From: Lachnospiraceae bacterium
Lineage (GTDB): Bacteria; Bacillota; Clostridia; Lachnospirales; Lachnospiraceae
Direction of reading: 5' to 3'
Length of the DNA stretch: 35,565 bases
Assembly: GCA_900199595.1 (NCBI GenBank)
Contig: FZRB01000029.1
Coordinates: 1 to 35,565, forward strand
A program made the position numbers and the translations under genes. The notes below the pieces were generated by a model. That model searched no databases. It saw nothing but the letters and a program-made list of their open reading frames with translations, and had not been told where the DNA came from. Below are positions 1-35,565 of this stretch, one piece after another. The stretch's first letter is position 1, and each line of letters begins with the position of its first letter.

Positions 1-63
1 TAATTTTCAATTTTTATAAATTTAGCCTTGACTTTTTATTTGCAGGCTATTATATAAGAAAAA

Positions 64-86
64 CGGGAATCCTGACCGGATTCCCG
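64..86 (-). terminator. Intrinsic terminator of the tRNA-Arg gene
   Basis: Read on the minus strand, a perfect 9-bp stem (CGGGAATCC / GGATTCCCG) with a 5-nt loop is followed by TTTTTCTT at 63-56. It lies 7 nt beyond the tRNA 3' end and fits Rho-independent termination of the tRNA transcript. Confidence 0.9.
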
Positions 87-93
87 AATTATG

Positions 94-167
94 CGTCCCC
101 GAGGGGATTCGAACCTCCGACCTACCGCTTAGGAGGCGGTCGCTCTATCCTGCTGAGCTACGAGGAC
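94..167 (-). tRNA. tRNA-Arg (anticodon CCT)
   Basis: The minus strand folds into a full cloverleaf. The 7-bp acceptor stem is GTCCTCG/CGGGGAC with one U-G wobble. The anticodon stem ACCGC/GCGGT encloses loop CTCCTAA, giving anticodon CCT, which reads AGG. The T arm carries GGTTCGAATCC. The discriminator base is G and CCA is not encoded, so it must be added after transcription. The gene has its own promoter (-35 at 209-214, -10 at 186-191) and its own terminator (64-86), so it is a single-gene unit. AGG is read here while AGA dominates the codon use of neighbouring genes. Confidence 0.96.
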
Positions 168-185
168 TAAAACCATAACAGTCAC

Positions 186-214
186 ATTTTACTTTAAAAT
201 GCTCTCAAGGTCAA
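186..214 (-). promoter_or_regulatory. Promoter of tRNA-Arg
   Basis: On the minus strand, TTGACC (214-209) and TAAAAT (191-186) are separated by exactly 17 bp, and the tRNA begins 19 nt beyond the -10 box. The -35 hexamer contains the TGA stop codon (213-211) of the upstream EAL gene, so the tRNA promoter is embedded in the end of that coding region. Confidence 0.85.
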
Positions 215-1833
215 GTTTTGTCATCAACCACAAATGTAGCTGATCCATAAGCCTTAATGGCCTTTCCATTTTCATCAAACTCAGTAGAATATCTTACATA
301 GAATGGTATTCTTCCGACCGTAAGAGGGATAATTGCTTCAAGCTCTCCTACTCCATCAGCCAGCTGTTTCATCCAGTCTCTGTACATATCTGCGTAATCA
401 GCCGGAAATAGTCCATTTTCAATAAGTGGTTCAGGATAATTATGAACTACCGGAGGAACGTTCAGATCTCTCATACATCTGAAGCAAGGTCTCATATCCC
501 AGGTTGAAAGATCTACCTCCCAGGCATAAACATTTGCCTGTTCAAAGCCATATTTTAAAAGATTTTCTCTTTCCTGTATATCGTTCACCCAGTTCTTCTC
601 TTTGGTTATATTCTGAACCATAGCATATATCAGATACTTGTCACCGCCTCTTCCTATAACCCTGATGGTGCTTCTGACACATATCTTTTCTTCTCCGCAC
701 ATTTTTGTGCAGATCTTTCTCCAGTTCTCGCAGGTCACCTCTTCATTTGTTTCAATAGCCTTGAGGATAGCTTTTTCATAAGCCTTATGACTTACTTCAT
801 CATGATTATCCCATTGACTTGATTCAAATATTTCCTTCTCAGTACGCCCTTCACCAACCTCTTTTATATATTTTTGGTTAACACGTATCATTTCAACACT
901 TCCGTCTGACTGATCATAAGCATATATAGCAGCAGCTCCGACAAAATTACTGAAGATAAGTGTTTCCATAGATTCCGGATTCCAGAATTTTCCTGCATCC
1001 ATAGCCTTGAACAGTTCCAACGATGAGGTTATAGGCTCATGCTTTAACTTCATAAGCATTTCCTTAAACTCATCCGGTACCATAGGTTTGCAATACAGAT
1101 ATCCCTGAATATTATCACAGCCTATACTCTTCAGGAAATCAGCTATTTCCACTGTTTCAACACCCTCTGCGATAACAGGAGTGTTCAGCCATTTTGCCAT
1201 TTGAACTATTGAGCTGAGGATAGCTCCGCCTCTTCCTCCGATATCACCGCTCAAAAATGTCATATCAAGTTTTATGATATCGACATCCAGATCTTTGAGA
1301 ATATTCAGAGATGAATATCCACTTCCGAAATCATCCATTTCCACCAGATATCCATAATAATGAAGCTTATTAAGAACTGATGATACCAGCTCCATTCCGC
1401 CTATGGCAGAGGATTCCGTTACTTCTATACGAAGATACTTAACGGGAACATCGTATTTCTTTCTTATTTCCTCAATAGCTTCAACATATTCATGATTATA
1501 TATATCATATCGTGACATATTTACAGAAATAGGGATCATGGATATTCTTTCATCCAGACACTGTCTCTGAAATCTGCATACCATTTCAAACATGTGAAGA
1601 TCTGCTTTGTATATAAGATCATTCTTTTCAAGAACCGGAATAAAATCAGTAGGATACTGCATACCATATAAAGGATGCTTCCACCTCATAAGAGCTTCTG
1701 CACCTACCATCTTTCCTGTAGTGTGATTTATTTGAGCCTGATAACTGACAAATATATGTTCATAATTTATAGCATCCTCGAAGCTGCTCAGAAGCTCAGC
1801 CTCAGTCATAGGTCTATTTGTATTATTCTCCAT
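211..1833 (-). CDS. EAL-domain cyclic-di-GMP phosphodiesterase with C-terminal PAS-like domains
   Basis: 540 aa. Residues about 15-262 form an EAL domain, which hydrolyses cyclic di-GMP. The catalytic set appears complete: EAL at 46-48, N105, E137, DDFG at 167-170, K188, E223 and Q243. Residues about 285-400 and 410-535 look like two PAS/PAC folds, the first with a conserved-looking IYAYD start and an end at NITKEK. There is no GGDEF motif, transmembrane segment or signal peptide, so a cytoplasmic sensor-phosphodiesterase is inferred. The start is ATG at 1833, 8 nt after GGAGG; a GTG three codons earlier overlaps that Shine-Dalgarno and is rejected. A TATAAT on the minus strand at 1896-1891 may be its -10 box, but the -35 is weak. 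The gene is monocistronic, next to the tRNA. Confidence 0.9.
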   Translation of the reverse strand: MENNTNRPMTEAELLSSFEDAINYEHIFVSYQAQINHTTGKMVGAEALMRWKHPLYGMQYPTDFIPVLEKNDLIYKADLHMFEMVCRFQRQCLDERISMIPISVNMSRYDIYNHEYVEAIEEIRKKYDVPVKYLRIEVTESSAIGGMELVSSVLNKLHYYGYLVEMDDFGSGYSSLNILKDLDVDIIKLDMTFLSGDIGGRGGAILSSIVQMAKWLNTPVIAEGVETVEIADFLKSIGCDNIQGYLYCKPMVPDEFKEMLMKLKHEPITSSLELFKAMDAGKFWNPESMETLIFSNFVGAAAIYAYDQSDGSVEMIRVNQKYIKEVGEGRTEKEIFESSQWDNHDEVSHKAYEKAILKAIETNEEVTCENWRKICTKMCGEEKICVRSTIRVIGRGGDKYLIYAMVQNITKEKNWVNDIQERENLLKYGFEQANVYAWEVDLSTWDMRPCFRCMRDLNVPPVVHNYPEPLIENGLFPADYADMYRDWMKQLADGVGELEAIIPLTVGRIPFYVRYSTEFDENGKAIKAYGSATFVVDDKT

Positions 1834-1995
1834 CTGAAACACCTCCTTTTCAATTTATTAACAGATTCTATTCTGAATATCTTATATATCATTATACCTC
1901 ATAACATTAAATAAAGTCTTGCATTTTTTCATTTTATGATTATAGTTTAATAATTCTTTTCCAATAGAACTATTATGGTCTTTATTTTTATAGTT

Positions 1996-2004
1996 TGCTA
2001 TAAT
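1996..2004 (+). promoter_or_regulatory. Candidate extended -10 promoter for the 2085 gene
   Basis: TGCTATAAT is a perfect -10 hexamer with a TG extension. The region 17 bp upstream has no good -35, which fits extended -10 promoters. It lies 81 nt before the start of the membrane protein gene. Confidence 0.5.
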
Positions 2005-2084
2005 GTGATATAAGTGTAAAAAGTCAACATGCGTTAGCAATAGTACAATCCATATGTCATATATATAGAATTAAGGTGATTCTA

Positions 2085-2804
2085 ATGGAAGAAAATAAAC
2101 CCCTTGGTGCAAGGCTTGGAGAAGGTATGTTCTGCATAATATATCTTGTTTATACCTTTGCAATGATTTTTATAATGAAAAGGAATTATAATATATTCTC
2201 TGAAATGGATGACATGGTAAATGTATTCCGATTTGGATTTGGATTTATGATGGCTCTTCTTCTTGTTGGCGGAGATTTATTTCATCTTGTTCCGAGAATA
2301 ATTGTCAGCTTTAAGGGAAGCATGTGGAAGAAAGATTTTTTCTTCGGTCTGGGTACTCTTCTTTCTTCGATCACTATGACGCTTTTTTATAATGTCCTGA
2401 TTGCCATGGGCGATTCAATGGAATATAACGAATCTCAATACAATCTTTATATTGAAAAAACGATTCTTATATTAACTGTAATTAGAATTATCATTTTAAT
2501 TCTGCCACAGAATAAATGGTATTCCAAGGAGCCCGTCAGAAAATGGGCAGTCATCCGTAATATTCCATTTACTTTAATAGGGATTTTAACAGTGATAGGA
2601 TTTATAAATGTGATGATAAACGCTTCTATTTATCCAAAGACTTTTTATCTTATTATTATGATAACTGTTATCTTAAGCTTTGCTTTTTATCTGCCTGTTG
2701 CTATATGGGGAAAGGAAAACCCGAAGATAGGTGTACTGATGCTTCCCAAAACAATGTGTTATATGATCATGATTGGTGTTATAACATTTTGGAAAATCAT
2801 CTGA
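2085..2804 (+). CDS. Multi-pass membrane protein of unknown function
   Basis: 239 aa. Family not recognised. Hydrophobic segments lie at about residues 16-33, 48-68, 85-107, 127-142, 157-177, 187-205 and 219-237, suggesting 6-7 membrane helices. Basic loops (KRNY, RIIVSFKG, WKK) alternate with them. No signal peptide, catalytic motif or metal-binding cluster is apparent. The start is ATG at 2085, with an AAGGTGAT element ending 4 nt upstream; the GTG at 2076 is part of that element. It is one of only two plus-strand genes left of the origin and is convergent with the RNA methyltransferase gene, 35 bp away, with no visible terminator between them. Likely an integral membrane protein found in related clostridia, but this cannot be confirmed here. 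Confidence 0.75.
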   Translation: MEENKPLGARLGEGMFCIIYLVYTFAMIFIMKRNYNIFSEMDDMVNVFRFGFGFMMALLLVGGDLFHLVPRIIVSFKGSMWKKDFFFGLGTLLSSITMTLFYNVLIAMGDSMEYNESQYNLYIEKTILILTVIRIIILILPQNKWYSKEPVRKWAVIRNIPFTLIGILTVIGFINVMINASIYPKTFYLIIMITVILSFAFYLPVAIWGKENPKIGVLMLPKTMCYMIMIGVITFWKII

Positions 2805-2839
2805 TGTTACTCTCGCCTTGATCAATACATTTTCTTGAA

Positions 2840-3709
2840 TTAACTCATCAGCTCCCAGAAAACAATAGAGCTTGCAGCGGCAACATTCAGAGAATCGACA
2901 TTATGCTTCATTGGAATTTTAACGACGTAATCACTCTCGGAAATAACTGTGTCTGAAAGCCCAAATCCCTCATTTCCCAGTATAATTGCAAGCTTTTCTT
3001 CTTTCTTAAGACGTTCATCCCGTATACTTACAGAATTATCCGAAAGAGCCATTGCAGCAGTTTTAAATCCAAGAGAATGAAGAGTATTTATATATTCAGA
3101 ATCCGTTATTCTTTTTCCGGTTTTGGTCCAGGGAATTGAAAAAACCGTACCGACACTTACCCTGGATGCACGTCTATAAAGAGGATCACTGGAGCTTCCT
3201 GCAAGAAGAACAGCCTCAATACCAAGAGCAGCAGCTGATCTGAACATAGCACCAACATTTGTAGGATTCTCCACATCATCAAAAACAGCTATCCTTTTAT
3301 AGTCCTTTAACAGCTCCGACATGTCAGGGAGCATTTTTCTTTTCATAAGAGAAAGTACACCTCGTGTTATATTTACACCTGTCATTTCAGCCAGAGTGTC
3401 ATAATCAGCCAGGTACACAGGGATATTTTTACTATTACTATTATTATATGCTTCTTCACTTGTATGGATCAGCGTATCGAATCTTTTACACATTTCATCA
3501 GCAAGGCTATCAATCATAACAAAAGAAACAGGCTCATAGCCTGCAGCCAGAGCCCTTTCGATAACCATCGGACTTTCCACAACAAAGAGCCCCAGCTCCG
3601 GTTCATAGTAGTGAAGGAGCTGGCTTTCATTTGAACTGAAATAAAGCTCAAACTCAGGAAAACGAGGTATATTATCAGATTTATTTATTTTCATATACTG
3701 AAAATTCAT
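2840..3709 (-). CDS. TrmH/SpoU-family RNA 2'-O-methyltransferase
   Basis: 289 aa SPOUT-class enzyme that should transfer a methyl group from S-adenosylmethionine to a ribose 2'-OH of rRNA or tRNA. All three SpoU motifs are visible: motif 1 at 145-161 (ENPTNVGAMFRSAAALG with the conserved N and R), motif 2 at 244-251 (LGNEGFGL) and motif 3 at 265-281 (IPMKHNVDSLNVAAASS), which form the trefoil knot. The N-terminal 100 residues resemble the substrate-binding region of such enzymes. The start ATG follows AAAGG by 8 nt. It is the last gene of the serS-SGNH-methyltransferase run, 25 bp after its neighbour. The exact target nucleotide cannot be told from sequence. Confidence 0.9.
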   Translation of the reverse strand: MNFQYMKINKSDNIPRFPEFELYFSSNESQLLHYYEPELGLFVVESPMVIERALAAGYEPVSFVMIDSLADEMCKRFDTLIHTSEEAYNNSNSKNIPVYLADYDTLAEMTGVNITRGVLSLMKRKMLPDMSELLKDYKRIAVFDDVENPTNVGAMFRSAAALGIEAVLLAGSSSDPLYRRASRVSVGTVFSIPWTKTGKRITDSEYINTLHSLGFKTAAMALSDNSVSIRDERLKKEEKLAIILGNEGFGLSDTVISESDYVVKIPMKHNVDSLNVAAASSIVFWELMS

Positions 3710-3734
3710 GTCGGTAACCTTTTGTGAATCAGCT

Positions 3735-4469
3735 TTAATTATTTCTCAACACTATATATATTCTCTCGCTCTGCATTTTGGGTTTATCAAATGTAAATGC
3801 GTCGTAAGCACACGCATGACTAAAGCCTGCCATAAGAGCTGCTTCTTTAATATCTTTCGCAAAGAAAGCTCTCTGCTTATGTATCTCTGTCTCTCTTTTT
3901 ATACCGTCTTTTGTTATATGCTTAAACCACAGGTAATAATAGTGAATGTGCTTATTTTCATCATAACTGTTTTTCCAGACATAGGAAAAATCCTTTAGAT
4001 CTTCTTTAAAAGTATATTTGTCAAGCTGACTCTTAAAAAAATGTTCCGTCTTTAGATCAAATATCAGAAGTCCGTTTTTCTTTAAATTATCCCTGGCCGA
4101 TTTCATCGTTTTAGACAGATCATCTATAGTCAGAAGATAATTCATGCTGTCGCCAACACTGAAAATAACGTCCTGTTTTTCCGACAGATGTATATCTCTC
4201 ATATCCATATTGATATAATTGATATCATTTCTTTTTGCTTTTGCCATCTTCAGCATGCTCTCTGACAGATCAATACCGGTCATAGAAAAACCTTCATCTG
4301 CAAGCATCCCGGTCATCATTCCGGTACCACATCCGATTTCGGTTATTTTAGCATCAGGTGCAACTCCACCTACATATAACAGCTGAAGGATATACTGCTC
4401 CCATTCTTCATAAGGAATATTATCCATCATCCGGTCATATACAGTTGCAAAATAATTATAGCTTTCCAT
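3735..4469 (-). CDS. Class I SAM-dependent methyltransferase
   Basis: 244 aa. A Rossmann-type methyltransferase: motif I EIGCGTG at 44-50 binds SAM, an acidic residue follows in GIDLSESML (65-73), and a later strand carries FSVGDSMNYLL. The central part DLKTEHFF matches the family in which the substrate-binding insertion follows strand 5. The start ATG lies only 7 nt after the stop of the SGNH gene, with AGAAGG just upstream at a short 3-4 nt spacing, so translational coupling is likely. The substrate is unknown; small molecules, tRNA and protein are all possible. Co-transcription with serS and a SpoU methyltransferase hints at a translation-related role, but that is inference. Confidence 0.85.
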   Translation of the reverse strand: MESYNYFATVYDRMMDNIPYEEWEQYILQLLYVGGVAPDAKITEIGCGTGMMTGMLADEGFSMTGIDLSESMLKMAKAKRNDINYINMDMRDIHLSEKQDVIFSVGDSMNYLLTIDDLSKTMKSARDNLKKNGLLIFDLKTEHFFKSQLDKYTFKEDLKDFSYVWKNSYDENKHIHYYYLWFKHITKDGIKRETEIHKQRAFFAKDIKEAALMAGFSHACAYDAFTFDKPKMQSERIYIVLRNN

Positions 4470-4476
4470 AATCCTT

Positions 4477-5118
4477 CTATATATCTAACTGAGTTATTAT
4501 ATCGTAGAGTTTATCTGCCAGAACCATATGCCCTTCAGCTGTAAGATGAAGAGAATCTGTTTCAGACGGATATATATACTCTGCAGAATTAAAGAATATA
4601 CATCCTTTCTCTTCTGCAACAGCTTTATAGCATCTGGGAAACTCTTTGGATCTTTCTATAGCATCCTCATTAAATGAACCATAAAAAGCAGAATTTCTTA
4701 TTCCACTTCCTATCTCCGGTGGAGAGATAAGTATTATCTTCGAAACAAAGCCCTGCTTTTCAGCAGTAAAAGACTTTATAACATCCACCAGCCTTCCGGC
4801 TCCTTCCGCTATTTCCGCAGGACTTAAATGAAATACAGTCTTCAGATCATTACTGCCAAGCATAAGAACAACTATATCAACCGGCTTATGAGAATTAAGA
4901 CAGGGCTTAAGATAATCCAAACCATTTTTCCAGCCTTCAATCGGATCATCAGTAATAGTGGTCCGGCCATTACAACCTTCTTCAATCACTACATACTCAT
5001 CACCAAGAAGTATCTGTAGTCTTCCCGGATATCTCACATCCTTTGGATATCTTAACCCTGTTTCAGGCACATATCCATATGTATTAGAATCTCCATAACA
5101 AAGAACTGTTTTAGACAT
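4477..5118 (-). CDS. SGNH/GDSL-family hydrolase (arylesterase-like)
   Basis: 213 aa. Block I is GDSN (9-12, nucleophile S11), block II has G48 in EEGCNGR, block III is GSND (88-91, oxyanion N90) and block V is DSLH with D188 and H191. This is the complete SGNH catalytic set. The start CYGDSNTYGY is typical of cytoplasmic arylesterase/acyltransferase-type members rather than secreted lipases, and there is no signal peptide. It should hydrolyse an ester or acyl group; the natural substrate is unknown. It begins 6 nt after the serS stop with only a weak upstream purine stretch, so it probably depends on translational coupling to serS. Confidence 0.88.
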   Translation of the reverse strand: MSKTVLCYGDSNTYGYVPETGLRYPKDVRYPGRLQILLGDEYVVIEEGCNGRTTITDDPIEGWKNGLDYLKPCLNSHKPVDIVVLMLGSNDLKTVFHLSPAEIAEGAGRLVDVIKSFTAEKQGFVSKIILISPPEIGSGIRNSAFYGSFNEDAIERSKEFPRCYKAVAEEKGCIFFNSAEYIYPSETDSLHLTAEGHMVLADKLYDIITQLDI

Positions 5119-5124
5119 AACTTT

Positions 5125-6414
5125 TTACTTATTAGGAATAAGTTTTTCCTTTCCACCCATATACGGCTGAAGTGCCTTTGGTATATTAATAGATCCGTCC
5201 GCATTAAGGTTATTTTCCAAAAATGCGATCAGCATACGTGGAGGTGCAACTACTGTATTATTAAGTGTATGAGCCAGATACTTATCTCCGTTTTCATCTT
5301 TAACTCTTATCTTAAGACGTCTGGCCTGTGCATCTCCAAGATTGGAACAACTTCCAACTTCAAAATATTTCTTCTGTCTTGGTGACCATGCTTCTACGTC
5401 AACAGACTTAACTTTAAGATCTGCCAGATCACCTGAGCAGCATTCCAGTGTTCTTACAGGAACATCCAGTGTTCTGAAAAGCTCCACTGTATAACTCCAC
5501 ATCTTGTTATACCAGTCCATTGATTCTTCAGGCTTACATATTACGATCATTTCCTGCTTTTCAAACTGATGTATACGATATATACCTCTTTCCTCTATTC
5601 CATGAGCACCTTTTTCTTTTCTGAAACATGGAGAATAACTGGTAAGTGTTAATGGGAGCTGACTTTCATCAAGCATCTTATTAATAAATCTACCTATCAT
5701 GGAATGTTCACTTGTTCCTATAAGATAAAGGTCTTCTCCTTCTATCTTATACATCATAGCATCCATTTCCTCGAAACTCATAACTCCGGTTACTACATCA
5801 CTACGAATCATGAAAGGAGGAATTACATAGGTAAAGCCCTTATCTATCATGAAATCACGAGCATATGTAAGTACAGCAGAATGTAATCTGGCTATATCAC
5901 CAACAAGATAATAGAAGCCATTTCCTGCTACATCTCTTGCACTATCAAGATCAATTCCTGAAAATCTATCGATAATATCTGTATGGTAAGGCACTTCAAA
6001 ATCAGGAACCACTGGTTCACCAAATCTTTCTACCTCAACATTTTCACTATCATCCTTTCCAACAGGAACACTTGGGTCTATAATGTTAGGAATTCTCATC
6101 ATTATAGCCTTAACTTTCTCTTCAAGAACAGGTTCTTTTTCTTCAAGTTCCTTAAGAAGTGCAGCTGATTCGGCAACCTGTTTCTTGACCTCTTCAGCCT
6201 CTTCCTTCTTACCCTGAGCCATAAGCGCACCTATCTGCTTGGATATCTTGTTCTTTTCTGCTCGAATAGCATCAGCTTTAGCCTGGTTCTCTCTACGTTC
6301 TTTATCAAGCTCTATTACCTCATCAACAAGAGGAAGCTTATGATCCTGAAATTTCTTTTTAATATTTTCCTTTACTATATCCGGATTTTCACGTAAAAAT
6401 TTAATGTCTATCAT
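5125..6414 (-). CDS. serS: Seryl-tRNA synthetase
   Basis: 429 aa, the usual length. Charges tRNA-Ser (and tRNA-Sec) with serine in the cytoplasm. Residues 1-100 form the long antiparallel coiled-coil arm that contacts the tRNA (rich in E, K and A). The class II catalytic core follows, with motif 2 in the CFRKEKGAHG region, GTSEHS ahead of it, and the motif 3 end TLNNTVVAPPRMLIAFLE. The start chosen is ATG at 6414, five nt after AAAGGAG; an in-frame TTG five codons earlier overlaps that Shine-Dalgarno and is rejected. It is the first gene of a tight four-gene run. No T-box-like leader fits in the 86 bp upstream. Confidence 0.97.
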   Translation of the reverse strand: MIDIKFLRENPDIVKENIKKKFQDHKLPLVDEVIELDKERRENQAKADAIRAEKNKISKQIGALMAQGKKEEAEEVKKQVAESAALLKELEEKEPVLEEKVKAIMMRIPNIIDPSVPVGKDDSENVEVERFGEPVVPDFEVPYHTDIIDRFSGIDLDSARDVAGNGFYYLVGDIARLHSAVLTYARDFMIDKGFTYVIPPFMIRSDVVTGVMSFEEMDAMMYKIEGEDLYLIGTSEHSMIGRFINKMLDESQLPLTLTSYSPCFRKEKGAHGIEERGIYRIHQFEKQEMIVICKPEESMDWYNKMWSYTVELFRTLDVPVRTLECCSGDLADLKVKSVDVEAWSPRQKKYFEVGSCSNLGDAQARRLKIRVKDENGDKYLAHTLNNTVVAPPRMLIAFLENNLNADGSINIPKALQPYMGGKEKLIPNK

Positions 6415-6500
6415 ACTAACTCCTTTCAAACCATTTGGTTTACATAATGTAGTGTTATACGTTTAGTAATTTTAATTTTTTTACTCATATATCACATTTT

Positions 6501-7046
6501 TTATAATTCATCATCGTCTTCTGCTTCTACTAATTTACGAATTTCTTCATCAAGTGTTTTAGCCTTTGCAATGGCTTCCTTCTCTTCCTTCGAAAGAGCT
6601 ATATAAGATTCACCCTTAATAACCTCTTTTGCATACGAGAAGCAACCTTCCTTCGAATGCATCGAGCTAATAACAAATCCTGAATTATCAGAGTTTAAAA
6701 GAGCTAAAGAATAACTAAGCTCACCGGCCATATTATCAAATGCATCATATTTAACTAAACCCATTTTATTATAGCAGGAATCAAGATGTCCTTTAAATTC
6801 TCTGTGGTCACGGGAATATCTCTTCATCCTTTTCTTAAGCTTATCCATCTCATCAAATCTGGTCAGCATAATCTGTTCCAAATCACGAGCTTTTTTTCCT
6901 CTTGTTAAAATATAATACTTTCGACTAACCTGCTGTAATTGACTATATACTAAAAATAGTAAAACACCCAGAATAATAACTAGTAAAAACAAAACAATTA
7001 ATAAAATCTCAATTCTAATGCCAAACACTAATGTAGCTAATATCAT
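6501..7046 (-). CDS. DUF4446 family membrane-anchored protein
   Basis: 181 aa. One N-terminal membrane segment (about residues 12-36, strongly Leu/Ile/Val) is followed by a charged helical linker with a YxLxRGKKARDLEQIM pattern and a globular region with MGLVKYDAFDNMAGELSYSLALL, which is diagnostic of DUF4446. The C terminus is acidic (EAEDDDEL). Its function is not known. In clostridia this family lies directly downstream of parA-parB, as here (11 bp after parB), so a link to origin segregation or membrane anchoring is plausible but unproven. The next gene, serS, is 86 bp away and could be co-transcribed. Confidence 0.87.
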   Translation of the reverse strand: MILATLVFGIRIEILLIVLFLLVIILGVLLFLVYSQLQQVSRKYYILTRGKKARDLEQIMLTRFDEMDKLKKRMKRYSRDHREFKGHLDSCYNKMGLVKYDAFDNMAGELSYSLALLNSDNSGFVISSMHSKEGCFSYAKEVIKGESYIALSKEEKEAIAKAKTLDEEIRKLVEAEDDDEL

Positions 7047-7057
7047 TTAATCACTCC

Positions 7058-8005
7058 TTATAAAGCAGAGCCTGCCTTGATAATATGAACAATCCTTTCA
7101 AGATCATCATTAGAAACATATTCTATCTCAAGCTTGCCTTTCTTACCGTTGGACTTAATATTTACCTTGGAACCAATAGTATTCTTCAGATCCTCAGCAA
7201 TCTGAGATAAAACTGCTTCTAAAGCAGCATCTTTGGTTTTAGTTTTTTCCTGGCCCTTATCGTCAATCTCCTTGCCAGCAAGAATATTATTTACTCCTTT
7301 AACTAACTGCTCAGTCTCACGAACACTAAGCCCTTCATCAAATACAGATAAAGCAGTCTCATACTGAACATTCTCATCTTCGATTGCAAGAAGAGCACGA
7401 GCATGACCGGTACTGATCATATCATCAATAAGCATCTGTTTAACCTTATCACAAAGTTTAAGCAGACGAAGAGAATTAGTAATAGTAGTTCTACTCTTTG
7501 AAACTCTCTCAGCCACCTCATCCTGTTTCAGATTATATACACTTATTAAGCTTTGATAAGCCAAAGCTTCTTCAACAGGATTCAGATCCTCTCTCTGAAG
7601 ATTTTCGATAAGTGCAACTTCCATACGTTCTCTATCAGAGTATTCGCGTATGATAACCGGTACCTCTTTTAATCCAGCCATTCTTGCTGCACGCCATCTT
7701 CTTTCTCCGGCAATTATCTGATATCCTTTTTTACCCTTTGATACAACTATCGGTTCAATAATTCCATATTTTTTAATTGAATCAGAAAGCTCAGCCAATG
7801 CATCTTCATTAAAATCTTTTCTTGGCTGTGATGTATTAGGCTCAATTTCTGATATCTTAAGGACAGTATCAGAAGGAACCTCTTTAATTACCTCCTTTAC
7901 AGCTACAGAAGCTGCTTTCTTCTTTGGAGATGATTTCTTTGGTGTACTCTTAATATCTTCATCCTCGACACCTAAAAGACTTTTCATACCACTCCCTAAA
8001 GCCAT
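7058..8005 (-). CDS. parB: Chromosome-partitioning protein ParB (Spo0J)
   Basis: 315 aa. ParB binds parS, loads onto DNA as a CTP-dependent sliding clamp and recruits SMC. Residues 48-140 form the N-terminal CTPase domain with GERRWRA (100-106) and ENLQRE (134-139). A helix-turn-helix at about 158-181 (KQDEVAERVSKSRTTITNSL) reads parS, and a C-terminal dimerisation domain follows. The first 45 residues are a Lys/Ser-rich extension that includes a ParA-stimulating basic end. It starts 24 bp after parA. Three perfect parS sites lie within 1.7 kb upstream, so the ParABS set is complete in this window. Confidence 0.97.
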   Translation of the reverse strand: MALGSGMKSLLGVEDEDIKSTPKKSSPKKKAASVAVKEVIKEVPSDTVLKISEIEPNTSQPRKDFNEDALAELSDSIKKYGIIEPIVVSKGKKGYQIIAGERRWRAARMAGLKEVPVIIREYSDRERMEVALIENLQREDLNPVEEALAYQSLISVYNLKQDEVAERVSKSRTTITNSLRLLKLCDKVKQMLIDDMISTGHARALLAIEDENVQYETALSVFDEGLSVRETEQLVKGVNNILAGKEIDDKGQEKTKTKDAALEAVLSQIAEDLKNTIGSKVNIKSNGKKGKLEIEYVSNDDLERIVHIIKAGSAL

Positions 8006-8029
8006 GTTATCAATTTCCTCCTAATCTAT

Positions 8030-8800
8030 TTAAAGAAATAACTTGTTTTTTATGACCTCGTCAGCCAATCTTCTATAAGCATCAGCTCCGGTAGATCTGG
8101 GATCATAAAGATTGATTGGCTTGCCAAAGCTTGGTGCTTCTGCAAGACGTACATTTCTCGGAACAATAGTATCATATATAAGCTCATCAAGATTTTCTTT
8201 TACATTATCAACAACCTCTTGAGACAGATTATTACGTGAATCATACATAGTAAATACAACGCCCTCTATTTCCAGAGTCTTGTTAAGCTTCTTCTTAATC
8301 ATATCAATTGTGTAAATCAATTGTGATAAACCTTCCAAAGCGTAAAATTCACACTGTATTGGAACAATCACAGTATCAGCTGCCGTAAGAGAATTAATAG
8401 TAAGCATACCGAGAGCAGGAGGACAGTCAATAATAATAAAGTCAAACTTCTTTCTTATATTACGAATAATATTTTTTAATACAAATTGTGGCTTATCAAT
8501 ATCGATAAAATCAACTTCAACTCCCGAAAGATTCTGACTAGAAGGCACAAGATTGAGATTCTCAATAACATTAATAATCATAGCTTCGCCTAAATTACAA
8601 TCACCTATAAGAAGATCATATACAGACTTTTGATATGAATCCTTATCTACACCAAATCCACTGGTCATATTTCCCTGGGAATCCATATCAATAGCAAGAA
8701 CCTTTTTCCCTTTTTCAGCCAGACATGCAGCGAGATTAATTGCTGTTGTTGTTTTACCAACACCACCTTTTTGATTAGCGATAGCAATAATTCTACCCAT
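8030..8800 (-). CDS. parA: Chromosome-partitioning ATPase ParA (Soj)
   Basis: 256 aa. A deviant Walker A ATPase: KGGVGKTT at 11-18 with the signature lysine, Walker A' at DMDSQGN (38-44) and Walker B in FIIIDCPPALGML. ATP-dependent binding to nonspecific DNA drives ParB-parS movement; Soj also modulates DnaA. The start is ATG at 8800, 7 nt after GAAAGG; a TTG five codons upstream is rejected. An extended -10 promoter (GTGGTATAAT, minus strand, with TAGATA 17 bp before the -10) sits at 8868-8840, and the nearest parS begins only 13 bp further upstream, so ParB bound there could influence parAB expression. Confidence 0.97.
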   Translation of the reverse strand: MGRIIAIANQKGGVGKTTTAINLAACLAEKGKKVLAIDMDSQGNMTSGFGVDKDSYQKSVYDLLIGDCNLGEAMIINVIENLNLVPSSQNLSGVEVDFIDIDKPQFVLKNIIRNIRKKFDFIIIDCPPALGMLTINSLTAADTVIVPIQCEFYALEGLSQLIYTIDMIKKKLNKTLEIEGVVFTMYDSRNNLSQEVVDNVKENLDELIYDTIVPRNVRLAEAPSFGKPINLYDPRSTGADAYRRLADEVIKNKLFL

Positions 8801-8839
8801 ATCCAATCCTTTCAAATTTATTTATAGAAAACTTTTGTA

Positions 8840-8868
8840 ATTATACCACTAATTCCATTTTTTATCTA
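8840..8868 (-). promoter_or_regulatory. Promoter of parAB
   Basis: On the minus strand, TATAAT (8845-8840) is preceded by TG at the extended position and, 17 bp further up, by TAGATA (8868-8863). It lies 39 nt before the parA start codon. Confidence 0.65.
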
Positions 8869-8880
8869 CATGTTTATATA

Positions 8881-8896
8881 TGTTTCACGTGAAACA
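8881..8896. promoter_or_regulatory. parS site 1
   Basis: TGTTTCACGTGAAACA, a perfect 16-bp palindrome matching the Firmicutes ParB-binding consensus. It lies 13 bp upstream of the parAB promoter. Confidence 0.98.
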
Positions 8897-8925
8897 TTTA
8901 TATAAGCTATTAAAAAATATAGAAT

Positions 8926-8941
8926 TGTTTCACGTGAAACA
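8926..8941. promoter_or_regulatory. parS site 2
   Basis: Second perfect copy of TGTTTCACGTGAAACA. The start-to-start distance from site 1 is 45 bp, so two ParB dimers could load close together. Confidence 0.98.
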
Positions 8942-8964
8942 TCATCAAAATGCAATAAACAATA

Positions 8965-9064
8965 TGACACTCTGAAACACGAAGAAATATCATTTTACTA
9001 AAAATAGCTGTTTCCAAATATTACAAAATTGAGAAAATTGCTTTAGCAACGAATCAATCCGTAT
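8965..9064 (+). repeat. Inverted, diverged copy of the parA-argS spacer repeat
   Basis: This segment, from TGACACTCTGAAACACGA to CGAATCAATCCGTAT, aligns along its whole length with the reverse complement of the repeat at 9453-9625 (for example CTGAAACA-GA-GAAATA, AGC-GTTTCC-AAT-TT and GAGAA-ATTGCTTTAGCAA), with scattered substitutions. It is an older copy in opposite orientation. Its last 17 bases recur at 16082-16098. Confidence 0.75.
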
Positions 9065-9168
9065 TTAGCTTTAATGTTAAAAGTCTGTATGCTTCCTGCC
9101 GACAGGAAAATCATATTAAACTTATGAAACCTCATCATAATTTATAAAGTTTTATAATAAGATGTTGG

Positions 9169-9189
9169 TGTCAAAAGTACCTTTTGACA
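9169..9189. repeat. Short perfect inverted repeat at the edge of the repeat block
   Basis: TGTCAAAAG, a 3-base centre, then CTTTTGACA. The arms extend outward as ATGTTG/AACAT. It marks the junction where the direct copies begin and uses the same CTTTTGACA word found at every repeat end. Confidence 0.7.
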
Positions 9190-9461
9190 ACATATGACAT
9201 ACGTATTGCTCCATTGCTAAAGCAATTAGTGCCATATCTCCAGAGAAGATAAGCAAGCCTTGCTTTGCAAGTCTTGGTTCTGCTTTGCATAACGCATCCT
9301 TCGGATCCTCGATTATTGCATAATCGAGGACTGTTCTCGCAATCCTAGAAACATTCGGAAACCGCTAATTTTCTACGAAAATTGCTATTTCCTCATGTTT
9401 CAGCGTGGCATAAAATCAACAAGCTTTTCTTGCAAGCAAGAACGCTTTTTGACTTTTGACA
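9181..9461 (-). repeat. Direct repeat copy 1, carrying a 108-bp extra segment
   Basis: Bases 9181-9227 and 9336-9461 match copy 2 (9453-9499 and 9500-9625) with only a few substitutions. Between them copy 1 has 108 extra bases (9228-9335) that include a 10-bp hairpin CCTCGATTAT-TGC-ATAATCGAGG (9307-9329). Either copy 1 gained an insertion or copy 2 suffered a deletion. Confidence 0.85.
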
Positions 9462-9625
9462 ACATCTGACATACGGATTGCTCCATTGCTAAAGCAATTC
9501 TCGCAATCCTAGAAACATTCGGAAACCGCTAATTTTCTTCGAAAATTGCTATTTCCTCATGTTTCAGCGTGTCATAAAGTCAACAAGCTTTTCTTGCAAG
9601 CAAGAACGCTTTTTGACTTTTGACA
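9453..9625 (-). repeat. Direct repeat copy 2
   Basis: About 173 bp from CTTTTGACAACAT to GACTTTTGACA. The last 127 bases (9499-9625) match 9335-9461 with very few differences. The shared CTTTTGACA word overlaps the end of copy 1, so the copies are head-to-tail. Confidence 0.88.
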
Positions 9626-9654
9626 CTTATGTCATTATAAATATAAAAACTAAA

Positions 9655-9686
9655 AACCGGAATGTTTCACGTGAAACATTCCGGTT
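9655..9686 (-). terminator. argS terminator whose stem contains parS site 3
   Basis: A perfect 32-bp palindrome: arms AACCGGAATGTTTCAC and GTGAAACATTCCGGTT. In the argS direction it begins 7 nt after the stop codon and is followed by TTTTAGTTTTTA, so it has the form of an intrinsic terminator. Its central 16 bp are an exact parS site. With a fully palindromic core the RNA loop must open a few central pairs. Confidence 0.85.
9663..9678. promoter_or_regulatory. parS site 3
   Basis: Third perfect TGTTTCACGTGAAACA, about 740 bp from site 2, lying exactly at the centre of the argS terminator palindrome. Confidence 0.97.
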
Positions 9687-9693
9687 AAAACAA

Positions 9694-11391
9694 TTACATT
9701 CGTTCTACACAACCTATACCAAGTAGATCTAACGAATCCTTAAGAATCCTTCTAGTTATATATGTAACAAGACATCTAGAATCTCGAACATTTTTCTCAT
9801 CAACAGCAATTCTGTTATCAGTATAGAATCTATTAAATGCCTGTGCAAGATCAACTGCATATCTCGCAACAACTGATGGTTCATATCTATCAGCGGCTTC
9901 AGATATAATAGAAGGAAACTTATCAATTTCCTTTAATAAATCAACTGAAGCAGTATCAGTTAAAACGTTATAATCGATATCAACAGAAGGGGCAAAATCT
10001 TCAACATTTCTAAGTATACTGGAGCATCTTGCATATGTATACTGAACATATGGTCCAGTTTCCCCTTCGAAACTTGTAATATGTTCCCACTTAAAGGAAA
10101 CATCTTTAATTCTCTGGTTATATAAATCATTGAAGATAACAGCACCTACACCAACTATTCTGCTGGCTTCTTCCTTTTCCTCATCAGAAAGATCAGGATT
10201 TTTCTCATTAATTATCTCCTTAATCTTACTTATTGCTTCCTTAAGAATATCCTCAGCATATATAACATTACCACCACGTGTAGAAAGCTTTTCTCCACCA
10301 AGACTTACAAGACCATAAGGAATATGAATTAAACTATCTTTAGCCCAATCATTTCCAAGAAGTTCCATAACCTTGAAAACCTGAGCAAAATGAAGTTTTT
10401 GTTCCTGACCGGTTACATATAAACATTTAGTAAAGTTATATGTTTTCTTTCTATATTCTACAGCTGCAATATCTCTTGTAGCATAAATAGAACTACCATC
10501 ATTTTTTAATATAAGACAAGGAGCCATATCATATTCAGATAGATCTACTATTTTAGCTCCTTCACTATCTTGTAATAGTCCGTGGTCTTCCAGTTCAGAA
10601 ACAACATCATCTGTCATATCTCTGTAGAAGCTTTCTCCGGTGAAATGATCAAACTCCATATTCATAAGCTTATAGGTACGCTTAAATTCCTCAAGACTAA
10701 TATCAAAAAACCATTTCCATATTTTTAATGCTTCTTCGTCTCCTGTCTCCATTTTATGAAACCAGGCTCTAGCCTCATCCTCAAGTTCCGGATTCTTATC
10801 AGCCTCCTCATGGAAAAGAACATATATTCTCATAAGTTCTTCTATTCCTTTTTCTTTTATAGCTTCTTCAGAACCCCAATTCTTATATGCAACTATAAGT
10901 TTACCAAACTGTGTTCCCCAATCACCCAAATGATTTATTCTTTCAACATTATATCCAAGCTTAGTAAAAATCTTATATAAAGAATTACCTATAACAGTGG
11001 TACGAAGATGACCAACATGGAAATTCTTAGCTACATTAGGAGAAGAGTAGTCTATACAAATAGTTTTACTATTTCCTTCATCTGAAGAACCATATGAATC
11101 CTCTATACTTCTTTCGATAACACCCTTTGCATATGCATCCTTTTTAGTAAAAAAATTAATATATGCACCCTGAACTTCTATTTTTTCTATATAATCTGGG
11201 CATGCTATGCTATCCTTTATATCAGCCGCTATCTGTTGAGGTGCTTTTCTAAGTTCCTTTGCAAGTCTAAAACATGGAAATGCATAATCACCAAGTTCAG
11301 GCTTAGGAGGCTGCTCAAGGAATTGTTCTATTTGATTCTTATCAAGAACATCAATAGCATTATCGAGTAAAGTTATTATTTTATCTTTCAT
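9694..11391 (-). CDS. argS: Arginyl-tRNA synthetase
   Basis: 565 aa, normal length. A class I synthetase charging tRNA-Arg. The N-terminal Add-1 domain occupies about residues 1-85. The HIGH signature is in SPNVAKNFHVGHLRTT (117-132), and the KMSKS-equivalent loop reads GEKLSTRGGNV at about 355, the MSTR-like form common in ArgRS. The C-terminal DALR anticodon-binding domain ends in GCVERM. The start chosen is ATG at 11391, 6 nt after GGAG; an in-frame ATG four codons upstream contains that Shine-Dalgarno. It is 59 bp downstream of the coiled-coil gene and may share its transcript. Its 3' end runs into a terminator built on a parS palindrome. Confidence 0.97.
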   Translation of the reverse strand: MKDKIITLLDNAIDVLDKNQIEQFLEQPPKPELGDYAFPCFRLAKELRKAPQQIAADIKDSIACPDYIEKIEVQGAYINFFTKKDAYAKGVIERSIEDSYGSSDEGNSKTICIDYSSPNVAKNFHVGHLRTTVIGNSLYKIFTKLGYNVERINHLGDWGTQFGKLIVAYKNWGSEEAIKEKGIEELMRIYVLFHEEADKNPELEDEARAWFHKMETGDEEALKIWKWFFDISLEEFKRTYKLMNMEFDHFTGESFYRDMTDDVVSELEDHGLLQDSEGAKIVDLSEYDMAPCLILKNDGSSIYATRDIAAVEYRKKTYNFTKCLYVTGQEQKLHFAQVFKVMELLGNDWAKDSLIHIPYGLVSLGGEKLSTRGGNVIYAEDILKEAISKIKEIINEKNPDLSDEEKEEASRIVGVGAVIFNDLYNQRIKDVSFKWEHITSFEGETGPYVQYTYARCSSILRNVEDFAPSVDIDYNVLTDTASVDLLKEIDKFPSIISEAADRYEPSVVARYAVDLAQAFNRFYTDNRIAVDEKNVRDSRCLVTYITRRILKDSLDLLGIGCVERM

Positions 11392-11450
11392 TTCAATCTC
11401 CATTATTTTAATTAGTTAATATCTATACAAGTATCATGTATATTGTATAA

Positions 11451-11954
11451 TTAATCATTAAGAAATGCTTCAAGATCTATAAACTCATCATCTTCATCAT
11501 TATCCGAATCAGATGAAGCATTATATTCATCAGCTGTTTCCTTATTGATGTATTTTATTTCTATATCTCCTGAATAAATCTTTTGAATAACCTTTTTAGC
11601 TTTAATCAATCGATTAATTCTTTTTGCAATATTACGAAGATAAGCAGTTTCTTCTTCTATACGATCTTCTAAATAATCCTGTGAATTTGTTAATTCTTCT
11701 ATTTCTGAAATAATTTTAGTTTCTTTATCATTTATATTTCTTTTTTCAGGAATAGGGCTAAAAACATTTTTTCTAAAATCATTACCTTGTGAGTATATAC
11801 TTTTTGTTCTATTTAACTCATCAAGCTTTATATTTATTTCAAATAGTTTTTCTTTATATTCCTGTAACCTGGCTTCATGCTGTGAAAAGAGCTTATTAAA
11901 ATATGTTAAGGTTTCTTCGTTTGAATCTGATATATATTTAAATTCACTTATCAT
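11451..11954 (-). CDS. Coiled-coil protein of unknown function
   Basis: 167 aa. Predicted to be almost entirely helical and charged. One coiled coil spans about residues 12-52 (LTYFNKLFSQHEARLQEYKE onward) and a second about 75-125 (KIISEIEELTNSQDYLEDRI onward), ending in an acidic tail (SDSDNDEDDEFIDLEAFLND). There is no membrane segment or signal peptide. The start ATG at 11954 lies 1 nt beyond the stop of the carboxypeptidase gene and follows GAGG by 9 nt, so I use it rather than in-frame ATGs inside that gene. Family not recognised. Tight coupling to a cell-wall enzyme gene suggests, but does not show, an envelope or division role. Confidence 0.72.
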   Translation of the reverse strand: MISEFKYISDSNEETLTYFNKLFSQHEARLQEYKEKLFEINIKLDELNRTKSIYSQGNDFRKNVFSPIPEKRNINDKETKIISEIEELTNSQDYLEDRIEEETAYLRNIAKRINRLIKAKKVIQKIYSGDIEIKYINKETADEYNASSDSDNDEDDEFIDLEAFLND

Positions 11955-11955
11955 A

Positions 11956-13419
11956 TTACTTATCCTCTTTCTTATTTTGTTCAGCTTCCTTCTGAAGTTC
12001 TTTATTTCTTCTGGCATCTCTTTTGATTGGATAATACTTGATATTTTTCTTAGTATCCTTAGCCACCTGCCACCTATGTACTATAACAAGTATTATTATC
12101 AGGAGTACAGAGATAATAAGAATAATTAATATCTTGATTATCAACCAAACATATTCTATTATTTCTTTATCTTTTTCTTCAGGCTTTACACGATCTCTCA
12201 AAGCATCCGTAGAAGACGCCGTTATTGATGGAATAGTAGTAGTAATATCTGTAAAACCTATTACCTCGTCATTATAAACAAATTCTATTTTACCGGCAAC
12301 TGACTGTTCCGGTTTAGCATAATAGGTTATCCTTTTTAATATATCCTCATCATTTATATATGATCTTGTATAAAAAGAATAATTATGGTTTACATAATAT
12401 TTTAACAACTCATGATTCATATCATTATAATAATTGTCAAGAATCAGAATATCTTCTTTATTATTTTCGTTAATATCATAATTAAACAGAGGTTTACATA
12501 ATCTATATTTGTTAAAACAAAACTCATCAACTTTAATTGTATCTAAATATGATTCAGTAGTAGGGTCACATTTTAATACAACAGTACAAAGCCTTCTACC
12601 GTCTTTTTCAGCATATGAAATGAGAGTAGCTAGAGAGGTTTCTGTATAACCGGTTTTTCCACCTGTACAATGCTCGTAATAATATTCACCATTTCCCTCG
12701 TAGATCAGCCTGTTTTCCTGCCAAAGAACTCTTTCTTCATTTTTATTAGTTTTTGGAATCTCATAACTCTGAGATGAGATAAGCTTTTTAAACTCCGGAT
12801 ACTGATATGCAGCTATACCTATTAAAGCCATATCATAGGCTGTAGTATAATGATCTTCATTTTGTAGACCGTTAGGATTTACAAAATGTGAGGATCTACA
12901 TCCAAGTTCTCTTGCAGTCTGATTCATCATATCTGCAAAGCCTTCGGTAGATCCACCTATATATTCTGCAATAGTAAGAGCACATTCATTTCCGGAATTA
13001 AGCATCATACCATAGAGAGCATCTCTCAGAGTAAGCTTTTCCCCTGATGCAAGACCTATAGAGGAACTTCCTTCTTCAACCTGTTTCATTACATTATCAG
13101 ATACTGTAAGAACATCATTTACGTTACCATTTTTAACAGCAAGCAGGCAGGTTAGTACTTTTGTTATGCTGGCAGGATACCTTTTATCATAAGCATTCTT
13201 TTCATATAATATATCACCGGTATCCATATCCATGACAATAGCTGACTGAGCATTTATCTTTGGAGCATCTGAAGGAATAAACTCTGCATCAGTTGCACTT
13301 GCATTTCCCGGAATAGAAGAAGCTTCTTTATTTCTTGCTTCAACGGGAATATTTATAAAAGAACATATAATAACAGCTAATAATATAACTGAAATAATCT
13401 TTTTATATTTTGTTAACAT
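11956..13419 (-). CDS. D-alanyl-D-alanine carboxypeptidase (peptidase S11, DacF-like)
   Basis: 487 aa. A secreted penicillin-binding protein that trims the terminal D-Ala of peptidoglycan stem peptides. Signal peptide 1-29 (KKIISVILLAVIICSFIN, then VEA). Active-site motifs are SITK (84-87, nucleophile S84), SGN (142-144) and KTG (255-257), all intact. A second, PBP5-C-like region follows to about 395. A C-terminal membrane helix (about 420-447) and a basic tail then anchor it, unlike PBP5's amphipathic anchor. ATG follows AAAGGATT by 5 nt. A promoter with TTGTAC and GATAAT 17 bp apart lies at 13483-13455. It is coupled to the coiled-coil gene downstream. Confidence 0.93.
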   Translation of the reverse strand: MLTKYKKIISVILLAVIICSFINIPVEARNKEASSIPGNASATDAEFIPSDAPKINAQSAIVMDMDTGDILYEKNAYDKRYPASITKVLTCLLAVKNGNVNDVLTVSDNVMKQVEEGSSSIGLASGEKLTLRDALYGMMLNSGNECALTIAEYIGGSTEGFADMMNQTARELGCRSSHFVNPNGLQNEDHYTTAYDMALIGIAAYQYPEFKKLISSQSYEIPKTNKNEERVLWQENRLIYEGNGEYYYEHCTGGKTGYTETSLATLISYAEKDGRRLCTVVLKCDPTTESYLDTIKVDEFCFNKYRLCKPLFNYDINENNKEDILILDNYYNDMNHELLKYYVNHNYSFYTRSYINDEDILKRITYYAKPEQSVAGKIEFVYNDEVIGFTDITTTIPSITASSTDALRDRVKPEEKDKEIIEYVWLIIKILIILIISVLLIIILVIVHRWQVAKDTKKNIKYYPIKRDARRNKELQKEAEQNKKEDK

Positions 13420-13454
13420 TCTACAATCCTTTGAATAAAATCACAGTATCCTTA

Positions 13455-13483
13455 ATTATCCTACTTTTTCATTAAAAGTACAA
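13455..13483 (-). promoter_or_regulatory. Promoter of the carboxypeptidase gene
   Basis: On the minus strand, TTGTAC (13483-13478) and GATAAT (13460-13455) are 17 bp apart, 35 nt before the start codon. Confidence 0.55.
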
Positions 13484-13559
13484 CAGCTTTTTGACTTTCA
13501 CTAATAAATACGCTATATTATTGTTTCAAACTATAAATCTATCATAGTATACTTTGTTG

Positions 13560-13796
13560 TACATAATTTGTAATTATATACTCATGAATCACGCTAGTGA
13601 TTTTCTAAATTCTTTGAGACACCTTCTGCGAGTTAAAAACCGCTCGGCTTTAACTCGTCCAAATGCCCTTTATCATATAAGGAAGGCATTTGGACTTCAA
13701 ACAATATCGCTCGCGGTATAACTCGCGAAGCTATCTCTTCGAATTTGACGAAAATCAAGCTATCGATTCATTGAGTATATAATCACAAATTATGTA
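13560..13796. mobile_element. MITE-like long imperfect palindrome
   Basis: 237 bp with 31-32-bp terminal inverted repeats: the left arm starts TACATAATTTGT (13560), the right arm ends ACAAATTATGTA (13796), with one substitution and one indel in the arms. The interior is also palindromic overall, centred on a perfect 11-bp stem GTCCAAATGCC / GGCATTTGGAC (13658-13695). No ORF of note. This fits a miniature inverted-repeat element or a dispersed palindrome; no clear target-site duplication was seen. Confidence 0.65.
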
Positions 13797-13808
13797 TATA
13801 CGTATCGT

Positions 13809-14007
13809 CGCGAGCAAGCTAACGTTGCAGGACACGAGTGTATGCCTGAGAGACCGTTTCGGGTCTCGGCGCTTAGCGATTCAGACATCTGCTTTGGCAG
13901 GTGGCTGAGAGCTTAGCGAGCGAAGCGACCGCTAGGGGTACCCGAACCGTACGAGAGTAGAGTCTCTCAGGTATATCATCTCGTGACTGCAAGTCAAGCT
14001 TGCCGCG
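13809..14007. repeat. Second long GC-rich imperfect palindrome upstream of trmB
   Basis: Outer arms CGCGAGCAAGCT and AGCTTGCCGCG continue inward through TTGCAGG/CTGCAAG and CACGAG/CTCGTG to a perfect 10-bp pair CCTGAGAGAC (13845-13854) / GTCTCTCAGG (13962-13971). Inside, CATCTGC-TTTG-GCAGGTG forms the tip. It is much richer in G+C than the flanks and lies 12 bp from the first palindrome. It could fold as a cruciform or structured RNA. Confidence 0.65.
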
Positions 14008-14027
14008 GAAATAATCTAAAATAGTAT
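14000..14027 (+). promoter_or_regulatory. Candidate promoter of trmB
   Basis: TTGCCG (14000-14005), a 16-bp spacer and TAGTAT (14022-14027) lie just before the trmB Shine-Dalgarno AGGAGA. The -35 element is inside the right arm of the second palindrome. Confidence 0.4.
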
Positions 14028-14043
14028 ACATTAGGAGAATATT

Positions 14044-14685
14044 ATGAGACTGAGAAATATACCCGGTGCACGTGAAGCTATTGCCGAAAGTCCTTTTGTT
14101 GTTCATGATGAAGAAAGTATGAAAGGAAAATGGCACGACTTTTTTGGAAATGATAACCCTATTCATATTGAAATAGGAATGGGTAAGGGTACCTATATAA
14201 TGGAATCCGCTAAAAGAAACCCTAACATAAACTATATTGGAATTGAAAAGTATTCGAGTGTTCTTCTTAGAGCTCTGGAAAAAAGGGAAGAGGAGAGTAA
14301 TCTGAATAATCTCATCTTTATTAGAATGGATGCAGAATATATAGAAAATGTATTTGCTCCTGATGAAGTGGATAATATTTTTCTTAATTTTTCTGATCCC
14401 TGGCCAAAAGACAGAAATGCAAAAAGAAGACTTACCTCTACCAGATTTCTTGATAGATATGAACACATAATGAAAAAAAGTGGAAAAGTAACTTTCAAAA
14501 CAGATAATAATGATCTTTTTGATTTTTCATTGGAATCTGCAAAAGAAAAAGGATGGGAGATTGTTATTATGACAAGAGATCTCCATAAATCTGAATATAA
14601 CGAAGGAAATATAATGACTGAATATGAAAAGAAGTTTTCTGGACTTGGTCATAAGATAAATATGATGGTTATAAAGATGCCATAA
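14044..14685 (+). CDS. trmB: tRNA (guanine-N7-)-methyltransferase
   Basis: 213 aa. Makes m7G46 in the variable loop of tRNAs with SAM. The SAM motif is IHIEIGMGKGTYI (about 40-52), followed by NYIGIEKYSSVLLRALEK, and the family signature FLNFSDPWPKDRNAKRRL lies at about 117-134 with the catalytic Asp. The length is as expected. ATG follows AGGAGA by 5 nt. It is on the plus strand against the local trend and sits immediately downstream of two long palindromes, with its stop 18 bp from the convergent Lgt-like gene. The palindromes may have brought or altered its promoter; this is inference. Confidence 0.96.
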   Translation: MRLRNIPGAREAIAESPFVVHDEESMKGKWHDFFGNDNPIHIEIGMGKGTYIMESAKRNPNINYIGIEKYSSVLLRALEKREEESNLNNLIFIRMDAEYIENVFAPDEVDNIFLNFSDPWPKDRNAKRRLTSTRFLDRYEHIMKKSGKVTFKTDNNDLFDFSLESAKEKGWEIVIMTRDLHKSEYNEGNIMTEYEKKFSGLGHKINMMVIKMP

Positions 14686-14703
14686 TAGGAAGTAAATTAT
14701 AAT

Positions 14704-15399
14704 TTATTCTTCATTAATTATTCTTCCTGTAAATCTAATAAATATAACACCTGCTGCTGCTATGATCCAGACCAGTATCTGATAATTTGAGATGATTCCA
14801 ATATGAGATTCTCGAAGATATTCAAGACCCGTTTTAGCTGCAGCAGATAGTAATAGTGTGATTGAAGCAACTGTAAGCTTTTTATCAGATTTAAAAAATA
14901 GTATTATACCTATTATAAATATAACTATAAAAACAACGGTTTCCGTAAGCTGTATAGGAAAATAACTTATATTTCCCTTTGAGGCATATGTAATATTTAT
15001 AACTCCATTGTATGGAATTCCATTGCAGCAGCCTGCTATATGGCATCCTATTTTTGAAAGTCCATACATCAATGGTGAAACAATTATCCATGCAGATAAT
15101 GATTCTTTTAAATGATCTCTATGAATAAGTGCAGAAGCAGAAGCTCCTATCAATAGTCCAAGCGCACCTCCTGCTCCTACAAATCCAACCTTTCTTATAT
15201 CTCCCGAAAGAACGATTGAAGTAACAGCTGAACAAACGATAATAGAAACAAATGTAAGTATAGCTGTTAATAAAATAGTCTCATTTTTAACTCCGGATTT
15301 TTTCATCATAAAACAGGCAATAAACATGCCTGTTATTATTGATAAAAATACTATTGGTCCATAAAATGTATATTCTAATTCCGGAATATAAATATTCAA
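14704..15399 (-). CDS. Lgt-family (prolipoprotein diacylglyceryl transferase-like) membrane protein
   Basis: 231 aa, shorter than canonical Lgt (about 260-290). Seven or so hydrophobic segments span the protein. Lgt-like landmarks occur in order: GFVGAGGALGLLIG (about 73-86), GLSKIGCHIAGCCNGIPY (about 113-130), FPIQLTETV matching the PxQLYE strand, and EYLRES near the C terminus. The GCxxxGCCNG form is typical of short Lgt-superfamily proteins and differs from the GRxGNFxNGE form of the housekeeping enzyme, so it may be a paralogue with another acyl-transfer role. ATG follows AAGGAG by 10 nt. It is convergent with trmB and 39 bp downstream of the Asn/Gln-rich membrane protein gene, so the two may be co-transcribed. 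Confidence 0.8.
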   Translation of the reverse strand: MNIYIPELEYTFYGPIVFLSIITGMFIACFMMKKSGVKNETILLTAILTFVSIIVCSAVTSIVLSGDIRKVGFVGAGGALGLLIGASASALIHRDHLKESLSAWIIVSPLMYGLSKIGCHIAGCCNGIPYNGVINITYASKGNISYFPIQLTETVVFIVIFIIGIILFFKSDKKLTVASITLLLSAAAKTGLEYLRESHIGIISNYQILVWIIAAAGVIFIRFTGRIINEE

Positions 15400-15438
15400 A
15401 ACATACTCCTTACAAATGGTAAAACACTATCTAAAGAA

Positions 15439-16038
15439 TCACTGTGGACATTGTCTGAGACATGAAATACATGAAGCTATAAATACAATTATTGCTATTA
15501 TAACTAAGGCAAGTATTACCAGATATATAATCATTAATATCTTTCCAAATTTATTACGCTTATACATAGCTCTTACAACTATCATTAATACCCAGGCTGC
15601 AAGATGTGAAGAACCAATTATAATAGAACAAAGTGAAGATAAAAATGATACTTCATCATCACTACTACTACCATTTGACGAATCTCCAAATACTATCATT
15701 ATAATAAATGTAATTAGTGGAATAACAAACATACATACAGCAGAAATAATACATAAAATATTCGCTGCATTATTATCATCTTTTGATATTTGCGGATTAT
15801 TTATTTGTGGATTGTTATTCTGTGGATAATTATTCTGATAATTATTCTGCATCGGAATATTCTGTTGTGGAATATTTTGATGTGGAATACTTTGTTGTGG
15901 AATTCCCTGTTGTGGCATATTTTGATGCGGAGTATTCTGTTGTGGAACATTCTGCTGTGGAGCATTATAATACATTTGTTGATTATTATTCTGATAATTA
16001 CTATTTTGGAAATTATTATTCTGATAGCTATTTTCCAT
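15439..16038 (-). CDS. Asn/Gln/Pro-rich repeat membrane protein, function unknown
   Basis: 199 aa. Residues 1-86 are almost only N, Q, P and Y. Residues 27-66 are eight copies of a P-x-Q-x-x pentapeptide (PQQNV, PQQNT, PHQNM, PQQGI and so on). Residues 91-118, 133-156 and 166-190 are membrane helices, with a Gly/Ser/Asp loop (119-131) and a Cys-rich end (CISCLRQCPQ). The design, a low-complexity cytoplasmic arm on a small membrane domain, resembles DUF4190-type or other small clostridial membrane proteins, but I do not assign a family. ATG follows AAGG at about 10 nt. The DNA under the repeats is a 15-bp tandem array, prone to length change. Confidence 0.78.
   Translation of the reverse strand: MENSYQNNNFQNSNYQNNNQQMYYNAPQQNVPQQNTPHQNMPQQGIPQQSIPHQNIPQQNIPMQNNYQNNYPQNNNPQINNPQISKDDNNAANILCIISAVCMFVIPLITFIIMIVFGDSSNGSSSDDEVSFLSSLCSIIIGSSHLAAWVLMIVVRAMYKRNKFGKILMIIYLVILALVIIAIIVFIASCISCLRQCPQ
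15841..15960 (-). repeat. 15-bp tandem repeats encoding P-x-Q-x-x units
   Basis: Eight imperfect 15-bp units inside the preceding gene, each coding one proline pentapeptide. Units differ mainly at the third and fifth codons. Multiples of three keep the frame, so copy-number change would alter only arm length. Confidence 0.85.
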
Positions 16039-16115
16039 AAATATACAGCCTTTCTTGAAATTAGAGGGAGTTGTCGAAGAAAACGAATCAATCCGTATGT
16101 CACATAGATGATTAT

Positions 16116-16151
16116 AATAAAAGAGACTGAATATTTCCAGTCTCTCTTATT
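16116..16151 (-). terminator. Terminator of the rpmH-jag operon
   Basis: On the minus strand, AATAAGAGAGACTG and CAGTCTCTTTTATT form a 14-bp stem with one mismatch and an 8-nt loop, 14 nt after the jag stop, running into TTTTATTATAAT. It ends the rpmH-rnpA-yidD-yidC-jag transcript. Confidence 0.85.
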
Positions 16152-16165
16152 ATGTATAATACAAC

Positions 16166-17035
16166 TTATCTGTTATATCTTTTTGGATATATAACAACCT
16201 TACGATATGGTTCTTCACCTTCTGACTTTGTTGTTACATATTTATCATTTTGAAGTGTTGAATGAATTATTCTTCTTTCATATGGATTCATAGGCTCAAG
16301 TGAGAATGATCTTCTTGATTTCTTAACCTTAAAAGCAATATTTTTAGCCAGATTCTCAAGAGTTTCTCTACGTCTCTCACGATAATTCTCTGTATCAAGC
16401 TTAACTCTTATATAAGTATCACTCTTCTTATTTACATAGAGACTAATGAGATACTGAAGTGAATCAAGTGTCTGTCCACGCTTTCCTATGATGATTCCCA
16501 TTTCAGGACCTTCAACATCTATATTCATAGTTCTTGTCATTTTATCAAGAGTAATATCAATAGATGCCTCCATTTCCATTGCTGCAAAAAGCTTCTCAAG
16601 ATACTGCTTTGTTTCATCAATGATTGAATCATCTATTTCAGCAGGTTCAGTAAACTCTTCCTTCTTAACTTCCTTCTTTGGTTCCTTCTTTTCAGGAGCT
16701 TTATATTCTTCTTTAACTTCCTTTTTCTCTGGAGCCTTCTCCTTAATCTCTTCTTTTTCTACTGGAGCCTTAACAGGAGCTGCTTTCTTAGGCTCTGCTT
16801 TCTTACTGCTCTTATTACCCTTTTTTACATTTGATAATATATCTTCTATATCATCACTAACTTCTTTTTTTGCTTTTGCTTTTATTACAGCCGGTTTTGA
16901 ACCAAGTCCTAAAAATCCGCTGCTTCCTTTATTTACTATCTCGATATCAAGTTCTGAACTTGCTATACCGAGTGTTGTAGCTGCTTCGATGATTGCATCA
17001 TCAACAGTCTTTCCAGTAAATTCTCTAAATTCCAT
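16166..17035 (-). CDS. jag: RNA-binding protein Jag/KhpB (SpoIIIJ-associated)
   Basis: 289 aa. N-terminal Jag_N domain (MEFREFTGKTVDDAIIEA to about 55, with GFLGLGSKPA). A long Lys/Glu/Pro-rich linker follows (about 65-145, repeated KEEIKEK-like words). Then a KH domain with the GIIIGKRGQTLDSLQYL signature (about 183-199) and an R3H domain (YRERRRETLENLAKNIAFKV to YPKR). It binds RNA, works with KhpA-type partners and affects cell elongation. The start at 17035 gives the usual N terminus and lies 7 nt after the yidC stop; an ATG eight codons earlier would overlap yidC by 17 nt. It is the last gene of the rpmH operon. Confidence 0.93.
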   Translation of the reverse strand: MEFREFTGKTVDDAIIEAATTLGIASSELDIEIVNKGSSGFLGLGSKPAVIKAKAKKEVSDDIEDILSNVKKGNKSSKKAEPKKAAPVKAPVEKEEIKEKAPEKKEVKEEYKAPEKKEPKKEVKKEEFTEPAEIDDSIIDETKQYLEKLFAAMEMEASIDITLDKMTRTMNIDVEGPEMGIIIGKRGQTLDSLQYLISLYVNKKSDTYIRVKLDTENYRERRRETLENLAKNIAFKVKKSRRSFSLEPMNPYERRIIHSTLQNDKYVTTKSEGEEPYRKVVIYPKRYNR

Positions 17036-17042
17036 AACTTTT

Positions 17043-18377
17043 TTATACCCCTGAGTCATTGAAGCGCTTTACCGCATTTGCTTTATCTGCAAGTGAACCC
17101 TTCTTTGGACTTCCTTTTTTTATTTCTGTTTCTTCTACTTCCGTATTGTCAGAATTATAACCATCATAATTCTTTAAATTCATATTTCCATACTTATTTA
17201 TATTCTTATTTCCTGATCCTGTACTTCCTTCCTGTTCAGGAGCCTGACCGGTAGCAGCTTCCATAAACCTTTCTGACAAGGTTTTCTTTCCACTTGCTTT
17301 TCTCTTAGCTGTAGCTTTCTCAGCCTTTTCCTTCTGCTTCTCTATTATTTTTTCCATATCAACATGGTTATAATAAATATTTGTGAATACAGTAATAAGG
17401 AAACTGATAAATGCTGATGTTGCCCAATAAATACCAAGACCTGCAGGTGCACTTACTGTTACTATGAAGGACATAATAGGCATAAAATACATAGATCTCT
17501 TCATAGATTTCATCTGGGCATCCTGCTGTGGATCACCTGTTTCAGCCATAGGCATAACAAGCATAGCAAGAAGCTGACACACAAAAGAAGCAATAGGTAT
17601 AACAATAGCAGGTGTCAGTTTAAAACCCGGAGCTTCGGTAAGATTTATACCAAATATAAATGAATTAACCTTTTCAATTGCATCCTTATTCTGAGCAATT
17701 GCTGTACCAACATCAGGATTTGCATTAAACAGATCAGTAAGCTTCATAAACAGATTATCATTACATTTATAAAGAATATCTATTATCTGTTCAATTATTA
17801 CTTTACCTTCTTTAGTACTAAAGTCAGTAGATGCAGAAAATTCTGTAAGTTTAGAAGCAACTCTTGTAATATTATTACTCTTATCATTTACAAATTCTGT
17901 AAGAATACTATATGCACCATCTGTTTTTGATATAGCATTAACTATAGGATCGTATAAAGCATGAATCTTCGGTACATATGAAGGTATATTCTGAATAACA
18001 TTGTAAAGTCCCATAAATATAGGAAACTGAAGCAGAGAAGTAAGACAACCCTGAGTCATCTTTATACCATACTTTTCCTGAAGTTCTCTGGTTTCTCTCT
18101 GCTGGGCAAGCATAGATTCCTGATCCTTCTTACCCTTATACTTCTTTGTAATCTTATTAAATTCAGGTTTTAAATACTGTTGAATCTTAGATGATTTTGT
18201 CTGCTTTAAATTGAATGGAAAAAGAATCAATCTCATAACCAAAGTAAATATAACAATACTTAGAGCTATTGATTCAACACCCATTCCATTAAAGAAAATA
18301 TAGATAGCATTAAATATTTTTCCAAGTAACCAAGTTACCGGACCCATTATAATGCCGGTATTCTGTGTTAAGATCAT
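17043..18377 (-). CDS. yidC: Membrane protein insertase YidC/OxaA (SpoIIIJ type)
   Basis: 444 aa. Inserts membrane proteins alone or with SecYEG. N-terminal region with helices at about 10-35 and 38-58. The hydrophilic-groove arginine is in LVMRLILFPFNLKQTKSS. A cytoplasmic hairpin follows (IQQYLKPEFNKITKKYKGKK), then TQGCLTSLLQFPIFMGLYNVI and further helices around 270 and 305-345. An unusual roughly 100-residue periplasmic insertion (about 140-245) lies between helices 2 and 3. No lipobox cysteine is seen, unlike B. subtilis SpoIIIJ. The C-terminal tail is Lys-rich and could bind ribosomes. ATG follows GAGGAG by 6 nt. It is 11 bp downstream of yidD. Confidence 0.95.
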   Translation of the reverse strand: MILTQNTGIIMGPVTWLLGKIFNAIYIFFNGMGVESIALSIVIFTLVMRLILFPFNLKQTKSSKIQQYLKPEFNKITKKYKGKKDQESMLAQQRETRELQEKYGIKMTQGCLTSLLQFPIFMGLYNVIQNIPSYVPKIHALYDPIVNAISKTDGAYSILTEFVNDKSNNITRVASKLTEFSASTDFSTKEGKVIIEQIIDILYKCNDNLFMKLTDLFNANPDVGTAIAQNKDAIEKVNSFIFGINLTEAPGFKLTPAIVIPIASFVCQLLAMLVMPMAETGDPQQDAQMKSMKRSMYFMPIMSFIVTVSAPAGLGIYWATSAFISFLITVFTNIYYNHVDMEKIIEKQKEKAEKATAKRKASGKKTLSERFMEAATGQAPEQEGSTGSGNKNINKYGNMNLKNYDGYNSDNTEVEETEIKKGSPKKGSLADKANAVKRFNDSGV

Positions 18378-18388
18378 TACGAACTCCT

Positions 18389-18601
18389 CTATGGAACCGG
18401 ATCATACCCTCCTTTGTTAAATGGATTACATCTGAGTATTCTCCATACTGCAAGTAATGTTCCTTTAAAAAAACCATATTTTTCATAAGCCTGAATAGCA
18501 TATTCAGAGCATGTGGGGTAAAAAATACAGGTTCCATGTCCCTTTAGATGCGACAAATGTTTTCTGTAGAATTTAATAATAGTTATACATATATTCTTCA
18601 T
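18389..18601 (-). CDS. yidD: Membrane protein insertion efficiency factor YidD
   Basis: 70 aa, full length for the family. The signature runs through [33 protein letters not shown] (about 11-43) with conserved CxFxPTCSxYA, followed by [19 protein letters not shown] small, probably peripheral membrane protein that aids YidC-dependent insertion. It lies between rnpA and yidC in the conserved order, 37 bp after rnpA. Confidence 0.96.
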
Positions 18602-18638
18602 AACACATTATTAATAGGTAGAAATTAATATAAAACTA

Positions 18639-18974
18639 TCAAATCTTTATTTTATGATTACGACATAAATGCAGGAAAGCACTTTCTATTTCATGAAAGT
18701 TCTTTCCTTTTGCCGTATTACGGGCTACAACAACTATATCGTAGCCGGGCTTTATATTATTTCTATTTAATCTATAACTCTCCCTTATAAGTCGAGTTAT
18801 TCTATGTCTTACAACACTGTTTCCGACCTTTTTACTCACAGAGATTCCAATTCTACTGTACACCCGGTCGTTTTCTTTGATGTACATCACTAAATACTTA
18901 TTAGCCAACGATTTTCTGTGGTTATACACCTGGCTATACTCTCTAGAGTTCTTAAGCGAAATAATATTTTTCAT
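18639..18974 (-). CDS. rnpA: Ribonuclease P protein component
   Basis: 111 aa. Protein subunit that helps RNase P RNA bind and cleave precursor tRNAs. The conserved core is RIGISVSKKVGNSVVRHRITRLIRESYR (about 41-68), containing the RNR-type basic helix, here RHRITRLIRE. The usual N-terminal SLKNSREYSQVY is also present. It starts 7 nt after the rpmH stop, giving the near-universal rpmH-rnpA coupling. Confidence 0.96.
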   Translation of the reverse strand: MKNIISLKNSREYSQVYNHRKSLANKYLVMYIKENDRVYSRIGISVSKKVGNSVVRHRITRLIRESYRLNRNNIKPGYDIVVVARNTAKGKNFHEIESAFLHLCRNHKIKI

Positions 18975-18981
18975 AAATCAC

Positions 18982-19116
18982 TTAAACTGTAAGAGATTTT
19001 CTACCCTTTGCACGTCTGGCTGAAAGAACCTTACGTCCATTAGCAGTACTCATTCTCTTTCTGAATCCATGTACCTTAGATCTCTGTCTTTTTTTAGGCT
19101 GAAATGTCATCTTCAT
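18982..19116 (-). CDS. rpmH: 50S ribosomal protein L34
   Basis: 44 aa: starts [18 protein letters not shown] and ends [12 protein letters not shown], the standard Arg/Lys-rich L34. The first ATG (19116) gives the common MKMTFQP form; a second ATG two codons later is also possible. GGAAG lies about 11 nt upstream. It is the first gene of the rpmH-rnpA-yidD-yidC-jag operon and has a near-consensus promoter at 19197-19169. Confidence 0.97.
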
Positions 19117-19143
19117 AATATTTTTCTTCCTTTCTTATTATTT

Positions 19144-19160
19144 TTTGCCATAAGGGCAAA
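19144..19160 (-). promoter_or_regulatory. Hairpin in the rpmH leader
   Basis: TTTGCC-CTTAT-GGCAAA on the minus strand, a 6-bp stem about 28 nt before the rpmH start and just downstream of its promoter. It could affect leader stability or L34 control; no U tract of a terminator follows directly except TAATA. Confidence 0.45.
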
Positions 19161-19168
19161 TCTACATC

Positions 19169-19197
19169 ATTTTACTTTTATAGTTGAAAAAAGTCAA
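19169..19197 (-). promoter_or_regulatory. Promoter of the rpmH operon
   Basis: On the minus strand, TTGACT (19197-19192) and TAAAAT (19174-19169) are separated by exactly 17 bp. Confidence 0.85.
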
Positions 19198-19256
19198 GTA
19201 AATTAAGCGTTTGAAGGCTTTCACTTATTAACAAAAATTTTTTTCGTTAACATAAG

Positions 19257-19265
19257 TTATGCACA
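19257..19265 (+). promoter_or_regulatory. DnaA box 1
   Basis: TTATGCACA, matching the TTATNCACA consensus. Confidence 0.85.
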
Positions 19266-19279
19266 TTTTGTTTATTAAT

Positions 19280-19288
19280 TGTTGATAA
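19280..19288 (-). promoter_or_regulatory. DnaA box-like site
   Basis: Minus strand TTATCAACA, one change from TTATCCACA, 15 bp from box 1. Confidence 0.5.
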
Positions 19289-19376
19289 CTTACTCATTTT
19301 CTGTTTATTTTCATGTTAATAATTTAAAAAATACTTATTTTTACAATATTTTCACATTTTCACAATTAACAATTTT

Positions 19377-19385
19377 TTATGCACA
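19377..19385 (+). promoter_or_regulatory. DnaA box 2
   Basis: TTATGCACA, identical to box 1, 39 bp upstream of the dnaA -35 element. Suitable for autoregulation of dnaA. Confidence 0.85.
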
Positions 19386-19423
19386 AATTTACATAATCAT
19401 AAAATAAACCATCTCTTAAAAAC

Positions 19424-19452
19424 TTGTTAAAAGCATTACTTTGTAGTAGAAT
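19424..19452 (+). promoter_or_regulatory. Promoter of dnaA
   Basis: TTGTTA (19424-19429), 17-bp spacer, TAGAAT (19447-19452). It lies 62 nt before the dnaA start and 39 bp after DnaA box 2. Confidence 0.75.
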
Positions 19453-19514
19453 ATAGAAGTGCATTTTTGCGCTTTTTTATGGTGCCAAGATTTTAGCAAA
19501 AGTAGGATATTAAA

Positions 19515-20945
19515 ATGAAAAATCAGATTATTAGCAATTGGAATCAGATATTAAATATACTTGAAACACATTATGATGTATCCAATATTATTATTGAAAC
19601 CTGGATACGTCCTTTAAGCATTTATGATATAAAAGACAATACTATCTATTTTTATGTTGATGAAAAAAGAGGAAAGCATGGAGTAGATTATCTTCGTAAT
19701 AAAGGCTATGATATGTTTCTTCTTTCATCTATAAGAGAATTCTTTAATGATTCATCCATAGAACTTGTAATAGATGAAAAATATAAATTCATAGTTAATG
19801 AAGGTGATGATTCTGATCAGTCTATATCTATAGACTCTCCTTACAGTGCTGATTATTATGCTGCTGTAAAGAAAAGTAATCTTGACCCAAATTACACATT
19901 TGAAAATTTTGTCATAGGCGAAAGTAACAGACACGCTTATGCTACATGTACGGCTGTTGCCGATCTTCCAAGCCAGGATGCTCTTAATCCACTGTTTTTA
20001 TATGGTGGATCAGGACTGGGTAAAACTCATCTCATTCAGTCGATAGCACATTTTATATTGCAGCATAATCCTTCAATGAATGTTCTTTATGCTTCATCTG
20101 AAAAATTCACAAATGATATTATTACTGCTATTCAAAATAATAAAACCGAAGAATTTCGCCAGAAATATCGTCAGGTTGATGTACTTATAATAGATGATAT
20201 TCAGGAAATTATAGGAAGAGAAAGAACTCAGCAGGAGTTTTTCAATACATTTAACTTCTTATATGAAGAAAAAAAGCAGATAATTCTTTCATCAGATAGA
20301 CCTCCAAAGGAAATGAAACATCTTGAGGAAAGACTTCGTTCAAGATTTGAGTGGGGTGTTCCTATAGATATTCAGGCTCCTGATTATGAAACAAGAGTTG
20401 CTATACTTCATAATAAAGCAGATAAACTGGGTCTGAGCGGACTTCCGGAATATGCGTTTAATTATATAGCAGAAAATCTTTATTCAAATGTCAGACAGCT
20501 TGAAGGTGCTCTTAATATTATTAAAATGTACCTTAAAATAAATAATATTAATCTCCATTACGACAATAAAAATGATGAAGAATTTAAAAATGAAATAATG
20601 GATACTATCAAAGATGCCTTAAAGGATCTTATATCTAAAGATTCAGATGTTAGTATTACCCCTGATAAGATATTATCAACAGTTTCTGAACATATGAATG
20701 TTAGTATAAATGATATCCAGTCTACAAAAAGAAGTAAGGATATAGCTATTGCACGTCAGACTGTTATGTATCTATGCCGCAATATGACTGATAAAAGCCT
20801 TCAGTCTATAGGAGAAACTGTTGGAGGAAAAGATCACGCTACAGTTTATAACGGTATTAAGAGAATAGAAGAAAAAATAAAGAAGGATGCAAGCTTCGAA
20901 GCTGATATAAATGCGGTAATTAATAAGCTTAATCCACAACAATAA
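19515..20945 (+). CDS. dnaA: Chromosomal replication initiator DnaA
   Basis: 476 aa. Domain I (1-88, WNQILNILETHYDVSNIIIETW) for oligomerisation, acidic linker domain II (about 89-125), and AAA+ domain III with Walker A GGSGLGKTH (164-172), Walker B VLIIDDIQ (223-230), SSDRPP and the Arg finger in RLRSRFEWG. Domain IV is the helix-turn-helix with signature GGKDHATVYNG (437-447). Most DnaA proteins read GGRDHTTV, so an R-to-K and a T-to-A change lie at DNA-contacting positions. AGG lies 8-9 nt before ATG. Its own promoter has a DnaA box nearby. It unwinds the origin and loads helicase. Confidence 0.98.
   Translation: MKNQIISNWNQILNILETHYDVSNIIIETWIRPLSIYDIKDNTIYFYVDEKRGKHGVDYLRNKGYDMFLLSSIREFFNDSSIELVIDEKYKFIVNEGDDSDQSISIDSPYSADYYAAVKKSNLDPNYTFENFVIGESNRHAYATCTAVADLPSQDALNPLFLYGGSGLGKTHLIQSIAHFILQHNPSMNVLYASSEKFTNDIITAIQNNKTEEFRQKYRQVDVLIIDDIQEIIGRERTQQEFFNTFNFLYEEKKQIILSSDRPPKEMKHLEERLRSRFEWGVPIDIQAPDYETRVAILHNKADKLGLSGLPEYAFNYIAENLYSNVRQLEGALNIIKMYLKINNINLHYDNKNDEEFKNEIMDTIKDALKDLISKDSDVSITPDKILSTVSEHMNVSINDIQSTKRSKDIAIARQTVMYLCRNMTDKSLQSIGETVGGKDHATVYNGIKRIEEKIKKDASFEADINAVINKLNPQQ
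20930..20938 (+). promoter_or_regulatory. DnaA box-like site at the end of dnaA
   Basis: TAATCCACA, 8 of 9 bases of TTATCCACA, inside the last codons of dnaA and about 100 bp before the candidate unwinding element. Confidence 0.45.
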
Positions 20946-21039
20946 AAATCCTTAAACATTATTTTTATACAATTATAAACATCTGTAATTGGCTTAAATA
21001 AATGTTTTAAAGGCTATTTCAACAAATCAACAATCCTTA

Positions 21040-21082
21040 TTACTATTAGTACTAATTATATTTATATATTTTATTATAAAAA
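21040..21082 (+). promoter_or_regulatory. Candidate DnaA-trio and A/T-only unwinding element between dnaA and dnaN
   Basis: TTA-CTA-TTA-GTA-CTA at 21040-21054 is, on the complementary strand read 3' to 5', AAT-GAT-AAT-CAT-GAT, close to the DnaA-trio rule (3'-[G/A]AT-5'). It is followed by a run of only A and T to 21082. Preceding it are two TCAACA words (21018-21032) that are weak DnaA-box matches. The layout resembles the unwinding module in the dnaA-dnaN spacer of B. subtilis. Confidence 0.5.
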
Positions 21083-21112
21083 GGCGCCAATATATTAAGA
21101 GGAGAACCAATA

Positions 21113-22228
21113 ATGAGAATCAAATGTAAAAAAAGTAATCTTCAGTCAGGAATAAATATAGTATCAAAGGCTGTAGCTTCAAAAACTACAAAACCTATTC
21201 TTGAGTGTATACTTCTTGAAGCAAAAGGAGGAGAGCTTAAGCTCACTGCTAATAATCTTACTTTAGGAATAGAAACATTTATAGAATGTACTATTCTGGA
21301 AGAAGGAGTTATAGCTTTAAATGCAAAGCTTTTCTCTGATATTATAAGAAAGCTTCAGGATAGTGAAATAGATATAGAAACAAATTCAGATTATAAAACC
21401 ATAATAACCTGTGAAAAATCCAGATTTAATATTCCTTGCTGGACCGGTGAAGAATTTCCTGAACTTACATCTGTTGATAAAGAAAAGAGTATTGTTATAT
21501 CACAGCTTGGACTTAAGGATATTATTAGACAGACTATTTTTTCAGTATCAGATAATGAAAATTCAAAGCTTATGAGTGGTGAGCTTTTTGAAGTAAAGAA
21601 TAATGAGCTTTCAGTAGTATCTCTGGATGGTCATAGAATTTCTATGAGAAAAATTGCTCTTAAGGGTGATAATTCAGATGTAACAGCTGTTGTTCCAGGT
21701 AAAACTCTTCAGGAAGTAAGTAAAATAATAAGTGGAGAAGCTGATCAGGATGTTACACTTTATTTTGCAGATAGAAATATCAGCTTTGAATTTGACAGAA
21801 CAAGAGTTGTTTCAAGACTTATAGAAGGTGAGTATTTTAAAATAGCACATATGCTTACTATGGATACTGATCTTATGATAAAGGCTAACAGAAATGAACT
21901 TATCGGTTGTATAGACAGAGCTTCTCTTCTTATTCAGGAAACAGATAAGAAGCCTATCATTGTAAGTATAAAAAATGATAATAATTTATATATCAGACTT
22001 GATACAAATATTGGATCTTTGAATGAAGAAATGGAAATAGAAAAGGATGGCGGAGAGATAGTAATAGGATTTAATCCTTCATTTATCATGGATGCACTCA
22101 GAGTAATAGATGATGATAAAGTAAATATTTATATGAAGGATTCAAAGAGTCCCTGCCTTATAAAGGATGTTGAAGGAAGTTTTATTTATATCATACTTCC
22201 TATAAATATAAATCCGGATGCTTATTAA
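21113..22228 (+). CDS. dnaN: DNA polymerase III beta subunit (sliding clamp)
   Basis: 371 aa, normal for DnaN. The dimeric ring tethers polymerase III and other factors to DNA. Three topologically similar domains are seen: 1-120 with the N-terminal KCKKSNLQSGINIVSKAVASKTT, about 128-245 with SLDGHRISMR, and the C-terminal domain ending VEGSFIYIILPININ, which carries the hydrophobic partner-binding cleft. ATG follows GAGGAG by 8 nt. It follows dnaA in the conserved dnaA-dnaN-yaaA-recF-gyrB-gyrA order, with the putative origin unwinding element in the spacer before it. Confidence 0.98.
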   Translation: MRIKCKKSNLQSGINIVSKAVASKTTKPILECILLEAKGGELKLTANNLTLGIETFIECTILEEGVIALNAKLFSDIIRKLQDSEIDIETNSDYKTIITCEKSRFNIPCWTGEEFPELTSVDKEKSIVISQLGLKDIIRQTIFSVSDNENSKLMSGELFEVKNNELSVVSLDGHRISMRKIALKGDNSDVTAVVPGKTLQEVSKIISGEADQDVTLYFADRNISFEFDRTRVVSRLIEGEYFKIAHMLTMDTDLMIKANRNELIGCIDRASLLIQETDKKPIIVSIKNDNNLYIRLDTNIGSLNEEMEIEKDGGEIVIGFNPSFIMDALRVIDDDKVNIYMKDSKSPCLIKDVEGSFIYIILPININPDAY

Positions 22229-22235
22229 ATAACTC

Positions 22236-22283
22236 GAAAAATTCCCGACTCGTTCCGGAAAAGTCACTCTCTGGGAATTTTTC
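22236..22283 (+). terminator. Terminator-like nested hairpin between dnaN and yaaA
   Basis: A perfect 11-bp stem GAAAAATTCCC (22236-22246) / GGGAATTTTTC (22273-22283) encloses a smaller GACT/AGTC stem. The right arm supplies a five-T run. It lies 7 nt after the dnaN stop and 14 nt before the yaaA start, so it may partly terminate transcription or set downstream levels. Confidence 0.6.
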
Positions 22284-22297
22284 TCGAAGGAAATAAA

Positions 22298-22507
22298 ATG
22301 GAAATAACTATAAGAGATGGTGAAGAATTCATAAAGCTTGGACAGGCTCTTAAAAAAGCAGGTCTTGTTTCATCCGGAGTAGATGCAAAAATGGTTATTC
22401 AGGATGGACTGGTTAAGGTAAATGGTGAAGTAGATACCAGAAGAGGTAAGAAGCTTTATCCCGGAGACAGCTTTGAATATGATGGTCAGTTTGTAACTGT
22501 AAAATAA
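22298..22507 (+). CDS. yaaA: S4-domain RNA-binding protein YaaA
   Basis: 69 aa. A single S4-like domain: EEFIKLGQALKKAGLVSSGVDAKMVIQDGLVKVNGEVDTRRGKKLYPGD shows the two-helix plus beta-loop pattern with G-VKVNGE and RRGKK basic residues for RNA binding. Small YaaA proteins are found between dnaN and recF across Firmicutes; a ribosome-assembly role has been suggested. AAGGA lies 6 nt before the ATG. The stop is 9 nt before recF. Confidence 0.93.
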   Translation: MEITIRDGEEFIKLGQALKKAGLVSSGVDAKMVIQDGLVKVNGEVDTRRGKKLYPGDSFEYDGQFVTVK

Positions 22508-22516
22508 GATAATAGT

Positions 22517-23593
22517 ATGTATGTAGAATCTCTTGCTTTAAAAAATTTCAGAAATTACAAAGAGCTGGATATTAACTTCAGTAAAAATATTAATATATTA
22601 TATGGTGATAATGCTCAGGGAAAAACAAATATACTTGAAGCAATTTATTTAGCAGCTACTACTAAGTCACATAGAAATTCAAAGGATAAGGATATTATTA
22701 GTTTCGGCCAGGAAGAGTCACATATAAGGCTTCTTCTCAAAAAAAGAGATGTTGGTCACAGGATAGATATGCATCTCAGAAAGAACCAGACAAAGGGTGT
22801 TGCTATAGATTCTATCCCAATAAGAAGATCTACAGAGCTTTTTGGACTTATAAATATAATCATGTTTTCACCTGAAGACCTTTCCGTAGTTAAGAATGGT
22901 CCTGGTGAAAGAAGACGCTTTATGGATATGGAGATATGCCAGTTAAGCAGGATATATTATAGTAATCTGCTTAAATATAATAAAGTGCTTGATCAGAGAA
23001 ATAATCTTCTAAAACAGATATATTTTAATCCTTCAAATAAGGATACACTTGATGTATGGGATGATCAGCTGGTGGAAGCAGGTATATCAATAATAAATGA
23101 ACGTAAGAACTTTATAGAAATGATAAACAACATAATAAATGATATTCATAAAGGGATTACTTCAGAAAAAGAAAAAATAGAAATTAAATATGAGCCAAAT
23201 GTAGAAGCTGAATCATTTAAAGAGGTTATTAGTAATAAAAGACAGATGGATATAAAAAATACTGTTACTATGACAGGACCTCACAGAGATGATTTTGGTA
23301 TATTTATAAATGGAAATGATGTAAGAGTATATGGTTCTCAGGGTCAACAGAGAACAGCTGCTCTTTCACTTAAGCTTGCAGAGATAGAACTTGTAAAAAA
23401 AATAATAAATGATAATCCTATACTTCTCCTGGATGATGTTATGTCCGAGCTGGATTCAAAAAGAAGAGATGCTCTTCTTGAACAGATAAAGGATATACAG
23501 ACTATCATAACCTGTACAGGATATGATGATTTCATCAGACAAAGAGTTGAAGTAGATAAGATATATAAAATATCTGAAGGAAGAATTATTTAA
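22517..23593 (+). CDS. recF: DNA replication and repair protein RecF
   Basis: 358 aa. An SMC-like ATPase that helps RecOR load RecA at gaps. Walker A is GDNAQGKT (30-37), the ABC signature is in GSQGQQRTAALSLKLAE (about 275-291), and Walker B is PILLLDDVMSELD (about 300-312). The N terminus YVESLALKNFRNYKELDI is characteristic. The Shine-Dalgarno is weak, and the start lies 9 nt after the yaaA stop, so coupling to yaaA is likely. Confidence 0.97.
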   Translation: MYVESLALKNFRNYKELDINFSKNINILYGDNAQGKTNILEAIYLAATTKSHRNSKDKDIISFGQEESHIRLLLKKRDVGHRIDMHLRKNQTKGVAIDSIPIRRSTELFGLINIIMFSPEDLSVVKNGPGERRRFMDMEICQLSRIYYSNLLKYNKVLDQRNNLLKQIYFNPSNKDTLDVWDDQLVEAGISIINERKNFIEMINNIINDIHKGITSEKEKIEIKYEPNVEAESFKEVISNKRQMDIKNTVTMTGPHRDDFGIFINGNDVRVYGSQGQQRTAALSLKLAEIELVKKIINDNPILLLDDVMSELDSKRRDALLEQIKDIQTIITCTGYDDFIRQRVEVDKIYKISEGRII

Positions 23594-23626
23594 AAAATAT
23601 AAATTGTTTCGTCAAGGAGAAAAAAT

Positions 23627-25606
23627 ATGTCAGAGGAACAGATGCAGGGTGAATATGGTGCCGATCAGATCCAGATTCTTGAAGGTCTTGAAGCAGTCAG
23701 AAAAAGACCCGGAATGTATATAGGAAGTACTTCTACAAGAGGACTTCATCATCTGGTATATGAGATAGTTGATAATGCTGTTGATGAAGCATTAGCAGGC
23801 TATTGTTCAGAAATTGAAGTATATATAAATGAAGATAACTCTATTACTGTAATAGATAATGGTCGTGGAATACCTGTAGGTATACAGGCAAAGGCTGGAA
23901 GACCTGCAGTTGAAGTTGTATTTACTGTTCTTCATGCCGGAGGAAAGTTCGGTGGTGGAGGATATAAGGTATCAGGAGGACTTCATGGTGTTGGTTCTTC
24001 TGTTGTTAATGCGCTTTCAGACTGGCTTGAGGTTGAGGTTTCCCGTGAAGGAAAAATATTTAAACAGAGATATGAACGTGGAAATATCTGCTATGATCTT
24101 AAGGTTATAGGTGACAGCGATAAAACAGGAACCAAGGTTACATTTAAACCTGATGGAACTATATTTGATGACCTTATTTATGATTATAATACTCTGAGAG
24201 TAAGGCTTCGTGAGACTGCATTTCTTACAAAGGGTCTTAGAATATCAATAACTGATCTAAGACCACCTGTAAAAGAAGAAAGTGAGTCTGATGAAGAATT
24301 TAAAGAAAGAAGTGAAAACTGGGAGCCTAAGTCAGAATCCTTCCACTATGAAGGTGGTATAAAGGAATTTGTACAGTATCTTAATAAACATAAAACCGCT
24401 ATATATAACGATGTTATATATTGTGAGGGAGAAAAAGAAGGAATATATGTTGAGGTTGCACTTCAGCACAATAATTCCTATAACGAAACAGTTTACAGTT
24501 TTGTTAATAATATTATTACTCCTGAGGGAGGAATGCATCTGACGGGATTCAGATCTGCCATAACAAAGGTTTTCAATGATTATGCCCGTAATACAAAGAT
24601 GCTTAAGGAAAAGGATGATAATCTGTCAGGTGAGGATTTAAGAGAAGGTCTTACAGCTATTATAAGCGTTAAGATAGAGGATCCTCAGTTTGAAGGTCAG
24701 ACTAAACAGAAGCTGGGAAATGCACCGGCCAGAACTGCAGTTGAATCTCTTATGAATGAACAGCTTGTTTATTTCCTTGAGCAGAATCCTTCTGTAGCAA
24801 GAGCAATAGTTGATAAAGCTATTACAGCTCAGAGAGCAAGAATTGCAGCAAGAAAAGCAAGAGATGTTGCAAGAAAGAACAATCTTACAGAAGGTATGTC
24901 ACTACCGGGTAAGCTGGCAGATTGTTCAGATAAGGATCCTAAGAATTGTGAGATATATATAGTCGAGGGAGATTCTGCCGGTGGTTCAGCTAAGACCGCC
25001 CGTAACAGAGCTACTCAGGCTATACTTCCTCTTAGAGGAAAGATATTGAATGTAGAAAAGGCACGTATCGATCATATCATGGAAAATAAAGAAATCCAGG
25101 CTATGATAACTGCATTTGGTACAGGAATACATGAGAATTTTGATATAGAAAAGCTTCGTTATGACAAGATAATCATCATGACAGATGCCGATGTGGATGG
25201 AGCTCATATAGCTACATTACTCTTAACATTTTTCTATAGATTTATGCCTGAACTTATTCGTCAGGGTCATGTATATCTTGCTCAGCCGCCTCTTTACAGA
25301 CTTGAGAAGAATAAGAAATTCTGGTATGCCTACAGTGATGATGAGTTGGCTTCAATAATTGAAGAAGTAGGCCGTGATCAGAATAATAAAGTACAGAGAT
25401 ATAAAGGTCTTGGTGAGATGGATGCCGACCAGCTCTGGGATACAACCATGGATCCTGAGAAGAGAATCCTTCTTCGTGTAGCTATGACAGGAGAGGATGA
25501 GGCAGAAGTAGATATGACTTTTAATGTTCTTATGGGAGACAATGTAGAACCCCGCAAGAAGTTCATAGAAGAAAATGCAAAATTCGTGAAGAATTTGGAT
25601 ATATAA
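23627..25606 (+). CDS. gyrB: DNA gyrase subunit B
   Basis: 659 aa. ATPase subunit of gyrase, which adds negative supercoils. GHKL ATPase: [14 protein letters not shown] (about 45-58), [10 protein letters not shown], and [15 protein letters not shown]. Transducer domain follows, then TOPRIM with EGDSAGGSA (447-455) and [10 protein letters not shown] (519-528), and the C-terminal [18 protein letters not shown] follows AAGGAG. The residues around EGDSAGG and the ATPase region show no obvious resistance-type substitution. Separated from gyrA by a 166-bp spacer with three hairpins, unusual for genes often nearly adjacent. Confidence 0.98.
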
Positions 25607-25614
25607 TGCAGAGG

Positions 25615-25642
25615 AAGGACCCACGAAGTGGGAGGTATCCTT
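25615..25642 (+). repeat. gyrB-gyrA spacer hairpin 1
   Basis: AAGGA-CCCAC-GAA-GTGGG-AGGTA-TCCTT: inner 5-bp stem with GAA loop, an asymmetric internal loop and an outer 5-bp stem. It begins 8 nt after the gyrB stop. Confidence 0.7.
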
Positions 25643-25647
25643 GCAAA

Positions 25648-25686
25648 GCCAAAGGTAGGACCCGCGAAGCGGGAGGTACCCTTGGC
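25648..25686 (+). repeat. gyrB-gyrA spacer hairpin 2, a relative of hairpin 1
   Basis: Outer 10-bp stem GCCAAAGGTA / TACCCTTGGC (one mismatch) around inner CCCGC-GAA-GCGGG with GGA/AGG between. It shares the GGACCC-CGAAG-GGGAGGTA core with hairpin 1, with compensatory changes in the inner stem (CCCAC/GTGGG versus CCCGC/GCGGG). Confidence 0.7.
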
Positions 25687-25697
25687 AAAAGTAAAAA

Positions 25698-25741
25698 AGC
25701 TCCTGCAAGGGAGCAGCAGGGGCTGCTCGCTGGAAGGAGCT
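25698..25741 (+). repeat. gyrB-gyrA spacer hairpin 3
   Basis: Outer AGCTCC / GGAGCT stem with inner GAGCAGC-AGGG-GCTGCTC. GC-rich against an A+T-rich background; ends 31 nt before gyrA. Confidence 0.65.
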
Positions 25742-25772
25742 GGATTGTGAAGCCAAAGGAAGGAAATAAAAG

Positions 25773-28325
25773 ATGTCAGACGACGATAAGATTTTTGACA
25801 AACCTCACGATGATGTGAAGGAAGTTGATCTTAAAAAAACTATGGAGAATTCTTATATAGACTATGCTATGTCGGTTATTGCATCCCGTGCACTACCGGA
25901 TGTTCGTGATGGACTTAAACCTGTTCAGAGAAGAATTCTTTATTCAATGATAGAACTTAATAATGGTCCGGATAAGCCGCATCGTAAATGTGCCCGTATC
26001 GTTGGTGATACCATGGGTAAATATCACCCACACGGAGACAGCTCTATATATGATGCCCTTGTTAAGCTTGCTCAGGATTGGAATACCAGATATCCACTTG
26101 TAGATGGACATGGTAACTTTGGTTCTATGGATGGAGATGGTGCAGCTGCCATGCGTTATACAGAAGCACGTCTTACTAAGATTTCCATGGAAATGCTGGC
26201 TGATATAAATAAGGATACAGTTGATTTTATTCCTAACTTTGATGAAACAGAGAAGGAACCAGTTGTTCTTCCTTCACGTTATCCTAATCTTCTTGTTAAT
26301 GGTACCTCAGGTATTGCTGTTGGTATGGCTACAAATATACCTCCTCATAATCTTCGTGAGGTAGTTGGAGCCGTTGTTAGAATAATTGATAATCGTATAG
26401 CTGATAAAGAAACAGATATAGAGGAAATCATGGACATAGTAAAGGGTCCGGATTTTCCTACAGGAGCAGAAATCCTCGGAAGAAGAGGAATTGAAGAAGC
26501 TTACAGAACCGGTCGTGGAAAGATAAAAGTAAGAGCTATCTCAGAGATAGAGCCTATGGCTAAGGGAAAGCAGAGAATAGTAATCACTCAGCTTCCTTAT
26601 ATGGTTAATAAAGCCCTTCTTATTCAGAAAATAGCTGATCTTGTAAAAAATAAAAAGGTTGAGGGAATAACTGATTTAAGAGATGAATCCTCAAGAGAAG
26701 GAATGAGAATTGTTATAGAACTTCGTCATGATGTAAATGCGAATCTCCTTCTCAATAATCTGTATAAACATACACAGCTGGAGGACACATTTGGCGTAAA
26801 TATGCTTGCTCTGGTTGATAATCAGCCAAGAGTTCTGCCTCTTCCTGATATGCTTAAGTATTATATACGTCATCAGGAGGATGTTGTTACAAGAAGAACA
26901 AAATTCGAGCTGAATGCAGCTGAGAAGAGAGCTCATATAGTTGAAGGTCTCCTTATAGCTATTGATAATATTGATGAAGTTATCAAGATAATCAGAGCTG
27001 CAGCAAATGTAAATGAAGCTAAAGTAAAGCTCATGGAAAGATTTAATCTTACAGATGCTCAGGCTCAGGCTATCGTTGATATGCGTCTTCGTGCTCTGAC
27101 AGGTCTCGAAAGAGATAAGCTGGAGGCTGAGTATAAAGAGCTTCAGGAGAAGATTGCTTATCTTAAGAGCATTCTTGCTGATGAAAAAATGCTTCTGTCT
27201 GTAATAAGAGATGAAATGCAGATTATAGCAGATAAATACGGTGATGACAGACGTACGATAATAGGTCAGGCTGTTGAGGACTTTACAGATGAAGACCTTA
27301 TAGATGATGAGCCTGCAGTTCTTACTATGACACATTTCGGATATGTTAAGAGAATGTCTGTAGATAATTTCCATGCTCAGAACAGAGGTGGAAAGGGCAT
27401 CAGAGGTATTCAGACTATAGAGGATGATTTTATAGAGGATCTTCTGATGACAACTACTCTTAATAATATACTTTTCTTTACGAACAAGGGACGTGCTTTC
27501 AGATTAAAGACCTATCAGATACCTGAGGCAGGAAGAAATGCCAGAGGTGTTGCTATGGTCAATCTGCTTCAGCTTGAAGCCGGTGAACACGTGTCTGCAG
27601 TAGTTCCAATCAGGGAATTTACCGAGAACAAATATTTTATAATGGTAACAAAGAAGGGTCTTATTAAGAAGACTCCTCAGATGGATTTCAAGAATATACG
27701 TAAGAACGGTATTATTGGAATCAGTCTTCGTGAAGACGATGAACTCATTGAGGTTAAGACAACAGATAATACCAGAGATATATTTATGGTTACGAAGAAT
27801 GGTATGTGTATAAGATTTAAGGATACTGATATCAGAAGCACAGGACGTTCATCCATGGGTGTAATTGGTATGAATCTGGAGCATGGCGATGAGATAGTCG
27901 GTATGCAGATGAATACACAGGGTGAGAAGCTGCTTATCGTTACCGAAAAGGGTATGGGTAAGAAGACTGATATAGCAGAATTCCATGTTCAGAGACGTGG
28001 AGGTAAAGGACTTAAGTGCTATAAGATTACAGAAAAGACCGGAAATGTAATGGGCGTCAAGGCTGTAAATGATAATCATGAGATAATGATGATCACAACA
28101 GAAGGAATCATTATTCAGCTCAGATGTGATGAGATATCAACCTACAGCCGTGTTACATCAGGTGTTAAGCTGATAAATATCAAGGAAGGTGTAACCGTTG
28201 CACAGATAGCTAAGGTTCGTGATGAGGCTATGACTTCTAATGATGATGAATTAAAGGATGATGTTGTAGAGGAAACAATTGACGATTCAGATAATAAAGA
28301 AGAATCAACCAGTGTAGAGGAATAA
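25773..28325 (+). CDS. gyrA: DNA gyrase subunit A
   Basis: 850 aa. Breaks and rejoins the gate DNA through Tyr129 (AMRYTEARL). The quinolone-resistance region reads HPHGDSSIYD, with S90 and D94 equivalent to E. coli S83 and D87, the susceptible-type residues. The C-terminal beta-pinwheel begins near 505. Its first blade has QNRGGKG, one change from the GyrA-box QRRGGKG, while a perfect QRRGGKG lies in a later blade (about residue 740). An acidic tail (DDELKDDVVEETIDDSDNKEES) follows. AAGGA precedes ATG by about 8 nt. Next gene overlaps its transcript at 2 nt spacing. Confidence 0.98.
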   Translation: MSDDDKIFDKPHDDVKEVDLKKTMENSYIDYAMSVIASRALPDVRDGLKPVQRRILYSMIELNNGPDKPHRKCARIVGDTMGKYHPHGDSSIYDALVKLAQDWNTRYPLVDGHGNFGSMDGDGAAAMRYTEARLTKISMEMLADINKDTVDFIPNFDETEKEPVVLPSRYPNLLVNGTSGIAVGMATNIPPHNLREVVGAVVRIIDNRIADKETDIEEIMDIVKGPDFPTGAEILGRRGIEEAYRTGRGKIKVRAISEIEPMAKGKQRIVITQLPYMVNKALLIQKIADLVKNKKVEGITDLRDESSREGMRIVIELRHDVNANLLLNNLYKHTQLEDTFGVNMLALVDNQPRVLPLPDMLKYYIRHQEDVVTRRTKFELNAAEKRAHIVEGLLIAIDNIDEVIKIIRAAANVNEAKVKLMERFNLTDAQAQAIVDMRLRALTGLERDKLEAEYKELQEKIAYLKSILADEKMLLSVIRDEMQIIADKYGDDRRTIIGQAVEDFTDEDLIDDEPAVLTMTHFGYVKRMSVDNFHAQNRGGKGIRGIQTIEDDFIEDLLMTTTLNNILFFTNKGRAFRLKTYQIPEAGRNARGVAMVNLLQLEAGEHVSAVVPIREFTENKYFIMVTKKGLIKKTPQMDFKNIRKNGIIGISLREDDELIEVKTTDNTRDIFMVTKNGMCIRFKDTDIRSTGRSSMGVIGMNLEHGDEIVGMQMNTQGEKLLIVTEKGMGKKTDIAEFHVQRRGGKGLKCYKITEKTGNVMGVKAVNDNHEIMMITTEGIIIQLRCDEISTYSRVTSGVKLINIKEGVTVAQIAKVRDEAMTSNDDELKDDVVEETIDDSDNKEESTSVEE

Positions 28326-28327
28326 AA

Positions 28328-28519
28328 ATGGAAGAGCTTAGAGAAAATATAGATTCCTTATCTCATACCGGAACTATGGAGAATATATTAATAGCTGTAA
28401 TATACTGGCTCGCTGTTATTGTTGTAATACTATTTGTATTTTATATTGCTGTAAAGATAAATAATTACAGACTGTATAAAAGGAACAGCAAGGTTGAGCT
28501 GGATGACTTTCTGGATTAG
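28328..28519 (+). CDS. Small single-span membrane protein, function unknown
   Basis: 63 aa. One hydrophobic helix (about residues 20-44, ILIAVIYWLAVIVVILFVFY), an acidic N terminus and a basic stretch then acidic end (KRNSKVELDDFLD), so N-outside or hairpin-free topology with the basic side likely cytoplasmic. ATG lies 2 nt after the gyrA stop and 7 nt after GAGG, located within the gyrA tail, so translation should be coupled to gyrA. Family not recognised. A real gene is supported by its ribosome binding site and compact fit between gyrA and fumarase. Confidence 0.72.
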   Translation: MEELRENIDSLSHTGTMENILIAVIYWLAVIVVILFVFYIAVKINNYRLYKRNSKVELDDFLD

Positions 28520-28538
28520 ATAAAGGTATCAGTAAAAT

Positions 28539-29381
28539 ATGAGAGAAATTGACGTAAATAAAATAACTATGGCCGTAAAAGATATGTGTATATCCGCGAA
28601 TCTTGAGCTGTCAGAAGAGATGAAAAATGCTATAGCCGGAGCGTATGAAAAAGAAAGTGCTCCTCTGGCAAAGCAGATACTTGGACAGCTTCAGGAAAAC
28701 ATGGATATTGCTAAAGAAGACAGGATACCTATATGTCAGGATACGGGTATGGCTGTTTTCTTTGTTGAAATCGGTCAGGATGTTCATATATCAGGTGGTG
28801 ACCTGACAGAAGCAATAAATGAAGGTGTCAGACAAGGCTATACAGAAGGCTATCTTCGTAAATCTGTAGTAAGTGATCCTCTTATCAGGGAAAATACTAA
28901 GGATAATACCCCTGCAATCATTCATTATGAAATAGTTAGTGGAGACAGCCTTAAAATCACTATAACCCCTAAAGGCTTTGGAAGCGAAAACATGAGTGTT
29001 TTAAAAATGCTTAAGCCGGCAGATGGTATAGAAGGCGTAAAACAGGTGGTTATTGATGCGGCTAAAAATGCCGGTCCGAATGCATGTCCTCCATTTGTAA
29101 TAGGAGTTGGAATAGGCGGAGACTTTGAGCTTGTTGCAAAGCTGGCAAAAAAGGCACTTACCAGAGAGCCCGGAAGTCATAATCCAATTACGTATATAGC
29201 AGACCTGGAAAAAGAGCTTTTAGAATCTATAAATAAGCTTGATATAGGACCTGCCGGACTTGGTGGAGATACGACAGCCTTAGCAGTGAATATAGAAACA
29301 TATGCAACACATATAGCAGGCTTACCAGTAGCAGTAAACATGTGTTGTCATGTTGATAGACATAAGACGGTGATATTATAA
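28539..29381 (+). CDS. Class I fumarate hydratase, alpha subunit (FumA/TtdA N-terminal type)
   Basis: 280 aa. With the next gene product it interconverts fumarate and L-malate (or acts on tartrate) using a [4Fe-4S] cluster. Candidate cluster cysteines are C66 in PICQDTG, C183 in GPNACPPF and C269/C270 in NMCCHVDRH. Also seen are the GGDxT motif (GGDTTALAVN) and IREN. Two-subunit forms with a separate beta chain are usual in clostridia. The beta gene starts 1 nt after its stop, so the two are translationally coupled. It sits downstream of gyrA and the small membrane protein, probably in one transcript. Confidence 0.94.
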   Translation: MREIDVNKITMAVKDMCISANLELSEEMKNAIAGAYEKESAPLAKQILGQLQENMDIAKEDRIPICQDTGMAVFFVEIGQDVHISGGDLTEAINEGVRQGYTEGYLRKSVVSDPLIRENTKDNTPAIIHYEIVSGDSLKITITPKGFGSENMSVLKMLKPADGIEGVKQVVIDAAKNAGPNACPPFVIGVGIGGDFELVAKLAKKALTREPGSHNPITYIADLEKELLESINKLDIGPAGLGGDTTALAVNIETYATHIAGLPVAVNMCCHVDRHKTVIL

Positions 29382-29382
29382 A

Positions 29383-29910
29383 ATGGAAAAATACTTAAAA
29401 CTACCTCTAAATGATGACGAAATTAAATCTCTTCGTTCCGGTGATATGCTTTATCTATCCGGAACTATTTATACTGCCAGAGATGCTGCTCATAAGAGAA
29501 TGTATGAAACTCTTCAGAGTGGAGGAGAGCTTCCCTATGATATAAATGGAAGCTTTGTTTATTATCTTGGACCGACACCTGCCAGACCGGGTCAGGTCAT
29601 AGGTTCTGCAGGACCAACTACGTCCAGTCGTATGGATAAATATACTCCGCTTCTTTTAGAAAAAGGACTTAAGGGGATGATTGGCAAGGGAAAGAGAAGT
29701 CCTGAAGTAATACAGTCCATAGTAGAAAATGGTGCTGTTTATCTGGCAGCAATTGGAGGACTTGGAGCTCTTCTTTCTAAAAGAATAGTTGAATCAGAAG
29801 TAATCGCTTATGATGACCTGGGTACTGAGGCAATCAGAAAGCTTAAAGTCGAGGAGCTTCCGGTTGTTGTAATTATAGATACTGAAGGCAATAATCTTTA
29901 TGAAAGATAA
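29383..29910 (+). CDS. Class I fumarate hydratase, beta subunit
   Basis: 175 aa. C-terminal domain of the class I fumarase/tartrate dehydratase made as a separate chain. Diagnostic segments are YLSGTIYTARDAAHKRM (about 24-40), YYLGPTPARPGQVIGSAGPTTSSRMD (about 60-85), GMIGKGKRS and GGLGALLSKRI. The ARDAAHKR basic patch binds substrate carboxylates in this family. It follows the alpha gene with 1 nt between stop and start. Fumarase rather than tartrate dehydratase is more likely on family grounds, but the substrate is not proven by sequence. Confidence 0.93.
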   Translation: MEKYLKLPLNDDEIKSLRSGDMLYLSGTIYTARDAAHKRMYETLQSGGELPYDINGSFVYYLGPTPARPGQVIGSAGPTTSSRMDKYTPLLLEKGLKGMIGKGKRSPEVIQSIVENGAVYLAAIGGLGALLSKRIVESEVIAYDDLGTEAIRKLKVEELPVVVIIDTEGNNLYER

Positions 29911-29922
29911 AGGATATAATAT

Positions 29923-30459
29923 ATGAATAATAGGGGAAAGGGTAAGATAGTAGTTATAATAATTATAGCTTTGGTAATCCTGGCATTAGGTGGGCTTGCC
30001 GCTTACTGGATATTTATGACACCGGGTTATATATCAAGAGATCAGGCTGTTTCAAATTATTATCAGGCTATCAGCTCCGAAGATAAGGAATTATATAAAA
30101 ATACCTGCTATACATCAGCATGGCAGAATAGCTATGCTAATAATACCGCAGGAATAGGAATGGATGCTGCTGTTGACATGGCATATGAATTCCAGTCGGG
30201 AGCAAGCTATGGTGATGTAAAGATTACTGCACTTGAAAAGCTTGATTCATCCTATGCTGATAAAATGGAAGAGAGCATTAAAAGCCTTTATGGCATTGAT
30301 CTTAAAATAAGCGCTATTTCAAAGGTTAATTTTTCAGTAAAAACCACCTTTGAAGGAGCAAAAGAAGATTCCGGAACATTAACAAGATATGTTTATAAAT
30401 CAGGAGGAAAATGGTTTTTCCTTGCTGATCCGGATATAATAGTACTTCTTGATCTATGA
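29923..30459 (+). CDS. Membrane-anchored hypothetical protein with an NTF2-like outer domain
   Basis: 178 aa. Basic start (NNRGKGK), one membrane helix at 9-31 (VVIIIIALVILALGGLAAYWIF), then a roughly 145-residue extracytoplasmic domain: DQAVSNYYQAISSEDKELYKNTCY is like the first helices of NTF2-like or DUF4878-type domains, and GTLTRYVYKSGGKWFFLADP resembles their final strands. No catalytic motif is apparent. AAAGGA lies about 8 nt before ATG, and it begins 12 nt after the fumarase beta stop, so it is probably co-transcribed. The stop overlaps the convergent Rrf2 stop by 6 nt (30454-30459). Confidence 0.75.
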   Translation: MNNRGKGKIVVIIIIALVILALGGLAAYWIFMTPGYISRDQAVSNYYQAISSEDKELYKNTCYTSAWQNSYANNTAGIGMDAAVDMAYEFQSGASYGDVKITALEKLDSSYADKMEESIKSLYGIDLKISAISKVNFSVKTTFEGAKEDSGTLTRYVYKSGGKWFFLADPDIIVLLDL

Positions 30460-30855
30460 TGTAAGCAGATCAGATAGTTTTTTCGAATAAAAGAAATCAT
30501 GAACTAAAGCTTCATATTCAATCCACATAGGAAGGGTTTTACATATACCCTTCCTTTTACATTCATATTTTTTATCACTGAGGCAGGCAACCGGTGACAG
30601 AGGTCCTTCCAGGGTTTCTATTATTTCGCCTATAGTGTATTCTTCCGGAGAACGGCTCAGCTTATAGCCGCCACCTTTTCCGCTGGCACTAATTACCATA
30701 TCGGCATCAACAAGAGTTTTAACAATTATCTCCAGATATTTCTTTGAGATATCCTGTCTTTCGGCCACATCCTTAAGGGGAATCAGCCCATTATCTTTAT
30801 TTTCTGCAAGATCTATCATAACTCTGATAGCATAACGTCCTTTTGTTGAAATCAT
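30454..30855 (-). CDS. Rrf2-family transcriptional regulator with an IscR-like cysteine triad
   Basis: 133 aa. N-terminal winged helix (MISTKGRYAIRVMIDLAENK; recognition helix DISKKYLEIIVKTLVDADMV; wing SGKGGGYKLSRSP). C91, C99 and C105 sit where IscR has C92, C98 and C104, so a Fe-S or thiol sensor is plausible; no His follows C105 at the position of IscR H107. Encoded next to metY-cysK, it could be a cysteine-metabolism repressor of CymR type or an IscR type. GAGG precedes ATG by 7 nt. Its promoter at 30939-30911 is back-to-back with the metY leader promoter, with palindromes between. Confidence 0.9.
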   Translation of the reverse strand: MISTKGRYAIRVMIDLAENKDNGLIPLKDVAERQDISKKYLEIIVKTLVDADMVISASGKGGGYKLSRSPEEYTIGEIIETLEGPLSPVACLSDKKYECKRKGICKTLPMWIEYEALVHDFFYSKKLSDLLTS

Positions 30856-30910
30856 ATCTTAACCTCATACTGAAAACATTTTTCTGAAATAATCACCTAT
30901 AATAACTAAG

Positions 30911-30939
30911 ATTATAAACCAATAAGATATTGTAAGCAA
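30911..30939 (-). promoter_or_regulatory. Promoter of the Rrf2 regulator
   Basis: On the minus strand, TTGCTT (30939-30934), a 17-bp spacer and a perfect TATAAT (30916-30911). Confidence 0.8.
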
Positions 30940-30965
30940 AAGTAAATTGAAAAAGGAGAAAAAAC

Positions 30966-30986
30966 GTTATAGGAAAAACCTATAAC
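30966..30986. promoter_or_regulatory. Candidate operator dyad A
   Basis: GTTATAGG-AAAAA-CCTATAAC, perfect 8-bp arms, about 30 bp upstream of the metY leader promoter and the same distance from the Rrf2 -35. Shares the CCTA/TAGG core with dyad B. Confidence 0.55.
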
Positions 30987-31011
30987 AAACTATAAAATAT
31001 AACAATTATAG

Positions 31012-31030
31012 ACCTATTGACTTAGTAGGT
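31012..31030. promoter_or_regulatory. Candidate operator dyad B over the leader promoter
   Basis: ACCTATTGACTTAGTAGGT: outer arms ACCTA/TAGGT are perfect and inner bases partly so. It covers the -35 hexamer, so a bound Rrf2 dimer would block RNA polymerase. Confidence 0.55.
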
Positions 31031-31045
31031 AAATAATGATAGTAT
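31017..31045 (+). promoter_or_regulatory. Promoter of the metY leader
   Basis: TTGACT (31017-31022), 17-bp spacer, TAGTAT (31040-31045). Transcription would start near 31052, about 48 nt before the leader ORF. Confidence 0.8.
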
Positions 31046-31054
31046 GATGCCATC

Positions 31055-31072
31055 GAAGCAAACAACTGCTTC
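31055..31072 (+). promoter_or_regulatory. Hairpin in the 5' leader before the Cys-rich ORF
   Basis: GAAGCA-AACAAC-TGCTTC, 6-bp stem. It ends 10 nt before the strong Shine-Dalgarno AAAAGGAGG (31082-31091 region). Confidence 0.5.
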
Positions 31073-31099
31073 ACACTTAGAGAAAAGGAGGCGTTAATA

Positions 31100-31219
31100 A
31101 TGAGATATTCAGTTTATGATAATTCCAAAATGTGTTGTCGAATGTTCATCTCCCGGGCATGTAGTATGGCTGGTTTGTTAATGTGTCGATGTAAACGCCT
31201 CGATATAGCTAAGCAGTAA
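31100..31219 (+). CDS. Cysteine-rich leader peptide upstream of metY
   Basis: 39 aa, with 5 Cys (12, 13, 21, 29, 31) and 5 Met, tandem Cys codons TGT TGT at 31133-31138. It has one of the strongest ribosome binding sites in the window (AAAAGGAGG, 8-9 nt before ATG). Codons 17-20 lie in CTCCCGGGCA (31150-31159), which pairs perfectly over 10 bp with TGCCCGGGAG (31230-31239) just after the stop. The latter also forms the left arm of a terminator. This is the layout of a transcription attenuator sensing Cys-tRNA. Not a structural protein; no domain. That it is translated is inferred from the ribosome binding site and codon arrangement. Confidence 0.75.
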   Translation: MRYSVYDNSKMCCRMFISRACSMAGLLMCRCKRLDIAKQ

Positions 31220-31260
31220 CCTGACCATTTGCCCGGGAGCCACAAAGCCCTCGGGCTTTT
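31150..31260 (+). promoter_or_regulatory. Antiterminator/terminator pair of the metY leader
   Basis: Element 1 (31150-31159) and element 2 (31230-31239) are perfectly complementary. Element 2 can instead pair as GCCCGGG (31231-31237) with CTCGGGC (31250-31256), with one G-U pair, followed by TTTTATT. A shorter alternative AAAGCC-CTCG-GGCTTT (31244-31259) also precedes the T run. 1:2 and 2:3 pairing exclude each other. Confidence 0.7.
31231..31260 (+). terminator. Intrinsic terminator before metY
   Basis: GC-rich stem GCCCGGG / CTCGGGC, 12-nt loop, then TTTTATT, 70 nt before metY. As it lies between the promoter and metY, it should lower metY transcription unless prevented from forming. Confidence 0.75.
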
Positions 31261-31329
31261 ATTAACCCAAAAGAAAAAAAAACAGACAAATAAAAAAAGA
31301 TAATATCAAGAAACAAGGAGAATAAAAAA

Positions 31330-32610
31330 ATGAGCGATTACAAATTTGAAACTTTACAGGTACACGTTGGACAGGAAAAATCAGATCCTACGACTGATTC
31401 AAGAGCAGTTCCTATTTATCAGACAGCTGCTTATACATTCCATAACAGTAAGCATGCAGCTGACAGATTTGGTCTTGCTGATGCAGGAAATATATATGGT
31501 AGACTTACAAATTCAACTCAGGGAGTTTTCGAGGAAAGAATAGCAGCTCTTGAGGGCGGAAGTGCAGCACTTGCAGTTGCATCAGGAGCAGCAGCTATAT
31601 CCTATACTATACAGGCTCTTGCAGCTAATGGCGGACATATCGTAGCACAGAAAACTATCTATGGTGGAACCTATAATCTTCTGGAGCATACACTTCCATT
31701 ATATGGAATAAAGACTACATTTGTAGATACTAATAATCTGGATGAAGTTAAGGCTGCTATCCAGGATGACACAAGAGCTATATTCCTTGAGACTCTTGGA
31801 AATCCAAACAGTGATATTCCTGATATAGAGGCTATTTCAAAGATAGCTCATGAGGCAGGTCTTCCACTTGCCATAGATAATACCTTCGGAACACCTTATC
31901 TTATAAGACCTATCGAATACGGAGCTGATATAGTTATCCATTCAGCTACAAAGTTTATAGGTGGACATGGAACTACCTTAGGTGGTATCATAGTTGAGTC
32001 AGGCAAATTTGACTGGTCAGCTTCAGGAAAGTATCCTAATATCGCAGCTCCGAACCCAAGTTATCATGGAGTATCCTTCTATGATGCTGTAGGCCCTGCT
32101 GCATTTGTTACATATATAAGAGCAATCCTTCTTCGTGATACAGGAGCATCTATATCACCGTTCAACGCATTTCTTCTCCTTCAAGGAGTTGAGACTCTGT
32201 CACTCAGACTTGAGAGACATTCTGAAAATGCTAAGAAGGTTGTTGAGTATCTGGCTAATCATCCGAAGGTTGAAAAGGTTAATCATCCACTTCTTGAGGA
32301 TCATCCAAACCATGAGCTTTATAAGAAGTACTTCCCAAATGGCGGCGGTTCCATATTTACATTTGAGATAAAAGGCGGCAAAGAGGAAGCATGGAAGTTT
32401 ATAGATAGTCTGAAGATCTTTTCAATACTGGCAAATGTAGCTGATGTTAAGAGTCTGGTTATTCATCCAGCATCAACCACTCATTCACAGCTTTCTGAAG
32501 AGGAACTTCTTAACAACGGAATCAAGCAGAGTACTATAAGACTTTCAATCGGTACAGAACACGTGGATGATATAATAGCTGATCTTGAAAATGCGTTCGC
32601 AGCTATCTAA
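31330..32610 (+). CDS. metY: O-acetylhomoserine sulfhydrylase
   Basis: 426 aa. A PLP enzyme of the Cys/Met-metabolism family that makes homocysteine from O-acetylhomoserine and sulfide. The Schiff-base lysine is K208 in HSATKFIGGHG. YGRLTNSTQ (56-64) and the phosphate-binding SGAAAISYTIQA (about 85-96) are typical, as are the length and the FNAFLLLQGVETLSLR and HPASTTHSQL segments of the MetY group rather than the shorter MetB/MetC. AAGGAG lies 9 nt before ATG. It is preceded by the Rrf2 operators and the Cys leader. cysK follows 75 bp later, probably in the same transcript. Confidence 0.96.
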   Translation: MSDYKFETLQVHVGQEKSDPTTDSRAVPIYQTAAYTFHNSKHAADRFGLADAGNIYGRLTNSTQGVFEERIAALEGGSAALAVASGAAAISYTIQALAANGGHIVAQKTIYGGTYNLLEHTLPLYGIKTTFVDTNNLDEVKAAIQDDTRAIFLETLGNPNSDIPDIEAISKIAHEAGLPLAIDNTFGTPYLIRPIEYGADIVIHSATKFIGGHGTTLGGIIVESGKFDWSASGKYPNIAAPNPSYHGVSFYDAVGPAAFVTYIRAILLRDTGASISPFNAFLLLQGVETLSLRLERHSENAKKVVEYLANHPKVEKVNHPLLEDHPNHELYKKYFPNGGGSIFTFEIKGGKEEAWKFIDSLKIFSILANVADVKSLVIHPASTTHSQLSEEELLNNGIKQSTIRLSIGTEHVDDIIADLENAFAAI

Positions 32611-32685
32611 ATTGTTTTGCGTTTAAGAATTATAATAAGGGATAAAATGCCCTCCTGGAAATAATAATAATTAAGGAGAAGTCAC

Positions 32686-33618
32686 ATGAGCAAAATATTT
32701 AAAGGATCAACTGAACTTATAGGCAATACTCCTCTTCTGGAGGTAGTTAATATTGAAAAAGAGCTTGGACTGGAAGCAACAGTTCTTGTAAAGCTTGAGT
32801 ATTTTAATCCGGCAGGTAGTGTCAAGGATCGTATAGCAAAGGCTATGATCGAGGATGCTGAAGAAAAGGGTCTTCTTAAGGAAGGATCAGTAATTATTGA
32901 GCCAACCAGTGGAAATACAGGTATTGGACTTGCTTCAATCGCTGCAGCAAAAGGATATCGTATAATTCTTACAATGCCTGAAACCATGAGTGTTGAGAGA
33001 AGAAATATTCTTAAAGCCTATGGTGCAGAGTTGGTTCTTACTGAAGGCGCAAAGGGTATGAAGGGAGCCATCGAAAGAGCAAATGAGCTGGCACAGGAGA
33101 TACCTGACAGCTTTATTCCGGGACAGTTCGTAAATCCTGCAAATCCTGCTATTCACAGAGCAACTACCGGTCCTGAAATATGGAATGACACAGATGGTGC
33201 AGTTGATATATTTATTGCCGGTGTTGGAACAGGCGGAACTCTTACCGGTGTAGGAGAATATCTTAAAGAGAAAAAGGCTGACGTAAAGGTCGTAGCACTT
33301 GAACCGGAGGATTCACCGGTACTGTCAGAGGGCAGATCAGGAGCTCATAAGATACAGGGAATAGGCGCTGGTTTCGTGCCGGATGTATTAAATACTTCTG
33401 TATATGATGAAATCATCAAAGCACCAAATCAGAACGCATTTGATACAGCTAAGCTTCTTGCAAGAAAAGAAGGAATATCCGTTGGTATTTCTTCCGGAGC
33501 AGCTCTCTTTGGAGCAATACAGCTTGCAAAAAGACCGGAAAATAAAGGAAAAGTGATAGTTGCACTTCTTCCTGACAGTGGAGACAGATACTATTCAACA
33601 GCACTGTTTACTGAATAA
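32686..33618 (+). CDS. cysK: Cysteine synthase (O-acetylserine sulfhydrylase)
   Basis: 310 aa. A PLP enzyme joining O-acetylserine and sulfide to L-cysteine. The PLP lysine is K47 in NPAGSVKDRIA, the substrate loop is TSGNTG (74-79), and the phosphate-binding GVGTGGTLTGVG (about 183-194) and SGAA near the end are intact. The FVNPANPAIHRATTGPEIW stretch is a CysK hallmark. ATG follows AAGGAG by 6 nt. It is 75 bp after metY, a spacer that contains only a weak GGG/CCC hairpin, so co-expression with metY is likely. Confidence 0.97.
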   Translation: MSKIFKGSTELIGNTPLLEVVNIEKELGLEATVLVKLEYFNPAGSVKDRIAKAMIEDAEEKGLLKEGSVIIEPTSGNTGIGLASIAAAKGYRIILTMPETMSVERRNILKAYGAELVLTEGAKGMKGAIERANELAQEIPDSFIPGQFVNPANPAIHRATTGPEIWNDTDGAVDIFIAGVGTGGTLTGVGEYLKEKKADVKVVALEPEDSPVLSEGRSGAHKIQGIGAGFVPDVLNTSVYDEIIKAPNQNAFDTAKLLARKEGISVGISSGAALFGAIQLAKRPENKGKVIVALLPDSGDRYYSTALFTE

Positions 33619-33665
33619 ATAGTAAATGTTTTAAAATAACAAATGAACAAATAAAAAAATTCTTC

Positions 33666-33693
33666 TTGATTTTTTGATAATAATTTATATACT
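33666..33693 (+). promoter_or_regulatory. Candidate promoter of purF
   Basis: TTGATT (33666-33671), 16-bp spacer, TATACT (33688-33693), 48 bp after the cysK stop. Confidence 0.6.
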
Positions 33694-33721
33694 AATAAGT
33701 GCAATATGTTTTTAGAAAGCA

Positions 33722-33762
33722 AAGGCGCTTCGGGGATTATGGCTCGAAGTGCCTTCTTTTTT
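33722..33762 (+). terminator. Terminator/attenuator in the purF leader
   Basis: An 11-bp stem AAGGCGCTTCG (33722-33732) / CGAAGTGCCTT (33745-33755), one G-U pair, then C and six T. It lies between the putative purF promoter and its ribosome binding site, so it can act as an attenuator as well as ending cysK transcripts. Confidence 0.8.
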
Positions 33763-33776
33763 GCAAAGGAGATGTG

Positions 33777-35225
33777 ATGAATAATTTGTATTCAGATGAC
33801 AAATTGCATGAGGAATGTGGTGTCTTCGGAGAGTATTCTCTCTCCGGTGAAAACGTATCGAAGGATATATATTATGGACTGATTGCTCTGCAGCATCGTG
33901 GTCAGGAGGCGGCAGGAATAGCAGTTTCTGATACCGAGGGCTCTATGGGGAACCTGTCTATAAAGAAGGACATGGGTCTTGTAAGTGAAGTTTTTCATGA
34001 GAAGGATCTGGATAAGATGACCGGCAACATCGGTGTAGGTCATGTCAGATATTCTACTACAGGTGGAAGTGTGGTGGAAAATGCGCAGCCCATCGCTATG
34101 AAATACATTAAGGGAAGTCTTGCACTTGTACATAACGGGAATATAGTAAATGCTGCTCAGCTAAAGGAAGAGCAGATGTATCGTGGTCTGGCACATTATA
34201 CAACCTCAGATACAGAGGTGCTGGCCTATGAAATAATTGGTGAAAGAGTTAAGTCGGCAACTATCGAAGAAGCAATAAAAAAAGCTGCTTCCAAGCTAAA
34301 GGGTGGTTATGCTGTTGTAGTCAGCAGCCCGAGAAAGCTTATCGGAATAAGAGATCCCTTCGGAATAAAGCCGCTTATACTGGGACGTAAGCTGAGTCAG
34401 GATATTGACGAAGCTCTGGTAAAGGAAAATGAAAACGGAAAGCCGGTTAATGAGCTGTATACATATATTCTTGCATCAGAAAGTGCTGCAATAACTTCTG
34501 TAGGTGGTGAGGTTATACGAGATATAGAACCGGGAGAGGTAATATCCATAACCAAAGATGGAGTAAATTCGGATAAGAGCTTCTGTCAGGAGAAAAGGGC
34601 GCACTGTATATTTGAATATATTTATTTTGCAAGAAATGATTCCATAATGGACGGAATAGAGATACATGATGCCCGTGTAAAGGCCGGCAGGGCACTGGCA
34701 AGAAATTCAAGGATTGATGCAGATATAGTTGTAGGAGTACCGGATTCAGGACTTGCAGCAGCAGAGGGTTATTCACTGGAATCAGGCATACCTTTTGCCT
34801 TTGCGTTTCATAAAAACAGCTATATAGGAAGAAGCTTCATAAAACCAACAGATGAGGAGAGAAGAACAGCAGTTCATATGAAACTGAGTGTTCTGGGACA
34901 TGTTGTAAAAGGGAAGAAAATAGTTATAATAGATGATTCCATCGTAAGAGGAACCACCATGAGACAGCTGATAGAGATGCTTCGCGAGGCCGGAGCTAAG
35001 GAAGTTCATGTAAGAATCAGCTCACCGCCATTTTTATATCCATGCTATTATGGAACAGATGTTCCGACATCAAAGCAGCTGATAGCTTCGCATCATTCCA
35101 GCGAGGAAGTCTGCAGAAGCGTAGGAGCAGATTCTCTGGAATATCTGAGGATAGAAGACTTTAGATCAATGGTAGGAGACCTGCCACTCTGCACAGCCTG
35201 CTTTACAAATGAATACCCGGTATAA
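33777..35225 (+). CDS. purF: Amidophosphoribosyltransferase
   Basis: 482 aa. First step of purine synthesis: PRPP plus glutamine to phosphoribosylamine. A class II glutaminase follows a 13-residue propeptide, with the catalytic Cys14 in EECGVFGEYS; HRGQEAAGI and GHVRYSTTG follow. The PRPP-binding loop is IVIIDDSIVRGTTMRQL (about 383-399). Cysteines in KRAHCIFEYIYF, PCYYGTD and LCTACFTNEYP match the [4Fe-4S] cluster of the Bacillus-type oxygen-labile enzyme. The start at 33777 follows AAAGGAG by 5 nt and yields the right propeptide; upstream in-frame ATGs would add an unlikely extension. A terminator follows at 35310. Confidence 0.97.
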   Translation: MNNLYSDDKLHEECGVFGEYSLSGENVSKDIYYGLIALQHRGQEAAGIAVSDTEGSMGNLSIKKDMGLVSEVFHEKDLDKMTGNIGVGHVRYSTTGGSVVENAQPIAMKYIKGSLALVHNGNIVNAAQLKEEQMYRGLAHYTTSDTEVLAYEIIGERVKSATIEEAIKKAASKLKGGYAVVVSSPRKLIGIRDPFGIKPLILGRKLSQDIDEALVKENENGKPVNELYTYILASESAAITSVGGEVIRDIEPGEVISITKDGVNSDKSFCQEKRAHCIFEYIYFARNDSIMDGIEIHDARVKAGRALARNSRIDADIVVGVPDSGLAAAEGYSLESGIPFAFAFHKNSYIGRSFIKPTDEERRTAVHMKLSVLGHVVKGKKIVIIDDSIVRGTTMRQLIEMLREAGAKEVHVRISSPPFLYPCYYGTDVPTSKQLIASHHSSEEVCRSVGADSLEYLRIEDFRSMVGDLPLCTACFTNEYPV

Positions 35226-35309
35226 AATGGAGACACCTTATTTAGAAAATAAAACAAAATTAATGCTGTCAAGCATTTTTGACTATGTCCCGAAATGATT
35301 AAAACATTT

Positions 35310-35335
35310 GCCCTGGATTTTCCAGGGCTTTTGTT
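35310..35335 (+). terminator. Terminator of purF
   Basis: GCCCTGG-ATTTT-CCAGGGC followed by TTTTGTT: a perfect 7-bp GC-rich stem with T tract, 84 nt after the purF stop. Confidence 0.9.
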
Positions 35336-35339
35336 ATGC

Positions 35340-35476
35340 TTGGGGCTCCGCCCCAAACCCTGTCCTTCGCCAGGAAGGCGAGGGAACAGCATTTGCTGTT
35401 CCGGGATCAATAGGATTATCCGTGTCACTCCGTCAAGGGCTGCCCGGAGCTTCGCTCCAGCGTACTGTCCCTTGAC
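35340..35476. repeat. GC-rich hairpin cluster, probable dispersed repeat
   Basis: Three strong hairpins in a row: TTGGGGC-TCC-GCCCCAA (35340-35356), GGAACAGC-ATTT-GCTGTTCC (35383-35402), and a nested one with outer GTCAAGGG / CCCTTGAC (35432-35476) and inner GGAGC-TTC-GCTCC. The base composition is quite unlike the flanks, suggesting a mobile or dispersed intergenic repeat. Confidence 0.6.
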
Positions 35477-35565
35477 TCCATTCCCGCGCCATCTACATGC
35501 AAGCTTCAAGATTATCAAATAGATGATGTTGCTGAGATAATACAAATCTCATAAATGTTTGGCTT

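Follow-up and report, generated by a model that had tools for sequence, protein, structure and literature searches.

The window, that is, the whole analysed stretch of 35,565 nucleotides from a Lachnospiraceae bacterium (GenBank assembly GCA_900199595.1, contig FZRB01000029.1, forward strand), contains metY and a cysK-like gene, presumably co-transcribed with it, which are preceded by a short cysteine-rich leader ORF and, further upstream, by a divergent gene of an Rrf2-family regulator (Table 1). Besides its tandem Cys codons the leader ORF carries additional Cys codons at positions 21, 29 and 31; the original prediction, made from the letters alone, had given the 39-codon frame and its strong ribosome binding site exactly to the base, together with the tandem pair and the three further Cys. 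The antiterminator arm designated element 1 begins 11 nt 3' of the Cys pair and is perfectly complementary across 10 bp to element 2, which begins 10 nt 3' of the stop codon; element 2 pairs also with a downstream segment, element 3, followed by TTTT, a U-tract that is short in the window. Both elements, their 10-bp match and the use of element 2 as the left arm of a terminator had been placed correctly beforehand. The region 31040-31270 (231 nt) folds with -68.9 kcal/mol vs -52.4 kcal/mol for shuffled sequences (z -3.5), and none of the 200 dinucleotide shuffles equals it.

Table 1. Features of the metY leader region and its neighbourhood (window coordinates)
Feature	Position	Strand	Details
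Divergent Rrf2-family regulator gene	30454-30855	-	PF02082, 118.8 bits
Operator-like palindrome	31012-31030	+	ACCTATTGACTTAGTAGGT, overlaps the -35 box
Probable promoter	31017-31045	+	-35 TTGACT (31017-31022), 17-nt spacer, -10 TAGTAT (31040-31045)
Shine-Dalgarno (SD) sequence of the leader ORF	31086-31091	+	AGGAGG, read from sequence
P0, SD-side arm	31088-31095	+	GAGGCGTT, pairs with 31194-31201
Leader ORF	31100-31219	+	39 codons, peptide MRYSVYDNSKMCCRMFISRACSMAGLLMCRCKRLDIAKQ
Tandem Cys codons, proposed stall site	31133-31138	+	TGT TGT, codons 12-13
Conserved CGA ATG (Arg-Met)	31139-31144	+	just after the Cys codons, conserved at the nucleotide level
Element 1, antiterminator left arm	31150-31159	+	CTCCCGGGCA, encodes part of Ile-Ser-Arg-Ala
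Antiterminator extension	31166-31169	+	ATGG (Met-Ala codons), pairs with 31225-31228
P0, anti-SD arm	31194-31201	+	AACGCCTC, Arg33-Leu34 codons (CGC CTC)
Partner of the extension	31225-31228	+	CCAT
Element 2	31230-31239	+	TGCCCGGGAG, common to the antiterminator (with element 1) and the terminator (with element 3)
Intrinsic terminator hairpin	31231-31260	+	element 2 with element 3 (31250-31256), TTTT at 31257-31260, -15.9 kcal/mol
metY, first regulated gene	31330-32610	+	O-acetylhomoserine sulfhydrylase, TIGR01326, 630.5 bits vs cutoff 495.1
cysK-like gene	32686-33618	+	PLP enzyme, PF00291

Related leaders were gathered in two sets. The profile set contains 73 leaders (27 and 29 loci and 17 added places) picked by protein similarity and not by element 2, with one weak place of the window-peptide search and seven weak places of the 24-row profile (E 0.0029-0.0096) left out; two loci, L031 and L221, are repeats of the window and were taken out of the counts, L006 stops at a contig edge and L044 was placed by a fixed string. 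The pattern set contains at least 120 loci from a scan of named genomes with the DNA pattern TGYTGYCGAATGN5YTCCCGGRC, which fixes most of element 1 and leaves element 2 free. With a threshold of E 0.1 the window peptide by itself matched 27 of the 99 genomes searched, three of these matches (L025-L027) being no leaders; the 24-row profile found 42 of 397 genomes of the family (38 of the 334 genera sampled) and 12 of 295 genomes sampled across the order, and a 40-row profile found 36 of the 61 genus genomes, 12 of the 391 sampled within the class and 2 of the 299 sampled within the phylum, where the match other than the window belongs to the same phylum under a different class label. Each of these counts takes in the window's own genome, in which the leader exists in a single copy. 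The good genomes of the genus contained a profile match in 23 of 31 cases, and the match was missing in 25 of the 61 genus genomes, many of them incomplete, including 8 of the 31 good ones.

The pattern loci listed belong mainly to Lachnospiraceae, Clostridia/Clostridiales and Ruminococcaceae/Oscillospiraceae MAGs, as well as to Saccharofermentans, Blautia, Eubacterium and, among isolates, to Clostridium porci and Ruminococcaceae KHP2; the single contigs labelled Phascolarctobacterium, Eggerthellaceae and Succinivibrio may have been binned wrongly. The genome of the cultured Lachnospiraceae bacterium AC2029 has the leader too (L148/L003). An alphaproteobacterial Ruegeria contig (L120), in which element 2 and a sulfur gene are both lacking, was used as a control for chance matches. 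The matching rule was fitted by 21 of 28 further loci (L083-L096 and L217-L230, with L092 and L221 being repeats); the other seven, on reading, contain element-2 and terminator sequence too, core substitutions are found in L088 and L096, and the pairing of elements 1 and 2 is weak in the further loci L094 and L229. In one locus (L123, 1047-1199, minus strand) the leader core occurs twice, 127 nt apart, before one metY, as a tandem duplication, the first copy having a run of undetermined bases within the frame.

The conserved core of the leader peptide is MCC(C)RMxxSRAxxMAG, and the residues N-terminal to the Cys vary. At least one Cys codon within the five codons of the stall slot (-24 to -12) is present in 70/70 distinct profile-selected leaders, a count to be read with the fact that the profile search used for selection itself favours Cys codons, and at least two are present in 66 of them; the SD sequence retains 5 or 6 of its 6 bases in 61 of the 70. 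The distance from the last Cys codon to the Ser codon of element 1 is four codons in 57 of the 70 distinct leaders, three in 6, five in 5 and one in 2, and for the first 80 pattern loci, with start codons assigned by script, the CCRM motif has its first Cys at codon 13 or 14 in 51 cases. The usual ribosome footprint extends about 15 nt from the first base of the P-site. With codon 13 in the A site a ribosome would, according to this size, reach about 31148, just before element 1 at 31150, and the placement of the stall site, given the common spacing of four codons (57/70) and the usual footprint, would leave the antiterminator arm free. The leader appears, from the comparison of sequences, as a short conserved ORF with an SD sequence and tandem Cys codons ahead of sulfur genes. 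The original prediction had named an alignment of relatives as its own check, and in that alignment the frame, the Cys codons, the spacing from Cys to element 1 and the pairing of elements 1 and 2 are all conserved. Such leaders offer a large natural data set for tests of ribosome-footprint geometry.

The pairing between elements 1 and 2 was assessed in the 72 usable of the 73 leaders (69 distinct), with element 2 located via its own consensus, and 94.6% of the cells were paired. There were 21 double-change cells vs a shuffle mean of 3.6 (0/1000 shuffles reach this number) and 16 extra pair types vs a shuffle mean of 10.5, and 0/1000 shuffles reached any of the three measures, statistics that ignore the kinship of the leaders; with the register slid by 1-2 columns, the pairing fell to 55-57%, with 4-6 double changes. 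The compensatory pairs of elements 1 and 2 found in different genera include CTCCCGGACA/TGTCCGGGAG, CTCCCAGGCA/TGCCTGGGAG, CTCCCGGGCT/AGCCCGGGAG, CTCCCGGGCG/CGCCCGGGAG and ACTCGGGCA/TGCCCGAGT. A simple scan that required 9 or more of the 10 pairs (G-U allowed) located element 2 in 61 of the 73 profile-set leaders and missed it in the other 12, one of which is a contig end. Among the matches listed in the pattern set, a partner of at least 9/10 pairs was present in 115 of 121, vs 85 of 6050 shuffled downstream regions (77 of 81 matches for the first 80 loci); the six listed matches lacking it are three contig ends (L163, L188 and L206), the chance match L120, and two, L101 and L130, that fall just short.

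Some of the compensatory changes alter the amino acid; the RNA pairing is followed by SRA of the peptide and, to a lesser degree, by MAG. SRA (CGG GCA) is changed to SRT (ACA) in 12 distinct leaders with A at element-1 column 8, eight of which have T opposite and four a mismatched C; the Arg codon is replaced by Gln (CAG) in four leaders, all with T opposite; and TRA (ACT CGG GCA) is accompanied by CGAGT in element 2. These variants (SRA, SRT, SQA) would represent a clean natural case of RNA pairing dictating amino acids. In a metY tree with 79 rows, drawn from the profile set plus the first 80 pattern loci of at least 120, at least 7 changes were counted in column 8 of element 1 and 9 in its partner column, and the sign test was without power because only 2 independent pairs lie on well-supported branches. 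The extension of the antiterminator is seen in relatives as ATGGC:GCCAT just before element 2, with such variants as ATGAC:GTCAT; over 7 columns 67% of its cells are paired vs 28-45% when slid, and its double changes number 27 vs 21-33 in the slid registers, so the ATGG:CCAT extension is considered as moderately supported by sequence comparison. The gap between elements 1 and 2 is variable in length across the leaders.

The pairing of element 2 with element 3 was evaluated by folding energies. A run of at least 4 U within 50 nt of element 2 is found in 68 of 72 profile-set leaders, a U-tract within 40 nt in 109 of the 121 matches listed in the pattern set, and a usable U-run is missing in two of the 72 (L055 and L067). 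With the first U-run the hairpin has a mean energy of -14.1 kcal/mol (71 leaders) vs -5.7 kcal/mol for shuffles, and with the best U-run one of -16.2 kcal/mol (70 leaders); the latter choice is slightly biased towards the terminator, and with it eight odd low energies obtained with the first U-run disappear. The antiterminator duplex has a mean of -24.3 kcal/mol (71 leaders) and -24.4 kcal/mol (70 leaders), respectively, and the stretch 3' of element 2 alone a mean of -2.2 (first U-run) and -2.9 kcal/mol (best U-run). With the best U-run, the margin of the terminator over the 3'-only stretch is 3 kcal/mol or more in 70/70 leaders, and the antiterminator is more stable than the terminator in 62 of 70; given the weak 3'-only fold and the strong antiterminator, element 1 holding element 2 would leave little terminator in most leaders. 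The antiterminator and the terminator are mutually exclusive structures with element 2 in both, as indicated by covariation for elements 1 and 2 and by the energies for elements 2 and 3. The original prediction had flagged a short 3' hairpin (31244-31250 with 31253-31259, -5.8 kcal/mol in the window) that could change the pairing logic. As a general terminator this hairpin was rejected, and the doubt is largely settled by the means of -2.9 kcal/mol after element 2 vs -16.2 kcal/mol for the hairpin of elements 2 and 3; it stands in part for the 15 of 70 leaders, the window included, in which the 3'-only stretch reaches -5 kcal/mol or better, and in the window the short hairpin could add leaky termination.

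The codons that follow the Cys pair are conserved as nucleotides: CGA is kept in 59 and ATG in 66 of the 70 distinct leaders, the alternatives in the Arg slot being TGC (6), CGC (2), AGC, ATG and CTT (1 each). CGA is rare in the window, with 1 of 116 Arg codons of six window ORFs, and one reading of its conservation is that of a slow codon which parks the ribosome over element 1. Base-pair probabilities in 69 leaders gave no consistent RNA pairing partner for TGTTGTCGAATG. Such retention of Arg-Met goes past the needs of codon counting and would be expected from an arrest peptide, in which the nascent CCRM chain would itself arrest the ribosome on sensing cysteine, sulfide or the redox state rather than tRNA charging; however, the Arg slot tolerates Cys, Ser, Met and Leu, the residues before the Cys are variable, and it is the CGA codon, not only Arg, that is conserved, so this explanation is considered improbable as compared with the sensing of charged tRNA-Cys.

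A further helix, P0, formed by the SD region and the Arg33-Leu34 codons, crosses the helix of elements 1 and 2 and should, therefore, favour termination when the leader carries no ribosome. Elsewhere it is represented by GAGGCGG/CCGCCTC, GAGACGCA/TGCGTCTT and others. In 61 leaders with a clear SD sequence, a fixed register gave 58.5% of paired cells, the best of 11 tried (the others gave 33-50%), with 45 double-change cells vs 28 in shuffles (0/1000 shuffles reach this); P0 is clear only in a subset, namely in 30 of 68 leaders, for which at most 3 of 60 shuffles were as good. The putative SD:anti-SD helix crossing the antiterminator, the CGA codon and the palindrome at the -35 box are newly recognised here, beyond the original prediction.

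The genes downstream of the leader were identified as the longest ORF starting within 600-700 nt, a rule by which the genes assigned to L052, L021 and L160 may not be the first ones. For the 72 profile-set leaders with an ORF, here with a limit of 700 nt, there were 47 genes of metY/CGS type, 13 cystine-type binding proteins, 3 methyltransferases (TIGR00027), 2 ssuA (TIGR01728), and one gene each for a glycyl radical enzyme and of the PepT-like (TIGR01883), GST-like, ABC permease, cysK, LysR and cyclase-like kinds; the GST-like, permease, cysK and cyclase-like labels were assigned by eye, and the LysR and cystathionine models scored below their cut-offs. Of the pattern loci listed, 107 of the 111 with an ORF match gene groups of the sulfur set by BLAST (67 metY/CGS, 33 binding protein, 5 permease, 1 PepT-like and 1 cysK), three of the 33 binding proteins at only 24-30% identity; the four unmatched are L120 (chance), L160, L211 (a dehydrogenase by eye) and L141, and 9 listed loci were too short for a downstream ORF. 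The cystine label of the binding proteins rests on family resemblance, as exemplified by L018, for which amino acid binding families scored below curated cut-offs and PRK11260 (cystine) was second with 78 bits. The leader is not special to metY and would mark a regulon comprising metY, cystathionine synthase/lyase-type genes, cystine-type and sulfonate ABC transporters, and cysK. The L048 leader stands before a glycyl radical enzyme ORF, extending beyond the locus end, with the best match to (2S)-3-sulfopropanediol dehydratase (NF048011, 705 bits, below the cutoff of 1000), which suggests that the cysteine regulon can extend to sulfonate breakdown. In L030 a methyltransferase is followed by a MetQ-like start (by eye), and in L160 the leader lies about 530 nt 5' of a glutamate-cysteine ligase-like gene (by eye).

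The same gene context bears on a general sensor of translation stress similar to the antibiotic-inducible leaders, for which any slow ribosome would trigger antitermination. The design would indeed answer any stall 5' of element 1, where the rare CGA sits, but the genes downstream are mainly sulfur genes and none of those classified was of the ABC-F, Erm or efflux kind; besides, every distinct leader has a Cys codon in the stall slot, though in a set whose profile search favours Cys. Such a sensor is given hardly any credence beside a cysteine-specific attenuator.

No Rfam family matched the leader in the searches with the window, with the leader at a lax threshold and with 20 related loci. 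The leader does not fall into the T-box class (RF00230), since between 30860 and 31340 no Rfam match was obtained up to E 5 except STnc150 (E 1.9, 13 bits vs the gathering score of 60); in Pfam and NCBIfam no family was found for it, with three stray single-member matches at E 0.06-0.1. A ligand-binding riboswitch or a protein-binding leader with an incidental ORF would agree with the strong nucleotide conservation, including TGTCGAATG, and with the good fold (z -3.5), but is most improbable in view of the lack of a matching Rfam family, the strong SD sequence, the open frame and the nearly constant number of codons between Cys and element 1, as opposed to the variable distance from element 1 to element 2.

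The conserved ORF, the Cys codons, their spacing, the compensatory pairing, the terminator and the gene context point to a cysteine-responsive, ribosome-mediated transcription attenuator sensing charged tRNA-Cys, to which we assign a probability of about 0.88. The attenuation proposed in the original prediction is supported by the comparison of relatives in respect of the frame, the Cys codons, the spacing, the compensatory changes in elements 1 and 2, and the genes downstream, mostly those of sulfur amino acids; from the same design we infer the stalling, the direction of the response, the state without translation and the co-transcription of the cysK-like gene. RNA polymerase would start at about 31050 and transcribe the leader, on which a ribosome would load at the strong SD sequence. 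With scarce Cys-tRNA the ribosome would stall at codons 12-13, its leading edge, for the usual footprint, being just before element 1, and element 1 with its ATGG extension would pair with element 2, no terminator would form and metY-cysK would be read; with plentiful cysteine the ribosome would run over element 1, elements 2 and 3 would pair and transcription would stop. On a leader free of ribosomes P0 would form first and separate element 1 from element 2, and termination would be favoured. Since element 2 can have a single partner and P0 crosses the helix of elements 1 and 2, the leader may operate as a three-state switch, with the untranslated state off (termination), the Cys-starved state on (read-through) and the Cys-fed state off (termination). 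The complete scheme, in which such a three-state attenuator is combined with CGA as a pace-setter over element 1 and the module has spread through Clostridia as a regulon replacing the cysteine T-box, is tentative and rather doubtful as a whole.

Firmicutes are known for T-boxes rather than for leader-peptide attenuators, and the attenuator, if true, would be a regulon-scale exception among them, concerning many gut and rumen Clostridia, and would name a cysteine-supply switch in anaerobes that are abundant and whose sulfur metabolism is of importance to their hosts. The E. coli trp attenuator has tandem codons for the sensed amino acid and alternative antiterminator and terminator helices, and the SD sequence of trpL is blocked by distal leader RNA. 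The clostridial leader is alike in the tandem codons, the alternative helices and, through the putative P0, the SD sequence blocked from the distal part; however, the order of SD arm, element 1, anti-SD, element 2 and element 3 makes the SD helix cross the antiterminator, unlike in trp. The mechanism class is known, whereas a search of the literature brought up neither the leader family nor its range of taxa and genes nor the crossing SD helix. The same search, which covered few subscription papers, gave no description of a cysteine leader peptide from Clostridia.

The closest system appears to be uORFC-8-2 of cysS in Rhodobacterales, which, in the available part of its description, is a short uORF with tandem Cys codons, usually 14-15, and a 3' U run, for which stalling at low Cys-tRNA and subsequent read-through have been proposed (PMC8632094). 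It is alike in the short uORF, the tandem Cys, the terminator-like U run and the stalling at low Cys-tRNA, but it is described there only before cysS and in one alphaproteobacterial order, whereas the clostridial leader is found at many sulfur genes; moreover, by comparison of descriptions only, its first stem contains the Cys codons, in contrast to the clostridial element 1 lying 11 nt past them (PMC8632094). In mycobacterial cys operons, polycysteine leaderless sORFs have been reported by Canestrari et al. 2020, as cited in the accessible text of PMC9094748 and PMC13236596, the latter using the term translation attenuation, and had been predicted earlier with a run of Cys codons close to the stop codon and without a conserved terminator hairpin, as far as the available portion of that paper goes (PMC1262725). 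These share with the clostridial leader a Cys-rich ORF before sulfur assimilation genes and cysteine-responsive attenuation; the latter differs in being SD-led, with Cys at codons 12-13 of 39 and an intrinsic terminator, and does not belong to the CysLP type as those excerpts present it.

In C. perfringens, cysK-cysE, cysP1, cysP2 and ubiG are under a cysteine T-box (PMC2940859, available part), which resembles the clostridial leader in the sensing of Cys-tRNA, in premature termination 5' of sulfur genes and in the same class of bacteria, but the tRNA is bound there directly by RNA and no ORF is described in that part, unlike in the clostridial leader. Four T-box matches, one above the cut-off, were found in the window's own genome, none of them before a sulfur gene (by eye). 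The histidine leader peptides of hisS/hisZ in bacilli, classical ones that replace T-boxes, are Firmicutes leader peptides too, though for histidine in bacilli and not for cysteine in Clostridia with transport and biosynthesis genes; before predicting them, the authors, writing in 2010, knew of no leader-peptide attenuator beyond Proteobacteria and Actinobacteria, ermC aside (PMC2965389, available part).

Transcription of the leader probably has a second control layer, an Rrf2-type repressor, as suggested by the conserved palindrome over the -35 box. The TTGAC of the -35 sits within this palindrome; the pattern ACCTATTGACNNNNTAGGT, with at most 3 mismatches, is found 5' of 63 of the 73 leaders and in 0 of 73 single shuffles, a similar Rrf2-type gene is located divergently 5' of the leader in 6 other loci, and the palindrome ACCTATTGACTTAGTAGGT is probably bound by an Rrf2-family (CymR-like) regulator. 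A perfect palindrome, GTTATAGG-AAAAA-CCTATAAC (30966-30986), lies between the Rrf2 gene and the metY promoter and is possibly the site of a second regulator; the similar AATAGGAAAAACCTATT occurs 5' of the boxes in L030, L075 and L076. The same window carries, apart from this region, a Clostridiales-1 RNA (RF01699; 9467-9634, minus strand, 121 bits). The loci L055, L070, L072 and L077 have upstream ATAAGNAAAANTTAT palindromes, which we take to be reminiscent of LysR-type sites, and the last three of these loci are without the ACCTA box.
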